Assembly: GCF_038637725.1 (NCBI RefSeq)
Contig: NZ_CP152052.1
Location: forward strand, 665,501 to 729,500
Direction of reading: 5' to 3'
Source of the DNA: Psychrobacillus sp. FSL H8-0483
Lineage (GTDB): Bacteria > Bacillota > Bacilli > Bacillales_A > Planococcaceae
Length of the DNA stretch: 64,000 nucleotides
Shown in pieces: positions 1 through 64,000 of this stretch. Each line of letters starts with the position of its first letter. Position 1 is the stretch's first letter. The position numbers were made by a program, and so were the translations under genes. The notes beneath the pieces were generated by a model. That model worked only from the letters and a program-made list of their open reading frames with translations. It did not search any database and was not told where the DNA came from.

Positions 1-198
1 AAAATTCCAGGCATGGATGGGATTCAAATTTTAACTAAGCTAAAAATAAGTCATCCCGATTTACCAGTCATGATGATGACGGCATATGGAGAACTCAATT
101 TAATCCAAGAAGCAATGAATTTAGGTGCCAGTCATTATTTTACAAAACCATTTGATATCTTTGAAGTGCGGGATGCTGTGAATAATTTAATAAAATAA
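1..198 (+). CDS. spo0F: Sporulation response regulator Spo0F, C-terminal part
   Basis: This is the last 65 codons of a CheY-like receiver domain; the frame is open from base 1 and reads KIPGMDGIQIL. Visible landmarks are the PGMDG stretch that follows the phospho-aspartate strand, the conserved switch Thr/Ala in MMTAYGE, and the KPFD motif with the conserved lysine. It ends just after the last receiver helix with no output domain, as expected for Spo0F, the single-domain phosphotransfer protein of the sporulation phosphorelay (KinA-Spo0F-Spo0B-Spo0A). Its position directly before fbaA matches the B. subtilis order. The phosphorylated aspartate itself lies upstream of the window. Confidence 0.85.
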   Translation, partial: KIPGMDGIQILTKLKISHPDLPVMMMTAYGELNLIQEAMNLGASHYFTKPFDIFEVRDAVNNLIK

Positions 199-210
199 GT
201 ACCTCGTAAG

Positions 211-238
211 CAGGCAGTGGAAAACATCGCCTGTTTTT
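211..238 (+). terminator. Intrinsic terminator after spo0F
   Basis: CAGGC and GCCTG arms enclose a 13-base loop and are followed by five T residues. The stem is short but placed right after the spo0F stop. Confidence 0.5.
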
Positions 239-305
239 GTTATGATAAGAGAGGTATAAAAGGAAAATAAATGAGTGAAAAAGTGAATAGAGGAGGTCCA
301 TTTGA

Positions 306-1163
306 ATGGCTTTAGTATCTATGAAAGAAATGCTTGAAAAAGGGAAAAAAGAAGGCTATGCAGTAGGACAATTCAACATTAACAATTTAGAATTTACACA
401 AGCTATATTACAAGCTGCTGAAGAAGAAAAATCACCTGTAATTCTAGGAGTTTCTGAAGGTGCAGCAAAATATATGGGTGGTTTCACAACAGTTGTACAT
501 ATGGTAAAGGGTTTGATGGAAGACTATCAAACGACTGTGCCAGTGGCAATTCACTTAGACCATGGCTCTAGCTTTGAAAAATGTAAAGCTGCAATTGACG
601 CAGGATTTACCTCTGTTATGATTGACGCTTCTCATCATCCATTTGAAGAAAACGTAGAAATTACGTCTAAAGTTGTAGAATATGCACATGCACGCAATGT
701 ATCAGTGGAAGCTGAACTTGGAACTGTTGGCGGACAAGAAGATGATGTAATTGCTGATGGTGTTATATATGCAGATCCAGCAGAATGTGCCGAACTAGTA
801 AAACGCACAGCTATTGATTGCTTAGCGCCAGCACTAGGCTCTGTTCATGGGCCATACAAAGGTGAACCAAACTTAGGATTTAAAGAAATGGAAGAAATCT
901 CTCAATTAGCGGATCTTCCACTAGTACTACATGGTGGTACAGGAATTCCAACGCATGATATTACACGTGCTATTTCTCTAGGTACAGCTAAAATTAATGT
1001 AAACACTGAAAACCAAATTGCTGCGACAAATGCAATTCGTGCGTATTTAGCGGAAAATGAACACCAATATGATCCACGCAAATATCTAATCCCAGCACGT
1101 GATGCAATTAAAGCAACTGTTATGGGCAAAATGCGTGAATTTGGAAGTTCGAATAGAGCATAA
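306..1163 (+). CDS. fbaA: Class II fructose-1,6-bisphosphate aldolase
   Basis: This 285-aa protein cleaves fructose-1,6-bisphosphate to dihydroxyacetone phosphate and glyceraldehyde-3-phosphate in glycolysis and gluconeogenesis. Zinc-dependent class II signatures are visible: HLDHG (residues 83-87) with the catalytic Asp and a zinc His, the acidic GGQEDD segment, and later zinc histidines in VHGPYKG and LHGGTGIP. The length fits the short Gram-positive FbaA type. An AGAGGAGG ribosome site precedes the ATG by about 8 bases. It lies between spo0F and the transaldolase gene, the usual Bacillales order. Confidence 0.97.
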
Positions 1164-1440
1164 TGCAATATAAATAGATACAAGGAGAAGTGTTTTAATT
1201 AAACCTTCTTCTTAGAATATAGACAAATATTACTTCGAATGTGCCAATTTAGACTGTCTTGAAAACGCTTGGCAGTCGAGGTAACCTAAGTTAAAGAAAT
1301 TCTTGTGGGAACTTTTACCGTTTTTCTGTGAAGAGCTTTGCGCAAGAGTACATTTAAAACATATTTATCAACAGTCTTAGGAGAAGTGTTCAGTTTAGAA
1401 CCTTCTCCTGTTTTTCCATTATGAGGAGGATATTATTAAT
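1164..1440 (+). other. Gene-free spacer with a duplicated terminator-like sequence
   Basis: No ORF is convincing here. An AAGGAGAAG...CTTCTTCTT hairpin-like sequence near 1183-1213 is repeated in better form at 1379-1415. Between the two copies is about 165 bp that includes the string GAGCTTTGCGCAAGAG (1332-1347), closely matched at 36881-36900. The arrangement suggests a small insertion that split or duplicated the fbaA terminator; this is inference. Confidence 0.4.
1379..1415 (+). terminator. Intrinsic terminator upstream of the transaldolase gene
   Basis: AGGAGAAG (1379-1386) pairs with CTTCTCCT (1402-1409), with further GTTC/GAAC pairing inside the loop, followed by GTTTTT. Confidence 0.7.
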
Positions 1441-2088
1441 ATGAAATTTTTTATCGATACGGCTAACTTTGAAGAAATAAAAGAAGCACACGCTTGGGGT
1501 ATTTTATCAGGTGTAACGACAAATCCATCACTTGTTGCGAAAGAAAACATTTCATTTCATGATCGCCTTCGCGAAATTACAGCACTAGTAGATGGTTCTG
1601 TCAGCGCAGAAGTAATTGCATTAGACGCTGAAGGCATGATTAAAGAAGGTAGAGAGCTTGCTGCAATTGCACCAAACATTACAGTTAAACTCCCGATGAC
1701 ACCAGAAGGCCTGAAAGCATGTTCAGTATTCCGTTCAGAAGGCATTAAAACAAATGTCACACTTATTTTTAGTGCAAACCAAGCGCTACTTGCAGCCCGT
1801 GCAGGTGCAACATATGTATCTCCTTTCTTAGGACGCCTAGACGATATTGGTCATGATGGAATGGAATTGATTGCAAAAATTGCTCAAATCTTTGATATCC
1901 ACCAAATCGATACAGAAATTATTGCCGCTTCAATTAGACATCCTCAACATATTACAGATGCAGCACTAAATGGTGCGCATATTTCTACAACACCATTTAA
2001 AGTATTAAAACAACTTTTTCATCATCCTTTAACAGACAAAGGGATTGAAGGATTTCTAGCAGATTGGAACAATCGTAAAAGCGAGTAA
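1441..2088 (+). CDS. tal: Transaldolase-like fructose-6-phosphate aldolase
   Basis: This 215-aa protein belongs to the short transaldolase/FSA family (B. subtilis YwjH). Family marks are the N-terminal FFIDTAN, GVTTNPS at residues 24-30, and the Schiff-base lysine K83 in [10 protein letters not shown]. Such short enzymes act in the non-oxidative pentose phosphate pathway, or as fructose-6-phosphate aldolases; sequence alone does not separate the two. A GAGGAGG site sits 10 bases before the ATG. The gene is followed after 20 bases by murAB, as in B. subtilis. Confidence 0.93.
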
Positions 2089-2108
2089 CAAGATGAAGGA
2101 GAAACATT

Positions 2109-3386
2109 ATGGAAGTTTATAAAATAAAAGGAGGTAATCGCCTCCAAGGAACGATAAAAGTAAGCGGAGCGAAGAATAGCGCAGTAGCGCTTATTCCCGC
2201 TTCTTTATTGGCGAACTCTCCTGTTACAATTGAAGGTTTACCAGAAATTTTAGACGTATGGACATTAAAAGAGATTCTAGAAGAAGTGGGAGCAACTGTT
2301 ACTTTTGAAAACGGTACGATGACAATTGACCCAACACATATAGTGGATATGCCGCTACCTAACGGGAATATTAAAAAGCTTCGTGCTTCATATTATTTAA
2401 TGGGTGCTTTACTTGGACGATTTAAGAAAGCAGCGATTGGGTTGCCAGGTGGATGCCATCTAGGTCCACGTCCAATCGACCAACATATTAAAGGCTTTGA
2501 AGCATTAGGTGCATCTGTAACCAATGAACATGGAGCTATTTATTTGCGGACAGATGAATTAGTCGGGTCCAAAATATACCTAGATGTCGTAAGTGTGGGA
2601 GCTACCATTAATATTATGCTTGCTGCAGTCCTAGCAAAAGGTAGAACAATCATAGAAAATGCTGCAAAAGAACCAGAAATCATTGATGTTGCGACTCTTT
2701 TAAGTAATATGGGCGCGAATATTAAAGGTGCTGGAACAAATGTCATTCGAATTGATGGTGTGAAAGAACTGCATGGCACGAAGCACACAATTATTCCAGA
2801 TCGTATTGAAGCTGGAACATTTATGATTATGGCTGCGGTTGCTGGAGACGGCATTACGATCGATAATGTCATCCCTTTTCATGTCGAAGCTTTAACAGCG
2901 AAGCTTCGTGAAATGGGTGTCGGAGTAGAAGAATTTGAAGAAAAAATTTACATTGCAAAGCCGAAGAATTTACAGGCTGTGGATGTTAAAACACTTGTTT
3001 ATCCTGGATTTCCAACGGATTTACAACAACCTTTTTCCGTATTAATGACGCAAGCGGCAGGAACATCTGTCATTACGGATTCGATTTATTCGGCACGTTT
3101 TAAACAAATTGATGAATTGCGCCGGATGAATGCTAACGGCCGTGTAGATGGTAGAACAGCGATTATTACAGGTCCGGCAAAGCTAGAATCAGCCACAGTA
3201 CGTGCAAGTGATTTGAGAGCGGGTGCAGCATTAGTTCTTGCAGGATTAATTGCGGATGGCGAAACAGAAATTCAAGATATTTTCCATATCGAGCGTGGAT
3301 ATAGTTCCATTATTGAAAAGCTTCAAGGAATTGGAGCAGACATTCGAAGAGTGGAAATAAAAGAAGTCGAAGTAAATAACGAATAA
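2109..3386 (+). CDS. murAB: UDP-N-acetylglucosamine 1-carboxyvinyltransferase (second paralogue)
   Basis: This 425-aa enzyme transfers enolpyruvate from PEP to UDP-GlcNAc, the first committed step of peptidoglycan synthesis in the cytoplasm. The EPSP-synthase-like repeats are intact. K22/N23 of the substrate site (SGAKNS) and the fosfomycin-target cysteine C116 in [10 protein letters not shown] are present. Low-GC Gram-positives carry two paralogues; this one follows the transaldolase gene, which identifies it as the MurAB/MurZ type, while the copy at 26.5 kb follows the atp operon. An AAGGAG site precedes the ATG. Confidence 0.95.
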
Positions 3387-3482
3387 TATACCAGTAAATC
3401 CTATTTGACAAATATGCTACAATGATACAGGAAGAAACACATTCTAGAATATATAAACCGTAAAACGGGAGGCACATATTAG

Positions 3483-4445
3483 ATGGAACGTAGTTTATCA
3501 ATGGAATTAGTCCGAGTAACAGAAGCAGCAGCAATTGCATCTGCTCGTTGGATGGGACGCGGATTAAAAAATGAAGCAGATGACGCAGCAACTACTGCAA
3601 TGCGTACAGTATTTGACACAATCCCAATGGAAGGTGTCGTTGTAATTGGGGAAGGTGAAATGGACGAAGCACCGATGTTATATATCGGAGAAAAGCTTGG
3701 ACATGGATCTGGAGGACCTCAAGTAGATGTAGCAGTAGATCCGTTAGAAGGTACAAATATCGTAGCTTCTGGTGGATGGAATGCACTAGCAGTTCTTGCA
3801 GTTGCAGATCGCGGAAACCTTCTTCATGCTCCTGACATGTATATGGAAAAACTTGCTGTAGGTCCTGAATCTGTAGGTCAAGTGGACATTAACGCATCCG
3901 TACTTGATAATTTACGAGCAGTAGCTCGTGCAAAAAACAAAGATATCGAAGACGTTGTAGCAACAATACTTGGTCGTCCACGTCACCAAAAAATTATCGA
4001 CGAAATTAGAGCCGCTGGCGCACGCATCAAGCTAATTACGGATGGCGATGTAGCAGGAGCTATTAATACGGCATTTGATAACACAGGTGTTGATATTTTA
4101 TTTGGTATGGGTGGAGCTCCTGAAGGGGTAATCTCAGCTGTAGGTTTAAAATGTCTAGGTGGAGAAATCCAAGGGAAGCTTGTCCCACAAGATGATGCAG
4201 AGCTTGCACGTTGTCTTAAAATGGGTCTTGATGTGAATAAAGTTTTACGTATGGAAGACTTAGTAAAAGGTGACGATGCAATCTTCGCAGCAACTGGAGT
4301 AACTGACGGAGAGCTTCTTCGCGGAGTACAATTTAAAGGCGCTTTTGGTTCTACACATTCCATCGTTATGCGTGCAAAATCAGGAACTATTCGATTTGTA
4401 GAAGGACGTCATAGCTTAAACAAAAAACCGAATTTAGTTCTATAA
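3483..4445 (+). CDS. glpX: Class II fructose-1,6-bisphosphatase
   Basis: This 320-aa protein of the GlpX family hydrolyses fructose-1,6-bisphosphate to fructose-6-phosphate in gluconeogenesis. The lithium-sensitive phosphatase motifs are seen: [11 protein letters not shown] near residues 56-66, DPLEGTN at 86-92, and TDGDVAGAI further on. The length matches family members. It starts at ATG after a GGGAGG site and lies between murAB and rho, as in B. subtilis (ywjI). Confidence 0.95.
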
Positions 4446-4463
4446 AGTGAAACTTCCTAATGT

Positions 4464-4489
4464 ATACCCGGTGAAATACTGCCGGGTAT
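4464..4489 (+). terminator. Possible terminator between glpX and rho
   Basis: A perfect ATACCCGG/CCGGGTAT stem with a 10-base loop. The tail (CCTCTTATT) is poor in T, so it may be a weak terminator or only an mRNA 3' stabiliser. Confidence 0.4.
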
Positions 4490-4567
4490 CCTCTTATTAA
4501 ACTTCTTTCCCTTATAAATCCTGAAAATAGTAAACAATAAAATATAATAAAGAGTGGTGCGTTGCTT

Positions 4568-5851
4568 ATGACACAAACAACAATTAACGAATTAGAAAAT
4601 ATGACGCTGAAAGAGCTCTATACACTAGCGCGCAAATATAAAGTTGCTGCTTATAGTAAATTATCAAAAAAAGAACTTATTTTTGCTATTTTAAAATCTC
4701 GTGCAGAACAAGAAGGATTTTTCTTCATGGAAGGCGTTTTAGAAATTATCCAACAAGAGGGCTTCGGTTTCTTACGACCAATCAACTATTCTCCTAGTTC
4801 CGAGGATATTTACATTTCTGCATCCCAAATTAGAAGATTTGACCTTCGTAACGGAGATAAAGTAACAGGAAAAGTTCGCCCACCAAAAGAAAGTGAACGT
4901 TACTATGGTCTTCTACATGTAGAATTGGTAAACGGTGAAGACCCAGAAATTGCAAAAGAACGTGTGCATTTTCCAGGACTTACAGCATTATATCCAGATC
5001 GTCATATAACGCTTGAAACAACACCAGATAAATTATCAACACGTATAATGGATTTAGTAGCACCAGTAGGGTATGGACAACGTGGTTTAATTGTTGCGCC
5101 TCCAAAAGCAGGTAAAACTTTATTAATTAAAGAGATTGCAAATGCGATAACAACGAATCATCCGAATGCAGAACTAATTGTGCTATTAATAGACGAGCGT
5201 CCTGAAGAAGTAACAGACATTGAACGTTCAGTTAAAGCAGATGTAGTAAGTTCAACATTTGATGAAGTACCAGAAAACCACGTGAAAGTAGCAGAGCTAG
5301 TGTTAGAAAGAGCGATGCGCTTAGTAGAGCATAAGCGTGATGTTATCATTCTAATGGATTCTATTACACGCCTTGCACGTGCATACAATTTAGTAATCCC
5401 ACCAAGCGGTCGTACATTATCTGGGGGTATTGACCCAGCTGCATTCCACCGTCCTAAACGATTTTTTGGAGCGGCACGAAATATTGAAGAAGGCGGAAGT
5501 TTAACAATTCTTGCGACTGCTTTAATTGATACAGGCTCACGTATGGATGAAGTTATCTATGAAGAGTTCAAAGGAACAGGTAACTTAGAACTTCATTTAG
5601 ATAGACATCTTGCAGAGCGCCGAATTTTCCCTGCAATCGACATTCGTCGTTCTGGAACGAGAAAAGAAGAACTTCTTATTCCAAAAGACCAGCTCGACAA
5701 ATTATGGGCAATTCGCAAAACGTTTTCCGATTCATCCGATTTTGCGGAACGTTTCTTGAAAAAGCTTCGCCAAAGCAAAACAAACGAAGCATTTTTTGAA
5801 CAATTAGCTGTAGAAATGAAAGCACACCGGAGTGGAAAAGTAACGCTATAA
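4568..5851 (+). CDS. rho: Transcription termination factor Rho
   Basis: This 427-aa hexameric RNA helicase terminates Rho-dependent transcripts. In order: a Rho N-terminal SAP-like domain (about residues 1-50), a cold-shock-type RNA-binding domain (GFGFLRP region, about 55-120), and a RecA-like ATPase with Walker A APPKAGKT and Walker [11 protein letters not shown]. The frame is also open from a TTG at 4562, two codons earlier; ATG 4568 is preferred but the ribosome site is weak either way. rpmE normally follows directly, but here a repeat-rich 770-bp spacer intervenes. Confidence 0.96.
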
Positions 5852-5902
5852 TCTACCTGCGGGTTTTATATTCGATATTCCTTATAGATGAATTTAGAAG
5901 AG

Positions 5903-6187
5903 GAGGGGCTGTCCCTAAAGTCATATAGTGACTGAGAGATGGTCCCTTTTCCAATGTATTGATTTCCGTTCCAGACGGACGCTTTCCGCGGGCATGGCTT
6001 CAGTCTCCTCGTCGCTATCGCTCCTGCGGGGCCTTCAGCTCACGCTATTCCCGCTGGAGTCGCCGTCTTCCACTACATTCAATTGCCTACAAAAATAGTA
6101 GTTTTATAAAAAGTATACAAAAAACAGGTGTAGAAAAAGACTCGTTTTTCTACACCTGCTTCAATTTATGGGCTTATTGGACTCTTT
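5903..6187 (+). mobile_element. MITE-like repeat element, copy 1
   Basis: A non-coding element of about 285 bp is inserted between rho and rpmE. The left end carries GGGGCTGTCC; the right end holds a strong hairpin (CAGGTGTAG...CTACACCTG, about 6124-6159) and then a degenerate terminal repeat. A GC-rich core of 143 bp (5953-6095) contains the string GACGCTTTCCGCGGGC, of a type often seen between genes in Bacillaceae. Copy 2 at 16272-16562 has the same core in the same direction but both end segments inverted. Reading frames across it are not supported as genes. Terminal GGCTGTCC repeats suggest mobilisation by an IS transposase not present here (inference). Confidence 0.7.
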
Positions 6188-6291
6188 GGCTACTTACTGT
6201 ATTAAGGAAAGTGGCTATTTATTCATTTTCAAAAGCTTTAGCACTTCTATTACAAGTAGCTATGGAGAGTGACGGACGAACCACTACCAGA

Positions 6292-6359
6292 TGATTATCG
6301 AAAAAATGCGGAAGGATGCGACAAAGTCGCATCCTTCCGCATCAAGAAATCTCGATAAT
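6292..6359. repeat. Large perfect palindrome between rho and rpmE
   Basis: A 17-bp perfect stem (6306-6322 with 6326-6342, three-A loop) is enclosed by a second pair of arms, ATTATCGA (6292-6299) and TCGATAAT (6352-6359). No T-tract follows on either side, so a simple terminator is unlikely. It resembles a REP-type or transposon-end palindrome. Confidence 0.65.
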
Positions 6360-6385
6360 GGTGTAGAACTCGTTCAGTTCCAAGC
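6360..6385 (+). repeat. Short dispersed repeat, copy 1
   Basis: The string TGTAGAACTCG-T-TCAGTTCCAAGC recurs with one change (C for T) at 11454-11480 upstream of mntP. Both copies are intergenic and on the same strand. Confidence 0.5.
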
Positions 6386-6621
6386 ACTTTACATCTTTTT
6401 ACTAAACTTCTTTACTTCACAAACTACTAATATCTTTTAGCAAGTCAGAAAAGGAATTAAAAAACTAACGACTTGTATATCCAAGATAGACATGTTATTA
6501 TATTTAACGTAAGTTTATACATTTCTGCTACATATGCGATTGACATCAATCGGATCGTGTAAGGTATCAGTTTCATAACCAACTCTGTTCCAGATGGTTC
6601 AGGGCGAGAGGAGAGATAGAG

Positions 6622-6831
6622 ATGAAAGCAGGAATTCATCCCGATTACAAAGAAGCAACAGTAACATGTTCATGTGGTAACGCATTTACAACTGGTTCTG
6701 TTAAATCAAGCATTAGTGTCGAGTTCTGTAACGAATGTCACCCATTCTATACTGGACGTCAGAAATTCGCAGCTGCGGATGGCCGTGTTGATCGCTTCAA
6801 CAAAAAATACGGAATTCAAGAAGAAAACTAA
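6622..6831 (+). CDS. rpmE: 50S ribosomal protein L31 (zinc-binding form)
   Basis: This 69-aa protein has the four zinc ligands C16-x-C18 and C36-xx-C39, marking the C+ (RpmE) form rather than the zinc-free YtiA type. It carries the typical MKxxIHPxYK start and ends with a basic NKKYG tail. An AGAGGAGAG site precedes the ATG. It is a component of the large ribosomal subunit and a zinc store in Bacillus. A strong terminator follows at once. Confidence 0.96.
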
Positions 6832-6838
6832 AAGCAAA

Positions 6839-6878
6839 ATACCTGTAGAGCACATTGTGCTTTACAGGTATTTTTGTT
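6839..6878 (+). terminator. Intrinsic terminator after rpmE
   Basis: ATACCTGTA...TACAGGTAT with an inner AGCACA/TGTGCT stem, followed by TTTTTGTTT. It may also work in reverse. Confidence 0.85.
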
Positions 6879-7014
6879 TGAAAGTGATAATTCATGCGAT
6901 TTTTTTTGCATTTGGACATTTTCCAATATTCACCTACATTTAAACAGGACCATATGTTATAAATATATAGAGGAAAAAGAATATTTACAGACACGATTTA
7001 TAAGGAGATATACA

Positions 7015-7587
7015 ATGGCGCAATTATTTTTTAAGCATGGTGCAATGAATAGTGGAAAATCAATTGAAATTCTAAAAGTGGCACATAATTATGAAGAACA
7101 AAATAAACCCGTCATTATTTTTACACCTGGAATTGATACGCGGGATGAAGTTGGACATGTTTCCAGTAGAATAGGCTTAAAAAGAAAAGCTATTGCTATT
7201 TACGACGAAACCAACTTATATGACTTAGTGAAAGAACACTCTCCAAAACCATATTGCGTTCTGATCGACGAAGTACAGTTTTTGAAAAAAGAACATGTTT
7301 TACAATTAACGAAAATTGTAGATGAATTAAATATACCAGTAATGGGATTCGGCTTAAAAAATGACTTTCAAAACGAAATGTTTGAAGGTAGCCGATATAT
7401 GTTAATTTACGCTGATAAAATTGAAGAAATGAAGACAATTTGCTGGTTCTGCCATAAAAAAGCGATTATGAATTTACGTGTAGATGAAGATGGGAAACCA
7501 GTTTATACTGGTGAACAAATTCAAATTGGTGGCAATGATGCTTACTATCCGGTTTGTCGGAAGTGCCATGCCAACCCACCTTTATAA
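7015..7587 (+). CDS. tdk: Thymidine kinase
   Basis: This 190-aa type II thymidine kinase salvages thymidine to dTMP. The P-loop GAMNSGKS is at residues 9-16, the catalytic acidic strand is CVLIDEVQF, and a C-terminal zinc ribbon is formed by CWFC and CRKC. The frame is open further upstream (from about 6874), but that extension runs over the rpmE terminator. AAGGAGATATAC right before ATG 7015 fixes the start. Confidence 0.95.
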
Positions 7588-7597
7588 AATGCCATGC

Positions 7598-7636
7598 AAA
7601 AATTCACTAATTTCTATAGGGGTTAGTGAATTTTTT
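7598..7636 (+). terminator. Intrinsic terminator after tdk
   Basis: AAAATTCACTAA pairs with TTAGTGAATTTT around a 12-base loop and runs into six T residues. Confidence 0.85.
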
Positions 7637-7834
7637 CATGCGGATAAATGGTAGAGGTCTAGATTTGTGAATTGGTCTTGAGTGGAATGAAATAAGTATC
7701 GTTTAACCATTTTACGTAAAAAATAAGTAGAATTAATGACATGCACTTAAGTAATCACTCAGAAAAAGTAGCGGTGACATCACTTTTTCTTTATAATAGT
7801 ACTATTAGACACTTAAACGAACGAGGTGAGCTCG

Positions 7835-8914
7835 ATGTTTGATCGATTACAATCGGTAGAAGATCGTTATGATAAATTAAATGAATTGCTTAGTGACCCG
7901 GATGTGGTTAATGATTTAAATAAGCTGAGACAATATTCAAAAGAACAATCGGACCTACAAAACACAGTAGATGCCTATCGCGAATACAAAGAAGTGAAAA
8001 GTCAGTATAAAGATGCGAAGATTATGCTAGATGATAAGCTAGATGCGGATATGCGTGAAATGGTGAAAGAAGAAGTAAATGATTTGGAAGCTCAGATCGT
8101 GGAACTGGAAGTACGTCTCAAGGTTTTATTGATTCCAAAAGATCCTAATGATGACAAGAACGTTATCATGGAGATTCGGGGAGCAGCTGGAGGAGACGAA
8201 GCAGCTTTATTTGCAGGTAATTTGTTCCGTATGTACAGTCGCTATGCAGAAACGCAAAACTGGAAAATTGATATCATGGATTCCTCTCCTACAGGACTTG
8301 GGGGCTTCAAAGAAATCATTTTCATGATTAATGGAAGCAATGCCTATTCCAAAATGAAGTATGAAAATGGTGCACATCGTGTACAACGCGTTCCGGAAAC
8401 AGAATCTGGCGGCCGTATTCATACGTCAACTGCAACAGTTGCGGTACTTCCGGAGGCGGAGGAAGTAGAAGTGGAAATCCATGAAAAGGATATTCGTACT
8501 GATACATTTGCATCATCAGGTGCAGGTGGACAATCGGTTAATACAACCATGTCTGCTGTCCGTCTTACGCATTTACCAACCGGAATTACGGTTTCAATGC
8601 AAGATGAAAAATCGCAAATTAAAAACAAAGAAAAGGCAATGAAGATTCTTCGAGCACGCGTTGCTGATAAATTCCGTCAAGAAGCGCAAGCAGAATATGA
8701 TGCTGTACGAAAATCAGCAGTAGGTACTGGAGACCGATCCGAACGAATTCGCACCTATAATTATCCGCAAAATCGTGTGACGGATCACCGTATTGGCTTA
8801 ACGATACAAAAACTAGACCAAATTTTGGAAGGTAAGCTAGATGAAGTAGTCGATGCACTAATCGTAGAAGATCAAGCGGAAAAATTAGAAAGATTGAATG
8901 ACACCAATGTGTAA
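7835..8914 (+). CDS. prfA: Peptide chain release factor 1
   Basis: This 359-aa factor decodes UAA and UAG. The GGQ hydrolysis motif is in SGAGGQSVN, preceded by the [14 protein letters not shown] block typical of class I factors. A GTG three codons upstream (7826) is in frame, but the GAGGTGAG ribosome site lies across it, so ATG 7835 is chosen. The end overlaps the start of prmC, which encodes the methylase that modifies the GGQ glutamine. Confidence 0.96.
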
Positions 8915-9764
8915 GACAATTTATGAGGCCCTAAACCGGGCTTCTTCTTTTTTAGAGGAAAATAATCGGGAAAAAGAAGTCGCTCGTTATTTACTGCAGC
9001 ACGTGCTTGGGAAAAATTATTCACAATTAATGATGGCCATGTATGATGCGATATCCAAAGAAGACTTCCAAATATTTTGGAATTACGTGGAAGAGCATAC
9101 AACAGGTAGGCCTTTTCAATATATTATTGGACAGGAAACATTTTACGATCGAAATTTTGTCGTCAATGAACATGTCTTAATTCCTCGTCCAGAAACAGAA
9201 GAGTTAATAGAAGAAGTAAAAAAACGCATGGACACTGTTTTTGAACCCAATAAACGCTTAATGATTGCAGACATTGGAACAGGAAGCGGTGCCATCGCAA
9301 TTACGATAAAAAAAGAAATGCCGGATGTTGTTGTTACGGCAACTGATATTTCTAACGAAGCACTTCAAGTAGCAAGCAAAAATGCACAGCTTCTAGAGGC
9401 AGAAATCCAATTTAAACAAGGAGATTTACTAGCTCCAATAGCCAATCAAAAATGGGACATAATTTTATCGAATCCTCCCTATATTGGACAACACGAAGCT
9501 AAATCTCTTTCAGACACAGTAGTTGATTTTGAACCACATCTTGCTCTATTTGCAGAGGAAGATGGGCTGCAACTCTATCGAAAAATGACGGAGCAGCTTC
9601 CACATATGATGAATGTTCCAAGTTTTATTGGATTTGAAATTGGCTATGAACAAGGTCCAGCTGTTGAAAGTATGCTACAATCTGCTTTTCCAAATGCCAC
9701 AGTGGAAATCGTGAAAGATATTAATCAAAAAAATAGATTTGTTTTTTGTACAATAATTGAATAA
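8898..9764 (+). CDS. prmC: Release factor glutamine methyltransferase
   Basis: This 288-aa SAM-dependent enzyme N5-methylates the glutamine of the GGQ motif in RF1 and RF2. An N-terminal helical domain (about residues 1-90) is followed by a Rossmann methyltransferase fold with SAM motif [13 protein letters not shown] and catalytic NPPY in SNPPYIGQ. It overlaps prfA by 17 bases in another frame, implying translational coupling to its substrate's gene. A second in-frame ATG lies at 8907. Confidence 0.94.
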
Positions 9765-9788
9765 GTTATGAATCTATTGGTAACAATG
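9759..9788 (+). promoter_or_regulatory. Candidate sigmaF promoter of spoIIR
   Basis: GAATA (9759-9763), 15-base spacer, GGTAACAATG (9779-9788). This fits the sigmaF pattern GYATA-N15-GGNNANANTR with one -35 mismatch. spoIIR is a sigmaF gene in B. subtilis. The predicted start would fall at the AAGGAGG ribosome site, giving a very short leader, as also seen for spoIIQ. Confidence 0.45.
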
Positions 9789-9808
9789 TTCCTAAGGAGG
9801 AATGTTAC

Positions 9809-10339
9809 ATGTTACCAGATTACGAGATAAAGAGAGTGCCAAGTATTGGCCGAAAAATAGATTCAATTATTCTTTTTGTGTGGATGCTACTTATGATGCA
9901 AACGGTTTTATTTTTCCTATTTCAAGAATCTGATCAAGCGGAAGGTATGCGCTTTCGCCTAATTGCAAATAGCAATACGGTGCAAGATCAGCGAATTAAA
10001 AATGAAGTGAAAGACAATATAGCACCGATTTTATTAGAATATCAAAATGATCCGCACCAAACGTACGAGGAACTGGAAAAAGCTGTGGGGGAATTATCAC
10101 ATTCGCTTAATGAAAAGATTACGATAACTAAGGGGCAAGCTATTTTTCCGCCAAAAATGTGGAATGAAGGAATCACTTCTCAAACAAATGTAGAATCCAT
10201 TGTTATTACAATTGGAAAAGGTCGAGGAGATAATTGGTGGTGTGCTCTATTTCCAAAAGTTTGCTATAAAGAAGAAGTAAAAGAAGAAAAGCCAAAATTT
10301 TGGGTATGGGAATGGTTAAAAAAGAAATTTTCCACATAG
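9809..10339 (+). CDS. spoIIR: Stage II sporulation protein R
   Basis: This 176-aa protein is made in the forespore and secreted to trigger SpoIIGA-dependent processing of pro-sigmaE in the mother cell. An N-terminal hydrophobic segment (about residues 19-39) serves as signal anchor. The family blocks FRLIANSNTVQDQ and the C-terminal NWWCALFPKVCY are clear. It is somewhat shorter than B. subtilis SpoIIR. An AAGGAGG site lies 8 bases before the ATG. The neighbours prmC and sua5 are as expected. Confidence 0.9.
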   Translation: MLPDYEIKRVPSIGRKIDSIILFVWMLLMMQTVLFFLFQESDQAEGMRFRLIANSNTVQDQRIKNEVKDNIAPILLEYQNDPHQTYEELEKAVGELSHSLNEKITITKGQAIFPPKMWNEGITSQTNVESIVITIGKGRGDNWWCALFPKVCYKEEVKEEKPKFWVWEWLKKKFST

Positions 10340-10445
10340 TTACCCACAATTTTCAGAAAGTTATAAACAATTTGTGGATAAACACAATAGAAAGGAGAGG
10401 ATAAGCGTGAAAACGGAAATTATTGTAGTGGATAACTTTTCCACA
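10328..10445. promoter_or_regulatory. DnaA-box cluster at the spoIIR/sua5 junction
   Basis: Five matches to TTWTNCACA occur in 118 bp: TTTTCCACA (10328, +), TTACCCACA (10340, +, one mismatch), TTATCCACA (10373-10381, -, perfect), TTATCCACT (10427-10435, -, one mismatch) and TTTTCCACA (10437, +). From memory, B. subtilis has a DnaA-box cluster at ywlC that helps restrain replication initiation; this would be the equivalent site. The boxes overlap the end of spoIIR and the first codons of sua5. Confidence 0.7.
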
Positions 10446-11441
10446 AAAGAGATGGGTTATACACAGGCTGTTAATTTATTGATTGCCGGAGATACAGTTG
10501 CTTTTCCAACTGAAACAGTTTATGGCTTAGGTGCTATTGCAACAAATGAATCCGCAGTTGCCAAAATATTTGAAGCAAAAGGTAGACCACAAGATAACCC
10601 GCTAATTGTGCATATTGGTTCAAAAGAAGAGTTACAAGCCTTTACACATAATGTTCCCAATCTAGCGAAAGTGTGTATGGATACTTTTTGGCCAGGTGCT
10701 CTGACGCTCGTATTACCATTACAGCAAGGATCATTAGCAAAAAATGTTACTGCTGGACTCAATTCAGTAGGTGTTCGAATGCCTGATCATCCAGTAGCTC
10801 TAGAACTACTCAATCGTTTAAAACAACCAGTTGCTGCTCCTAGTGCAAATCGTAGTGGTAAGCCGAGTCCAACAAAAGCATCTCACGTCTTCCATGATTT
10901 AAATGGAAAAGTGCCATTTATATTAGATGGTGGGGCAACGGGAATGGGGCTTGAATCGACCGTTTTAGATTTTACTTCTGAAATTCCAACTATTCTACGC
11001 CCAGGTGGAGTAACGAAAGAAATGCTTGAACGAGTGATAGGACCAGTCCATGAATCCAAACTGACAGATCATGCAGAAGCACCTCGTGCACCAGGTATGA
11101 AGTATGCTCATTATGCACCAAATGCACCTGTTTATTTAATCGAAGCGAGTCTACAAAAAGTGCAGCTAGCAATTGAAAGTATACATAGCGAACAGAAGAA
11201 AGTAGCATTAATCGCAACAGAACAGTTTAAAACTACTCACGTCGATTACTTCTTTTCATTAGGAAAAGAGCATCAATTAGAAGATGCAGCTCAGCTATTA
11301 TACGAAGCGCTTAGAAGCTGTGACGAAACAGATGCGGACATCGTATTGGTACCAACCTTTTCCAAACAAGGTGTCGGTACTGCAATCATGAATCGTCTAG
11401 AGAAAGCTGCGAATGGTAACTATTTTTCAACTAACTTGTAA
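10407..11441 (+). CDS. sua5: L-threonylcarbamoyladenylate synthase
   Basis: This 344-aa YwlC/Sua5-type enzyme makes threonylcarbamoyl-AMP from threonine, bicarbonate and ATP for the t6A modification at position 37 of ANN-decoding tRNAs. The YrdC domain (about residues 12-195) shows VAFPTETVYGLGA and KGRPQDNPLIVHI. A C-terminal Sua5 domain follows after an APGMKYAHYAP linker. GTG 10407 follows AAAGGAGAGG. An earlier in-frame GTG at 10374 is part of a DnaA box and lacks a ribosome site. Confidence 0.94.
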   Translation: MKTEIIVVDNFSTKEMGYTQAVNLLIAGDTVAFPTETVYGLGAIATNESAVAKIFEAKGRPQDNPLIVHIGSKEELQAFTHNVPNLAKVCMDTFWPGALTLVLPLQQGSLAKNVTAGLNSVGVRMPDHPVALELLNRLKQPVAAPSANRSGKPSPTKASHVFHDLNGKVPFILDGGATGMGLESTVLDFTSEIPTILRPGGVTKEMLERVIGPVHESKLTDHAEAPRAPGMKYAHYAPNAPVYLIEASLQKVQLAIESIHSEQKKVALIATEQFKTTHVDYFFSLGKEHQLEDAAQLLYEALRSCDETDADIVLVPTFSKQGVGTAIMNRLEKAANGNYFSTNL

Positions 11442-11453
11442 ATAATAGTACAT

Positions 11454-11480
11454 GGGTGTAGAACTCGCTCAGTTCCAAGC
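11454..11480 (+). repeat. Short dispersed repeat, copy 2
   Basis: Near-identical to 6360-6385 (one base differs in about 25). It lies between sua5 and mntP. I see no riboswitch-like conservation around it. Confidence 0.5.
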
Positions 11481-11570
11481 GGTTAATCACCACGTGTAAT
11501 AATATTAGATTGTATTCTCTCCTAATCTTTTGCATACATTTAAGTATGCGAATAGACGGGGGAGATTTTT

Positions 11571-12074
11571 TTGTGGCGTGAAATTTTGGCAGGCGGACTA
11601 ATGTCAGTAGATGTATTAATACTATTTTCTCTTGTATCCTATAGAAAACAACTATTAACTCTTGCAGCATGGGTGGCATCCTTACATATGCTTTTCCCTT
11701 TAATAGGGTATTACGCGGGTATTCTTGTGCAAAGTTATTTACAAAATGCAAGTCCTTATTTATCTGGAGTTCTACTAGCTTTAGTTGGGCTGCAAATGAT
11801 TCTGACTCAATCCCCAAAACAAGTTCCACTATTATCTCCATATATTCTTGCGGTTGTCGCGAGCTTTGATACCTTTTCAGTCAGTATTTCATTTGGTATG
11901 CTTAGAGTGGAAAAAGTCATATTTATATTAAGCGCAGGTTTATTTTCCTTTTTTGGAGTTATTTTTGCGCAGAAATTTATTTTTAAACATGCATTTATGG
12001 GTAGGGGTATCTTAATGAAAGTAGCCGGTTTGTTAATTTTACTAATGGGAATCATTACGTTGAAAAATATTTAG
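11571..12074 (+). CDS. mntP: Probable manganese efflux pump MntP
   Basis: This 167-aa protein has about six membrane helices. The two halves each carry an Asp-containing helix, GGLMSVDVLILFSL near residue 10 and VASFDTFSVSISFGML near residue 104, as in the DUF204/MntP family that exports Mn2+. TTG start after GGGGGAGA. Position between sua5 and ywlE equals B. subtilis ywlD. The first half is more divergent than usual, so the assignment rests partly on synteny. No yybP-ykoY riboswitch was recognised upstream. Confidence 0.8.
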   Translation: MWREILAGGLMSVDVLILFSLVSYRKQLLTLAAWVASLHMLFPLIGYYAGILVQSYLQNASPYLSGVLLALVGLQMILTQSPKQVPLLSPYILAVVASFDTFSVSISFGMLRVEKVIFILSAGLFSFFGVIFAQKFIFKHAFMGRGILMKVAGLLILLMGIITLKNI

Positions 12075-12132
12075 AAATTTTCAAACTTTTATCTGACTAA
12101 TTAATATATACTAGAGATGAGGAAATGTAGCT

Positions 12133-12579
12133 ATGAATATTTTATTTGTTTGTACTGGAAACACATGTAGAAGCCCTATAGCAGAAGCGATACTGAAAGA
12201 CCGAAAACTAGAGAGCGTAGTGGTTCGATCGGCAGGTATCTATGCGATGGATGGAGGAAATATGTCTTCGAATGGGAAAATAGTCTTGGAAAATGAGTCT
12301 ATATCTTTCGCTCATAAATCAACTTCTATAAATGAATCATTAATCGATTGGGCGGATCTCATTTTAACGATGACTGGATCTCACAAACATACAATTATTC
12401 AGGCATTTCCACAGGCGATATCGAAAGTGTATATGTACAAAGAATTTGTAGTGCCTGGAAATACGCAAGATGTAACGGATCCATATGGTGGAAGCTTACG
12501 TACATATGAACACACGTTTAAAGAACTATCTGCATTAACAGATGAACTAGTAAAAAAACTTCAGGGGGAACAGCGATGA
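12133..12579 (+). CDS. ywlE: Protein-arginine phosphatase YwlE
   Basis: This 148-aa low-molecular-weight phosphatase has the loop CTGNTCRS at residues 7-14: nucleophile C7, arginine R13, and T11, the residue that makes YwlE selective for phosphoarginine over phosphotyrosine. The general-acid Asp is in VTDPYGGS near the C-terminus. In B. subtilis it reverses McsB arginine phosphorylation of CtsR, HrcA and ClpC substrates. Its stop codon overlaps the ATG of the downstream chemotaxis receptor gene (ATGA). Confidence 0.93.
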
Positions 12580-13883
12580 AAGAAAAGAAAAAGAAGCACG
12601 CTTTTGGAATCCAAAAGAAGATTGTGCTATTTGTAACAGTATTAGCAGTAATTACGTACTCTACAAGTGCATTGTTTATTAATTATGTACAACCTTTTTT
12701 ATTAGATAAGACAACAGGGTCTATCACATTTGAAATTCTAACTTATGCTGCGGGAGTTTTTTGGTCTGGTTTATTAGCTTATATATTCAGTGGTCTTATT
12801 ATAAAACCTTTATTTAATTTAGAAAAAGTTGCCATACTTGCTTCAGAAGGAAAAATTGGTGTGGACGTGGAAGTACCAAAGTCGAAAGATGAAATTCAAT
12901 CAGTGGCAGTTGCATTCCAAGCAATGCTAGTAAACTTAAGAGAAATGGTTCAAAGTATAGAAGAAAATTTTGATAAAACAAATAATACAGTGCAAAACCT
13001 TTCAAAAGAATCTTCGGTTGCTTCAGAGCAAGCAGAAGCGATTGCACATACGATAGCTCAAATTTCTGAAGGTGCAGAACAATCAGCTGTAGCAGTTCAA
13101 GAAACTGCAGAATCGGTAGAAGATGTACGTGTGCTTGCGTCAGAAGTTAATAAACGTGCGGAAAGATCTTCCGTTCAATCCAAAGAGATGATTAGAGGAC
13201 TTGCACAAACAACAGATGTCATCCAATCGCTTGTAAACGGGATTCAAAAAATTGCTTCTGGTAGTGAATCTGCATTAGGGAATGTCCATCAACTAGAAGA
13301 AAATGCAAGAAAAGTGGAAAGTATTATTCAACTAGTAGGGGATATTGCAGCGCAAACAAATTTACTAGCATTAAATGCTTCCATTGAGGCCGCTCGTGCT
13401 GGCGAACATGGTAAAGGCTTTGCAGTGGTAGCAGAAGAAGTACGTAAGCTAGCAGATGAAAGTGCGAAAGCAGTTCAAGGTATTTCTGAGTTAATACTGG
13501 CTATTCAAACGGATGTACAGACAGTGGTACAACAAATGACTAATCAGGTAAGCTTCGCAGTGGGAGAAGCAAAACGCGTTTCAGAAACAAATGCAGCGGT
13601 AGAAGGTATGTCTAATAAAATACATGAAATGGCTGAATCTGTCGTTGAGATTTCTACGCTCATTGAAAGACAACTGACGAATATAGAGAGTACTGCTCGC
13701 CAATCACAAGACGTAGCGGCAATTGCAGAAGAAACGTCTGCTGGGGCAGAAGAGGTAAGAAGTGCAACAGATGAACAAGCACGATCAATTGAGCAAATAG
13801 ATCAATTATCGTTCGGATTAAAGCGACAATCGGAAGAATTATTCAAGGTTATTTCGCAATTTGACAGAAATTCGTCAAAATAG
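12576..13883 (+). CDS. Methyl-accepting chemotaxis protein without a large sensor domain
   Basis: This 435-aa membrane receptor has TM1 (about residues 15-35), a short outside loop of fewer than 20 residues, TM2 (about 53-73), a HAMP domain (about 74-125) and a full MCP signalling domain whose hairpin tip includes [20 protein letters not shown]. With no periplasmic or extracellular ligand domain, it may sense membrane state, or read a cytoplasmic or partner signal (inference). It overlaps ywlE by 4 bases and so should be co-translated with it. B. subtilis lacks this gene at the locus. Confidence 0.92.
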
Positions 13884-13892
13884 TTCATATAA

Positions 13893-13926
13893 ATACAATT
13901 CACTATGTGTGAATTGTATTTTTTTA
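13893..13926 (+). terminator. Intrinsic terminator after the chemotaxis receptor gene
   Basis: ATACAATTCAC and GTGAATTGTAT form an 11-bp stem followed by seven T residues. Confidence 0.85.
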
Positions 13927-13979
13927 TGCAGAAAAATGGTATGATAAGATGGAGTACTAAACAGAAAAGAGGGAACAAA

Positions 13980-14417
13980 TTGAAAATTGCAATTTCTTCC
14001 GACCACGGAGGTAATAATCTTCGTAAGGAAATTATTCAACAGATAGAAGAGCTTGGACTTTCTTATGAGGATTTTGGTCCAAACACCGACGATTCAGTTG
14101 ACTATCCCGACTATGCAATTCCTGTTACTGAAGCAGTAGTTAGTGGGAAGTTTGATCGTGGAATCTTAATTTGTGGTACAGGTATTGGTATGTCGATTGC
14201 TGCTAACAAAGTAAAAGGCATTCGTTGCGCTTTAGTACATGATGTATTTTCTGCTAAAGCTACAAGATGTCATAATGACTCGAACGTTCTTGCAATGGGC
14301 GAACGAGTTATAGGTCCAGGCCTTGCTAGAGAAATTGTAGCAACTTGGCTTGCACAAGATTTCGAAGGTGGTCGTCATGTACGCCGTGTGGAAAAAATTT
14401 CAGCATTAGAAAATTAA
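13980..14417 (+). CDS. rpiB: Ribose-5-phosphate isomerase B
   Basis: This 145-aa RpiB/LacAB-family isomerase interconverts ribose-5-phosphate and ribulose-5-phosphate. SSDHGGNNLR at the N-terminus and ICGTGIGMSIAANK with the catalytic cysteine are intact. TTG 13980 follows AGAGGGAACAAA; an upstream in-frame extension to 13905 would overlap the preceding terminator and is rejected. Equivalent to B. subtilis ywlF. Confidence 0.92.
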   Translation: MKIAISSDHGGNNLRKEIIQQIEELGLSYEDFGPNTDDSVDYPDYAIPVTEAVVSGKFDRGILICGTGIGMSIAANKVKGIRCALVHDVFSAKATRCHNDSNVLAMGERVIGPGLAREIVATWLAQDFEGGRHVRRVEKISALEN

Positions 14418-14455
14418 TTAATAAAAAGAACAGTCTAAAGAAAAGGGGATTTCAG

Positions 14456-15001
14456 ATGGAAGCAAAAAATTTGTGGCAACAACAAATCGAACAGCTTCTC
14501 CTGGAAGTGGAGCAGCAAATAGACTTACATGAAGATGATCTTTTCGTTATTGGCTGTTCGACCTCTGAAGTAAAAGGCCAAAAAATAGGAACTGCTGGTG
14601 GTTTAGAAATAGCGGAAGCTTTATTCGAACCATTAAGAGCATTTGCAGAGCGCAATAAGGTGCATCTTGCTTTTCAAGGCTGTGAACATATTAATCGAGC
14701 TATTACAATGGAAAGAAAAACACAAAAACTATATAGACTATCGGAAGTTTCTGTTATTCCGGTTGTTCTAGCAGGCGGCTCTATGTCGGCTTACGCATAC
14801 ACTCAATTTCAAGACCCTGTAGTAGTCGAGCATGTTCAAGCACAGGCTGGCATTGATATAGGACAAACTATGATTGGTATGCAGCTACAACCTGTAGCTG
14901 TGCCAATTCGTGTGTCTATTAAGCAAATTGGGGAAGCAGTCGTAACGATTGCGAAAACGCGTCCAAAGCTCATTGGCGGGACGCGTGCATTTTATGGATG
15001 A
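14456..15001 (+). CDS. ywlG: YwlG/UPF0340 family protein
   Basis: This 181-aa member of the TIGR01440 (UPF0340) family is conserved in Bacillota between rpiB and glyA. Recognisable blocks are [28 protein letters not shown] and the C-terminal [11 protein letters not shown]. The biochemical role is unknown to me. ATG 14456 follows AAAAGGGG with suitable spacing. Confidence 0.88.
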
Positions 15002-15020
15002 TATTAGAGGGGGAACTAAA

Positions 15021-16256
15021 GTGGAAAAAATTCAATCACAAGATCTAGCAGTTTACGAGGCAATGCTTGCCGAGAAAAAACGTCAACAAGCGAATATTGA
15101 GTTAATCGCATCAGAAAACTTCGTATCAGAAGCGGTAATGGAGGCACAAGGCTCTGTACTTACAAACAAATATGCAGAAGGTTACCCGGGTAAACGTTAC
15201 TATGGTGGCTGTGAGCATGTAGACGTAGTAGAAGATATTGCTCGTGATCGTCTGAAAGAAATTTTTGGAGCAGAGCATGCAAACGTACAACCACATTCTG
15301 GCTCACAAGCGAATATGGCTGTATATATGACTGCTTTACAACCAGGTGACACGATTTTAGGTATGAACCTGTCCCATGGTGGGCATTTAACACACGGTTC
15401 TCCTGTAAACTTTAGTGGAATTCAATATAATTTCATTGATTATGGAGTAAACAAAGAAACAGAAATGATCGATTATGAAGATGTTCGTGCTAAAGCGTTG
15501 GAACACAAACCAAAAATGATCGTTGCTGGAGCAAGTGCATACTCTCGTATTATTGATTTTGCTAAATTCCGTGAAATTGCTGATGAAGTAGGAGCATACT
15601 TATTTGTAGATATGGCTCATATCGCAGGTTTAGTGGCTGCGGGTCTTCATCCTAACCCAGTTCCATATGCACATTTCGTTACATCTACTACACATAAGAC
15701 ATTACGCGGCCCACGTGGTGGCTTGATCTTAACAACAGAAGAGTTCGCGAAGAAAATTGATAAAACAATTTTCCCTGGAATTCAAGGTGGCCCATTAATG
15801 CACGTTATCGCTGCAAAAGCAGTAGCTTTTGGTGAAGCACAACAACCTGAATTTAAAGAATATCAAGCGCAAGTAATTGCAAATGCTCAAACATTAGCTG
15901 ATAGTTTAACGGCTGAAGGTATTCGTATCGTTTCTGGTGGAACGGATAACCATGTAATGCTATTAGATGTTTCTGCTTTAGGCTTAACTGGTAAAGTTGC
16001 GGAGCATGTACTAGATGAGGTTGGTATTACCGTGAATAAAAACACGATTCCATTCGATACTTCTAGTCCGTTTATTACATCTGGAGTTCGTATTGGTACA
16101 CCAGCTGTTACTTCCCGTGGGTTTAAAGAAGAAGAAATGAAAGAAATTGCTTTAATTATTGCGAAACTATTGAAAAACCATGAAGATGCTACTGTATTAA
16201 AAGAATCAAAAGATAGAGTAGAAGCTTTAACAAATAAATTCCCATTATATAACTAA
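15021..16256 (+). CDS. glyA: Serine hydroxymethyltransferase
   Basis: This 411-aa PLP enzyme converts serine and tetrahydrofolate to glycine and 5,10-methylene-THF, feeding one-carbon metabolism. Visible are the N-terminal [22 protein letters not shown], and the PLP lysine in [16 protein letters not shown] 15021 lies right after AGAGGGGG. The longer in-frame form from 14949 would overlap ywlG. Confidence 0.96.
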
Positions 16257-16271
16257 TAGAATAGTTTAAAT

Positions 16272-16562
16272 GGGGGCTGTCCAATAAGCCCATAAATTGA
16301 AGCAGGTGTAGAAAAACGAGTCTTTTTCTACACCTGTTTTTTGTATACTTTTTATTCAACTAAATGTATTGATTTCCGTTCCAGACGGACGCTTTCCGCG
16401 GGCATGGCTTCAGTCTCCTCGTCGCTTTCGCTCCTGCGGGGCCTTCAGCTCATGCTATTCCCGCTGGAGTCGCCGTCTTTCACTACAATCAATTGCCTAC
16501 AAAAAATAAGAAAAGGGACCATCTCTCAGTCAATGTATGACTTTAGGGACAGCTTCTTTTAG
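16272..16562 (+). mobile_element. MITE-like repeat element, copy 2
   Basis: This relative of the element at 5903-6187 lies just after glyA. The left end GGGGGCTGTCC plus a hairpin (CAGGTGTAG...CTACACCTG, 16302-16336) is the reverse complement of copy 1's right end. The right end is the reverse complement of copy 1's left end. The 143-bp core (16363-16505) nevertheless runs in the same direction as in copy 1. The reading frame across it is not a gene. Confidence 0.7.
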
Positions 16563-17437
<875 letters not shown>

Positions 17438-17455
17438 AAGGAGTGTATAAATTTC

Positions 17456-18571
17456 ATGCGTAAATGGAAAGTAATGACGATATTTGGAACGAGACCAGAA
17501 GCGATAAAAATGGCTCCTCTTGTTCTTGAACTTCAAAAACATCAAGAAGAAATTGAATCAATCGTTACAGTGACGGCTCAACATCGTCAAATGCTTGACC
17601 AAGTGCTTGAAACATTTAATATAAAGCCGGATTATGATTTAAATATGATGAAGGATCGTCAAACTTTAGTTGATATAACGACTAGAGCACTGGAAGGTCT
17701 TGACGCAGTCATGAAAGAAGCACAACCAGACATCGTGCTCGTTCATGGAGATACGTCTACAACATTTGTTGCTAGTCTAGCGGCTTTTTATAACCAAATT
17801 GCAATCGGTCATGTAGAAGCAGGACTTCGTACATGGAATAAATATTCTCCTTTTCCTGAAGAAATGAATCGACAACTAACGGGTGTAATGGCAGATATAC
17901 ATTTTGCGCCAACGGAAAAATCACGAGCAAATTTACTTGCTGAAAATAAGCTAAGTGATCGGATTTTTGTTACTGGTAATACAGCGATTGATGCACTTCA
18001 AACAACTGTAAAAGAAGATTATACGCATCCTATTTTAGAGAAGCTACAAAATAGTCGAGTAATACTATTAACAGCCCATCGTCGAGAAAATTTGGGAGAG
18101 CCAATGCGCAATATGTTCCGAGCTATTAATCGATTATTAGTAGAACATGAGGATGTACAAGTAGTGTATCCGGTTCATATGAACCCAGCGGTAAGAGAAA
18201 TAGCAAACGACATTCTTGGAGAAAATGATCGTATTCATTTAATCGAACCGTTAGAGGTATTAGATTTTCACAATTTTGCGGCTAGATCATTTATTATTCT
18301 GACGGATTCTGGTGGAGTTCAAGAAGAAGCGCCTTCGTTAGGGAAACCAGTAATCGTTCTTCGCGATACAACAGAACGACCAGAAGGAATTGAAGCTGGA
18401 ACGTTGAAACTAGCAGGAACTGAAGAAGAAACTATTTTCCGATTAGCAAATGAGCTACTATCTAACCCAACTGCTTATAACGAAATGGCGAAAGCGAGTA
18501 ATCCTTATGGGGATGGCAAAGCTTCAGAAAAGATTGTGGATGCTTTAAAAGAATATTTAAAACAAAAATAA
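17456..18571 (+). CDS. mnaA: UDP-N-acetylglucosamine 2-epimerase (non-hydrolysing)
   Basis: This 371-aa enzyme interconverts UDP-GlcNAc and UDP-ManNAc for teichoic acid linkage units or capsule. Family marks: GTRPEAIKMAPL, HVEAGLRT, HRRENLGEP, and the DSGGVQEEAPSLGKP block that binds UDP. It is adjacent to upp and the atp operon, as in Bacillus. Confidence 0.95.
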   Translation: MRKWKVMTIFGTRPEAIKMAPLVLELQKHQEEIESIVTVTAQHRQMLDQVLETFNIKPDYDLNMMKDRQTLVDITTRALEGLDAVMKEAQPDIVLVHGDTSTTFVASLAAFYNQIAIGHVEAGLRTWNKYSPFPEEMNRQLTGVMADIHFAPTEKSRANLLAENKLSDRIFVTGNTAIDALQTTVKEDYTHPILEKLQNSRVILLTAHRRENLGEPMRNMFRAINRLLVEHEDVQVVYPVHMNPAVREIANDILGENDRIHLIEPLEVLDFHNFAARSFIILTDSGGVQEEAPSLGKPVIVLRDTTERPEGIEAGTLKLAGTEEETIFRLANELLSNPTAYNEMAKASNPYGDGKASEKIVDALKEYLKQK

Positions 18572-18635
18572 TTTTTTAAATTTGTCGATAAGATGTCAAA
18601 TGAGAAGTATTTGTGAAGTTTTTCACTTCTACTAA

Positions 18636-18664
18636 TTGACATCAAATTGGCCCTATTGTATGCT
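18636..18664 (+). promoter_or_regulatory. sigmaA promoter of the atp operon
   Basis: TTGACA (18636-18641), 17-base spacer, TATGCT (18659-18664). About 105 bases of leader follow before atpZ, with a possible GTGTTT/AAACAC hairpin near 18686-18705. Confidence 0.7.
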
Positions 18665-18772
18665 TACAAAGGATGATCAAGATAGGTGTTTAGTGCTTGA
18701 AACACTTGATGTATCAACTTTCTACTAGATTCACAGTTTTTACTTTATGAGGAAAAACGTGAGGACACTTTT

Positions 18773-18991
18773 ATGCGTCAAATAAGACGTCCGTTACAAG
18801 GGATAGCTATGTATTCAGCGATTCTCTCACAGCTTGTTGGTTCTATCTTAATAGGTACATTCACAGGAATGTGGATCGACAATACTTATGGAACCACTCC
18901 AGTACTTTTAGTAATATGTTTACTCGCTGGCCTTGCGGTTGGTATGTTTGCCATTATTACTACCATTCGAAAATATGATTCAGGAGACTGA
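18773..18991 (+). CDS. atpZ: AtpZ/AtpI-type small membrane protein of the ATP synthase operon
   Basis: This 72-aa protein has two membrane helices (about residues 12-33 and 42-64) joined by a GMWIDNTYGTTP turn, the typical AtpZ pattern of a small Fo assembly or Mg2+-related factor at the head of atp operons. ATG with a weak GTGAGGAC site. The gene abuts atpI. Confidence 0.8.
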   Translation: MRQIRRPLQGIAMYSAILSQLVGSILIGTFTGMWIDNTYGTTPVLLVICLLAGLAVGMFAIITTIRKYDSGD

Positions 18992-18997
18992 AGACCA

Positions 18998-19372
18998 ATG
19001 CATGAAATGCAACATATTTATACAAAGCAGAAAAAGTACATATTTTTTTTGCTCGCAGTATGTGCGCTAGGTTGGGGGTTTACCCCATATTCGACAATTT
19101 TTGCAGGCCTAGCACTAGGTTCTTTGTTTGGTCTGTATAATTTCTGGATTCTAGTACGTAGAATGGAGAAATTTGACCGTGTGTTAACAAATGGAAAAGG
19201 ACGAGCAGGTCTCGGTACAACATTCCGCTTCGCATCTGGCGTTGCAGCTGTTGCAATAGCACTTGCCCTTCCACAGTATATTCATGTTATAAGCACAGTC
19301 ATTGGATTAATGATTCCCTATGTTCTGCTTTTAGTAGAACGAATTATGTATTATGCAAGACACCAACAATGA
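18998..19372 (+). CDS. atpI: ATP synthase protein I
   Basis: This 124-aa protein has four membrane helices and matches AtpI, which helps assemble the c-ring and is dispensable for catalysis. The Gly-rich loop GLALGSLFGLYNFWIL is typical. It sits between atpZ and atpB with short spacing, so it is part of the operon. Confidence 0.82.
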   Translation: MHEMQHIYTKQKKYIFFLLAVCALGWGFTPYSTIFAGLALGSLFGLYNFWILVRRMEKFDRVLTNGKGRAGLGTTFRFASGVAAVAIALALPQYIHVISTVIGLMIPYVLLLVERIMYYARHQQ

Positions 19373-19386
19373 GATTGTGAAAGTGA

Positions 19387-20109
<723 letters not shown>

Positions 20110-20131
20110 TATAACTGCTCAGTATTACTAA

Positions 20132-20398
<267 letters not shown>

Positions 20399-20418
20399 GA
20401 ACAACTTCAACAGGATGA

Positions 20419-20442
20419 AATGGCGGAAACATTTCCGCCATT
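20419..20442 (+). promoter_or_regulatory. Stem-loop between atpE and atpF
   Basis: AATGGCGGAA and TTCCGCCATT form a 10-bp perfect stem with a 4-base loop and no T-tract. It probably stabilises the atpE 3' end, or weakly terminates, so that more c subunit is made than b. Confidence 0.5.
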
Positions 20443-20528
20443 CTCTTTATGAATTAGAAAACAATGAGTATAACATTACATTATAGAAGTAAGATCTCTT
20501 ATTAGCGTTTGAAAGGAGTGAAACAATC

Positions 20529-21053
20529 GTGTCTTTTGATTACCTTGTACTTGGTGCGAGTGGCCATGATGGGTTGAATATTTTGGATATCCTTGCTACA
20601 TTATTCTTCTTTACACTACTTATGTTTTTATTGAAGAAAGTAGCATGGGGCCCACTTATGGGTATTATGAATCAACGTGAAGAGTTAATCGCAAGCGAAA
20701 TCGAAGCAGCAGAAAATAGCCGCAATGAATCAGCGCGATTACTTGAAGAACAACGTGACTTATTAAAAGAAGCGCGTACAGAAGCATTAGCGATTGTAGA
20801 AAATGCGAAAAAGCAAGGCGAAGCATCTCGTGAAGAAATTATCACAACTGCTCGTACTGAAGCAGCGCGTTTGAAAGAATCTGCTATCCGTGAAATCGAT
20901 ACAGAAAAAGAGAGAGCGATTGCAGCAGTACGTGAAGAAGTAGTTTCACTTTCAGTACTTGCAGCGTCCAAAGTTCTTGAAAAAGAAGTTTCGGAAGAAG
21001 ATAACCGTGCGCTAATCGAGGCAACGATTGCGAAGGCAGGGGAAGCTAAGTGA
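20529..21053 (+). CDS. atpF: ATP synthase Fo subunit b
   Basis: This 174-aa peripheral stalk protein has one N-terminal membrane helix (about residues 18-40, [17 protein letters not shown]) and then a long charged coiled coil. GTG start after AAAGGAGTG. Its stop overlaps the GTG of atpH (GTGA). Confidence 0.94.
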
Positions 21054-21586
21054 GTAATTCAACTGCAGCTAAACGTTACGCAATCGCTTTATTCGAATTA
21101 GCACAACAAAAAAATGAGCTTCAATCAGTAGAAAATGATTTACGCGAACTTAAAGTTGTCTGGAATGGCAATAAAGATTTGAAAACTTTATTCACATCTC
21201 CAAAGCTTTCATTAGACAAGAAAAAAGAGCTAATCCGCGAAGTTTTCAACAATGCTAATCCAATTGTTATTAATACACTTTTAGTGCTTATTGATAAGAA
21301 AAGATTAGGTGAAGTTTCAGACATTATTACTGAATTTATGGCACTTTCCTACGATGCACAAGGTGTTGCAGAAGCGAAAGTATATACTACACGTGAATTA
21401 ACAGAAGAAGAGCGTGCAAACGTCTCTACTGTATTTGCAAAAAATGTAGGGAAACAATCTTTACGTATTCAAAACATTGTAGATCCATCAATCATTGGTG
21501 GAATGCGTGTTCAAATCGGAAACCGCATTTACGATAGCAGTCTAAGTACAAAACTAGATCGCTTAAAACGTAACTTGATCGGTTAA
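21050..21586 (+). CDS. atpH: ATP synthase F1 subunit delta
   Basis: This 178-aa OSCP-like subunit links the stator stalk to F1. [10 protein letters not shown] at the N-terminus and the C-terminal [17 protein letters not shown] block are diagnostic. GTG start overlapping the atpF stop. Confidence 0.94.
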
Positions 21587-23122
<1,536 letters not shown>

Positions 23123-23151
23123 TTCTTTTGTCTAAGTGAAAAAAACAATAA

Positions 23152-24027
<876 letters not shown>

Positions 24028-24030
24028 TGA

Positions 24031-25473
<1,443 letters not shown>

Positions 25474-25476
25474 TAA

Positions 25477-25902
<426 letters not shown>

Positions 25903-25918
25903 TTTGAATGGTTATGTA

Positions 25919-25947
25919 ACGGGCAGATTTATTTCTGTCCGTTTTTT
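25919..25947 (+). terminator. Intrinsic terminator after atpC
   Basis: ACGGGCAGA pairs with TCTGTCCGT (one G-T pair) followed by six T residues. Confidence 0.8.
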
Positions 25948-25979
25948 ATCTTTAAGAAATAGAAAGAGAGGGAAATATA

Positions 25980-26216
25980 ATGGGCTTATTGAATGGGGAG
26001 CAAGCAGTGATTGCAATTTTAGCCAATATTTTCTTTATAGGTATTGCCTTTTATGCGTTACAATCATTAATGGTAGACAAGTTTATTAAAAAAAATCACG
26101 TGTTTCAAGCTCAGCTTTTTTATATTTTAGCTAGTATTATGATTGGCTCTAGCGTTGCAAATTTTTTCTTAAATCTAACTGCATGGTCAAGTCAATTACA
26201 GTATCTATTTAATTAG
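25980..26216 (+). CDS. ywzB: DUF1146 family membrane protein YwzB
   Basis: This 78-aa protein has two membrane helices (about residues 9-28 and 44-66). It matches the small YwzB/DUF1146 protein that follows atpC in Bacillales. AGAGAGGG site before ATG. Function unknown; the conserved linkage to atp and murAA is the main context. Confidence 0.8.
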   Translation: MGLLNGEQAVIAILANIFFIGIAFYALQSLMVDKFIKKNHVFQAQLFYILASIMIGSSVANFFLNLTAWSSQLQYLFN

Positions 26217-26538
26217 ATCCTATATGCTCATGCAAATTATGGACAAGTTTGTATGAGCATGTAGAATCTCCTCATATTTCCTGGGAAATTTCTTTTCTAA
26301 TAGGTTTTAGGAGAAACATTGTAGGGTAATTTATAATTATCTACACGAAAAGACAGGGTATTACGTATAATAGAACAAGAAAATTTACCAATAAAGCCAT
26401 TGAAAATAGTGTTTTAGATGCTTGTATATAGTCGAAATACGTTGTATGATGATAATGTTTTGTAAACCTAAAATATGACATCATACATATTTCTTTTATA
26501 TAAAAGCAAATGAGGATAATGAACTCGGAGGGAACGAA

Positions 26539-27834
26539 GTGGATAAAATCGTTGTTAAAGGCGGCCAAACGTTACAAGGTAAAGTGCGAGTAGAAGGAGC
26601 TAAAAATGCTGTTCTACCGGTTCTAGCAGCAGCTTTACTTGCGACAAAGGGAAAAAATATTATTAAAGATGTACCGACACTTGCAGATGTTTTGACAATA
26701 AATGAAGTTTTAAAAAGTTTAAATACAGAAATAACATATAGTCCCGAGAAAAATGAAGTGATAATTGATTCACAACAAAGACTTTCTAGTGAGGCACAAT
26801 TTGAGTATGTACGTAAAATGCGTGCTTCTATACTTGTTATGGGACCAATTTTAGCACGTAATGGATTTGCTCGTGTAGCTCTTCCAGGCGGTTGTGCAAT
26901 TGGATCAAGACCAATCGATCAACATTTAAAAGGCTTTGAAGCAATGGGTGCAGAAATTTCATTCGGACATGGCTTTGTAGAAGCAAAAACAAATGGTCGC
27001 TTACAAGGTGCAAAAATTTATTTAGATGTACCAAGTGTTGGCGCTACTGAAAATATCATGACTGCAGCAGCACTTGCCGAAGGTACGACGGTAATCGAAA
27101 ACGCTGCTAAGGAACCGGAAATTGTCGATTTAGCTAATTTTATTAATGAAATGGGCGGCAGTGTAAAAGGTGCTGGTACGGATACAATTCGAATCGAGGG
27201 TGTAACTGAACTTCACGGTACAGAACACCATATTATCCCGGATCGCATCGAAGCTGGTACTTTCATGGTAGCAGCAGCAATTACAAAAGGCGATGTTCTC
27301 ATTGAAAACGCCGTGCCTGAGCATATGACGGCTCTAATTTCTAAAATGCAAGAAATGGGTATCGAAATCACAGAAGAGGATGAAGGTCTTCGTATACGTT
27401 CTACAGGCGATTTAAAATCTGTAGATGTTAAAACAATGCCACATCCTGGTTTCCCTACTGATATGCAATCGCAAATGATGGCATTAATGATGACAGCACA
27501 CGGAACGGGTATCATTACGGAAACAGTTTTCGAAAATCGTTTTATGCATGTGGAAGAATTCAGACGCATGAATGGTAATATGAAAATTGAAGGTCGCTCT
27601 GTGATCATGGAGTCTCCATCTAATTTACAAGGCGCAGAAGTTGCAGCAACGGACTTACGCGCTGCAGCAGCACTAATCATCGCTGGTTTAGTCGCAGAAG
27701 GTATAACTCGTGTTACAGAGCTATATCACTTAGATCGCGGCTATGTCGATTTTGACAAGAAGCTTGCAGCACTTGGTGCAGATATCGAACGTATCGGTAG
27801 CGAAAGCACAGAGAAAACAGTACAATTCGTATAA
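26539..27834 (+). CDS. murAA: UDP-N-acetylglucosamine 1-carboxyvinyltransferase (main paralogue)
   Basis: This 431-aa MurA has K22/N23 in EGAKNAVLP and the PEP/fosfomycin cysteine C119 in [11 protein letters not shown]. It is the essential-type MurAA by position after atpC-ywzB. It shares the whole fold with murAB at 2.1 kb, but has a longer C-terminal tail. GTG start after CGGAGGG. The usual next gene, spoIID, is separated from it by the NERD/repeat insertion. Confidence 0.95.
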
Positions 27835-27844
27835 TAATATATGT

Positions 27845-27881
27845 AAAGCACTATCCAAGTATACATGGATAGTGCTTTTTT
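27845..27881 (+). terminator. Intrinsic terminator after murAA
   Basis: AAAGCACTATCCA pairs with TGGATAGTGCTTT; a T-tract follows. Confidence 0.9.
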
Positions 27882-27913
27882 CAATTGCGTTAGGATAGAG
27901 GGAATGGTTGTGA

Positions 27914-28136
27914 CTGTTGTGTTTGCAATGAGATTGGTCTCGATTCCAGGTTAATTGGTTGTGGTTTGGGGATAGTTAGTCTCAATTAGACATTTATCGT
28001 TATTCATTTACATTTAACGCGTCTAAGTTTGCCACTTTGCAGTGTTTATCTAAAGATAAAGCTTAGAAAGAAATACGGTGTCGAATTTCCGAGTAAGTTG
28101 TGGTTTAGGTTGAATTGTTCTCGTTTAGCCATTTAC
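27914..28136 (-). repeat. 21-bp-period repeats downstream of the first NERD gene
   Basis: Units start at 27914, 27935, 27956 and 27977 (TGGTCTCG, TGGTTGTG, TAGTCTCA heads), exactly 21 bases apart. Two more degenerate units lie at about 28096 and 28116, the last overlapping the end of the ancestral NERD reading frame. Read on the NERD coding strand the shared core is CGAGACCA, as in the array at 29241-29944. The sequence between (27998-28095) shows no gene. Confidence 0.6.
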
Positions 28137-28260
28137 TTTCGAAAACAAAATGCTATATTTAGCGTTCCGAGATTGACCGGTCTTCATTAGCATCCTGTTT
28201 TTCAGAATTCTTGTTGCTTCATGTTTGTTATTTAATTTCAAAAATTGCTGGCATTCTTGT
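28125..28260 (-). pseudogene. Displaced C-terminal frame of the first NERD gene
   Basis: In a shifted frame on the minus strand, the DNA reads ECQQF, then NNKHEATRILKN, then TGQSRNAKYS, and stops at 28125. It aligns with the C-terminus of the intact paralogue at 59799 (QECRRF, QDKHDATRILKN, TGKSRKTEYT). One base appears lost near 28258 (AAC-AA-GAA against AAC-CAA-GAA), so the current protein ends early with NASNF. Either a recent frameshift or a sequencing error. Confidence 0.8.
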
Positions 28261-29083
28261 TAGTCATCGTATTTTTATAGATAAAGAAATAATCCTTCAA
28301 CGCTTGTTCGTAAGCCTTTTTGTGATAGATTTTACAGCATGGACAAAACCAATTATGACTTACCTTTCTCATGCCAATTAAACCACACTGGACGCATTCT
28401 ACTCCTTTTATAATGGATTCAGGTGATATAGAAAAGTGATTGCATATTGGGAAGGGAAGAAAATCATAATTAGAGTTTAGAATCCAGTCTTTGAGTTTAT
28501 CTAGATCTTCACTTGAAAGGAGAGGTTTGTCTATCTTGATTTTTCTTAAAAAAGATTTGATTTCTTTTCGTGACAAAACAACTGTATCGCTTGGAGAGGT
28601 TTTTATATAACTAGTGAACGCAAAGACAATGGCACTATAGATTGGCAAATGAATGTACTTGCCACGTAATAACTGGTTTAAGTGATATACGTATTCCTCT
28701 AGTTGAAGAACTGGGCTATCATATGTATTGATTTCGCCAGTTTCGAGTTTACGCACAAGCTGTAGGGGATTTGTTGTAAATGAAATTTCTCCTTTTATAT
28801 TTTTCACCTCAAATATAACCGCATAATACGGGGAAATTAATAATATATCCATTTGAAAAAGAGATTCTGTGTATAACGAAATATTGTGGAATACATAAAA
28901 TTTATACGGCAATTGTACTTGCTCCAACACTTTCATCACAACTTCTTCACCTAAATCACCTGCAACCTTTTGATGGTATTCATCTTGAATCCATTTAAGC
29001 TTTGGATGCTTCCTTGGCAGACGTTTATACAGTGCTTTTAGTGCTTCTACATATAGAGTAGTCGAATATTTTTTTGCTATCAT
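28238..29083 (-). CDS. NERD-domain protein with C-terminal zinc ribbon (frameshifted end)
   Basis: This 281-aa product as read. Residues about 30-150 form a NERD (nuclease-related) domain with AGDLGEEVV, FQMDILLIS and AVIFEVKN, the D...E-x-K pattern of restriction-endonuclease-like folds. A C-terminal ribbon has CVQC and CPCC pairs. The activity of such proteins is unproven. ATG 29083 follows GAGGTGAT; a TTG one codon earlier is possible. It is strongly similar to the 59.8-kb gene along its length. It interrupts the usual murAA-spoIID order and is flanked on both sides by 21-bp repeats. The last 43 codons are out of frame. Confidence 0.85.
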   Translation of the reverse strand: MIAKKYSTTLYVEALKALYKRLPRKHPKLKWIQDEYHQKVAGDLGEEVVMKVLEQVQLPYKFYVFHNISLYTESLFQMDILLISPYYAVIFEVKNIKGEISFTTNPLQLVRKLETGEINTYDSPVLQLEEYVYHLNQLLRGKYIHLPIYSAIVFAFTSYIKTSPSDTVVLSRKEIKSFLRKIKIDKPLLSSEDLDKLKDWILNSNYDFLPFPICNHFSISPESIIKGVECVQCGLIGMRKVSHNWFCPCCKIYHKKAYEQALKDYFFIYKNTMTNKNASNF

Positions 29084-29240
29084 CAAATCACCTCGAAGCT
29101 AGAATATCACAATAGTATTAGTTTAATAAAACGATGAAAATGCGATTTTCATAAGGTAGATTGCGTAAAAATGATGGGAAAATTGAATTCTGATCCTTAT
29201 TTATGCTTCAAAATTCAATTTTGGCATATTAAAATATATT

Positions 29241-29944
29241 TGGTCTCGCTTTGGGATGAAATGGTCTCGGTTAATCGTCATTTGATCTCGGTTAGTAGCC
29301 AATTGGTTGTGGTTACATACATATTGGTCTCGTTAAGCCATATAACGTTATTTACTGTGAAATATTACCTCTAGAAGCTTATGGAATGTATTTAAAATAT
29401 ATTTAGTCTCGCTTTGGGATGAAATGGTCTCGGTTAGTCGTCATTTGATCTGAGTTAGAAGTCAATTGGTTGTGGTTACATACATATTGGTCTCGTTAAG
29501 CCATATAACGTTATTTATTGTGAAATATTACCTCTAGAAGCTCTTGGAATGTATTTAAAATATATTTGGTCTCGCTTTGGGATGAAATGGTCTCGGTTAG
29601 TCGTCATTTGATCTCGGTTAGAAGCCAATTGGTTGTGGTTACATACATATTGATCTCGTTAAGCCATATAACGTTATTTATTGTGAAATATTACCTCTAG
29701 AAGCTCATGGAATGTATTTAAATTATAATTGGTCTCGCTTTGGGATGAAATGATCTCGGTTAGAAGCCAATTGGTTGTGGTTACATACATATTGGTCTCG
29801 TTAAGCCATATACCGTTATTTATTGTAAAATAAGGCCTCTAGAAGCTCATGGATGAACGTATTTAAAATATAATTGGTATTGCTTTGGAGTAAAATGGTC
29901 TCGGTTAACAGTCAATTCCTCTCGGTTCCCTAACCAATTCTCCT
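29241..29944 (-). repeat. Tandem 163-bp super-repeats built of 21-bp units
   Basis: Super-repeats start at 29241, 29404, 29567 and 29730 (exactly 163 bp apart) and a partial fifth starts at 29875. The fourth lacks one 21-bp unit. Each full repeat opens with five 21-bp units (in repeat 1 at 29241, 29262, 29283, 29304, 29325) headed TGGTCTCG or TGGTTGTG, followed by about 58 bp of AT-rich spacer containing CCTCTAGAAGCTCATGGAATG. On the NERD coding strand the core reads AAC-CGAGACCA. There is no convincing ORF. The whole 29084-30024 interval is gene-free. Confidence 0.85.
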
Positions 29945-29989
29945 AAACTACTTCCAACAGAAAAATTCTATTAATTCAAAACTACTTAC

Positions 29990-30018
29990 TCATTAGAATC
30001 TATTTGCTAGCATATAGT
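29990..30018 (+). promoter_or_regulatory. Candidate sigmaE promoter of spoIID
   Basis: TCATTAG (29990-29996), 14-base spacer, CATATAGT (30011-30018). The -10 fits CATACANT with one mismatch; the -35 fits only in part. The start site would fall at or near the ATG, implying an almost leaderless message. spoIID is a sigmaE gene in B. subtilis. Confidence 0.4.
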
Positions 30019-30024
30019 ACCCCT

Positions 30025-30966
30025 ATGAAACAATATATCCTTTTATTAATCCTTTGCATTGGCCTCTTGTTCTTACCGTTTTTACTGATCAAAGAAAAAC
30101 AAGAAGTAAAACCTGTACCAGAAATCACACCGAAACTCGAAATTGCCTGTCCAATACTAATCGAAGTGAAAGGGGTTAAGGAGAAAATTCCTCTCGAAAC
30201 GTATGTATTAGGAGTAGTTGCTGCCGAAATGCCGATTACCTTCCATGAAGAAGCATTAAAGGCACAATCGATTGCTGCAAGGACATATGTGCTAAAAGCA
30301 ACAAATTACGGAGAAAAGACCATCGATAAAACAGTGCAAAAGCAAGTGTATGCGAGTGAAGAAGATCGGAAGAAAAAATGGGGGGGCTCCTTCGAGCAAT
30401 ATGAAGCAAAACTCCAAAAGATTATCGCGTCGACAGAAGGCGAAATCATTGTATATAAAGACCAACTTATTACTGCAATGTTCTTCTCCACGAGCAATGG
30501 ACAGACAGAAAGTGCTGAGAACTACAGTGGCTATGCCATTCCTTACTTAGTTTCCGTGCCAAGTGAAGAGGAAGAACTTTACGCGCAGAATATGAATAAA
30601 CAGTTTGAATTCACGAATAAAGAATGGTCGAACGCATTTGGATTAAAGTGGTCGTCTTCTATACCAAATACGCTAGAAGTTAAGAAGACGGATTCTAATA
30701 GAGTGGAGTCTATACAAATGAACGGAAAAATATGGACAGGCAGAGAAGTGCGTACTTTACTTGGATTACCCTCTACCGATTTCTCCATATCTTTTCAATC
30801 TAATAAAGTCGTAGTGGATACCGTAGGATATGGGCATGGAGTAGGGATGAGTCAGTATGGAGCAGAGGTTTTAGCCAATGATTCTGTAAAGGCTCACGAC
30901 ATTTTACTTCATTACTATAAAGGAACAGAAATAAAAAGTTTTTCTCCATGTTTAAAATCTCCATGA
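30025..30966 (+). CDS. spoIID: Stage II sporulation protein D
   Basis: This 313-aa membrane-anchored peptidoglycan transglycosylase works with SpoIIM and SpoIIP to drive engulfment. It has one N-terminal anchor (about residues 2-20), then the SpoIID/LytB domain with LETYVLGVVAAEMP, EALKAQSIAARTYV and the late GYGHGVGMSQYGA motif. ATG 30025 has no clear ribosome site; a TTG at 30004 is in frame but lies inside the promoter. Confidence 0.93.
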   Translation: MKQYILLLILCIGLLFLPFLLIKEKQEVKPVPEITPKLEIACPILIEVKGVKEKIPLETYVLGVVAAEMPITFHEEALKAQSIAARTYVLKATNYGEKTIDKTVQKQVYASEEDRKKKWGGSFEQYEAKLQKIIASTEGEIIVYKDQLITAMFFSTSNGQTESAENYSGYAIPYLVSVPSEEEELYAQNMNKQFEFTNKEWSNAFGLKWSSSIPNTLEVKKTDSNRVESIQMNGKIWTGREVRTLLGLPSTDFSISFQSNKVVVDTVGYGHGVGMSQYGAEVLANDSVKAHDILLHYYKGTEIKSFSPCLKSP

Positions 30967-30979
30967 TTTGCTAAGAATA
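30950..30979 (+). promoter_or_regulatory. Candidate sigmaF promoter of spoIIQ
   Basis: GTTTA (30950-30954), 15-base spacer, GCTAAGAATA (30970-30979), each box one base off the GYATA / GGNNANANTR pattern. It lies over the end of spoIID and 18 bases before the spoIIQ ATG, the same geometry as at spoIIR. Confidence 0.4.
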
Positions 30980-30997
30980 GCAATTGAGGTGATGAAA

Positions 30998-31657
30998 ATG
31001 AGAGAAGAACAATCAAACAAGCCTTCTCAGAAGAAAAAGAACGACCCGAAGAAACCTTGGTTTTGGCCGGTAGTATATGTTGGTTTTTCGGTAGTATTTG
31101 TAGGAATGATTTGGGGTTACAATGTGTTTGTTAGCACAGATTCAGCAGAAAAGTCAGAATGGACCGATGCGAGTAAAACCGATAAGGTGACAATTGAGAC
31201 GAACGCTAAAGCAGAGTCAATGAAATATCCTTTCAAGGAGACAATGTTAGATAACGTCGAGATTGTACAGCATTATTATGACATGGAAGCTGATGAAGCG
31301 ACACGTGAGAAATCATTAGTCGTATTCAAACAATCATACGCAATGAGTACAGGTGTATCTCTGTCTATGAATAACGAGCCTTTTGAAGTTGTCGCTGCAT
31401 TAAGTGGAAAAGTAGAAGAAGTCAATTTAGACCCATTTGAAGGGGATGAAATCGTCTTATCACATGCAAATGGTATGCAAACAAAATATCGCTCAGTCAC
31501 TGGCATTCTAGTAAAAGTTGGGGATGTAGTAGAACAAGGTCAATCTCTTGCAACCTCTGCTGAAAATGAATGGAATCCAAATGCTGGAGTTCACTTGCAA
31601 TTCGAAGTACTTGAAAACGGAGTACTAATCAATCCGGAATCATTACTAGCTTTTTAA
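30998..31657 (+). CDS. spoIIQ: Stage II sporulation protein Q
   Basis: This 219-aa forespore membrane protein pairs with SpoIIIAH to form the channel or ratchet across the engulfing membranes. One membrane helix (about residues 20-42) precedes an M23-like LytM domain. The zinc-site motifs are degenerate: the first HxxxD is lost, and the HxH position reads VHLQF, so peptidase activity is unlikely. ATG 30998 follows TTGAGGTGAT; the frame is open to 30968. Confidence 0.9.
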   Translation: MREEQSNKPSQKKKNDPKKPWFWPVVYVGFSVVFVGMIWGYNVFVSTDSAEKSEWTDASKTDKVTIETNAKAESMKYPFKETMLDNVEIVQHYYDMEADEATREKSLVVFKQSYAMSTGVSLSMNNEPFEVVAALSGKVEEVNLDPFEGDEIVLSHANGMQTKYRSVTGILVKVGDVVEQGQSLATSAENEWNPNAGVHLQFEVLENGVLINPESLLAF

Positions 31658-31658
31658 T

Positions 31659-31687
31659 TCATAATACCTTATACGTATGCATAAAGT
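31659..31687 (+). promoter_or_regulatory. sigmaE promoter of spoIIID
   Basis: TCATAAT (31659-31665), 14-base spacer, CATAAAGT (31680-31687), close to the sigmaE pattern KMATATT-N14-CATACANT. spoIIID is a sigmaE gene in B. subtilis. Confidence 0.65.
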
Positions 31688-31725
31688 GATGGAAAGTGTT
31701 CCTTTACTAACGAAAGGAAGAGTTA

Positions 31726-32001
31726 GTGCACGAAACGATTCGTCATAGATGCATACGTTTAGGTGAAATGGTTATTGAAACAAAAAAAACCGTTCGTGCC
31801 ATCGCGAGCACAACCGGGCATTCCAAAAGTACGGTTCACAAAGATTTAACGGAAAGACTCCATTTAGTAGATCCGCAGTTAGCAAGAGAAGTCAAAGAAA
31901 TACTTGCGTATCACAAATCAGTGAGGCATTTGCGAGGTGGAGAAGCTACGAAAAGAAAATGGAAAACCAAAAAGGAAGATAGGAAAGGTCGTGAATTGTA
32001 A
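31726..32001 (+). CDS. spoIIID: Mother-cell transcription regulator SpoIIID
   Basis: This 91-aa DNA-binding protein adjusts sigmaE and early sigmaK genes. The helix-turn-helix TVRAIASTTGHSKSTVHKDL lies at about residues 23-42, with a basic C-terminal tail (KRKWKTKKEDRK) that also contacts DNA. GTG start after GAAAGGAAG. The terminator stem overlaps the last codons. Confidence 0.95.
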   Translation: MHETIRHRCIRLGEMVIETKKTVRAIASTTGHSKSTVHKDLTERLHLVDPQLAREVKEILAYHKSVRHLRGGEATKRKWKTKKEDRKGREL

Positions 32002-32017
32002 CAAATCACGACTTTTT
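31988..32017 (+). terminator. Intrinsic terminator overlapping the end of spoIIID
   Basis: GTCGTGA (31988-31994) pairs with TCACGAC (32006-32012), followed by TTTTT. Confidence 0.75.
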
Positions 32018-32232
32018 CTTATTGTTTAGAAATGAATTAATTGCTGTATTAACTAGGATGTTCGGGTATCCGACTATTTTCGTTCTGAAAATCCATTTAT
32101 TTCTAAAATTTATCCCAATTTTCTACATATTCTAGCACTAAAAACAGTGTATTTATGACAAAACTATGCTAAAATTATTAGTTAGGAACGTACATATAAA
32201 AAGGTTTTAATAGGGAAGGAGAAACACTGTTA

Positions 32233-33225
32233 ATGTTTGCTAAGGATATTGGAATCGATTTAGGTACGGCAAATGTATTAATTCATGTAAAAGGCAAAGG
32301 AATTGTTTTAAATGAACCTTCCGTGGTTGCAATAGATAGAAATACAAATAAGGTGCTTGCAGTTGGAGAAGAAGCTCGCCAAATGCTTGGTAGAACACCT
32401 GGTAACATTATAGCAATTCGTCCTCTAAAAGATGGAGTTATTGCTGATTTTGATGTGACGGAAGCAATGCTAAAACATTTTATAAATAAATTGAACGTAA
32501 AGGGATTTTTATCTAAGCCTCGCATTTTAATTTGCTGTCCTACTAATATTACAAGTGTAGAGCAAAAAGCAATTCGAGAAGCAGCAGAAAAATCTGGCGG
32601 GAAAAAAGTGTATTTAGAAGAAGAACCAAAAGTAGCTGCAATCGGTGCTGGTATGGATATTTTTCAACCGAGCGGTAATATGGTAGTGGATATTGGTGGA
32701 GGTACGACAGATGTTGCAGTTCTTTCTATGGGTGATATCGTAACTTCTGAATCTATTAAAGTAGCTGGTGATGTTTTTGATAACGATATTTTACAATACA
32801 TAAAAAAACAGTACAAGCTATTAATTGGTGAACGCACAGCTGAAAATATTAAAATAACGATTGGAACAGTTTTCCCTGATAGCCGTCATGAAGAAATGGA
32901 CATTCGTGGACGTGATATGGTAACAGGACTCCCAAGAACGATTACGATTAAATCAGATGAAATAGAAAAAGCACTACGTGAATCTGTTTCCGTTATAGTA
33001 CAATCAGCAAAAAATGTACTAGAAAAAACACCACCCGAATTATCTGCTGATATCATTGACCGTGGAGTTATTATTACTGGCGGTGGAGCACTTTTACATG
33101 GAATGGATCACCTTCTCATGGAAGAATTGAAAGTACCTGTACTTGTAGCGGAAAACCCAATGGATTGTGTTGCGATTGGTACTGGATTAATGTTAGACAA
33201 TATTGATAAAATATCTCGAAGATAA
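32233..33225 (+). CDS. mbl: MreB-like cell-shape actin Mbl
   Basis: This 330-aa bacterial actin organises lateral-wall synthesis under the membrane. Actin-fold nucleotide motifs: IGIDLGTANVLIHVKGKG (phosphate 1), VVDIGGGTTDVAVLS (phosphate 2) and IITGGGALLHGM (adenosine). The order spoIIID-mbl-flhO-flhP identifies Mbl rather than MreB or MreBH. AAGGAG upstream of ATG 32233. Confidence 0.93.
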   Translation: MFAKDIGIDLGTANVLIHVKGKGIVLNEPSVVAIDRNTNKVLAVGEEARQMLGRTPGNIIAIRPLKDGVIADFDVTEAMLKHFINKLNVKGFLSKPRILICCPTNITSVEQKAIREAAEKSGGKKVYLEEEPKVAAIGAGMDIFQPSGNMVVDIGGGTTDVAVLSMGDIVTSESIKVAGDVFDNDILQYIKKQYKLLIGERTAENIKITIGTVFPDSRHEEMDIRGRDMVTGLPRTITIKSDEIEKALRESVSVIVQSAKNVLEKTPPELSADIIDRGVIITGGGALLHGMDHLLMEELKVPVLVAENPMDCVAIGTGLMLDNIDKISRR

Positions 33226-33306
33226 ATAAGAAAAATGTGTGATGCGGTTTAATTACTGCGACAACCTTTTTCTGAAGCTGAACAACTATAGAGTGGAGGC
33301 TTTCTC

Positions 33307-34146
33307 ATGTTTCGTGGATTTAATACAGTTGCATCAGGTATGATTGCGCAACAGCGTAGAACGGAATTGCTGACAAATAATATGGCGAACGCAAACACAC
33401 CAGGATACAAGGCGGACCAATCAACAATTCGTTCATTTCCAGAAATGCTTTTATCACGCGTTGGACCAATGAAAATACCGACTGAAAACCCTATAAACGG
33501 GAAGTATGCTACAGAAGTTGGGGGACTTAGCACGGGTGTGTATATGCAAGAAACAATTGCTTTATTAACACAAGGTCAACTGCAGCAAACGGATTTTAAT
33601 ACGGATATTGCTTTAATCGATGGGAGTCTTCCAGTGGACGAGGAAACTGGGCAAACAGGTGCATTATTTTACCGTTTGCAACATCCTGGACAAGGGGAAG
33701 CATACACTCGCAATGGGAATTTCACGCTCGATGCAGAAGGGTTCTTAACGAACGCACAAGGCTTATATGTGTTGGATGCAGAAGGGCAACGTATTCCATT
33801 ACAGAATGACGATTTCCGAGTTGCGGACGATGGACAAATCTTTGTAAATGATGCGTCCGTTGCACGAATTGGAGTATCATTTGCAGCACAACCTGAGAAA
33901 TTAATGAAACAAGACAATGGATTATTTCGTACAGCTGATGGCACAGATTTACCATCAGCATACAACATTGCTGACGTAAGCTTTTCAATGCAACAAGGAT
34001 TTATCGAGCGTTCGAACGTCGATTCTGCAAGAACAATGACGGACCTTCTAACAGCATACCGTGCATTTGAAGCGAACCAAAAAGTACTGCAAGCATACGA
34101 TCAAAGCATGCAAAAAACAGTAAATGAAGTTGGGCGCATCAACTAA
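33307..34146 (+). CDS. flhO: Flagellar hook-basal body protein FlhO (FlgF/FlgG family)
   Basis: This 279-aa rod-like protein has the N-terminal flagellar rod signature LLTNNMANANTPGYKADQ and the C-terminal coiled segment DLLTAYRAFEANQKVLQAYD. It is probably part of the distal or proximal rod. It is paralogous to the next gene. It lies outside the main fla/che operon, as in B. subtilis. Confidence 0.93.
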   Translation: MFRGFNTVASGMIAQQRRTELLTNNMANANTPGYKADQSTIRSFPEMLLSRVGPMKIPTENPINGKYATEVGGLSTGVYMQETIALLTQGQLQQTDFNTDIALIDGSLPVDEETGQTGALFYRLQHPGQGEAYTRNGNFTLDAEGFLTNAQGLYVLDAEGQRIPLQNDDFRVADDGQIFVNDASVARIGVSFAAQPEKLMKQDNGLFRTADGTDLPSAYNIADVSFSMQQGFIERSNVDSARTMTDLLTAYRAFEANQKVLQAYDQSMQKTVNEVGRIN

Positions 34147-34167
34147 TTTAGAAGGAGGTTCTTTTGA

Positions 34168-35007
34168 ATGTTACGTACAATGATCACCGCAACGAACACA
34201 ATGTCCCAATTGCAAAGTCAATTAGATGTAATTGGAAACAACCTTTCCAACTCCAATACACACGGCTTTAAAGCGAAAGATGTAAAGTTTCAAGAGCTTC
34301 TTTATCAGCAATATAATAATGATAAGTTAGATAAAGTCGATCGACAATCTCCTACAGGGATTCGTTACGGAGTAGGTGCATCACTTGCTCAAGCGCAGAT
34401 GAACTGGAAACAAGGAAGTATTCAATCGACAGATCGCGATTTAGACTTCGCTTTTCAAGAACCAAAACAATACTTTAATATATTAATGCCAGACGGCGAA
34501 AATGGGCAACAAACAGCTTATACTCGCCAAGGAGCATTTTATGTGTCTCCACTTGAAAACGGACAATTAATGCTCGTAACCGGTGATGGATATCCTGTTG
34601 CTGACTCGACTGGACAACCAATAACGATTCCGGAAAACGTTTCGAGCTTTTCTGTAAATGATACAGGCATCCTTACAGCAACCTACTCAGACGGGGCAAC
34701 AGTACAAAGAGAGTTAGCAGTATCTGTTTTACAAAAGCCAGAGTTGATGGAACATATTTCTGGCACGTATATTGGGATGCCTGAGAATTTAGCTGCATTA
34801 GGTGTGAATGAACAAGACGTGATGACAAACTTGCAAGGGGCAGATCGAGGCGAAATCGCTCTTACAAACAAAGTGCTTGAAATGTCAAATGTAGATATAT
34901 CAAAAGAAATGACCGATCTTATGACGGCACAACGATCGTATCAATTTAATGCTCGTTCTATTACAATTGCGGATCAAATGATGGGTCTCATAAATGGAAT
35001 ACGATAA
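34168..35007 (+). CDS. flhP: Flagellar hook-basal body protein FlhP (FlgG family)
   Basis: This 279-aa rod protein has LDVIGNNLSNSNTHGFKAKD at the N-terminus and DLMTAQRSYQFNARSITIAD at the C-terminus. It is 21 bases after flhO and preceded by AGAAGGAGG. Together the two form the flagellar rod in B. subtilis. Confidence 0.93.
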   Translation: MLRTMITATNTMSQLQSQLDVIGNNLSNSNTHGFKAKDVKFQELLYQQYNNDKLDKVDRQSPTGIRYGVGASLAQAQMNWKQGSIQSTDRDLDFAFQEPKQYFNILMPDGENGQQTAYTRQGAFYVSPLENGQLMLVTGDGYPVADSTGQPITIPENVSSFSVNDTGILTATYSDGATVQRELAVSVLQKPELMEHISGTYIGMPENLAALGVNEQDVMTNLQGADRGEIALTNKVLEMSNVDISKEMTDLMTAQRSYQFNARSITIADQMMGLINGIR

Positions 35008-35033
35008 TCATTCCCGTAAAAGGAGTTATCTTT

Positions 35034-35294
35034 ATGACCGAAGAAGGAAAAATTTCTGGCAGACAACAGCGTAGATTAGAAAAAGAACAGGCAGCCGATG
35101 TGAAAAAAACAAAGTGGGTACAAATTCGCATGTTCCCTATTTGGCTACGCATACTATTAATCATCGTGCTTTTTGCTGGAGCAGCTGCTTTAGGACTAAT
35201 GGTTGGCTACGGAGTTTTGGGAGACGGATCACCAAAGGATGCGCTCAAATGGGAAACTTATCAGCATATTTTAGATATAAAAAATGGCAAATAA
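35034..35294 (+). CDS. EpuA-type small membrane protein (annotated as RNA polymerase subunit beta)
   Basis: This 86-aa protein has a charged N-terminal half ([11 protein letters not shown]) and one membrane helix (about residues 42-64). It matches the EpuA/PF11772 family, often labelled DNA-directed RNA polymerase subunit beta by default because of fusions or neighbours elsewhere. No polymerase domain is present. AAAGGAG site. Confidence 0.75.
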
Positions 35295-35314
35295 AGCTAT
35301 TGGAGGACCATAAC

Positions 35315-35758
35315 ATGTTAACAACAGAACAAGTACAAGCGATTTTACCACATCGCTACCCATTCTTAATGATAGACCGAATGTTGGAAGTAGAGGAAGG
35401 TAAACGTGCAGTAGGATTAAAAAATGTAACGATAAACGAAGAGTTTTTTAATGGCCATTTTCCAGGATATCCGGTAATGCCGGGCGTTCTAATTGTGGAA
35501 GCACTCGCACAAGTTGGAGCAGTAGCTGTTTTGCAAATTCCTGAAAATAAAGGCAGACTTGCTTTCTTTACAGGAATAGACAACTGTCGTTTCAAACGAC
35601 AAGTGAAGCCAGGCGATCAATTAAGATTAGAAGTAGTACTTACTAAGCTTCGTGGACCAATGGGAAAAGGTCATGGGATAGCAACAGTTGATGGTGAACT
35701 TGTTTGCGAAACAGACATTCTTTTTGCACTAGGACCAGTTGTAGAAGACAAAATCTAA
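35315..35758 (+). CDS. fabZ: 3-hydroxyacyl-[acyl-carrier-protein] dehydratase
   Basis: This 147-aa hot-dog enzyme dehydrates 3-hydroxyacyl-ACP in fatty acid elongation. [13 protein letters not shown], the catalytic H48 in [12 protein letters not shown] and E62 in VEALAQ are all present. ATG 35315 follows TGGAGG. The open frame extending upstream to 35114 overlaps the epuA-type gene and is rejected. Confidence 0.96.
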
Positions 35759-35853
35759 TTTGCAATATTTGGTTACATAATATAAAATAGTATGAGCAAT
35801 TATTCTAAAGTGGATATATTGGCTTTTTAAATGTAGGGAGGATTAACATCTTC

Positions 35854-36243
35854 ATGTATAATGATTTATCATCAGGGATAAAAAGTAGTATTACTAGATC
35901 GATATCAAAGGCATTTGAACTATATATGGCAAAAATCGGCTGGGATGAAAATTCGTTTACAATGGAGGATTTTGTCAAGAGTTGGCAGGAGTACATAACG
36001 GAATCCGCTTCATGGTACGACAAAGTTCCTCTTGAAGTAAAGGAAAGTACAGATTTTCATGAAGAAGTTGCTAAAAAAATCAATGCTTCTATTGAAAAAA
36101 TCTTAGCAGAACCTGTGCACGAAAATTTAATTGCATCTATAGAAGTGATGCAGAACAAATTAAATACTCATTATAAATATGGATGTAAAGCGGAAGCATT
36201 ATACGTTGAATCTGTATTAAAAGAATTGGAAAAACAGGCATAA
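35854..36243 (+). CDS. Uncharacterised small cytoplasmic protein
   Basis: This 129-aa protein is predicted largely helical and acidic, without membrane segments or known motifs. It has a GGGAGG site upstream of the ATG. I do not recognise the family. It follows fabZ and precedes a lipoprotein gene. Confidence 0.65.
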   Translation: MYNDLSSGIKSSITRSISKAFELYMAKIGWDENSFTMEDFVKSWQEYITESASWYDKVPLEVKESTDFHEEVAKKINASIEKILAEPVHENLIASIEVMQNKLNTHYKYGCKAEALYVESVLKELEKQA

Positions 36244-36333
36244 TTGCCAGAGGATAGTTCCTTCTTGTCTTGGATAACCTATCGTAAGTCACTAAAAGGT
36301 GATGAAGATACCAAGAAAGGAGGAATTTTTTTT

Positions 36334-36681
36334 ATGTGGAAAAAAGCTGTTCCAGCTGTTGCTTTATGTTCACTTTTATTAGTCGGTTGTAACACCAATG
36401 ATGATACCGTCCCGTCGAATAATGAAACCCCAATGCAGGACATTAAGAGAGACGTGGAGGATGGGTTGACTCCGAATGTAAATACACCTTCACCGGATAG
36501 AGATGTGAACAACAATAATAACGGTGTAAATGATGGAACTATCAACAATGGAGTCAATGGAAATGGAACTCACCAAAATCTTCAGGAACAACCTATAACC
36601 CCTAATGCGGAAAACAAATGGATAAAAGAACCAAGCGTAAATGATAATGATGGAGTAATAAATGACGGCACGATGAAATAG
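36334..36681 (+). CDS. Asn-rich putative lipoprotein
   Basis: This 115-aa product has a signal peptide ending in lipobox LLLVGC, so it is expected to be lipid-anchored on the outer face of the membrane. The mature part is low-complexity and rich in Asn, Gly, Thr and Pro, with repeated NGVNDGTINNGVNGNG-like words. ATG 36334 follows AAAGGAGG. Function unknown; such proteins are common in spore formers. Confidence 0.7.
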   Translation: MWKKAVPAVALCSLLLVGCNTNDDTVPSNNETPMQDIKRDVEDGLTPNVNTPSPDRDVNNNNNGVNDGTINNGVNGNGTHQNLQEQPITPNAENKWIKEPSVNDNDGVINDGTMK

Positions 36682-36725
36682 AATTTGAAAAAGCTAACCA
36701 AATCAGTAAATTCTTTTTAAACAAA

Positions 36726-36776
36726 AATCCGGCACTTCTTGTTCAAGTTGTTTGAACAGGAAGTGCCGGATTTCTT
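36726..36776 (+). terminator. Intrinsic terminator after the lipoprotein gene
   Basis: AATCCGGCACTTC pairs with GAAGTGCCGGATT, with an inner GTTCAA/TTGAAC stem and a T-rich tail. Confidence 0.85.
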
Positions 36777-37151
36777 CTTTCATTTTCCAAATCCATTTCG
36801 ATTTTCTTGAGCGTTGTGGGTACGAAACGGAGGCCTGCACGATGCAGGTCACACATTCGTTGCGAAATGTTCTTTTATTTTGCGATGAGCTTTGCGCAGG
36901 AGCACCACGATGTCGCGTACTTAGACTGTGCTCCTTTAAATATCCACAACGATGATCGAAAATAGTGTATCAGGAAGTGAGGCAGTTACTTCCTGATACA
37001 CTTAGCCCTCGGTAACGATGTAGTAGTGATTATTTCGTCCAAAACGAACCAAAAACGTACAAGTGCAAAATCGACTCTATCTATCATACTGTGATGATAG
37101 AAGAAAATTCTGACCAAAGCACTCCGGAAACGATGAAGAAAAAATTGATGC
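36777..37151 (+). other. Gene-free spacer with a repeat fragment and a palindrome
   Basis: There is no convincing gene. It holds a GAGCTTTGCGCAGGAG string (about 36881-36900) related to 1332-1347, and a 14-bp inverted repeat GTGTATCAGGAAGT/ACTTCCTGATACAC (36965-37001) with no T-tract. The rest is unremarkable. Confidence 0.5.
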
Positions 37152-37172
37152 AAAAAACGGAAGATATCCGTT
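37152..37172 (-). terminator. Intrinsic terminator of ywpF
   Basis: On the minus strand AACGGA and TCCGTT form a short stem followed by a T-tract; it overlaps the ywpF stop codon. Confidence 0.55.
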
Positions 37173-37596
37173 AATCTTTTTTTAATGAAGGTCTTGTTTT
37201 CATGTCATGCTCAAATTTAGCTAAAAGTTCTTGTCCTGTATATCCATCTTCAATTAAGTCTGCAAGTAGAGATTCTGCATATTGTCTTCTAGCCCGCTTC
37301 AATGTCCCACGAAGCAATACGGATAGATGTTTTCCAATCCGTTTGACCGAATAGGTAGCGACTTCAAAATGAGCAGGTTCGTTTTCTGGATAAGAAATGA
37401 CAACTTTTGCTCTAAACAATTCGTTTGTTGATTTTAATTCGTTAAAAAAATCCTCGAATTTTTGATCAATAAATAATTCTAAAATCCAAGAACGACTGCT
37501 ATTTTCTTGGTTAATGACAATGCCATCTTCAAGGACAATTGGTACTTCTTCGTTTTCCCGAATCAGATTAACTGAGATCATTTTAAACGTTTTCAT
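37171..37596 (-). CDS. ywpF: YwpF-like family protein
   Basis: This 141-aa protein has the YwpF pattern: MKTFKMISVNLI at the start, a predicted all-beta N-terminal region, and a helical C-terminus (RRQYAESLLADLIEDGY). It lies between fabZ and ssbB, as in B. subtilis. Role unknown. ATG 37596 follows AAAGGTGG; a TTG two codons earlier is less likely. Confidence 0.82.
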   Translation of the reverse strand: MKTFKMISVNLIRENEEVPIVLEDGIVINQENSSRSWILELFIDQKFEDFFNELKSTNELFRAKVVISYPENEPAHFEVATYSVKRIGKHLSVLLRGTLKRARRQYAESLLADLIEDGYTGQELLAKFEHDMKTRPSLKKD

Positions 37597-37742
37597 GGGC
37601 AATCCACCTTTTAAGGACTAATTAAAACTAATTATAGCATAGTGAGACATTGGAAAAAAATAATTGCAAAAACTACTAAAATTGTATTCTTGATTTAATC
37701 CATAACACAGTTTTCTAAGAATTAGTTAAAAAGGAGTGTGCA

Positions 37743-37786
37743 AAAATGGAATTTTGACAAGGAAAAACGCTTCAAAATGAAATTGC
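37743..37786 (+). promoter_or_regulatory. ComK box upstream of ssbB
   Basis: AAAA-N5-TTTT at 37743-37755 and a second, imperfect AAAA-N5-TTGC at 37774-37786, separated by 18 bases, one of the spacings used by ComK. It ends 6 bases before the ssbB -35 box. B. subtilis ssbB is a late competence gene under ComK control. Confidence 0.6.
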
Positions 37787-37792
37787 TGGCTT

Positions 37793-37821
37793 TTGCTAAC
37801 AATTTACAATGGCTTTATGAT
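37793..37821 (+). promoter_or_regulatory. sigmaA promoter of ssbB
   Basis: TTGCTA (37793-37798), 17-base spacer, TATGAT (37816-37821), placed just downstream of the ComK box and before the AAAGGAGGTGA ribosome site. Confidence 0.6.
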
Positions 37822-37851
37822 AATGCTAGTCAAAGAAAAGGAGGTGACAGG

Positions 37852-38250
37852 GTGAACACAGTTTCAATAATCGGACGAATGACAAAATCTCCGCAACTCA
37901 AACAATTATCAGAAGGGAGGGTGCAAACAAGTTTTGTAATCGCCGTCAGTAAAGCCTATAAAAATGATGAAGCGGACTTTGTGCTATGCACGATTTGGGG
38001 AAAGCTCGCAGAAACGACCGTTAAGTATTGTGGGAAAGGCTCGCTTGTTGGGATAACAGGTAGGCTTAATACGAGGTCATATGAAAAAGGCGAAGGAACA
38101 AGAGTATTCGTAACAGAAGTAGTTGTGGAGGACATCCGATTTTTAGCAACGAAGAAACGGGAAGAGGGAGAAGATAGACAGGAACAAGACAAGAAAATGG
38201 AGAGCGATTTTGAATTTCCAACAACACAATCCAATCAACTTCCAGTATAA
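37852..38250 (+). CDS. ssbB: Single-stranded DNA-binding protein SsbB
   Basis: This 132-aa OB-fold protein (B. subtilis YwpH/SsbB type) binds incoming single strands during transformation. VSIIGRMTKSPQL and the CTIWGKLAETTVKYCGKGSLV strand are typical. Its acidic tail is short and lacks the DDDIPF-like partner tip of SsbA. GTG 37852 follows AAAGGAGGTGACAGG; the upstream open frame covers the ComK box and promoter. Confidence 0.92.
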   Translation: MNTVSIIGRMTKSPQLKQLSEGRVQTSFVIAVSKAYKNDEADFVLCTIWGKLAETTVKYCGKGSLVGITGRLNTRSYEKGEGTRVFVTEVVVEDIRFLATKKREEGEDRQEQDKKMESDFEFPTTQSNQLPV

Positions 38251-38292
38251 ATATTAAATGGCCGCAACCAATTTAATGCTGAACACGAGAGG

Positions 38293-38326
38293 AAAACCTG
38301 ACCGATGAAGCGCGGTCAGGTTTTTT
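38293..38326 (+). terminator. Intrinsic terminator after ssbB
   Basis: AAACCTGACCG pairs with CGGTCAGGTTT, followed by a T-tract. Confidence 0.9.
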
Positions 38327-38540
38327 ATGTTGGAGCTGTTAAACTACATTGTTGCCATTTGGTAAAATCCATTTGTTTTCCGCGGGCGAACCGCCAAGCC
38401 TCCTCGGCTGGGCCTGTTGGGTCTCATCTGGCTCTTTAACGCAGGAATCTGTGCGGATCCTACCGCTAATTAATCGCTAAAAACAACTGTAAAATATAAT
38501 AGTAGTTTAATGTTCTATTCTATTCGAGAGTGGCTCAATA
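38327..38540 (+). other. Spacer with a GC-rich repeat fragment
   Basis: Between ssbB and the end of ywqA. Contains TTCCGCGGGCGAACCGCC and GCCTCCTCGGCTGG (about 38374-38406), resembling the GC-rich core words of the MITE-like elements. No gene or terminator recognised. Confidence 0.4.
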
Positions 38541-41255
38541 TCAAATCGATAACGTCAACAAATCTTTTAAATCTGTATCCGACATTTCAGTAATCCACTG
38601 ACTAGAATGAATGAGCTCTTCCGACAACGCTTGTTTTTCTACAAGCAGCTTGTCAATTTTTTCTTCAATCGTCCCAATGGTAATGAATTTATGCACATGG
38701 ACAAAATTCGTTTGTCCAATCCGATAGGCACGGTCAGTCGCTTGATTTTCTACTGCTGGGTTCCACCAGCGATCGGCATGTAGCACATGGCTTGCAGCGG
38801 TTAAGTTTAAGCCAGTTCCACCTGCCTTCAAAGATAGAAGGAAAATAGGGAATTCTTTTGCTTGAAAAGCTTCTACTAAATGATCACGCTGATTTTTTGG
38901 CATACTACCTGTTAAAAATGGCGTATCAATGTCATAAAGTTCAGCTAGACAATGTTGTAGCAGATGTCCCATGCCAATGTATTGCGTAAAGATCAGACAT
39001 TGCTCTCCACGGGCTGCAATTTCTCCAGCTAGAGTTACAATTCGTGCAAGCTTCTCGGAGCGTTCTAGCATATCCTCTGCGTCATCAAATGGTTCTTTCA
39101 GATAAAGGGCAGGATGATTACATAGCTGCTTTAACTTACTTAGCATCTTCAAGATAAGCCCTTTCTTCTCAAATCCAGTAAGCGTATCCAACTTGCTCAC
39201 TGTTTCCTGAATAAGCGATTCATACAAAGCAGCTTGCTCCGTAGTCAATGCGCAATATTCACGTTGCTCCAGCTTTTCAGGCAGGTTAAGCAGTAACTCA
39301 GGATCTTGCTTCGTTCTTCTCAGTAAGAAAGGCTGAATTTTTATGCGTAACTTATGCTTGGTGGAATCTGCATTATCGCGTTCAATTGCTGCGATGTAAT
39401 TTTCCTGAAACTTACGGAATGATCCTAGATAGCCTTTATGAATAAAGTCGAAAATGGACCATAACTCCGATAATCTATTTTCTACAGGTGTTCCTGTTAA
39501 GGCTATATGGTGCCCTCCAGTTAACTTGCGAATTGCACGAGATTGCTTCGTATGCATATTTTTAATGTTTTGCGCTTCGTCCAGTGTGATGCTAGACCAC
39601 ACAATCTCTTGAAGAGATTCAATATCTTGCATCGCTGTACCAAACGTTGTAATAACAACATCTGCAGTCAAATCTATTTCTTTCGTACGAGCAGATCCAT
39701 AATGTGTATGCACTTTCAGCGAAGGAGCAAATTTGGCTAACTCTTTTTGCCAGTTCCCTAAAACGGAAGTTGGGCAAATGATAAGTGAAGGTGATTGCTG
39801 TTGTTCACCTTCATGTACGTGTAGTAAATAAGAAATTAACTGAACTGTCTTGCCGAGTCCCATATCATCCGCTAAACAAGCGCCAAATTTTTCATTGCGC
39901 ATGAATACGAGCCACTCGAGACCGAGCTGCTGATAAGGTCGAAGGGTTGTCAATAAATTTGGAGAAACTTCGACAGTTGGAAATCCTTTTTTCTCGGAAA
40001 GCTGTTCCATAAGTGATTGAAGAGATTTCTGCATTTCAAACTGGAATAGCGGATCTTCTTCTGACTGTTCGTTATCGTCATCTAATGCGAGTGCGATTTC
40101 TTCTGGAATTTCTCGGAATAGAAGCTCTTTTACTGTCCAATTTTCATCTTCTGATTTCTTCATTAATTCACGAATCTGATGCATCCAAGCCGCGTCGATA
40201 CGGAACCACTCATTACCTGCTTGAATGTAAGAACGATTTTCATTCACCATTTGCTGAAAATCTTCCGCAGAAATTTCTTGACCGTTTAAAGAGAAGCTCC
40301 AGTTAAATTGCAAAATCTCGTTGAGCCCAGCTGCCGTTTTATACGTATTAGCAGTTTTGGCAATCGTTTTGACCTTCATTTTCGTTTCTTTCACGGCCTT
40401 TAACCATGCAGGAAGGACAACTTCAAAACCGAGCGCTTGTAATTTTATTAAGTCATCACGAAGAAACATTCGTACTTCCTCATCGGTTAATGTAGATGAG
40501 AAGAATGTATCAAGATTGGATGGGTCAATGGAAGAAATAAGTGAAAATATTTTTGCTTGGGTTTCTTCAATATAGCTACCGAATTCATTCCATTTGTCTG
40601 GTAATGCTTCTTTAATTGGTAATGTTTTTTTCCGAAATGCTGGCGTCCAGTATACACTGCTTTTTTTCCCACGTACGACTGTTTCTAGTAACCATGTATC
40701 ATCGAGTCCCTCTGGTTCAGATAAACGCAATGCGACTAATAAACTAGGGTGAGTAGATTGTGATTTAATTGGCCAACCACCTTGTTGAAAAAACGGTACA
40801 AGTGCTGGAACGTCCTCCATCGTAAGACCTGCTTGGAATAGCTTTTGTTTCACTGCATTTTCAATAAGAACTTTCGCTTTTACATCTATGTCGGCATTTA
40901 CTTGAATCATGTTTCCATCGAGTTGTAATACACTCCATAAATCTGGATTAGACCATACGCTCGCAGTTTCTTTAAACGTCTGTATCCATCCCTCTGAATC
41001 ATCATTTGCTCCTGAAAATGAAATAAAAGGATGTGCTTTTCCTGAAAATAGTTCAACCACTTCAACGGGTGTTGCGATTAGTGCATTTTCTTCCATTTGT
41101 GCGGTTAGTCCGAAAAAACTCTCGCGATGATCTATATATAAAGAGGGAACCCACTGTTCTACTGGAGTGGCAGCAGATGTTAGGTGGAAGCTTCCGTTCT
41201 CGGTTTTATGAATAGTTAGGGAAAATTCTTTTGTAATAGATAAAGGTTGAGTCAT
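38541..41255 (-). CDS. ywqA: SNF2-family helicase-like ATPase YwqA
   Basis: This 904-aa protein has an N-terminal SNF2-associated region (about residues 1-420) and then the two-lobe SNF2 motor: Walker A DDMGLGKTVQ, motif II TLDEAQNIKN, and late motifs SLKAGGTGLNLTAA and QATDRAYRIGQ. These motors translocate on duplex DNA and remodel protein-DNA complexes; the target is unknown. Its ATG overlaps the stop of the SWIM gene (ATGA), so the two are co-translated. The in-frame upstream extension lies inside that gene. Confidence 0.93.
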   Translation of the reverse strand: MTQPLSITKEFSLTIHKTENGSFHLTSAATPVEQWVPSLYIDHRESFFGLTAQMEENALIATPVEVVELFSGKAHPFISFSGANDDSEGWIQTFKETASVWSNPDLWSVLQLDGNMIQVNADIDVKAKVLIENAVKQKLFQAGLTMEDVPALVPFFQQGGWPIKSQSTHPSLLVALRLSEPEGLDDTWLLETVVRGKKSSVYWTPAFRKKTLPIKEALPDKWNEFGSYIEETQAKIFSLISSIDPSNLDTFFSSTLTDEEVRMFLRDDLIKLQALGFEVVLPAWLKAVKETKMKVKTIAKTANTYKTAAGLNEILQFNWSFSLNGQEISAEDFQQMVNENRSYIQAGNEWFRIDAAWMHQIRELMKKSEDENWTVKELLFREIPEEIALALDDDNEQSEEDPLFQFEMQKSLQSLMEQLSEKKGFPTVEVSPNLLTTLRPYQQLGLEWLVFMRNEKFGACLADDMGLGKTVQLISYLLHVHEGEQQQSPSLIICPTSVLGNWQKELAKFAPSLKVHTHYGSARTKEIDLTADVVITTFGTAMQDIESLQEIVWSSITLDEAQNIKNMHTKQSRAIRKLTGGHHIALTGTPVENRLSELWSIFDFIHKGYLGSFRKFQENYIAAIERDNADSTKHKLRIKIQPFLLRRTKQDPELLLNLPEKLEQREYCALTTEQAALYESLIQETVSKLDTLTGFEKKGLILKMLSKLKQLCNHPALYLKEPFDDAEDMLERSEKLARIVTLAGEIAARGEQCLIFTQYIGMGHLLQHCLAELYDIDTPFLTGSMPKNQRDHLVEAFQAKEFPIFLLSLKAGGTGLNLTAASHVLHADRWWNPAVENQATDRAYRIGQTNFVHVHKFITIGTIEEKIDKLLVEKQALSEELIHSSQWITEMSDTDLKDLLTLSI

Positions 41256-42832
41256 AGTGGCAAGTTTCCTTTCTCTATTTCTTGTTGTAATGCACGAAGA
41301 CGGCGATATTTTTCTCGGACATTTTCGACGTATGCATTCCAATATTCCGTTTCATTAGATTTTTTCGCTACCTGTTTCATTTTCTTCCAAATTCGTACCG
41401 CTTGCTTGTAGCTGTATCGGTTTTTTTCTTGGATAAAACGCATCGCGTAATGATGGTAAAGCGGTAGCAATACTTCAGGGGCATCTTCCTTCACGATGGA
41501 AAGTCCACATGCCTCTGCATATTCAAGAGAAGAATTCGCTGACTGATGAAGCGCCATCCAATCTCGGTAACGTTTCCCTTTCAACAACAAATTCGAATAA
41601 GACTGTATGCCGTACAGCCCAAAGGATTTGTATAGGTTTTCAAGTTCTTCAGGCTCTAATCGTATAGAATCAAACAATAATTCTAATCTACGTATAAGCA
41701 TGACACGAGATGGGTTTTGAATCACTTCATTCAAATAGTACGAAATATGAGGCAATAGCTTTCTTGCAAGCTCATTCACTAATTCTTTATTAGCGGAATG
41801 AAGCGCCTTTTCACAGACTTCCACCCATTCCAGCAGTTGTTCTCTCTCCATATGTTCAGCCGCTTCTAGCAGTTCGTCTGTCTTAGACAAGGTAAGGTAG
41901 AAATACGGTAACACCATATTTAAAGGTATATCATCTTCTGTTTTATCAAGCTGTTGTAAGTATGCCACTTCTTTTTCGCGCGTCGCTTTGTCGGTCACAA
42001 GTGCATCCCAAAAAGACAAATACACATGCTTTCGATAGCGAATAAGCGTCTCTGTCTCCAAATAGAATGTACGAACTTGTTCCATCATTTCGTCGTAAAA
42101 GGGATCTGCTGCAAACATTCTAGGTTTGGAAGCGAGCTGGGACAAGTGATCATCTATTTCATCTACAAATTCATTTAGAAAATGGAAGACACGGTTGCGC
42201 ATATTAGATTCGGCGAATGGCTCTAAATACGGCCATATTTTTATTAATATAGAAAGGTCTATATACACGTCAAAGATAGGTTGCCATTCGCGTTCAAATG
42301 GGCGAGACTTACGTATCTGTGTTTTTAAATCATGGACTGCAAACTCTAACAAATAGAAACTAGCAGGTGGGTAATTTGAAATAAACTTACGGAAAAAATT
42401 ATCGACAAGAATATTCCAACTTCTAGGACTACGCTCATCTCTTAGTAAGCTCAACTGGGCGTGGTCTGCATTGGAACGCCAAGCTGAAATCCAATTCGAC
42501 AACGAATCATTTTGTTGATACAAATAAAAAACTGCCGCCACAATATGTCGACAAGGCTTGTGCATTGGGCAAGGGCAGTGAAACGAATCGGTCAATAAAT
42601 TATACGTAACATCAATATTGCTTACATCACGAATCGAAAAATCAACACGGTGATCCTGCGGATAGTAATTCGTAATCGAAACAGCACCATTTCGAACAAA
42701 GAAAGTTGCACGTCGAACGAGCTCCTCGTCCTCTATAATAGCAGGATGTAGCTTCTTTTCGATTGTCTTCATTGACTCATCGATATACTTTTTATAATGT
42801 GTTGCAAGTTTTTGGTATGAAGTAAGATTCAA
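41252..42832 (-). CDS. ywqB: SWIM zinc-finger protein YwqB
   Basis: This 526-aa protein has a SWIM motif CPCPMHKPCRH (C-x-C...C-x-H) near residue 90, then a long helical region (AEHME, LELLFDSIRLEPEEL) like other SNF2-linked SWIM proteins. SWIM fingers are thought to bind DNA or proteins. TTG 42832 after TTAGGAGAGA is preferred over the ATG at 42868, which has no ribosome site. Forms an operon with ywqA, as in B. subtilis. Confidence 0.88.
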   Translation of the reverse strand: MNLTSYQKLATHYKKYIDESMKTIEKKLHPAIIEDEELVRRATFFVRNGAVSITNYYPQDHRVDFSIRDVSNIDVTYNLLTDSFHCPCPMHKPCRHIVAAVFYLYQQNDSLSNWISAWRSNADHAQLSLLRDERSPRSWNILVDNFFRKFISNYPPASFYLLEFAVHDLKTQIRKSRPFEREWQPIFDVYIDLSILIKIWPYLEPFAESNMRNRVFHFLNEFVDEIDDHLSQLASKPRMFAADPFYDEMMEQVRTFYLETETLIRYRKHVYLSFWDALVTDKATREKEVAYLQQLDKTEDDIPLNMVLPYFYLTLSKTDELLEAAEHMEREQLLEWVEVCEKALHSANKELVNELARKLLPHISYYLNEVIQNPSRVMLIRRLELLFDSIRLEPEELENLYKSFGLYGIQSYSNLLLKGKRYRDWMALHQSANSSLEYAEACGLSIVKEDAPEVLLPLYHHYAMRFIQEKNRYSYKQAVRIWKKMKQVAKKSNETEYWNAYVENVREKYRRLRALQQEIEKGNLPL

Positions 42833-43068
42833 ACGGATCTCTCCTAAGAAAAAAGGCTTTCCTTCCATTATACGTATAAACGGTCACGAATAAAAGCCGT
42901 ACATCGAATCCTTCTTCAAAAAAACGGATGGTGTCCACAATTTCTTATTATAAATGGCTTAGAAATGCCAATTAATAGAACAGCGCTTATCTTACACGGT
43001 GGAAAACGAAAAAGCTTTTACCCAGCCTAAGTTGGAGGAAATACCCCAAAGTAGCATTAGCAAAAGCT

Positions 43069-43467
43069 TTAATCCTTTTTCATTATATTAGTAATGAAGC
43101 GTTTACGTTCTTTATCATCCGTTGAAGTGGATACTACTTGCATGGTGAAGTCTCGATATTCTTTCAAATGTACCACTTGCGAGACGTACTCCTCTTGAAA
43201 AGACTCTATATACCTTGTTCGACTTTCCCTTGCTTCAAGTCCGGGATTTTTACTTTTGAACGGAATGTCCTTCAACATATTAAAAAAGAGGTCTTGTGGG
43301 ATGGCATAAACCTCCACAAATTTCATTAATAAATCAATTGGTATTGCCAAATCGCCTCTTTCATATTTCGACAAGACGGAATGATCAATACCTAGGCTCT
43401 TGGCAGCTTCCATTTGCGTAATTTCAAGTTGTTCCCGATATGCACGAATATGTTCGTAAAAGGCCAT
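43069..43467 (-). CDS. XRE-family helix-turn-helix regulator
   Basis: This 132-aa protein has an N-terminal HTH_3 domain (residues about 4-60; QLEITQMEAAKSLGIDHSVLSKYERGD) and an uncharacterised helical C-terminus. Targets unknown. It is divergent from the small orphan at 43651, with an inverted repeat between them that could be its operator. ATG 43467 is chosen on spacing from GAAGGGA; ATG 43476 is too close to it. Confidence 0.85.
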   Translation of the reverse strand: MAFYEHIRAYREQLEITQMEAAKSLGIDHSVLSKYERGDLAIPIDLLMKFVEVYAIPQDLFFNMLKDIPFKSKNPGLEARESRTRYIESFQEEYVSQVVHLKEYRDFTMQVVSTSTDDKERKRFITNIMKKD

Positions 43468-43530
43468 CCTATCCATTTCCCTTCGATATTCAATGGAACA
43501 AGGATATCGAAATAATAGGAGGAAATAGTT

Positions 43531-43614
43531 AAAATCGCCAAAATGGAGATTTTAATATAATTATATGATTTATAGTGTATATAGAATATATAATTACTAT
43601 TACATATAAGTAAT
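43531..43614. promoter_or_regulatory. Inverted repeats in the divergent promoter region
   Basis: AAAATCGCCA-AAA-TGGAGATTTT (43531-43553, 9 of 10 pairs) and ATTACT...AGTAAT (43593-43614) lie between the XRE gene and the orphan at 43651. The first looks like a repressor operator, possibly autoregulatory. Confidence 0.4.
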
Positions 43615-43650
43615 TTTTAGGAAATATATAGATAGAATGGAGTGGTTAAT

Positions 43651-44016
43651 GTGGAGAAAATACAGTTTTATATACCTAGCTTGTTGGACTCAATAGATCA
43701 ACAATCAAAATTAGGGTTTGATGAAGTAAAGGTAGTTGGGGTAAAAGGAAGTAACATAAAGTATTTTATAGAATATCCCAAAAAACAAATAACTTGTATC
43801 GATCAGATTGTGGCAGAAGATTTTGCGCTTTATGATATAAAACTCGATTTTCATGCAAAGACTATTTCTTTTTATCTAAAAAGTGAAACAGAATATACGC
43901 AGTCTGAGATTTTACAAAAAGTTTTTCAAACGTTTGCTGTCAGATATAGTCCCAATAAAATTGGTTTTTTTCTTTATGCGGAAGGGAAAAATAGACCAAA
44001 TTATGTGAGGAAATAA
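43651..44016 (+). CDS. Uncharacterised protein divergent from the XRE regulator
   Basis: This 121-aa soluble protein has alternating strands (VEKIQFYIP, KYFIEYPKKQI, LDFHAKTISFYL). I do not recognise it. GTG 43651 follows AATGGAGTGG; a GTG three codons earlier is less well spaced. A terminator follows. Confidence 0.6.
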   Translation: MEKIQFYIPSLLDSIDQQSKLGFDEVKVVGVKGSNIKYFIEYPKKQITCIDQIVAEDFALYDIKLDFHAKTISFYLKSETEYTQSEILQKVFQTFAVRYSPNKIGFFLYAEGKNRPNYVRK

Positions 44017-44029
44017 GGAATAATAAATA

Positions 44030-44062
44030 AAAAAAGCGAATGCAGTAGGCCTTCGCTTTTTT
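44030..44062 (+). terminator. Intrinsic terminator
   Basis: AAAAAAGCGAA pairs with TTCGCTTTTTT; the symmetry allows use in both directions. Confidence 0.85.
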
Positions 44063-44145
44063 GTGTTGAATGCACTACACGAAATAATAGAATTGTGATA
44101 TACTAACAATAATCAGAAAATTCAAACATGCGAGGAGGGGAAGAG

Positions 44146-44613
44146 ATGTTACAAGTTCAGTTAATGAAACCTTTTTGCCGAAAGATTGAAGGAAATCGGA
44201 TAAAGCTAGTGTTTGCATATCAATACTTCTCCATAAAAAAAGACAACGATCTCTTTCACTTTATTCCAGTGGAAGGAAAAGAAATTATTGTTAATACACA
44301 GTCGTTACAAGTAGAAAACCTATCGGAAGTTTTTGTATTCCAAAAAGGAAATCGATTCATCCGTCTACCACTCTATCAATTACTACTCGTTTCCGACATT
44401 CATATACATCTTCAAACAATAATTGGAGACGATGATCAGCATGAGTCAGGTGTTATCCTTTTGGAAAGTACCGAAGAAATAATCCGACAACTAGAGCAAG
44501 AAAACTATGAGAGAATGATTGACTACGCATTACTTCATAAAAATGCAGCTTTATTTAAAGAGCTACAACAATTAAAAGACTCTAACGGAGGCTATCAAGT
44601 TGAAAATCAATAA
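44146..44613 (+). CDS. IDEAL-domain protein
   Basis: This 155-aa protein's C-terminal part, MIDYALLHKNAALFKELQQL (about residues 126-145), fits the IDEAL motif (I/LD-x-AL-x8-F-x-EL) found in ComK inhibitors and other small Bacillales regulators. The N-terminal 100 residues are beta-rich and unrecognised. ATG 44146 follows GGAGGGG. Role unknown. Confidence 0.65.
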   Translation: MLQVQLMKPFCRKIEGNRIKLVFAYQYFSIKKDNDLFHFIPVEGKEIIVNTQSLQVENLSEVFVFQKGNRFIRLPLYQLLLVSDIHIHLQTIIGDDDQHESGVILLESTEEIIRQLEQENYERMIDYALLHKNAALFKELQQLKDSNGGYQVENQ

Positions 44614-44617
44614 ATAG

Positions 44618-44657
44618 AAAACACCTAACGAAAAACCAATTTTCGATAGGTGTTTTT
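44618..44657 (+). terminator. Intrinsic terminator after the IDEAL gene
   Basis: AAACACCTA/TAGGTGTTT outer stem with CGAAAA/TTTTCG inner stem and a T-tract. Confidence 0.85.
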
Positions 44658-45038
44658 ATGTGCTTAAAATTGAGGCTCTGTTAATCGATCATGTTGTTAC
44701 CAGCCTAAAATCCGCTCGCTTTCCGCAGGAGTTTCGCTGATTTTCGTCACAAAATATATACTTCAAAAAACAACAGCCTAAGTTTAATAGAGACAAATTT
44801 TAAGAGGAGGTAATAAAGTAAAGAAACAAAACAAATCCACTTGACCCGAGCACTCCAAACAAAATGTCTCCCCAATTCAACCCTAATTTGTCGATTTTCA
44901 TGTACCAAAACCCCCTTCATGTAAATTTCCCAGGAAATAACTCGATTAATGGTCTGAACTAAAATCCATCCAAAAGTTACCATCAGCATTCCCTGAAACA
45001 CAACAAAATATACATTAAACCAAAATTATCCATTTTAA
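44658..45038. other. Spacer between the IDEAL gene and the first REP palindrome
   Basis: Apart from the candidate 33-aa peptide gene, I see only a CGCTTTCCGCAGGAGTTTCGC fragment near 44709, similar in wording to the GC-rich repeat cores. Confidence 0.35.
44800..44901 (-). CDS. Possible 33-aa membrane peptide
   Basis: Minus-strand ATG at 44901, preceded by GAAGGGGG at 9 bases, opens a 33-codon frame with a soluble N-terminus (MKIDKLGLNW) and one hydrophobic stretch (GVLGSSGFVLFLYFI). The ribosome site and membrane-peptide shape favour a real gene. A longer overlapping frame on the same strand (44747-45001) has no ribosome site. No family recognised. Confidence 0.4.
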   Translation of the reverse strand: MKIDKLGLNWGDILFGVLGSSGFVLFLYFITSS

Positions 45039-45083
45039 TTACAGAGGTGTTACTGGTGCCAGGCACCAGTAACACCTCTGTAA
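45039..45083. repeat. REP-like palindrome, copy A
   Basis: A perfect palindrome: two 22-base arms around a single A, arms TTACAGAGGTGTTACTGGTGCC. Related copies lie at 48628, 51461 and 54221. No T-tract follows. Confidence 0.75.
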
Positions 45084-45238
45084 CAAATCGTCACTTTAGT
45101 ATCACTAATAAAGCACATAGAATTCTCTTTGGTATGGCTATATTGCTATAAATGTATTAAAATATTGTGAAGATTTTTCTGCGTTATGGAGATTTTTGGG
45201 TTAAGATAGGTTTATATACTATAGAAAGGGGAATTGGA

Positions 45239-46618
45239 ATGAGGAAGATTTCCATTTTAGCGTCCATTTTATTAGCACTTGGTATGTTATTGGTTCCAGT
45301 TTCAGCATTGGCTGCGCCTCTCGATGAGGTGAAGCAACTTGTTAGTGAGAATTATAAAGGCGAGCTTCCATCCAATTTACAAGACTTAAATTCGATTGAT
45401 GCAATCATGGAGCAGCTCGATCCATATTCTACTTATTTTACGAAGGAAGAATTTGAATCATATACAAGCTCTATTAACAACACGACGACTGGTATTGGGA
45501 TAGTTATTGAGGAACATGAAAAAGGTATAGAAATCGTCAGTACTTTTGAGGGAGCGGCTGCATGGGATGCAGGTATAGTACCAGGCGATATTATTCTATC
45601 AGTCGACGGCGTTTCTACTGAAAAAATGTCGATTCAGCAAGCCTCTTCTATTATTACTGGAAAAGAAGGTACGAAGATTCGCGTACAAGTTTTAAAAAAT
45701 ACTAATTTAATAGAAACGTACACATTAACTCGCAAGAAATTCAGCGTTCCTGTTGTGTCCAAGCAACTTTTATACGGCAATGTCGGGTATATCGGTATTA
45801 ATTCGTTTTCGGATAATGGCGCAACGCTCGTGCAACAAGCTAAAGATGCACTTTTAAAACAAGGGGCTACGTCTTTTATTCTAGATTTACGAAATAATGG
45901 TGGTGGCTACGTCCATACCGCAGAAGAACTTATTGGATTATTTCCAAATAGCCCAAACGCTTATATTCTTCAAACCAGAGATCAGAATGGGTTAGTACAT
46001 GCTACAAAACAACCTTCTTTATTTCCAAAAGATACAAAAGTACTTATTAATGGTTACAGTGCGAGTGCGTCAGAAATGACTGCTGCAGCGTTATTAGACC
46101 AAAAGTCAGCGACACTTTATGGACAAACTACGTATGGCAAAGGCTCCATGCAAACCTTTTATCATTTATCGGATGGCTCCTATCTAAAGCTGACAGTTGC
46201 CAACTTTACTGGTCCAAAAGGTACGATTATCCATAAAACTGGTGTGAAACCACAAATCGTTACAGAAACAGGTCGAGAACTCACAAAAGCGCATCTAGAC
46301 ACGCTAATCGCTGCAAATAAAACCTATAAAAAACTAACTGCTCTTGTAGACGTACCGACAACTAAACAATTTACAGTAACATTTTCAAATAATATACAAA
46401 ACAATAATAAACAAAAAATGGAGTTAGTTAAGCTTGGAGGCACGAGTAACGTTCCAGTAACGATAAAACAAAAATCCTCCAACCAATTCATTGCAACTCC
46501 AAACGCACCACTTGAAAAAGGAGCAGCATACTTACTACTCATTCATCCAACTTTCCAATCGGAAACTGGTGCGATGATGAAAACTGGTGCATATGTGGAA
46601 GTAACTGTTCATCCATAA
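45239..46618 (+). CDS. Secreted S41 carboxyl-terminal processing protease
   Basis: This 459-aa protein has a signal peptide (about 1-27, ending SALAAP), a PDZ domain with GIGIVIEEHEKG and AGIVPGDIILSVDG, then the S41 protease fold with catalytic Ser in NGYSASASEM and Lys in TTYGKGSMQ. The C-terminal 90 residues look like a bacterial Ig/SbsA-type domain (VTFSNNI..., LEKGAAYLLLI), an uncommon addition to CtpA-like proteases. ATG 45239 follows GAAAGGGG. Confidence 0.88.
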   Translation: MRKISILASILLALGMLLVPVSALAAPLDEVKQLVSENYKGELPSNLQDLNSIDAIMEQLDPYSTYFTKEEFESYTSSINNTTTGIGIVIEEHEKGIEIVSTFEGAAAWDAGIVPGDIILSVDGVSTEKMSIQQASSIITGKEGTKIRVQVLKNTNLIETYTLTRKKFSVPVVSKQLLYGNVGYIGINSFSDNGATLVQQAKDALLKQGATSFILDLRNNGGGYVHTAEELIGLFPNSPNAYILQTRDQNGLVHATKQPSLFPKDTKVLINGYSASASEMTAAALLDQKSATLYGQTTYGKGSMQTFYHLSDGSYLKLTVANFTGPKGTIIHKTGVKPQIVTETGRELTKAHLDTLIAANKTYKKLTALVDVPTTKQFTVTFSNNIQNNNKQKMELVKLGGTSNVPVTIKQKSSNQFIATPNAPLEKGAAYLLLIHPTFQSETGAMMKTGAYVEVTVHP

Positions 46619-46634
46619 GAGGGGGAACAATTTA

Positions 46635-47312
46635 ATGTTTTTTGAATTTCGATTTTGGAAATATCTTTTTAGCCAAAATGACTTAATCGTATCGCTGAAG
46701 GACAGTACGATGCGCCACTTTGAAAAACGCGTATGGTTCGTCGCGTTATGTGGTGTTATTCTTTTTGCACTCCGAGATATGTGGGGGATGCATACAGAAG
46801 ATCTCACATCTATTTTCGTCAACGGTTATGACGATACATTTATTATTGCAAGAATTACATCATTGATAGGGGCAGTTATCGGCTCCTTCCTTTATATGGC
46901 GTTTCATTTCTTCGGAATCGCCTTTTTATTACATAAAATGACTAGTGTCGATTTATCAAAAGTGGCCGTAGTACAACTTTTTGTAGTCGCACTATTCTTG
47001 ATGGAAAAAGCATTCACCTTTTTCCTATATGCAATCGTCGGCTACACAACGGATTTTTCCATATTATCCTTTGGTCCGCTTGCAGCAACGTTTCTAAGCA
47101 ATGAATTCTTTATTTACTTTTTTAATGAATTAACGATTATTACAGGGGTAATCATTGCAATTCAGTTTCGTTTTCTACGTGCATTCACTACAATATCGAC
47201 TCGCAATCTATTTATTATGTTAATAGTAATTCAGCTTATACTCGCATGCTTGTCCGCGGGTATCGAAGTACTCCCAATTGCATCATGGTTCGAAAGGGGG
47301 ACAACTAGATGA
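46635..47312 (+). CDS. Polytopic membrane protein
   Basis: This 225-aa protein has about five membrane helices and a short basic N-terminus. It has a Yip1-like general pattern, but I cannot name the family with confidence. Its stop overlaps the start of the HlyD-like gene (ATGA), so the two are translationally coupled and probably work together at the membrane. It follows the S41 protease gene after 16 bases. Confidence 0.7.
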   Translation: MFFEFRFWKYLFSQNDLIVSLKDSTMRHFEKRVWFVALCGVILFALRDMWGMHTEDLTSIFVNGYDDTFIIARITSLIGAVIGSFLYMAFHFFGIAFLLHKMTSVDLSKVAVVQLFVVALFLMEKAFTFFLYAIVGYTTDFSILSFGPLAATFLSNEFFIYFFNELTIITGVIIAIQFRFLRAFTTISTRNLFIMLIVIQLILACLSAGIEVLPIASWFERGTTR

Positions 47313-48568
47313 ATAAATGGCTTGTAATCGGTATATCAATTGTCGTCTCTATCTTCATTGCAGCAAATGCGGTGCTTTTATTTTCAAATAAAAGCGAGAT
47401 TACTAGATCTTATTATGTGAATGAGTACGATCGTGTGTACGAAAACACCTTTACAAAAGAGCTAGAAAAAGAATCGGTCATCGTTCCAGTAAATGAGAGC
47501 ACAGTCACGATTGATGTAGACGCGGTAAATAATATCCTCGTCGCAGCAGGAGACAGTGTGCAACAAGGAGCAGATCTTGTCCAACTAAAAACGGAATCTG
47601 CCGATGACCAACGAATGCTTTGGCAAACGGAGCAACAAGCATATATGAAAGAGCAATCTCAGCTAAATCAAATCATTGGGAATCTTGAATCAGAGCGCGC
47701 GGAAGCAAACTCTACCTCATCTAATAATGGCTCGACAACAGGTAACACAGAAGATGAGGTGATAGATGTAAATGTCCAAGTAGACGTGAACGTTTCACAA
47801 GAAGGTAACTTCGCACATGCAATTGCTGAGGCGGAACAAAAACTGGCGGAAGTAACTCGAAAATTGCAAATCGTCAGCGCCCAACTAAGTCAGGAATCAG
47901 GCGAGCTTGCGCTACTTAGCCCAATAGAAGGCACCATAGCAGCCATTGAAGAACGAGATGGAAAGTATTTTATTGACATTTACGGCAATGAAAAATCTGT
48001 TATCACGTTCGCAAATGAAGTTGAATGGCATCAAATCAAAGAAGGCCTGCAAGTGAAAAACTACTCGTCCCATCTAGAAGGTGTTGTTGAAGGGAGCATC
48101 CTCGCCAAAGCAGAAGTACCAGCGAACGCGTTCAAATGGCTAACAGCATACGAACAATTCGGAAATAAAACCGAGGGACCTGTATACGAAATGCAAATCG
48201 CATTAGAAGAACAACGTTTAGTATTGCCATTCGGCGCTAACATAAACTCCGTCATCATCACAGATGAAGCAGAGAACGCAGTGCGCGTAAAAACAAAGTG
48301 GCTTCTAAATCGATCAAAAGAATTAGCAGAAGTATACACACTAACAAATGAAGGTAGAATCATGCGCTCACCTGTCACTGTCCCATTTGATGTAAAACAA
48401 TATGCCATTTTATCAGAAGGACTTCAGAGTGAAAGTGTCGTATTAAACGCCGATCCCAAAAACGTAGATGCTCCAGCATTCCTACCCTTTCCACTAGACC
48501 TACCAACATGGAGCAGCATCAAAGCAGTCAGCTGGAAAGACTATATGAAATACTTAACCTATAAATAG
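47309..48568 (+). CDS. HlyD/RND-adaptor-like membrane fusion protein
   Basis: This 419-aa protein has an N-terminal membrane anchor (about residues 5-25), a biotinyl-lipoyl-like half motif (NNILVAAGDSVQQGADLVQLK), a coiled-coil hairpin (about 105-200) broken by a Ser/Thr/Asn-rich stretch, then the second lipoyl half (ALLSPIEGTIAAIEERDGK) and beta domains. Such adaptors normally serve an exporter, yet no ABC or RND pump is next to it. Coupled to the preceding membrane protein. Confidence 0.78.
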   Translation: MNKWLVIGISIVVSIFIAANAVLLFSNKSEITRSYYVNEYDRVYENTFTKELEKESVIVPVNESTVTIDVDAVNNILVAAGDSVQQGADLVQLKTESADDQRMLWQTEQQAYMKEQSQLNQIIGNLESERAEANSTSSNNGSTTGNTEDEVIDVNVQVDVNVSQEGNFAHAIAEAEQKLAEVTRKLQIVSAQLSQESGELALLSPIEGTIAAIEERDGKYFIDIYGNEKSVITFANEVEWHQIKEGLQVKNYSSHLEGVVEGSILAKAEVPANAFKWLTAYEQFGNKTEGPVYEMQIALEEQRLVLPFGANINSVIITDEAENAVRVKTKWLLNRSKELAEVYTLTNEGRIMRSPVTVPFDVKQYAILSEGLQSESVVLNADPKNVDAPAFLPFPLDLPTWSSIKAVSWKDYMKYLTYK

Positions 48569-48583
48569 AATAGTGTTCCATCG

Positions 48584-48622
48584 AAAGCAATCGGGAGCCA
48601 AACCGCTCCCGATTGCTTTTTC
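48584..48622 (+). terminator. Intrinsic terminator after the adaptor gene
   Basis: AAGCAATCGGGAGC pairs with GCTCCCGATTGCTT, followed by TTT. Confidence 0.9.
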
Positions 48623-48627
48623 TATTT

Positions 48628-48703
48628 GTTACAGAAGTATTACTGGTGCCTGGCACCAGTAATACTTCTGTAACACTCTTGGTGCCAATAATACTTTTGT
48701 GAC
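48628..48703. repeat. REP-like palindrome, copy B, with an extra half site
   Basis: Two perfect 23-base arms (GTTACAGAAGTATTACTGGTGCC) around a single T at 48651. A degenerate third half (TTGGTGCC...AATACTTTTGTGAC, to 48703) follows. Confidence 0.75.
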
Positions 48704-48773
48704 TACTATTAACAAGTCAATTTAACTTCGTTATACTAAAGGAATCATTATAAAATGCAAGGGTGGATGAAAG

Positions 48774-49034
48774 ATGGATCATAGATTTAAAATTGCACAT
48801 CGAGAGGCGCTAATTGGGGTAGGACTTGCGATCCTTCATTTTGTTTGGTGGTTTGGTTTTGCTTATGGGCTTGGCTCACGACCAGTAGAGGAGTATACTT
48901 ATATACTTGGTTTCCCAGATTGGTTTTTCTACAGCTGTGTCATAGGATTCATTTTAGTATCTGTGACCGTTATTATTCTTGCGAAATTTGTGTTGAAGGA
49001 TGTTTCGTTTGAAGAGGAGGGAGATGAGCTATGA
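48774..49034 (+). CDS. yhdT: YhdT family membrane protein
   Basis: This 86-aa protein has two membrane helices (about residues 15-34 and 50-72), of the YhdT/DUF997 type that regularly precedes panF. It overlaps the panF start by 4 bases (ATGA). Probably an accessory to the sodium/pantothenate symporter; its exact role is unknown. Confidence 0.85.
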   Translation: MDHRFKIAHREALIGVGLAILHFVWWFGFAYGLGSRPVEEYTYILGFPDWFFYSCVIGFILVSVTVIILAKFVLKDVSFEEEGDEL

Positions 49035-50476
49035 ATATCGGTGTGATTATACCGCTCATTATTTTTCTTGCAATTATTTTTTTCATTGGCTTTTGGTCTA
49101 GTAAAAAACTAGAGGAGTCCACTGGCGGATTTCTACAAGAGTATTTTTTAGGTGGGCGAGAGCTTGGTGGTTTTGTTCTAGCAATGACGATGGTTGCGAC
49201 GTATGGAAGTGCATCAAGTTTTTTAGGTGGGCCTGGTACAGCCTATACGATGGGCTTTGGCTGGGTTTTACTTTCGATGACACAAGTTGTCACGGGCTAT
49301 TTCGTGTTGCTGATTTTAGGTAAGAAGTTTGCGATTTTAGCTCGCAAATATAATGCCATCACTTTAATTGATTTCCTAAAAGTGCGCTATAACAGCACAG
49401 CAGTCGTATTACTTGCAGCCGCTAGTATGATTATCTTTTTATTTTCCGCTATGACGGCACAATGGGTTGGCGGCGGTCGCTTGATCGAGTCGTTAACAGG
49501 GATGCAATATACAACAGCTCTATTTATTTTCGCTGTTTCCGTATTGGTGTATGTAGTGATCGGAGGCTTCCGCGCGGTTGCGGTAACAGACGCTGTGCAA
49601 GGTGGAGTTATGGTCGTCGGAACGCTCGTTCTATTGATCGCAGTCATTATTGCTGGTGGCGGGGTACCGAATATTATGCAGGATCTACTTGCGGAAAATC
49701 CAAATCTTGTGACGCCATACGGCAATGAAGGAAATTTATCCGCTGCATATGTATCCTCCTTTTGGATACTTGTCGGAGTAGGTGTTGTCGGGCTTCCGCA
49801 AATGGCAGTACGTGCCATGTCGTATAAAAACACACGCTCAATGCATCGTGCACTTGTAATTGGAACAATCGTCACTGGTTTCATTATGCTGAACATGCAT
49901 CTGATCGGAATCTTTGCTCGACCAATTTTACCTGGAGTGGAAGTGGCAGATACAGTCATTCCGCTTGTCGCACTGAAGGTTCTTCCTGCGTGGCTTGCGG
50001 GTATTGTCCTGGCAGCGCCATTAGCTGCAATTATGTCGACGGTCGACTCACTCCTAATTTTAGTGAGTTCTTCTATCGTAAAGGATGTCTATATCAATTA
50101 TCTTAATCCAAATGCAAGCGAGAAAAAGGTGAAACGCCTCAGCTTTGGGGTGACGACTCTTTTAGGTTCCGTTGTCTTTTTATTAGCATTGAATCCTCCA
50201 GATCTGCTTATTTTCTTAAATCTTTTTGCTTTCGGTGGTTTAGAGGCTGCTTTTATTTGGCCAGTCGTGCTTGGTCTTTATTGGTCTTATGGCAATAAAT
50301 ACGGTGCAATTGCATCGATGGTCACAGGTATCGTTTCTTATATTGCGTTACATTTTTATAATCAAGCAAATGGCAACCTATTCGGTGTGCACACAGTTGT
50401 TGTACCAGTTATCTTATCGCTTATCGCATATGTGATCTGCAGTTTATTAATCAAAAAAACAAAATACGTATTCTAA
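49031..50476 (+). CDS. panF: Sodium/pantothenate symporter
   Basis: This 481-aa member of the SSS (sodium:solute symporter) family has about 13 membrane helices, FLGGRELGGFVLAMTMVATY near the start and the SSS signature region GVVGLPQMAVRAMSYK. PanF imports pantothenate, the precursor of coenzyme A. The yhdT neighbour supports this substrate over proline or other solutes. Confidence 0.88.
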   Translation: MNIGVIIPLIIFLAIIFFIGFWSSKKLEESTGGFLQEYFLGGRELGGFVLAMTMVATYGSASSFLGGPGTAYTMGFGWVLLSMTQVVTGYFVLLILGKKFAILARKYNAITLIDFLKVRYNSTAVVLLAAASMIIFLFSAMTAQWVGGGRLIESLTGMQYTTALFIFAVSVLVYVVIGGFRAVAVTDAVQGGVMVVGTLVLLIAVIIAGGGVPNIMQDLLAENPNLVTPYGNEGNLSAAYVSSFWILVGVGVVGLPQMAVRAMSYKNTRSMHRALVIGTIVTGFIMLNMHLIGIFARPILPGVEVADTVIPLVALKVLPAWLAGIVLAAPLAAIMSTVDSLLILVSSSIVKDVYINYLNPNASEKKVKRLSFGVTTLLGSVVFLLALNPPDLLIFLNLFAFGGLEAAFIWPVVLGLYWSYGNKYGAIASMVTGIVSYIALHFYNQANGNLFGVHTVVVPVILSLIAYVICSLLIKKTKYVF

Positions 50477-50491
50477 CAAGGAGGTCCTCAG

Positions 50492-51409
50492 ATGAAGCAA
50501 TTAAATATTTACTTAATGCTCGTGTTTGTCATGTTCGTTTGGGGAGCAAACCTACCGATACTTAAATACTTGGTAACAGTAGTTCCCCCTGTCACACTAA
50601 CAGCATTTCGAATTCTTACTGCTGGTTTAGTAGTGCTTGTGATTTTATGGCAAATGAAACTCCTGCGTAAGCCAACAAAACAAGAATGGAAATACATATT
50701 ATTAGGGGCGCTGACGAATGTAGTTGCCCATCACTATTTTCTGAACATGGGACTTGCCATTACAAGTGGAACCCACGGAGGACTTATATTAGGGACAGGT
50801 CCAATGCTAACGGCTATTTCTGCGGCTTTTATATTGAAATACTCTCCAACACGGATTCAGTGGCTTGGACTCGTATTGGGTCTCTCCGGAGTGAGCGTGT
50901 CCATATTAGTGGGCGGAGGAGAATCCAGCGGAGCAAACCTTGGGGATTTCTATGTTTTCCTCGCTATTTTAGCGCAAGTACTGAGCTATATGGTCGTGAG
51001 TAAAGCTGCAAGAACGCTTGATCCAAGACTGTTGACAGCCTATATGATGATGATCGGCTCCATTGTTTTAATTGTCATCAGCTTTGTGCAAGAACCTGGG
51101 GGAGTATATGCATTCTCAGAAACAACGCCATTCTTCTGGGGGTTATTTATAACATCGGCCATCGTTTGTACAGCTGTTGGGCATCTCATGTACAACTATG
51201 CGGTCGGTAAAGCTGGCGCAACAAAAGCGGCCATCTTTATGAACCTTAACCCAATATTTTCATTACTTCTTTCCGCTATTTTCTTAGGTGAAATACTAAA
51301 CATCCGCCACTTCATCGGCCTCATCCTCATCGTTGCTGGCGTTATGCTCGGATCCGGAGCAGCGGAAGATATGTGGAAAAAACATAAAGAAAAAAGAGCA
51401 ACCTCATAA
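50492..51409 (+). CDS. EamA-family (DMT) transporter
   Basis: This 305-aa protein has ten predicted helices in two EamA repeats (FVWGANLPILKYLV in the first; TAVGHLMYNYAVGKAGATKAA in the second). Drug/metabolite transporters of this kind export amino acids or other small molecules; the substrate cannot be told. AAGGAGG site. 16 bases after panF, so possibly co-transcribed. Confidence 0.85.
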   Translation: MKQLNIYLMLVFVMFVWGANLPILKYLVTVVPPVTLTAFRILTAGLVVLVILWQMKLLRKPTKQEWKYILLGALTNVVAHHYFLNMGLAITSGTHGGLILGTGPMLTAISAAFILKYSPTRIQWLGLVLGLSGVSVSILVGGGESSGANLGDFYVFLAILAQVLSYMVVSKAARTLDPRLLTAYMMMIGSIVLIVISFVQEPGGVYAFSETTPFFWGLFITSAIVCTAVGHLMYNYAVGKAGATKAAIFMNLNPIFSLLLSAIFLGEILNIRHFIGLILIVAGVMLGSGAAEDMWKKHKEKRATS

Positions 51410-51422
51410 AGTTGCTCTTTTT
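51390..51422 (+). terminator. Intrinsic terminator overlapping the end of the EamA gene
   Basis: AAAAGAGCAAC pairs with GTTGCTCTTTT; a T-tract follows. Confidence 0.85.
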
Positions 51423-51460
51423 CAATGGAAACAAACGAGTTCGTAATAGAAGTAGATTTT

Positions 51461-51507
51461 GTTACAGGTATATTACTGGTGCCTGGCACCCGTAATATAT
51501 CTGTAAT
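51461..51507. repeat. REP-like palindrome, copy C
   Basis: GTTACAGGTATATTACTGGTGCC against GGCACCCGTAATATATCTGTAAT, with a few mismatches, centred on T 51484. Confidence 0.7.
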
Positions 51508-51524
51508 AATACTTTTTACTTTCT

Positions 51525-51553
51525 ACCCCCAGAAGATGTGGTTGTCCCACGAA
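51525..51553 (+). promoter_or_regulatory. Candidate sigmaI promoter upstream of the secreted coiled-coil protein
   Basis: ACCCCC (51525-51530), 19-base spacer, CGAA (51550-51553). sigmaI promoters are recalled to have an ACCCCC-type -35 and a CGAA/CGWA -10; I am unsure of the preferred spacing. The sigI-rsgI pair lies directly downstream, which makes the match more meaningful. Confidence 0.45.
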
Positions 51554-51606
51554 TAATAAGGTGTCCAAAGATATAGAGGACAAATATTAGTCGAGGTGAT
51601 GGAGAA

Positions 51607-52257
51607 ATGAAGATGAAATTTAAGAAAACTAGTGCAGCTTTATTAGTTGCGACAATGACGTTAACAGGAGCAGGTTACGCTTGGGCGGATGAAAATTTAT
51701 TTGATACAGTAGATTTAAACGATGTAATGAATCAAAAGGAAAAAGAGACGGAAGAAACGCCAGTAGCAACAACTGGAGACACTGAATCCGTTGTTACAAC
51801 AGAAGATTCTGTAGGATTGGATATTAAAATTCCTGAAGGATATCCTGCAGGTAATCTTGCAGCACTTTCAAAAGCATATGAAAATGCAGGAAGTGAAACA
51901 GCAAAAGCAGCAATTAAACGAAACGCTGAGCGAGCTATCGCTAAATTTGAAGCTTCTCAACAAGAAGAAACAGAAACTCCAGAAGTAGAAGAACCAGAAA
52001 CGGAAGAACCAGTAGTAGAAAAACCAGTTGAAGAAAAACCTGTAGTGGAAGAACCAGCTAAGGTAGAAGCTCCAAAAGATACAACTAAGAAAGAAGAAAA
52101 ATCTGCTGAAAAAGAAGTACGCAAAGCCCTTCAAGCAGAGCAAAAAGAAGAGCGTAAAGCCCTACAAGAAGAGCATAAGGAAGAAAGAAAAGCTCTTCAA
52201 GAAGAACACAAAGCTGAAAAGCATGAAAATAAAAAGAACAATAAAGAAGATAAATAA
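51607..52257 (+). CDS. Secreted acidic coiled-coil protein
   Basis: This 216-aa product has a signal peptide with a cleavage site near GYAWA-DE (residues 24-29). The mature part has a Thr/Glu-rich linker, a helical block (LAALSKAYENAGSETAKAAI), then Glu/Pro/Val repeats (EEPVVEKPVEEKPVVEEP), and a highly charged tail with three RKALQEEHKEE-type repeats. It resembles cell-wall-associated helical proteins of Bacillales; function unknown. It may be under sigmaI. Confidence 0.72.
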   Translation: MKMKFKKTSAALLVATMTLTGAGYAWADENLFDTVDLNDVMNQKEKETEETPVATTGDTESVVTTEDSVGLDIKIPEGYPAGNLAALSKAYENAGSETAKAAIKRNAERAIAKFEASQQEETETPEVEEPETEEPVVEKPVEEKPVVEEPAKVEAPKDTTKKEEKSAEKEVRKALQAEQKEERKALQEEHKEERKALQEEHKAEKHENKKNNKEDK

Positions 52258-52273
52258 TCATTAAATATATAGA

Positions 52274-52301
52274 ACCGCTTTTCATTTTCCGCAAAGCCGT
52301 A
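52274..52301 (+). promoter_or_regulatory. Weak sigmaI-like promoter before sigI
   Basis: ACCGCT (52274-52279), 18-base spacer, CGTA (52298-52301). The -10 fits CGWA; the -35 has a G in the C run. sigI is autoregulated in B. subtilis, so a self-dependent promoter is expected here. Confidence 0.25.
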
Positions 52302-52345
52302 TACAATCAGAAGGCATTCGGAAGAAGTGAGAACGGAGGGTATGT

Positions 52346-53092
52346 ATGCTTTTGTCCATTATTCATGGTTTTTACAAAACAAAAACGAATATGAGTGAGC
52401 TTGCTAAAAAGGCGAAAGCAGGCAATGAGGAGGTTCTTAATGACCTCCTTTTTGCCAATACTCCGTTTATGAAAAAAACAGCGTCTTTTGTTTGTAAACG
52501 ACCGATTGATGAACACGATGAAGAATTTAGTGTGGCAATGAATGGATTTCATGAAGCAGTGATGGCTTTCGATGCAAGCGAAAACGCTTCTCTTCAAACA
52601 TTCGCTCACTTAATAATAAAAAGAAGATTAGTAGATTACATTCGAAAAGAATCCGTAAGAAATGAAAAAGTTATGTTACTTCACTTGGAGAATGAAGACT
52701 CCTCACAAACGCAACATTATTTATTCGATGAAAAATCGATTCATACATACACAGAAGAACAACAATCTGCAGCAAGAAGAGAAGAACTTTCAGTTTACAA
52801 CAACTCACTAAAGGAATTTAACTTGTCCTTTGAAGAACTAACACGCACAGCTCCGAAGCATGTAGATGCACGAAAAACTGCATTTCAAATAGCTCAAATT
52901 ATTGCAGAATCGGAAGAACTCTATAACTACTTAATGATAAATAAAAGATTACCTTTGAAAGAAATCGAAGCATTGGTTGAGGTATCACGAAAGACATTGG
53001 AGCGGCATCGGAAATATATGATTGCTATTGTACTACTGTTAAACAGTGACTTCGTTTATATAAAAGACTATGTTAAAGGAGAAATCATATGA
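52346..53092 (+). CDS. sigI: RNA polymerase sigma factor SigI
   Basis: This 248-aa sigma70-like factor of the SigI family has the region-2 helix ENASLQTFAHLIIKRRLVDYIRKE and a SigI-type C-terminal DNA-binding region (LPLKEIEALVEVSRKTLERHRKYMIAIVLLL). In B. subtilis it answers heat and cell-wall stress. The stop overlaps the rsgI start (ATGA), the classic sigma/anti-sigma pairing. ATG 52346 follows a GGAGGG site. Confidence 0.92.
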   Translation: MLLSIIHGFYKTKTNMSELAKKAKAGNEEVLNDLLFANTPFMKKTASFVCKRPIDEHDEEFSVAMNGFHEAVMAFDASENASLQTFAHLIIKRRLVDYIRKESVRNEKVMLLHLENEDSSQTQHYLFDEKSIHTYTEEQQSAARREELSVYNNSLKEFNLSFEELTRTAPKHVDARKTAFQIAQIIAESEELYNYLMINKRLPLKEIEALVEVSRKTLERHRKYMIAIVLLLNSDFVYIKDYVKGEII

Positions 53093-54060
53093 TGCACGCG
53101 TACAGAGGCATTGTTTGCGAAAAGAATACGAACGATATGATTTTTCTGACGAGCGAAGGAGAATTTGTTCATGGCATTCCGCTAGTCACTGATCCAGAAG
53201 TGGGCGAAGAAGTGGAGTTCCATTTAGTAACAACTACCAACCTTCGACGAAAACGAATGAAACCCTTTTTCATTGGGCCAGCTCTAATCGCAGCAGTGCT
53301 ACTGGTATTTTTAGTAGCATCATTGATTCCTCAAACGAACAGTGCATACGCATACGTACAAGTAGAAGGTGACCAGGCAATCGAATTTGGCGTGGATGGA
53401 GAAGGTAATGTCGTGTCGCTACGATCACTAGATGAAGCACCAAATTTAGAGCTTCAAGATTGGGAAGGACTTCCTATTGGCATCGTATTAGCAAAAGTAG
53501 TGAAACAAATAGCACCAAAAAATGATGAACTTGCAGTAACAACAGTGTATGAGAAGCAAGGTCAGGCGGAATTAAAAAAACGGATAGACCAAGCTGTGAA
53601 TAAAATCAGCAATGACCATGCGGAGAAAAATTGGAGTATACAAGAAAGCACTGTGCAAGAAAGAAAAGAAGCAAACAAAAACAACAAATCCATAAAAAAA
53701 TTCAAGCAAGAAGAACAGCAACCACCAGTTGTAGAGCAAAAAATTGAAAATCCCAAAAATCAGCAAGAAAAACAAAAAATACCTGACCAATCAAACGAAA
53801 TAGAAAAAGAAATGAACACACCTAATCCGAATAATAATAAAGAAAAATCAACTCCAGCTAATAAACAAATTAATAACCATAAAGAAAAACAACAAGAAAA
53901 TAAGGATCAAAATATATCACCAGCTTCCCAACAGAAATCCGAAAACCATAACAACGTCAATAGCAATAACAAAGGTAATAACAAAAATAATGACAACGGC
54001 GGCAACAAAAACGAGCACAGCAACAAAGATAACAATAACGGTAATAACCCAAACAAATAA
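53089..54060 (+). CDS. rsgI: Anti-sigmaI factor RsgI
   Basis: This 323-aa protein has an N-terminal cytoplasmic RsgI domain (about residues 1-55; RGIVCEKNTNDMIFLTSEGEF) that binds SigI, one membrane helix (about 62-82), and an outside middle domain (NSAYAYVQVEGDQAIEFGV onward). The C-terminal 120 residues are very rich in Asn, Lys and Gln (NNNKEKS, NKGNNKNNDN), likely an extended, cell-wall-facing tail. In clostridial RsgI proteins the C-terminus senses polysaccharide; nothing of that sort is seen here. Confidence 0.92.
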   Translation: MMHAYRGIVCEKNTNDMIFLTSEGEFVHGIPLVTDPEVGEEVEFHLVTTTNLRRKRMKPFFIGPALIAAVLLVFLVASLIPQTNSAYAYVQVEGDQAIEFGVDGEGNVVSLRSLDEAPNLELQDWEGLPIGIVLAKVVKQIAPKNDELAVTTVYEKQGQAELKKRIDQAVNKISNDHAEKNWSIQESTVQERKEANKNNKSIKKFKQEEQQPPVVEQKIENPKNQQEKQKIPDQSNEIEKEMNTPNPNNNKEKSTPANKQINNHKEKQQENKDQNISPASQQKSENHNNVNSNNKGNNKNNDNGGNKNEHSNKDNNNGNNPNK

Positions 54061-54070
54061 TAGGACTATC

Positions 54071-54100
54071 AAAAGAGTGATATCAAATCGCTCTTTTTTT
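54071..54100 (+). terminator. Intrinsic terminator after rsgI
   Basis: AAAGAGTGAT pairs with ATCGCTCTTT (one G-T pair), followed by a T-tract. Confidence 0.85.
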
Positions 54101-54114
54101 ATGGGGAAATATGG

Positions 54115-54219
54115 ATGGAAGACAAATCGACCGTTCAACTTTACAAACCAAGCCGCTAACGCGACAAATCCACCTCCGAACACGACAAATCCACCTCCGA
54201 ACAGATAAACCACAGACTA
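54115..54219 (+). repeat. Five-unit 21-bp array between rsgI and argC
   Basis: Units start at 54115, 54136, 54157, 54178 and 54199, exactly 21 apart. GACAAA (or ACAAA/ATAAA) sits at the same offset in each, and three successive units end CC or CCTCC. The consensus is RAACRCGACAAATCCACCTCC-like. It belongs to the same family as the arrays beside the two NERD genes, but no NERD gene is here. Confidence 0.7.
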
Positions 54220-54220
54220 A

Positions 54221-54267
54221 ATTACAGGAGTATTACTGGTGCCTGGCACCCGTAACAAACCTGCAAT
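54221..54267. repeat. REP-like palindrome, copy D
   Basis: ATTACAGGAGTATTACTGGTGCC against GGCACCCGTAACAAACCTGCAAT, the most degenerate of the four copies; it sits directly after the 21-bp units. Confidence 0.65.
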
Positions 54268-54307
54268 ACATATATATAAGAAATCTAAAAAATATATAAA
54301 AATACAT

Positions 54308-54336
54308 TTGACTTTATATTTATGCAGTATTATACT
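54308..54336 (+). promoter_or_regulatory. sigmaA promoter of the arg operon
   Basis: TTGACT (54308-54313), 17-base spacer, TATACT (54331-54336). The AT-rich spacer includes TATGCAGTATTATA, which might be part of an ArgR/AhrC operator, but no full ARG box is clear. Confidence 0.65.
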
Positions 54337-54366
54337 AGATTCTATCTTAGTGAAGAGGTGATAGAT

Positions 54367-55401
54367 ATGAAAGCTGGTATTATAGGAGCAACAGGATATG
54401 GCGGTCTTGAATTAATAAGACTACTACATAATCATCCTGAAATCGAAAGGCTTGACCTGTTTACATCTTCTGATGAAGGGAGTGTCTTTTCGAATAAATA
54501 TACACATCTTTTGCATATCCATGATGAGCCTCTTCTTAAAATCGAGCATGATAGACTGACAGATTACGATGTGCTTTTCACTAGTACGCCCTCAGGGGTT
54601 TCTACTGAACTTCTACCACCTCTAATTGGAAAAGGTCCAAAACTTATTGATTTATCTGGTGACTTTCGTTTAAAAGATGCAGTTGAATACGAGCAGTGGT
54701 ACAAAAAAATGCCGGCTCCAGCGGAAGCAATCGAAAAATCTGTATACGGTCTCACAGAATGGAATGAAAACGCAATCGCGCAAGCACCCTTAATCGCAAA
54801 CCCAGGATGCTATCCAACGGCGGTTCTGCTTTCGTTGTTACCACTCATCAAAGAAAACCTGATCGACGCAACACAACTCGTAATCGATGCAAAAAGTGGC
54901 ATTTCAGGTGCAGGAAACAAGCCAAACCAAATGACACATTACAGCGAGACGAATGAAAACATAGCCATTTACAAACTACATCAACATCAACATATACCGG
55001 AAATCGAGCAAGCAATTCAAACCTTTGCGAATCAAACATCACCAATAACATTCACGACACATCTCGTACCGATGACGAGAGGCATCCTAGCAACTAGCTA
55101 TGCCCCCGTCATCGAAGGCGTAACTGAAAAACAGCTCACTAATGTACTACAGGAAGCTTACGCAAATCACCCGTTCGTTCGAATCATTAAAGAAACAAAT
55201 AAATTCGGAACAAACCAGGTCTACGGTTCCAATTTCTGTGATGTCCATGTCAAAGTTGATCCGCGAACAAACCGCGCGACTATTGTATCCGTTATTGACA
55301 ATCTAGTAAAAGGTGCTGCCGGGCAGGCAATCCAAAACATGAACGTCCAGTTCAACCTAGATCAAACGACTGGTCTGACGCACGTCCCACTATTCATTTA
55401 A
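54367..55401 (+). CDS. argC: N-acetyl-gamma-glutamyl-phosphate reductase
   Basis: This 344-aa NADPH enzyme is the third step of arginine synthesis. The N-terminal Rossmann motif IIGATGYGGLELIRL and the catalytic C148 in ANPGCYPTA are intact. ATG 54367 follows GAAGAGGTGAT; the earlier in-frame ATG at 54322 falls inside the promoter region. Confidence 0.96.
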   Translation: MKAGIIGATGYGGLELIRLLHNHPEIERLDLFTSSDEGSVFSNKYTHLLHIHDEPLLKIEHDRLTDYDVLFTSTPSGVSTELLPPLIGKGPKLIDLSGDFRLKDAVEYEQWYKKMPAPAEAIEKSVYGLTEWNENAIAQAPLIANPGCYPTAVLLSLLPLIKENLIDATQLVIDAKSGISGAGNKPNQMTHYSETNENIAIYKLHQHQHIPEIEQAIQTFANQTSPITFTTHLVPMTRGILATSYAPVIEGVTEKQLTNVLQEAYANHPFVRIIKETNKFGTNQVYGSNFCDVHVKVDPRTNRATIVSVIDNLVKGAAGQAIQNMNVQFNLDQTTGLTHVPLFI

Positions 55402-55419
55402 AACAAGGAGGAAACCAAT

Positions 55420-56646
55420 TTGACAACCGCAACTACTACGATGAAGCGAATCGCCTATAAGAACATCGCTTCGCCAAAAGGTTTCAAAGCGACCGGCATC
55501 CATTGCGGCGTAAAGCACAAGAAAAAAGATCTAGCATTACTTATAAGTGAAGTGCCCGCAAGTGTCGCAGGCGTTTTCTCCACAAATGCTATCCAGGGGG
55601 CTCCCCTTGTTGTCACAAAGGAGGTCGTCTACACAACAAAAAAAATGCAGGCAATCATCATCAATTCTGGCATCGCCAATTCGTGCACAGGCAAGCAAGG
55701 CATAATAGACGCCTATACGATGCAAGAAAAAACAGCACAACACCTTGGCATCTCACCAGCTCTAGTCGGTGTGGCATCCACGGGAGTAATTGGCGAAGCG
55801 ATGAAAATGGAGCCGGTCCTATCAGGAATCCAAAAACTCCACCCAATCGACGAGCTGGAAGGAGCAATCCAATTCTCCCAAGCAATAATGACGACAGATA
55901 CGGTGACGAAAGATACGGCTTACAAAACAATTATCGACGGCAAAGAAATCATGATCGCTGGAACTGCAAAGGGCTCTGGCATGATCGAACCAAATATGGC
56001 GACGATGCTCGCGTTTATTACAACCGACGCGAACATTGAATCCGACCATCTCCAAGCTGCGCTCAAATCGATCACGGACGTAACGTTCAACGCTATCACA
56101 GTAGACGGTGACACATCCACAAACGATATGGTCATTGTTATGGCAAATGGCTTAGCGGAAAATAAAACACTCACGCCAGCTCACCCAGACTGGGATGCCT
56201 TCGTAGAAACCTTACATGTTGTGTCACAGGATCTAGCCAAAATGATTGCGAAGGACGGAGAGGGCGCAACGAAACTTATTGAAGTCGAAGTGCAAGGAGC
56301 AATTACAGATGCGGAAGCGCGTATGATTGCTAAAACCGTTGTCGGCTCACCACTTGTCAAAACTGCCGTCTTCGGAAGCGACGCAAACTGGGGAAGAATT
56401 ATTGCGGCTGTCGGCTATAGCGGGGCAACGCTCGATCCAAATGACATCAAAATTCTAATCGGCACAACACCAGTCGTAGAAAACGGAGAGCCAGTCTACT
56501 TTTCAGATGAGCAACTCCATCTTTATTTAAAACAAGCAGAAGTGAAATTCGTCATCGAATTAAACCAAGGCAACGGCCAAGGAACTGCATGGGGGTGCGA
56601 TTTGACATATGACTACGTCCAAATCAATGCAACATACCGCTCCTAA
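55420..56646 (+). CDS. argJ: Glutamate N-acetyltransferase / amino-acid acetyltransferase
   Basis: This 408-aa ArgJ self-cleaves at the nucleophile T195 in EPNMATMLAFI to give alpha and beta chains. It recycles the acetyl group from N-acetylornithine to glutamate, and the bifunctional form also uses acetyl-CoA; no separate argA is present in this operon. TTG start after AAGGAGG. It overlaps argB. Confidence 0.95.
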   Translation: MTTATTTMKRIAYKNIASPKGFKATGIHCGVKHKKKDLALLISEVPASVAGVFSTNAIQGAPLVVTKEVVYTTKKMQAIIINSGIANSCTGKQGIIDAYTMQEKTAQHLGISPALVGVASTGVIGEAMKMEPVLSGIQKLHPIDELEGAIQFSQAIMTTDTVTKDTAYKTIIDGKEIMIAGTAKGSGMIEPNMATMLAFITTDANIESDHLQAALKSITDVTFNAITVDGDTSTNDMVIVMANGLAENKTLTPAHPDWDAFVETLHVVSQDLAKMIAKDGEGATKLIEVEVQGAITDAEARMIAKTVVGSPLVKTAVFGSDANWGRIIAAVGYSGATLDPNDIKILIGTTPVVENGEPVYFSDEQLHLYLKQAEVKFVIELNQGNGQGTAWGCDLTYDYVQINATYRS

Positions 56647-57388
56647 ACGCATCGTCATCAAGCTAGGTGGAAGCATGCTGGAGGGGCTGAATGAAAACTT
56701 TTTCGCCAATTTCAAGGAACTGCAAGCTGCTGGTAATGAACTGATCATCGTCCACGGGGGAGGCCCTGCCATCAATAAGGCACTCGAAAAAAATGGCGTC
56801 ACCTCTACAACGATTAACGGCTTCCGCGTCACTTCCGCAGAAGCAATCAGCATCGTCCAGTCGACACTTGTCGGCCAGGTCAATCCTGCACTCGTGCACC
56901 AGCTCAATAAAAACGGTATTGCAGCAATCGGATTAAGCGGCTACGACGGCAATTTACTAGCATGTACGATTTTAGATCAAGCATTATACGGCTTCGTCGG
57001 CGAAATAAAACAAGTAAACAGCGCACTACTCGAAACGCTGCTCGCAAACGGCATCACACCAGTCATTTCGAGCATCAGCTGTACAAACGACGGAACACCA
57101 CTCAACATCAATGCCGATACCGTAGCGAGTAAAATCGCACTGGCAATCAAAGCAGAAAGTCTGAAACTCGTAACCGATACACCAGGAATAAAAATTGAAG
57201 GGCAAGTGCAACAGGTTGCAACCTCTTCAGACATTACCTACTGGATCTCATCGGGTGACATCTACGGTGGCATGATCCCTAAAGTGACGGCCGCACTAGA
57301 TTGCCTGGCAGCAGGAATTCCTTCCGTTCAAATTGTCGATGAACAGCTAAAAGGCACAACCATACTGCATCAGGAGGTTTTCGCATGA
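56609..57388 (+). CDS. argB: Acetylglutamate kinase
   Basis: This 259-aa amino-acid kinase phosphorylates N-acetylglutamate. KLGGSMLEGL and IIVHGGGPAINK form the phosphate and substrate loops. Start uncertain: ATG 56609 or ATG 56627, both inside the argJ 3' end, and neither with a strong ribosome site. The short form would start just before the core fold. Confidence 0.94.
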   Translation: MTTSKSMQHTAPKRIVIKLGGSMLEGLNENFFANFKELQAAGNELIIVHGGGPAINKALEKNGVTSTTINGFRVTSAEAISIVQSTLVGQVNPALVHQLNKNGIAAIGLSGYDGNLLACTILDQALYGFVGEIKQVNSALLETLLANGITPVISSISCTNDGTPLNINADTVASKIALAIKAESLKLVTDTPGIKIEGQVQQVATSSDITYWISSGDIYGGMIPKVTAALDCLAAGIPSVQIVDEQLKGTTILHQEVFA

Positions 57389-58509
57389 GTGCTTTATTTC
57401 CAAATTACACGCGTCGCCCTATCCAGCTCATAAAAGGAAAAGGGACGATCGTAACCGATAGTAATGAGAAAGAATATCTGGATTTCACGAGTGGTATAGC
57501 TGTACTTAGTCTCGGGCATACTCATTCTGCAATCGTAGAAACAATTAACCAGCAAAGTGAGAAGCTATGGCATACATCGAATTTATTCGAAAGTCCAGGC
57601 CAGGAGCAGCTTGCTGAATCACTTGTGAAAGATACTCATTTTGCGCACGCTTTTTTCTGTAACAGTGGAGCAGAAGCAAATGAAGCGGCGATCAAGCTCG
57701 CGCGCAAACACACAGGCAAGCATGTCATCATCACATTCGAGCAGTCCTTTCATGGAAGGACATTTGGTGCGATGTCCGCAACAGGTCAAGAGAAAGTTCG
57801 AAAAGGCTTCGGACCATTGCTTGAAACGTTTCGAACGGTTTCATTTAATGACGTGGAGCAACTAGAAGCAGCGATCGATGAAGAAGTTGGCGCAATCATG
57901 CTCGAGGTCATCCAAGGAGAAGGCGGTGTCAACCAAGTAACGCCAGCATTTGCACAAGCAATCGAAGACATTTGCCGGTCAAAAGGAATTCTGCTTATCG
58001 TCGACGAAGTACAAACAGGCATAGGCCGTACAGGAACTCGCTACGCTTACGAGCAAACCGTCCTCCAACCTGACATAATGACGTTAGCGAAGGGACTCGG
58101 TGGCGGTTTCCCTATCGGAGCAATGCTCGGCACTAGCGCACTGCGCGACACATTTGGCCCAGGTTCCCACGGCACAACATTCGGAGGGAATCCACTAGCA
58201 GTTGCTGTCGCACAAACCGTATTAGGCCATGTGTTTGCTACCGAATTTTTGGAAGCAGTCCAAGAAAAATCAAATTACTTTATAGACAAATTAAAAACAG
58301 AACTACCAGCATATCCAATTGTTGGCTCGGGACTACTACTCGGCATCGTCTGCCCAGTGGAAGTCGCACCCTATATAGTGCAAGCCGAACAAGCAGGTCT
58401 CTTACTAGTTGCAGCAGGACCAAACGTCATCCGACTCCTGCCACCACTAACCGTCACAGCCGAAGAAATCGACCAAGCCATCGACATTTTATCAACCATA
58501 TTACTATAG
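57385..58509 (+). CDS. argD: Acetylornithine aminotransferase
   Basis: This 374-aa class III PLP aminotransferase makes N-acetylornithine. LIVDEVQTGIGRTGT and the PLP lysine in TLAKGLGGGFPIGAML are typical. It overlaps argB by 4 bases (ATGA). argF and carAB do not follow, so the later arginine steps are encoded elsewhere. Confidence 0.95.
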   Translation: MSALFPNYTRRPIQLIKGKGTIVTDSNEKEYLDFTSGIAVLSLGHTHSAIVETINQQSEKLWHTSNLFESPGQEQLAESLVKDTHFAHAFFCNSGAEANEAAIKLARKHTGKHVIITFEQSFHGRTFGAMSATGQEKVRKGFGPLLETFRTVSFNDVEQLEAAIDEEVGAIMLEVIQGEGGVNQVTPAFAQAIEDICRSKGILLIVDEVQTGIGRTGTRYAYEQTVLQPDIMTLAKGLGGGFPIGAMLGTSALRDTFGPGSHGTTFGGNPLAVAVAQTVLGHVFATEFLEAVQEKSNYFIDKLKTELPAYPIVGSGLLLGIVCPVEVAPYIVQAEQAGLLLVAAGPNVIRLLPPLTVTAEEIDQAIDILSTILL

Positions 58510-58547
58510 AAGAAACATACTTGAATTAAAGCGCTCAGAGAACCGCT

Positions 58548-58623
58548 ATTCACACCCAAGGACCTGCTAACTCAGCAGGTCCTTTATTCACACCCAAGGA
58601 CCTGCTAACTCAGCAGGTCCTTT
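58548..58623 (+). terminator. Tandemly duplicated terminator after argD
   Basis: A 38-bp unit (58548-58585 and 58586-58623) is repeated perfectly; each holds AAGGACCTGCT-AACTC-AGCAGGTCCTT followed by TATT. Two successive hairpins should give tight termination. The rest of 58510-58824 shows no gene. Confidence 0.85.
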
Positions 58624-58824
58624 ATTCATGCTACAAATATATGGCTATACGAGAGCTCCAGTGGCTCATCCAAAAGCCCCTAAAATGTTTCTCGTCGCCT
58701 CACTAAAAACCCTTCCCCCACCCATGCATAAATATGGTACACTTTAGGGAAAATACACTATTATTTTCCTTATATTAAAGCATTCAATAGGAAAGTCCAA
58801 TCACTTAGGAAATGGGGTAAACGC

Positions 58825-59280
58825 ATGCTAACCTGGAACAAAGAAATCATCATCGAAGCACCAATCGAAACAATTTGGAATCTCTTTGAACTAGATCAAA
58901 TCCAAAGAATCATGCCGAACATCGTAGAACACAAACCACTCGAACTAAAAGAAGGGGTTGTCGGATCAACCTATGAGCAAACCTATCAAGAGGGCAAAAG
59001 AACCGAAAAGTACATCGTGACGGATACCGAATACGAAAATACCGATCAAATGAAGCACAAAAAAATTGAATTTACATTAGCAAAAGCTTTTAAAATTCAA
59101 ACATCATTTACCCTCGTCAAACTAGATAACCAATCGACAAAATTTATTTATGCTGGACAAAATGAAGGACTAAACCTAATGGGCAAGACATTTATCAAAC
59201 TAGGTTCAAGCAAGAAAAATGATCGAGTAGTAGAGGACTTTGTAGAAGTAGTCCGCACGGAAGCATTAAAAGATTCATAA
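58825..59280 (+). CDS. SRPBCC (START/Bet v1-like) domain protein
   Basis: This 151-aa protein has the SRPBCC N-terminus (NKEIIIEAPIETIWNLFELDQIQRIMP) and following beta strands that build a hydrophobic-ligand cavity. It resembles polyketide-cyclase/CoxG-like proteins; ligand unknown. It is followed after 15 bases by a membrane protein gene, likely in the same operon. Confidence 0.78.
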   Translation: MLTWNKEIIIEAPIETIWNLFELDQIQRIMPNIVEHKPLELKEGVVGSTYEQTYQEGKRTEKYIVTDTEYENTDQMKHKKIEFTLAKAFKIQTSFTLVKLDNQSTKFIYAGQNEGLNLMGKTFIKLGSSKKNDRVVEDFVEVVRTEALKDS

Positions 59281-59295
59281 ATAAGGAGGATTTTC

Positions 59296-59676
59296 ATGTC
59301 AATTGACTGGAATAACATAAATTACGTAGCCATCATTATTGGTGGATTTCTGTACATGATCTATGGCACGATCTATTATTCAATTTTATTATCAAATAAA
59401 AAAGAGAACCAAACAAATGGACCGTTGAAATATATTTACTCAGTTATCATCGCATTCATCAGTTCCTTCCTAGTAGCCATTCTAATAAATTTAGCAGGAG
59501 CAGATACCCTACTTCAAGGTGCTCTATTCGGTTTCGTCATTGGAATAATTATTAAAATGGTCTACGTAAAAAATGCATTATTTGGACTAATTTCCAAAAA
59601 GTCAACACTTATCGCGATTTGCGATCACCTTATAATTTTCACTTTACTCGGCGCATTACACGGCTGGCTAGCATAG
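59296..59676 (+). CDS. DUF1761-like membrane protein
   Basis: This 126-aa protein has four predicted helices, with WNNINYVAIIIGGFLYMIYG at the start, fitting the DUF1761 pattern. Function unknown. AAGGAGG site. Probably co-transcribed with the SRPBCC gene. Confidence 0.65.
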   Translation: MSIDWNNINYVAIIIGGFLYMIYGTIYYSILLSNKKENQTNGPLKYIYSVIIAFISSFLVAILINLAGADTLLQGALFGFVIGIIIKMVYVKNALFGLISKKSTLIAICDHLIIFTLLGALHGWLA

Positions 59677-59681
59677 CAAAT

Positions 59682-59716
59682 AAAAATCCCTTTGAGCCAA
59701 TCAAAGGGCCATTTTT
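59682..59716 (+). terminator. Intrinsic terminator after the DUF1761-like gene
   Basis: AAAAAT...CTTTGA pairs with TCAAAG...ATTTTT around GCCAA. Confidence 0.75.
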
Positions 59717-59798
59717 ATCCAAAAAATTCCTTTAAATATAGTTTTTTATATAGATTCAATCATAGGGTTATGATAATCTACTTACGAGGTGATCATTA

Positions 59799-60752
59799 TT
59801 GATAGCTAAATCATTTGCAAAATCACTCCATGCAGATGCACTTACAGCACTATCTAAACGCCTGCGCAAATCGCATCCCAACTACGCATACATCCGTGAC
59901 GAGCTGATGCAAAAAATCGCTGGTGATCTTGGCGAAGAAGTAGTCATGAAAGAACTAGAAAATTTAAAATTACCCCACGAATTTTTTATTTTTCACAACC
60001 TCAGTCTATACTCTGAAAACAGTTTTCAAATGGACATCCTGTTAATTTCACCCTATTTTGCGGTAATACTAGAAGTAAAAAACATCTCAGGGGAAATAGA
60101 AATTCTCACTAATCCCAGCATACTCGTAAGAACAAAACCTAACGGAGAAAAAAACACTTATAAAAGCCCCATCCCCCAACTCGAAGAATACATCTACCAA
60201 CTATCCCAAATCTTTAAACGTCACAAAATTAACCTGCCCATTTATGGCGCCGTTACATTCGCCTTCGCAAGGTCCTATGTAAAGTCGGCTCCAACAGAGA
60301 CCGTTTTTCTATTAACCAATGAAGTGCGTAAGTTCATAAGGGGAATAAAAACAACAAAGCCACTCCTATCAGAGGATCAACTCGAAAAATTAAAAAACTG
60401 GATCTTAAATAATAATAAAGAATATAACTCTTTCCCGTTAAGTAAGCATTACTCCATAAACCCATTAGATATCATCACAGGAGTAGAATGTCCAACATGT
60501 ACATTTATCGGAATGAAAAAAGTGATCAGAAACTGGACCTGTCCTAAATGTAGAAACTTTAGCAAACTAGCACACGAGCAAACAATAAAAGACTACTTTC
60601 TAATATACAAAGAAACCATTAACAACCAAGAATGCCGCAGATTCTTTCATCTGCAAGACAAACACGATGCCACCCGAATACTAAAAAACGCTAACCTAAT
60701 AGTAACTGGTAAATCCAGAAAAACAGAATACACAATGAACCTACTAAAATGA
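59799..60752 (+). CDS. NERD-domain protein with C-terminal zinc ribbon (intact paralogue)
   Basis: This 317-aa protein has a NERD domain at about residues 30-150 (AGDLGEEVVMKEL, FQMDILLIS, AVILEVKN), carrying the Asp and Glu-x-Lys pattern of PD-(D/E)XK-like folds; a zinc ribbon with CPTC and CPKC (about 230-255); and a conserved C-terminal helix (KHDATRILKNANLI). It is strongly similar to the gene at 28.2-29.1 kb. TTG start after CGAGGTGAT, the same ribosome site as its paralogue. A terminator and a 21-bp-period array follow. Nuclease activity is not established for this family. Confidence 0.87.
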   Translation: MIAKSFAKSLHADALTALSKRLRKSHPNYAYIRDELMQKIAGDLGEEVVMKELENLKLPHEFFIFHNLSLYSENSFQMDILLISPYFAVILEVKNISGEIEILTNPSILVRTKPNGEKNTYKSPIPQLEEYIYQLSQIFKRHKINLPIYGAVTFAFARSYVKSAPTETVFLLTNEVRKFIRGIKTTKPLLSEDQLEKLKNWILNNNKEYNSFPLSKHYSINPLDIITGVECPTCTFIGMKKVIRNWTCPKCRNFSKLAHEQTIKDYFLIYKETINNQECRRFFHLQDKHDATRILKNANLIVTGKSRKTEYTMNLLK

Positions 60753-60754
60753 AT

Positions 60755-60787
60755 AAAAGCTCTTTGCCAAGGCAATGAGCTTTTTTT
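60755..60787 (+). terminator. Intrinsic terminator after the second NERD gene
   Basis: AAAGCTC-T-TTGCC-AA-GGCAA-T-GAGCTTT with one T-T mismatch, followed by seven T residues. Confidence 0.85.
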
Positions 60788-60789
60788 AT

Positions 60790-61540
60790 GTCAAAATGTT
60801 CCTAGTAAATGTCTCGATAAGACAAATATTACCATCAATGAGACCAACTATACATCGAACCAAAAGGAAGCTCTTTGCATCCGCAAAGAGCAATTTCCAA
60901 GGCAAAATGTACCCAGTAAAATGGGTGAACGAGACAGACCACACCGTCAACACGACCAACTACACATCGAACGCGACAAACAACACCCCGAACACGACAA
61001 ACCACCATCCCAAAGCGACAAACCCACAAATCGAAGCTTTTCGCCTCTGCGAAAAGCCACATCCAACCAAAAGGAAGCTCTTTGCATTCGCAAAGAGCAA
61101 TTTCCAAGCCAAAATGTTCCCAGTAAATGGCTGAACGAGACAGACCACACCGTCAACACGACCAACTACACATCGAACGCGACAAACAACATCCCGAACA
61201 CGACAAACCACCAGCCCAAAGCGACAAACCCACAAGTCGAAGCTTTTCGCCCCAGCGAAAAGCCACATCCAACCAAAAGGAAGCTCTTTGCATCCGCAAA
61301 GAGCAATTTCCATGCCGAAATGTTCCCAGTAATTGGCTGAACGAGACAGACCACACCGTGAACACGACAAACAACACCTCGAACACGACAAACAACACAT
61401 CGAACACGACCAACTACACATCGAACACGACAAACAACACCCCGAACACGACAAACCACCCGCCCAAAGCGACAAACCACCAACACAACCCGCTGAACCC
61501 AACAAAAAAAGCCCTCCGCCTAAGCGAAAAGCCCAAATAA
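60790..61540 (+). repeat. Tandem ~207-bp super-repeats built of 21-bp units and hairpins
   Basis: Super-repeats begin (at CAAAATGTTCC) near 60903, 61110 and 61316, with a partial copy at 60792. Each has five or more 21-bp units: in copy 1 at 60927, 60948, 60969, 60990, 61011; in copy 2 from 61133; in copy 3 eight unit positions from 61339 (the eighth degenerate). The unit is GAACACGACAAACAACACCTC-like. Between units lie two perfect hairpins, GCTTTTCGC/GCGAAAAGC and GCTCTTTGC/GCAAAGAGC, each with a 4-base loop. Several frames stay open because the period is a multiple of three; no start site or conserved protein supports a gene. Confidence 0.85.
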
Positions 61541-61544
61541 TCCA

Positions 61545-62099
61545 CTAAAAACTGTGCGTCATCGCCCAAACTGCCACGGCATCCTCGTCGCTTACATTCA
61601 TAAACCGATGCGGCAGCGTGCTATCAAAGTAAATACTATCCCCTTCATAAATCGTATGAATTTCTCCCTCGACTTCCACGCTCAAACTCCCAGCTAGCAT
61701 AAGGCCGCACTCTTCGCCAGCGTGATACATAAGCGGCGCGTCCAAATCTTCCCCAGGAGAGACGATCATCTTAAAGAAGCTCATCTGCTTCCCGGTACTC
61801 GGTGACAACAACTGGTAGCTTACATTTGGTCGCACACGCTTGATCGAATTAGTTTCGCCAGCTCGAGAAATAGTAACTGCATTGGATACTTCAGTCTCAA
61901 AAAATGAAAACACGGGAACTTTTAAACTATGACTTAATTTCCAAAGTGTCTCTAAAGAAGGGGACACTTGTCCTCTCTCAATTTGAGAAATCATACTTTG
62001 GCTCACCCCCGCAAGCCTTGCCAGTTCTTCTGATGTCAAGCCTTGTAGCCTACGTAAATACCTTATTCGCTTGCCGACTTCCTCTTTTGGAAATTCCAA
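61545..62099 (-). CDS. XRE-cupin transcriptional regulator
   Basis: This 184-aa protein has an N-terminal HTH_3 domain (GKRIRYLRRLQGLTSEELARLAGVSQSMISQIE, about residues 8-40) and a C-terminal cupin sensor domain (HAGEECGLMLAGSLSVEV and PHRFMN). The family includes PuuR-type amino-acid and polyamine regulators. TTG 62099 follows AAAGGGGTG; the ATG ten codons upstream has none. It is divergent from an amino-acid ABC transporter, which it probably controls (inference). Confidence 0.88.
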   Translation of the reverse strand: MEFPKEEVGKRIRYLRRLQGLTSEELARLAGVSQSMISQIERGQVSPSLETLWKLSHSLKVPVFSFFETEVSNAVTISRAGETNSIKRVRPNVSYQLLSPSTGKQMSFFKMIVSPGEDLDAPLMYHAGEECGLMLAGSLSVEVEGEIHTIYEGDSIYFDSTLPHRFMNVSDEDAVAVWAMTHSF

Positions 62100-62367
62100 T
62101 TTAGCACCCCTTTTTGAATAAATATGCATAAAACAGAATAATTAAAATTGTAAATAATGAGAATAATTGCAAGGAGTTACACATAAAATGCTAATGTAAT
62201 AGGATTTTTCCTATATTTTACACCTTTTTACAAGCAGTGTAAATAATTAAAATATTAAGCTAATTAATTTTTTATGTAGACACATGAATATCAATAACTT
62301 ATACTACTAATAATTCAGTAATTTCAGAATGGGGAACTGAATAATAGTTAAATGGGGGTAAATGTAC
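62100..62367. other. Divergent promoter region before the ABC transporter
   Basis: AT-rich, without a gene. It must hold the promoters of the XRE-cupin regulator and the transporter, but no operator could be picked out with confidence. Confidence 0.4.
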
Positions 62368-63195
62368 ATGAAAAAATGGTTAGCAGCAGTACTTATGATT
62401 TCATTTTTAGTCATTGCAGGTTGTAGTAATGATTCGGGTGGGGGAGTATCCACGGAAAACTCAACTATTCAAAAAGTATTAAAAGAGAAAAAACTAGTTA
62501 TCGGGATGTCTCCAGGATATTTCCCATTTGATATGAAAGACCCAAATGGCGATTTCGTTGGGTATGATGTAGACACAGCAAACGCACTTGGAGCAGCACT
62601 TGGAAAAGATATTAAAGTAGAATTTAAGCAATTCACATTTGACGGCCTAATTCCTGCGTTAAATACAGGCGAAGTCGATATGGTATTCGCTGGTATGACT
62701 ATTCGTGGTGACCGTGCATTAGCAGTAAGTTTCGCAAACCCATATTTCCAAACAGGTCAAGCTGTCATGGTTCCAGGATCAGATACAACGACAAAAACAT
62801 GGCAAGAACTTGATGTAAAAGGCAATAAAATCGCTGTAGGAATCGGAACAACAGGCGCATTACTTGCAAAAGATGTATTTAAAAACGCGCAAATCTTAGA
62901 CTTCGAAGAATTCCCATCAGCAGCAGCAGCTATGGCTCAAGGGGAAGCAGATGCAGTAGTATACGATGAACCTGCTATCGCAGTTTGGAAGTTGAGAAAT
63001 GGTGACTCTATTAAACAATTAGAAGGATTAATTTCTACGGAAAATCTTGGGATTGCTTTAAAGAAAAACGACTTCGAAACAATTCAATGGGTGAACTCAT
63101 TCCTGGACAGCTACTTAGGAAGCCCAACAGAGCTTGCGTCTCGCGAAAAATGGTTTGAAACTTCTGATTGGTTATCGGAAGTAGTAGAAGAGTAA
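62368..63195 (+). CDS. Amino-acid ABC transporter substrate-binding lipoprotein
   Basis: This 275-aa family-3 solute-binding protein has lipobox VIAGC after a short signal sequence, KLVIGMSPGYFPFDMKD at the start of the mature fold, the GYDVDTANALG helix and FDGLIPALNTGEVDMV. Ligand likely a polar amino acid such as glutamine, glutamate or arginine. ATG 62368 fits GGGGG best; ATG 62362 is too close. Confidence 0.9.
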   Translation: MKKWLAAVLMISFLVIAGCSNDSGGGVSTENSTIQKVLKEKKLVIGMSPGYFPFDMKDPNGDFVGYDVDTANALGAALGKDIKVEFKQFTFDGLIPALNTGEVDMVFAGMTIRGDRALAVSFANPYFQTGQAVMVPGSDTTTKTWQELDVKGNKIAVGIGTTGALLAKDVFKNAQILDFEEFPSAAAAMAQGEADAVVYDEPAIAVWKLRNGDSIKQLEGLISTENLGIALKKNDFETIQWVNSFLDSYLGSPTELASREKWFETSDWLSEVVEE

Positions 63196-63226
63196 AACAC
63201 TCTGGCAGCTTAGAGGAGGATCAACA

Positions 63227-63886
63227 ATGTATCAATACAACTGGAGTGTCATTCCACAAAATATGGATGTGTTCATCGATGGTGCACTCAAAACGCTGGA
63301 AATCTCAGCAATCGCGATCCTTTTGGCGATTCCAATCGGCATCATCTTTGGCCTTGGCCGTATTTCCAAAAACAAAGTCATTCTATTTATATCATCTACG
63401 TACGTAGAAATAATTCGCGGGGTACCACTACTCGTTCTATTAATGTGGATATTCTACGTGCTAGGACAGGTATTTAGATTAGGCTCGTATTGGGGCTCCA
63501 TTGTGGGACTCGCGATATTTGCCGGTGCATTTATCGCTGAAATCGTTCGTACGGGGATTCAAGCGGTACCTAAAGGACAGATGGAAGCAGCGCGATCACT
63601 TGGTATGTCTCATACAAAAGCAATGACACATATTATTTTGCCGCAAGCATTTAGACGAGTATTACCGCCGCTTGCATCACAATTTATTATGTTAATAAAA
63701 GATTCATCCCTTGTATCTATTATCGCAGCAACCGACTTAACACTAAACGCAAAAAACCTAGTAGCAACATCGTTCCGCTCGATTGAAGTATGGACTTTCG
63801 TTGCACTAATCTATTTCATCATGACCTTCAGCTTATCGCTAATCATTCGATACTTCGAAAAACGATTACTGAAAAGCGAAGCATAA
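63227..63886 (+). CDS. Amino-acid ABC transporter permease
   Basis: This 219-aa HisM/GlnP-type permease has about five helices, EIIRGVPLLVLLMW near the N-terminus and the EAA loop MEAARSLGMSHTKAMTHIILPQAFRRVLPP that docks the ATPase. It works with the binding protein before it and the ATPase after it. Confidence 0.93.
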   Translation: MYQYNWSVIPQNMDVFIDGALKTLEISAIAILLAIPIGIIFGLGRISKNKVILFISSTYVEIIRGVPLLVLLMWIFYVLGQVFRLGSYWGSIVGLAIFAGAFIAEIVRTGIQAVPKGQMEAARSLGMSHTKAMTHIILPQAFRRVLPPLASQFIMLIKDSSLVSIIAATDLTLNAKNLVATSFRSIEVWTFVALIYFIMTFSLSLIIRYFEKRLLKSEA

Positions 63887-63907
63887 CGTTAAGGAGGGTG
63901 TACCCAA

Positions 63908-64000
63908 ATGATTTCTATCAAAAATGTCAATAAAAGCTTCGGCGACCACCACGTCCTAACCGACGTTTCGCTCGAAGTACCAAAATCGAATGTAGTTGCA
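63908..64000 (+). CDS. Amino-acid ABC transporter ATP-binding protein, N-terminal part
   Basis: The first 31 codons (MISIKNVNKSFGDHHVLTDV...) match the start of GlnQ/HisP-type ATPases; the Walker A motif lies beyond the window. GGAGGG site before ATG 63908. It is the third gene of the transporter operon. Confidence 0.85.
   Translation, partial: MISIKNVNKSFGDHHVLTDVSLEVPKSNVVA

Follow-up and report, generated by a model that had tools for sequence, protein, structure and literature searches.

The locus at 28238-29086 of the window (the whole stretch of 64,000 nucleotides of Psychrobacillus sp. FSL H8-0483 analysed here) is, according to an explanation to which we give about an even chance, a decayed member of a system of proteins and DNA sites dispersed over the genome, in which nuclease-like proteins are matched to phased arrays of their own. 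A family-wide protein joined with a DNA element in this way appears to be undescribed: we found no description of NERD proteins joined with repeats in the open-access literature, in agreement with a first reading of this DNA, made from the sequence only, which knew of no element of this kind.

The features of the window are collected in Table 1. The product of the 28238-29086 gene carries a zinc ribbon after its NERD domain and stops at residue 282, while its paralogues extend in the alignment into a winged helix; the remnant, in another frame, reads QQFLKLNNKHEATRILKN... and resembles by eye the FFHLQDKHDATRILKN of the second family gene of the window. By its letters, the gene is a decaying copy to which a frameshift has cost its C-terminal winged helix. 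On the minus strand, from about 29927 to 29229, CGAGACC-like cores recur every 21 bp and are arranged, as first claimed, in four super-repeats and one partial one. A tandem-repeat finder, which had been proposed as a check, recovers the 163-bp period (TRF, 29229-29763, 3.3 copies, 95% matches), plus a 142-bp version of it (29609-29907), which is the 163-bp unit minus one 21-bp unit. Units spaced by 21 bp do lie on both sides of the gene, the downstream side being short and decayed: units near 27983, 27962 and 27941, plus scattered ones, were seen by eye and were missed by the k-mer finder. Gene and array do break the murAA-spoIID order as well, and the same is true elsewhere in the genus: of 19 Psychrobacillus genomes, 7 have a NERD gene at this junction and one has a remnant, while in the other 11 the gap measures 232-962 bp and holds neither NERD gene nor remnant.

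Table 1. Features of the window that belong to the two family genes and their arrays
Feature	Position	Strand	Evidence
murAA-spoIID junction housing the 28238-29086 gene and its arrays	27835..30003	.	
Decayed downstream array, three units at 21-bp steps	27934..27990	-	by eye
Winged-helix remnant of the NERD-zinc-ribbon gene, other frame	28123..28250	-	comparison by eye
NERD-zinc-ribbon gene, frameshift-truncated C terminus	28238..29086	-	Pfam PF08378 62.6 bits, cut-off 22.1
Upstream phased array, core CCGAGACCA, 21-bp units, 163/142-bp super-repeats	29229..29927	-	
Second NERD-zinc-ribbon-winged-HTH gene, full length	59799..60752	+	66.3 and 64.5 bits, AlphaFold2 model
Phased array of the second gene, core ACRCGACMAAC, directly downstream	60815..61490	+	TRF, k-mer finder

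The array was first taken for an oddity of a single locus. It is one of many, and the window itself holds a second NERD gene with an array. The NERD domain of this second gene scores 64.5 bits (Pfam PF08378, cut-off 22.1) and the AlphaFold2 model of its product has a pLDDT of 96.4. Its array comprises 17 units according to the k-mer finder, with 14 of the 16 steps equal to 21 bp, and is organised in 206-bp super-repeats with small hairpins (AGCTCTTTGCATCCGCAAAGAGC) between them. A 38-bp tandem repeat with a terminator-like hairpin (AAGGACCTGCTAACTCAGCAGGTCCTT) lies at 58547-58628 of the window. The 4.14-Mb genome contains seven NERD matches, six of which belong to the NERD-zinc-ribbon-winged-HTH family, the seventh (L001) being without winged helix and without phased array. 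For each of the six family genes the best period is lag 21 or 42, and the six genes have six cores: ACRCGACMAAC, CCGAGACCA, AATCGGATGGTT, TTGGAAGAATA, CGCAAYATT and AATCGGATAATA. What stands of the single core proposed at the outset is the phasing of cores by 21 bp; the core itself changes from gene to gene.

We gathered 157 loci from relatives, the part found by the genus search being a portion of the matches listed. The 166 matching frames gave 148 full-length ones and 129 after dropping 19 with identical last 250 residues; 18 partial rows (broken or cut genes, the 28238-29086 gene included) stand outside the 129. At least three phased links at lag 21 ± 1 are present at 123 of the 129 distinct full-length loci, and at least four at 117, against 9 to 42 of 129 for the control lags (the 42 at lag 17-19, adjacent to 21) and 3 of 129 with shuffled flanks. 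The six loci without an array are L028, L047, L082, L093, L144 and L154. A second genus of this family gave an array at 21 of 21 distinct new loci, against 6 of 21 for the control lags; these 21 are 30 loci minus 7 of the training set, one near copy and one not full length, and five of their proteins share 66-86% identity with a protein of that set. The 21-bp phase is retained in relatives and arrays accompany NERD genes above chance, two points that the sequence-only reading had put forward for checking. We noticed that, read on the strand of the gene, many cores of different clades (L049 and several other loci) have a loose common frame, CG-N4-TAA, and look like descendants of one ancestral site. 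In the family genes of L018, L022, L025, L038 and L107, one in-frame stop codon separates two halves that can still be recognised.

The array lies on both sides of the gene at 21 loci, upstream only at 32 and downstream only at 70. At the two-sided loci one core is found on both sides, in the orientation of the gene, the count covering arrays of that orientation. When spacings are taken without any phase filter, 1347 out of 1524 fall at 18-22 bp and 117 at 38-43 bp, while half-turn spacings are rare (12 at 9-12 bp and 11 at 29-34 bp, that is, 23 of 1524). The mean pairwise identity between units is 0.88 in the core and 0.49 in the spacer. Such exact phasing supports the view, already put forward for this locus, that the array is a site for a cooperatively binding protein, which we consider likely. 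The 163- and 206-bp super-repeats are plain tandem duplications and could suggest that the arrays as a whole are passive tandem repeats, born of replication slippage independently of the NERD protein; yet the 21-bp step is exact despite unlike spacers, and the gene-specific cores covary with the recognition helix (see below), which leaves this origin scarcely credible. Coding heptad repeats were also set aside, given that some steps measure 19, 20 or 18 bp and that TAA stands inside many cores. A structured RNA was set aside in the same way: the arrays of the window have no Rfam match, and one array in six folds above chance (folding z of -0.10, -4.63, 2.58, 0.50, 0.99 and -0.05). The two Rfam matches of the window are both elsewhere, namely a Bacillaceae-1 RNA at 36834-36940 (-) and an L31 leader at 6583-6613 (+).

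The core covaries with one precise part of the protein. The top three covarying columns out of 285 are model columns 292, 289 and 288 (residues 293, 290 and 289), which lie at the start of helix 289-298, the recognition helix. Over 53 cores, including a few chance words (e.g. L007, L139), a C follows GCAA or GAGA in 11 of 12 cases with Lys at column 288 and in 1 of 41 with other residues, the held-out set being without Lys; the sole exception with Lys is L036, whose sequence is GAGAGCAACC and whose core the finder ended at GAGA. Proteins with the same 288/289/292 triplet resemble each other more in their cores, also when they are less than 50% identical, and only 3 of 2850 random triplets equal this result. 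Core similarity tracks the winged helix over the NERD part (partial 0.18 vs 0.076, Mantel p 0.002). CGCTC is found in 4 of the 5 held-out RHK proteins, three of these four being closely related. The catalytic residues E47, D80, E93 and K95 are present in 129 of 129 proteins and the zinc cysteines in 128-129. NERD is the only significant Pfam domain; no solved structure of a relative was found by sequence (best E 0.55), and the structural neighbours retrieved by Foldseek and VIA-align are PD-(D/E)XK-like, with coverage mainly of residues 4-190 and not of the winged helix.

At orthologous sites, the core of the array tends to follow the resident protein. In some species a murAA-spoIID gap free of any NERD gene contains an array with the core of another resident NERD gene, and the cores of this site change between genomes (ATACGAGAG in G015 and G001, GCGACAAACC in G017). 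A VOC gene was found in 19 of 19 genomes, with flanking arrays that vary by species: the cores are CGAGACC in G000, AGCAACCA in G008 and G003, GACAAACC in G017 and GGTGATAA in G012. At the VOC site resident cores score 4.89 phased units and those of other genomes 1.26 (19 loci, p 5e-5); for the spoIID site the figures are 5.55 and 0.37 (11 loci, p 0.0012). At least three units with a resident core are present at 14 of 19 VOC loci, but at only 3 of 11 spoIID loci. There are counter-cases. G009 is nearly empty at the VOC site, and the VOC arrays of G002 and G011 are GGTCATAA- or GGTGATAA-like, without an intact resident match. G006 carries GCAAGTAA at the spoIID site, with no matching gene among the three analysed, and the spoIID array of G016 fits the matrix of another genome better than its own. 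Finally, the orthologue of G002 and G012 has Lys at column 288, yet their VOC site is without a GCAAC array.

Arrays are not confined to the flanks of their genes. When 2.45 Mb, or 59% of the genome, was scanned de novo, lag 20-22 yielded 44 arrays, of which 33 lie outside ORFs, whereas the control lags 25, 28 and 17 gave 8, 6 and 9 arrays, with 1, 0 and 0 outside ORFs. Searching the same 2.45 Mb for the six cores, we found 37 arrays that do not adjoin the parent gene of their core; 8 of these are weak matches (<0.85), some probably spurious. In the first 864 kb, the real cores gave 37 three-unit arrays (parents and overlapping rows counted) and the shuffled cores 0-3. The 37 dispersed arrays lie at a median distance of 172 kb from their own parent, against 744 kb when labels are shuffled (p=1.5e-4). 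The exact pair CGCAAYAT...CGCAANAT occurs 23 times genome-wide and the reversed pattern never; 21 of these pairs are at 977-1070 kb and 2 at 1469 kb, the parent being at 978 kb. In three Sporosarcina genomes, TCGGTGGTAA phased pairs number 5, 39 and 25, on several contigs each, and the control 0. It had been stated beforehand that arrays equally common away from NERD genes would tell against a link with them. Far arrays do exist, but since their cores are those of resident NERD genes, in whose vicinity they are found, the link is reshaped rather than refuted.

By eye, arrays of one core have a leader in common, and two neighbouring arrays also a spacer, which fits a copying of arrays. We infer dispersal from the shared leaders only; neither a clean-ended insertion nor a target duplication was seen among the arrays examined. 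The leader common to the CGAGACC arrays (G000:C1 590-650 kb, 897 kb) is AT-rich and ends in ATGGCTTA, and a CTC...GAG inverted repeat often comes next. Two orphan families, CAGCATAAC and TGACCGGATA, occur in this genome, which has no NERD gene with either core. The CAGCATAAC arrays stand between ordinary genes (L169:5480-5765, i.e. G000 ~965.5 kb, L161 and L170) and were perhaps left behind by a lost parent gene. The parentless TATCCGGTCA (TGACCGGATA) arrays advance by 21-bp steps at L191:680-2100 (G000 ~3660.7-3662 kb).

The placing of dispersed arrays is not random with respect to genes. Among the 29 clear ones, 28 are intergenic, and these stand between 15 convergent, 13 co-directional and 0 divergent gene pairs (P 0.00025 and 0.001 by intergenic length), with a median gap of 87 bp from array to gene 3' end. 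A signal linked to the replication strand was set aside, 20 of the 37 dispersed arrays being co-directional with replication. The nearness of flanking 3' ends and the enrichment between convergent genes (P 0.00025) are what one would expect of roadblocks, terminators or supercoil sinks behind genes, bound by NERD proteins. Nevertheless, a role in transcription leaves the nuclease, the gene-specific cores and the territories unexplained, and promoter avoidance alone would yield an equal placing, so that we regard it as quite improbable.

The protein is nearly universal in the family, being present in 236 of 261 genomes (the order sample consists of one family). Full-length matches in the phylum sample of 119 genomes were limited to the own genome, five others matching by the NERD part only; further Bacilli with matches include Neobacillus, Metabacillus, Fictibacillus, Halobacillus and more. 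In 18 of the 19 Psychrobacillus genomes, one orthologue shares a contig with the VOC gene and stands 30-63 kb away from it. From this fixed place it follows that the orthologue is passed on by vertical descent, its core drifting meanwhile. This stability, together with the near-universality of the protein, the territory around each parent gene and the absence of arrays from divergent pairs (15 convergent, 13 co-directional, 0 divergent), makes an organisation of the chromosome the main rival explanation: region-specific nucleoid proteins would bridge or mark the arrays of their own territory, and the nuclease fold would be used rarely, or for topology or repair. We nonetheless find it unlikely: cores drift fast between species, arrays appear and vanish at one site, several family genes are broken, the catalytic residues are invariant and a bias in replication direction is absent (20/37).

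No relative was found in phages or viral contigs, and plasmids gave one weak match covering 52% of the query (one query protein each), so a phage or plasmid element was set aside. The same lack of phage and viral relatives weighs against defence or self-recognition, in which the nuclease would be parked on the arrays and would hit incoming or damaged DNA, the arrays serving to store it or to mark self. Moreover, the neighbours are housekeeping genes at the sites inspected, including those of the window, and three proteins searched against defence models gave a best PADLOC E of 0.0058 and an NCBIfam MAD6 score of 27.2 bits against a cut-off of 460. We hold defence to be improbable.

We return to the explanation by a self-cognate nuclease-array system. 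The recognition helix of the C-terminal winged helix would read the gene's own core of 8-10 bp. As the 21-bp repeat corresponds to two helical turns, copies of the protein would line up along the same face of the DNA, with one protein or dimer on each unit. They would do so both at the arrays beside the gene and at other intergenic sites, most of which are near the gene on the chromosome and a short way past the ends of genes. If this explanation is right, it is very probable that each protein binds its own cognate arrays. As a guess, the bound nuclease might nick or cut at the arrays; repair might then duplicate units and copy arrays into nearby intergenic sites, and gene and arrays would perpetuate each other, much as proposed for RAYT genes and REPINs. 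That this self-perpetuation is the main reason for the arrays we put slightly below an even chance. More tentatively still, each genome may house several nucleases, each with a DNA address written in its helix and a territory of phased arrays, the arrays being rewritten at fixed sites as the helix changes.

If this last reading holds, DNA-addressing systems that are orthogonal to each other and programmed by arrays exist in nature, and they would form a new class of element, either self-perpetuating or chromosome-marking. A recognition code of the winged helix could be read from genomes by comparing protein and element species by species, and then be put to the test. We would also have a second case, made of unlike parts, of the REPIN-RAYT puzzle, that is, why a gene and dispersed repeats stay together for long.

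It remains to compare this system with known ones. A CRISPR-like array was set aside: CRISPR units are far longer than the cores of 8-10 bp with spacers of about 11 bp seen here, and the three proteins are without a match to PADLOC or NCBIfam models of known anti-phage systems. In iterons and plasmid centromeres (Rep, ParR, StbA), phased direct repeats adjoin the gene of a protein which binds side by side, and each system has its own core. The NERD arrays likewise adjoin the gene of a predicted DNA-binding protein; however, they are chromosomal, many per genome and accompanied by dispersed copies, the protein has a nuclease fold, and Pfam shows no replication or partition domain in it. With NERD-domain proteins in general, the family has in common the domain itself (PF08378, 62.6 and 64.5 bits vs 22.1) and the residues E, D, E and K in 129 of 129, while other NERD proteins such as L001 are without winged helix and phased array. 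The TAACTGA repeats of Beggiatoaceae form intergenic sets of direct repeats, many per genome; one heptamer is common to different phyla, in most cases a short way upstream of a start codon, and has no cognate gene (PMC4679880); unlike them, the cores of the NERD arrays vary by gene and follow the helix of the protein.

The closest likeness is with REPIN-RAYT. Two papers describe one nuclease-like gene with short repeats on its flanks which are also dispersed extragenically, each gene having its own repeat and co-evolving with it (PMC3116915, PMC8266576), and REPIN doublets are reported in the former as randomly distributed in extragenic space (PMC3116915). NERD genes too are flanked by cognate repeats, also dispersed in extragenic space. 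The differences are that a PD-(D/E)XK fold with a winged helix takes the place of a HuH transposase, that the repeats are direct and phased instead of palindromes folding as single strands, and that the arrays cluster near their parent (172 vs 744 kb shuffled, p 1.5e-4). Our best guess is that the present system perpetuates itself and works like REPIN-RAYT but stands outside it.

What the first reader, a model, noticed from the sequence alone, without database searches (positions are those of the whole stretch)
27914..29944. 21-bp phased DNA array surrounding a NERD-domain gene
Both sides of the minus-strand NERD gene carry units exactly 21 bp apart with a CGAGACCA-like core on the gene's coding strand. 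Upstream they are organised in four 163-bp tandem super-repeats plus a partial fifth. A 21-bp spacing is two helical turns, so every core would face the same side of DNA, which suggests a site for a cooperatively binding protein or a structural DNA element. The array and gene together interrupt the conserved murAA-spoIID order. I know of no described element like this.
Basis: partly seen in the sequence, partly recalled or inferred. Interest (0 to 1): 0.8.

Follow-up and report, generated by a model that had tools for sequence, protein, structure and literature searches.

The report
Nuclease genes with matching DNA arrays
Many Bacillus-like bacteria carry nuclease-type proteins whose genes sit beside, and seem to recognise, their own kind of evenly spaced DNA array that can also be scattered over the chromosome: an apparently undescribed pairing of proteins and DNA tags whose purpose is not yet known.

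Summary
The array is real and one case of a wide pattern. The window holds two NERD genes, each with 21-bp phased arrays. In 95 distinct loci of this NERD subfamily, 21 bp is the best repeat lag beside the gene in 78 (20 or 40 in 9 more). A motif finder gives an array in 90; it does so in 5 of 115 control stretches. Cores differ between paralogs. Motif similarity follows protein similarity (0 of 500 permutations), most strongly around the recognition helix of a predicted winged helix. AlphaFold gives nuclease domain, zinc ribbon, winged helix. In this genome three core families also occur in stand-alone arrays, mostly at convergent gene ends and clustered near the matching gene; cores are kept while spacers drift. 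Six arrays fold as RNA no better than shuffles. Best reading: each NERD protein binds its own helically phased DNA array. What the nuclease does there (spread arrays as RAYT spreads REPINs, organise DNA, or defend) is unproven. Against: clustering is weaker or absent elsewhere, motif agreement at one orthologous site is 4 of 6, and the window's first NERD gene is frameshifted, lacking its recognition helix. No description was found in the papers searched.

The parts
28238..29086 (-). NERD1: 282-aa NERD protein (probable ATG start at 29083); its reading frame ends early
   Evidence: Pfam PF08378 E 6.1e-17; 95% identical to P0001 (324 aa, named Psychrobacillus sp. FSL H8-0484); ORF list
28113..28259 (-). 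homology to residues 276-324 of P0001 in another reading frame: NERD1 is frameshifted and its own frame lacks the recognition helix
   Evidence: tblastn of P0001: residues 1-281 in frame -2, 276-324 in frame -1
29228..29924 (-). array upstream of NERD1: about 22 units, core CGAGACCAA/CACAACCAA; three 163-bp super-repeats of 5 units, one 142-bp copy of 4 units, a partial copy of 3 units
27904..28123 (-). degenerate array downstream of NERD1 (cores starting at 28123, 28102, 28083 and 27984, 27963, 27942, 27912)
   Evidence: 3 exact-21 pairs, shuffle maximum 1 of 500
59799..60752 (+). NERD2: intact 317-aa protein; NERD domain with PD-(D/E)XK fold (about 1-185), zinc ribbon (C231, C234, C248, C251), winged helix (258-312)
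60930..61490 (+). array downstream of NERD2: 5, 5 and 7 units with core CGACAAACAACAC in three 206-bp super-repeats that also carry hairpin-like inverted repeats
60820..60860 (+). degenerate first copy of the NERD2 array (core at 60841)

Best explanation
The arrays are double-stranded DNA binding sites for the NERD proteins. Shown by computation: proteins of one NERD subfamily (nuclease-related PD-(D/E)XK-type domain, zinc ribbon, C-terminal winged helix) are encoded beside arrays of same-strand cores of 9-12 bp set 21 bp apart (4 or more units, most often 5 or 6), and the core differs by paralog in step with the protein, most of all around the recognition helix. Inferred: one winged helix reads one core, and 21-bp spacing (two helical turns) lines the bound subunits up on one face so that they assemble head to tail. 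Stand-alone arrays with the same core are further targets of the same protein. Inferred and least certain: the nuclease domain nicks or cuts DNA at bound arrays, and recombination at these breaks copies, amplifies (super-repeats) and locally spreads arrays, so that gene plus arrays form a long-lived intragenomic repeat population, working like RAYT and REPINs but with unrelated parts.
Against: No binding or cutting has been measured. The partial correlations are small, a second window at 217-230 of NERD2 reaches 0.164, and relatedness of the loci is only partly controlled; some loci are near-identical orthologs (e.g. L050/L051, L081/L082). Three of 27 two-sided loci have different motifs on the two sides (L075, L079, L107). 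Clustering near the gene is weaker in G046 and G147 (uniform P 0.009 and 0.008, rotation P 0.10 and 0.08), reversed in the listed part of G096, and undecidable in G129 with 4 arrays. At one orthologous stand-alone site, site motif and same-genome NERD motif agree in 4 of 6 genomes only (72 of 720 permutations as good). Drifted spacers speak against recent copying of most stand-alone arrays, so active spread is not shown; no filled-versus-empty site with clean ends was established. The window's own NERD1 has lost its recognition helix while its arrays remain. Lag 21 is also the best lag in 23 of 119 control stretches, against 65 of 116 adjacent ones; part of this may be codon periodicity.
Confidence: 0.6

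Rival explanations
1. Chromosome-organising or insulating role: the proteins mark chromosomal neighbourhoods or block transcription and supercoiling between convergent genes (MatP/matS-like or roadblock-like), and the nuclease domain is regulatory, structural or rarely active.
For: 16 of 25 stand-alone sites inspected in the own genome lie between convergent genes (by eye), against 4 of 33 gene pairs in the window; cores kept while spacers drift; families concentrate in different parts of the own chromosome; one orthologous site has an array in 6 of 7 genomes compared although the core changes.
Against: D79, E92 and K94 are invariant, odd for a purely structural protein; clustering is weak or not seen elsewhere; arrays at the murAA-spoIID site come and go.
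Confidence: 0.3
2. Defence: the NERD nuclease attacks foreign DNA, and chromosomal arrays hold it in store or mark self.
For: Weak matches to NERD-bearing defence models in PADLOC and NCBIfam; many matches per genome, up to 12.
Against: No PADLOC family matched with E below 0.005 and none covers the whole protein; the NCBIfam match is far below its cut-off (25-27 of 460 bits). Gene neighbourhoods other than murAA-spoIID were not examined, so a defence-island context is not excluded.
Confidence: 0.15
3. RNA-level system like type III toxin-antitoxin: the array is transcribed and its repeats bind or restrain the nuclease.
For: A nuclease-type gene next to a tandem repeat array, same strand on both sides in 27 of 27 two-sided loci.
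Against: No structure beyond shuffles in six arrays; no Rfam match at the window's arrays; a winged helix co-varies with the core; in some stand-alone sites the array follows a terminator-like hairpin of the upstream gene (L120, L131, by eye) and in 7 of 8 tandem pairs it reads antisense.
Confidence: 0.07
4. Plain tandem-repeat growth without function.
For: Super-repeats clearly arise by duplication; the P. vulpis L028 repeats include the 3' end of the NERD gene (by eye); spacers within one ATCGGAT array are more alike than chance (0.35 against 0.26), and the one CGCAAYATT array analysed has no drifted columns.
Against: Between loci, cores and 21-bp spacing are kept while spacers are at chance, and motifs track the protein.
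Confidence: 0.04

Closest known systems
RAYT (TnpA-REP) and REP/REPIN elements (PMC8049555: abstract and first part of the introduction read; PMC8266576 and PMC3116915: search listing only)
   Same: A chromosomal enzyme gene associated with short repeats whose relatives are dispersed over intergenic DNA.
   Different: NERD is a PD-(D/E)XK-type domain, not a tyrosine transposase; repeats are phased direct arrays, not doublets that form hairpins; several paralogs per genome with different cores; local clustering in the own genome.
MatP/matS (PMC3330122: search listing only)
   Same: One protein with many dispersed sites concentrated in one part of the chromosome.
   Different: matS is a 13-bp site repeated 23 times over 800 kb; here each site is an array of several cores with strict 21-bp phase, there are several paralogs with separate cores, and the protein has a nuclease-type domain.
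Iterons of plasmid origins (recalled, no call)
   Same: Direct repeats about two helical turns apart bound by a winged-helix protein.
   Different: No replication protein or origin seen; the spacer half of each unit is not conserved; chromosomal and dispersed.
Type III toxin-antitoxin (PMC8860590: search listing only)
   Same: Nuclease gene with a repeat array.
   Different: There the repeats are an RNA antitoxin; here six arrays show no RNA structure and dispersed copies exist.
Other NERD proteins (PF08378), e.g. SmdA of Staphylococcus aureus (PMC9040797: search listing only)
   Same: NERD domain.
   Different: The L001-type NERD protein of the own genome has no array; whether SmdA has one was not tested.

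Membership tests
NERD domain family (PF08378) | match over the curated Pfam cut-off | tested here: met
   62.6 bits (NERD1) and 64.5 bits (NERD2) against 22.1
NERD domain family (PF08378) | PD-(D/E)XK-type active-site residues | tested here: met
NERD domain family (PF08378) | nuclease activity | not testable with these tools
   no assay possible
RAYT/REPIN | REP-associated tyrosine (Y1, HuH) transposase encoded at the locus | tested here: not met
   the protein is NERD, zinc ribbon, winged helix
RAYT/REPIN | inverted repeat doublets able to form hairpins | tested here: not met
   direct, same-strand units (27 of 27 two-sided loci); no fold signal in six arrays
RAYT/REPIN | dispersed intergenic copies of the repeat type found at the gene | tested here: met
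   own genome, three core families
RAYT/REPIN | repeats are replicated by the enzyme | not testable with these tools
   no activity data
Type III toxin-antitoxin | structured repeat RNA antitoxin | tested here: not met
   z-scores -1.64 to 1.16 in six arrays; no Rfam match at the window's arrays
Type III toxin-antitoxin | ToxN-type endoribonuclease | tested here: inconclusive
   the domain found is NERD; ribonuclease activity cannot be assayed here
MatP/matS-like domain organiser | sites concentrated in one chromosomal domain with the gene | tested here: inconclusive
   strong in the own genome, weaker in G046 and G147, not in the listed part of G096, undecidable in G129
Phage- or plasmid-borne gene | close relatives in phage, viral or plasmid sequences | tested here: not met
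   no match in 50,697 phage records, none confirmed in viral contigs, one partial 27.7% match in 72,556 plasmid records

The most novel reading that the evidence does not exclude
A second, unrelated kind of stably kept intragenomic repeat population in bacteria beside RAYT/REPIN: a multi-paralog family of nuclease, zinc-ribbon, winged-helix proteins, each with a private, fast-evolving address code (a 9-12 bp core repeated every 21 bp) written beside its gene and at convergent gene ends, often in its own chromosomal neighbourhood, with protein and address code co-evolving.
Probability: 0.4. Interest if true: 0.93.

Novelty: categorically new. Interest (0 to 1): 0.85.

Why it matters
If right, Bacilli carry many natural pairs of a DNA-binding nuclease-type protein and its written target array, with paralogs whose specificity has changed while the target records the change: a natural data set for the recognition code of a winged helix. 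It would also be a second kind of long-lived intragenomic repeat population (a 2021 paper calls REPINs, to its authors' knowledge, the only one stably maintained in prokaryotes: PMC8049555, introduction), so that the question why bacteria keep such populations could be tested outside RAYT. It would also give a first testable role to this NERD subfamily, which in the searches here carries only a domain name.

Tried and rejected
Coding repeats: 21 bp could be a 7-codon repeat, but other loci use 19- or 20-bp steps (95 of 20 bp and 105 of 19 bp in 1197), which are not multiples of three; rejected. RNA element: the window's two Rfam hits lie elsewhere and six folds are no better than shuffles; not favoured. 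Phage or plasmid origin; not supported. One common motif: a GACMAA-like core is not general. Strand bias: ATCGGAT arrays between 3.2 and 3.9 Mb are nearly all on the minus strand but CGAGACC arrays are mixed; dropped.

Clustering near the gene as a universal rule: not met in the listed part of G096, undecidable in G129. The listings were cut by the tool (G087, G123 and G000 were counted but not listed), and many listed G096 arrays have the core CGCAAGGT, unlike the array at its 978-kb-type gene, so they may belong to another NERD gene. For one search I kept loci with at most 2 mismatches, counted neighbouring hits as one locus, left out arrays at the NERD genes and dropped loci known only from 3-mismatch hits (e.g. 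2936 kb for ATCGGAT); some kept CGAGACC loci rest on a single 2-mismatch hit, and the reversed-pattern control of that search has 3 hits. Motif turnover at one orthologous site matching the same-genome NERD: 4 of 6, 72 of 720 permutations, not significant.

Method faults: one search translated loci on the wrong strand and was replaced. Some ORFs start late or are cut by frameshifts or contig ends (e.g. L074, L099, L104), which moves the flank boundaries; rows were kept. L030 repeats L003 and is dropped from counts. The threshold of 95 for the motif chain was set after seeing scores; the control stretches came later (of the 5 control stretches over threshold, 3 score 302 or more and look like real arrays). 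One search read the ATCGGAT family largely on the wrong strand; one search repeats it. An earlier count said 27 of 27 loci have the same motif on both sides; one search supports 24 of 27. The convergent/tandem tally is by eye from simple ORF calls and covers 24 of the 34 loci plus one CGACAAA-type site; L144 and L129 would read otherwise if small ORFs of 72 and 84 aa beside them are genes; L192 is unclear; L020 is a chance match inside a gene; L197 is a second array of the L015 site. Foldseek's own matches were weak, one at E 0.001 or better. PADLOC and NCBIfam matches are weak; PHROGs gave one weak family of unknown function (E 0.0025); no PDB chain matches the profile by sequence with significance.

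Full report
What is in the window. On its 5' side 15 core pairs are exactly 21 bp apart (shuffle maximum 1 of 500). The units form three 163-bp super-repeats of five units, one 142-bp copy lacking exactly one unit, and a partial copy. The 3' side is degenerate (3 exact pairs, shuffle maximum 1 of 500). The same window holds a second NERD gene, 59799-60752 (+), 55% identical to the first, with 17 units in three 206-bp super-repeats downstream. The window is 665501-729500 of a 4.14-Mb single-contig genome, probably Psychrobacillus by its nearest named protein (P0001, 95%). NERD1 is frameshifted: homology to residues 276-324 of P0001 continues in another frame, so the encoded protein lacks the end of its winged helix.

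The linkage is general. The own genome has seven PF08378 matches. Six are of one subfamily and each of these has a flanking array; the seventh (L001) is distant and has none. A protein search of 151 genomes of the family found relatives in 134. I examined 96 loci: the six own genes, the 30 loci returned and 60 stretches fetched from its listing, from the top down with some passed over. One is a duplicate, so 95 are distinct, and some are near-identical orthologs. Scoring self-match at lags 14-40 within 1 kb of the gene, lag 21 is best in 78 of 95, 20 in 5, 40 in 4 and another in 8 (duplicate removed). A de novo motif-chain finder passes in 90 of 95. Controls: 0 of 40 shuffled flanks pass, and 5 of 115 stretches 1.4 kb or more away against 68 of 116 adjacent stretches; lag 21 is best in 23 of 119 control and 65 of 116 adjacent stretches, with a score of 44 or more in 7 and 61. 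In the class, a profile matched 86 of 250 genomes, 22 of them in the own family; many of the others are weak matches that may be other NERD types. Of 13 loci from other families tested, all from the best matches, the best lag was 21 in 7, 20 in 2, 40 in 2 and other in 2.

Anatomy of the arrays. Scanning with each locus's own core and imposing no spacing, 860 of 1197 successive distances are 21, 105 are 19, 95 are 20 and 20 are 22. Where both flanks pass, the same-strand match beats the reverse in 27 of 27, and the cores are clearly alike in 24. The commonest chains have 5 or 6 units. Cores differ between loci, e.g. CGAGACCAA, ATCGGATGGTTA, TTGGAAGAAT, CGCAAYATT, TCCGTGGATGGAA, ATCGCTGATAAA, TACGAGAG. 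Motif similarity rises with protein identity: mean 0.21-0.30 below 40% identity, 0.49 at 50-60%, 0.85 above 85%; Mantel rho 0.30, 0 of 500 permutations, 97 loci.

Stand-alone arrays. In the own genome three tested cores also occur away from NERD genes. Whole-genome pair hits, those at the genes included, were 67 for CGAGACCAA (3 in the reversed-pattern control), 46 for ATCGGATRRT (0) and 39 for CGCAAYATT (0). By loci, 20, 9 and 5 stand-alone arrays have median distances to the cognate gene of 303, 119 and 66 kb, against about 1000 kb for random positions (0, about 4 and about 5 of 20000 random sets as near; joint rotation test 3 of 20000). This is not universal: in G046 and G147 five of 11 and seven of 25 arrays lie within 175 kb (expected 1.2 and 2.0; rotation P 0.10 and 0.08), the listed part of G096 shows no such trend, and G129 has only 4. 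Of 25 stand-alone sites inspected, 16 lie between convergent genes, 7 are antisense in tandem pairs, 1 is sense and 1 unclear (by eye), against 4 convergent of 33 pairs in the window. Between loci, cores are kept and spacers are at chance: 0.73 and 0.28 (chance 0.26) in 13 CGAGACC arrays, 0.72 and 0.26 (chance 0.26) in 8 ATCGGAT arrays. Within a locus, spacers are at 0.28 and 0.35, so some ATCGGAT units are tandem copies; the single CGCAAYATT array analysed has no drifted columns. Several CGAGACC arrays share a leader ending in TGGCTNA and have five units.

Evolution. The paralog at 978 kb has an ortholog in 19 of 19 genus genomes (54-72% identical outside the own genome, with an internal stop in three). 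Its downstream array passes the threshold in 19 of 20 loci and no upstream flank does; nearly all cores contain CGCAA or GCAA. The intergenic site beside a 401-aa gene carries a 21-bp array in 6 of 7 genomes compared, with different cores; the core agrees with the same genome's NERD array in 4 of 6, which permutation does not make significant. Next to murAA 7 of 19 genomes have a NERD gene, 1 has remnants, and of the 11 without, 6 have a lag-21 score of 44 or more. Genes and arrays come and go at shared sites, while some array sites persist.

Mechanism. Shown: linkage, phase, paralog-specific core, co-variation centred on a predicted recognition helix, conservation of cores but not spacers between sites. 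Inferred: DNA binding by the winged helix, alignment of subunits on one face every two turns, stand-alone arrays as targets. Most speculative: the action of the nuclease domain. I favour nicking or cutting that drives array amplification and local spread, because super-repeats, clustering in this genome and dispersed cognate copies fit it; an organising or insulating role fits the convergent sites and conserved cores nearly as well.

Known relatives. RAYT/REPIN is the nearest in how it works, but two defining features, the tyrosine transposase and the hairpin-forming doublets, are not met. MatP/matS, iterons and type III toxin-antitoxin share single features. Nine paper searches were run, seven of them aimed at this element (not 51 and 75); one paper was opened (PMC8049555, abstract and first part of the introduction). 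No description of NERD-linked arrays appeared; the library holds open-access papers only, without preprints.

Noticed in passing
window 58547-58628: 38-bp tandem duplication (2.2 copies, 100% match) of a terminator-like hairpin downstream of an aminotransferase-like gene (gene likeness recalled).
   Followed up: no
window 36834-36940 (-): Bacillaceae-1 RNA (RF01690) match, 44.9 bits.
   Followed up: no
window 6583-6613 (+): L31-Firmicutes ribosomal leader match just over its gathering score.
   Followed up: no
window 51963-52213: Overlapping tandem repeats of period 15-33 bp, perhaps inside a coding gene.
   Followed up: no
L010, L011, L015, L016, L193: Stand-alone CGAGACC arrays share a leader of about 45 bp ending in TGGCTNA before the first unit; a similar leader overlaps the end of the NERD1 homology near window 28125-28140. 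It could be a remnant of a NERD 3' end or a functional part.
   Followed up: partly
L028 5900-6330 (Psychrobacillus vulpis): The array super-repeat includes a copy of the 3' end of the NERD gene (seen by eye).
   Followed up: partly
L191, L192: CGAGACC arrays next to what looks like 5S rRNA, antisense to it (5S recognised from memory).
   Followed up: no
G046:C1:3087306-3110812 and G046:C1:799569-800839: Very large amplified stand-alone arrays in another genus.
   Followed up: no
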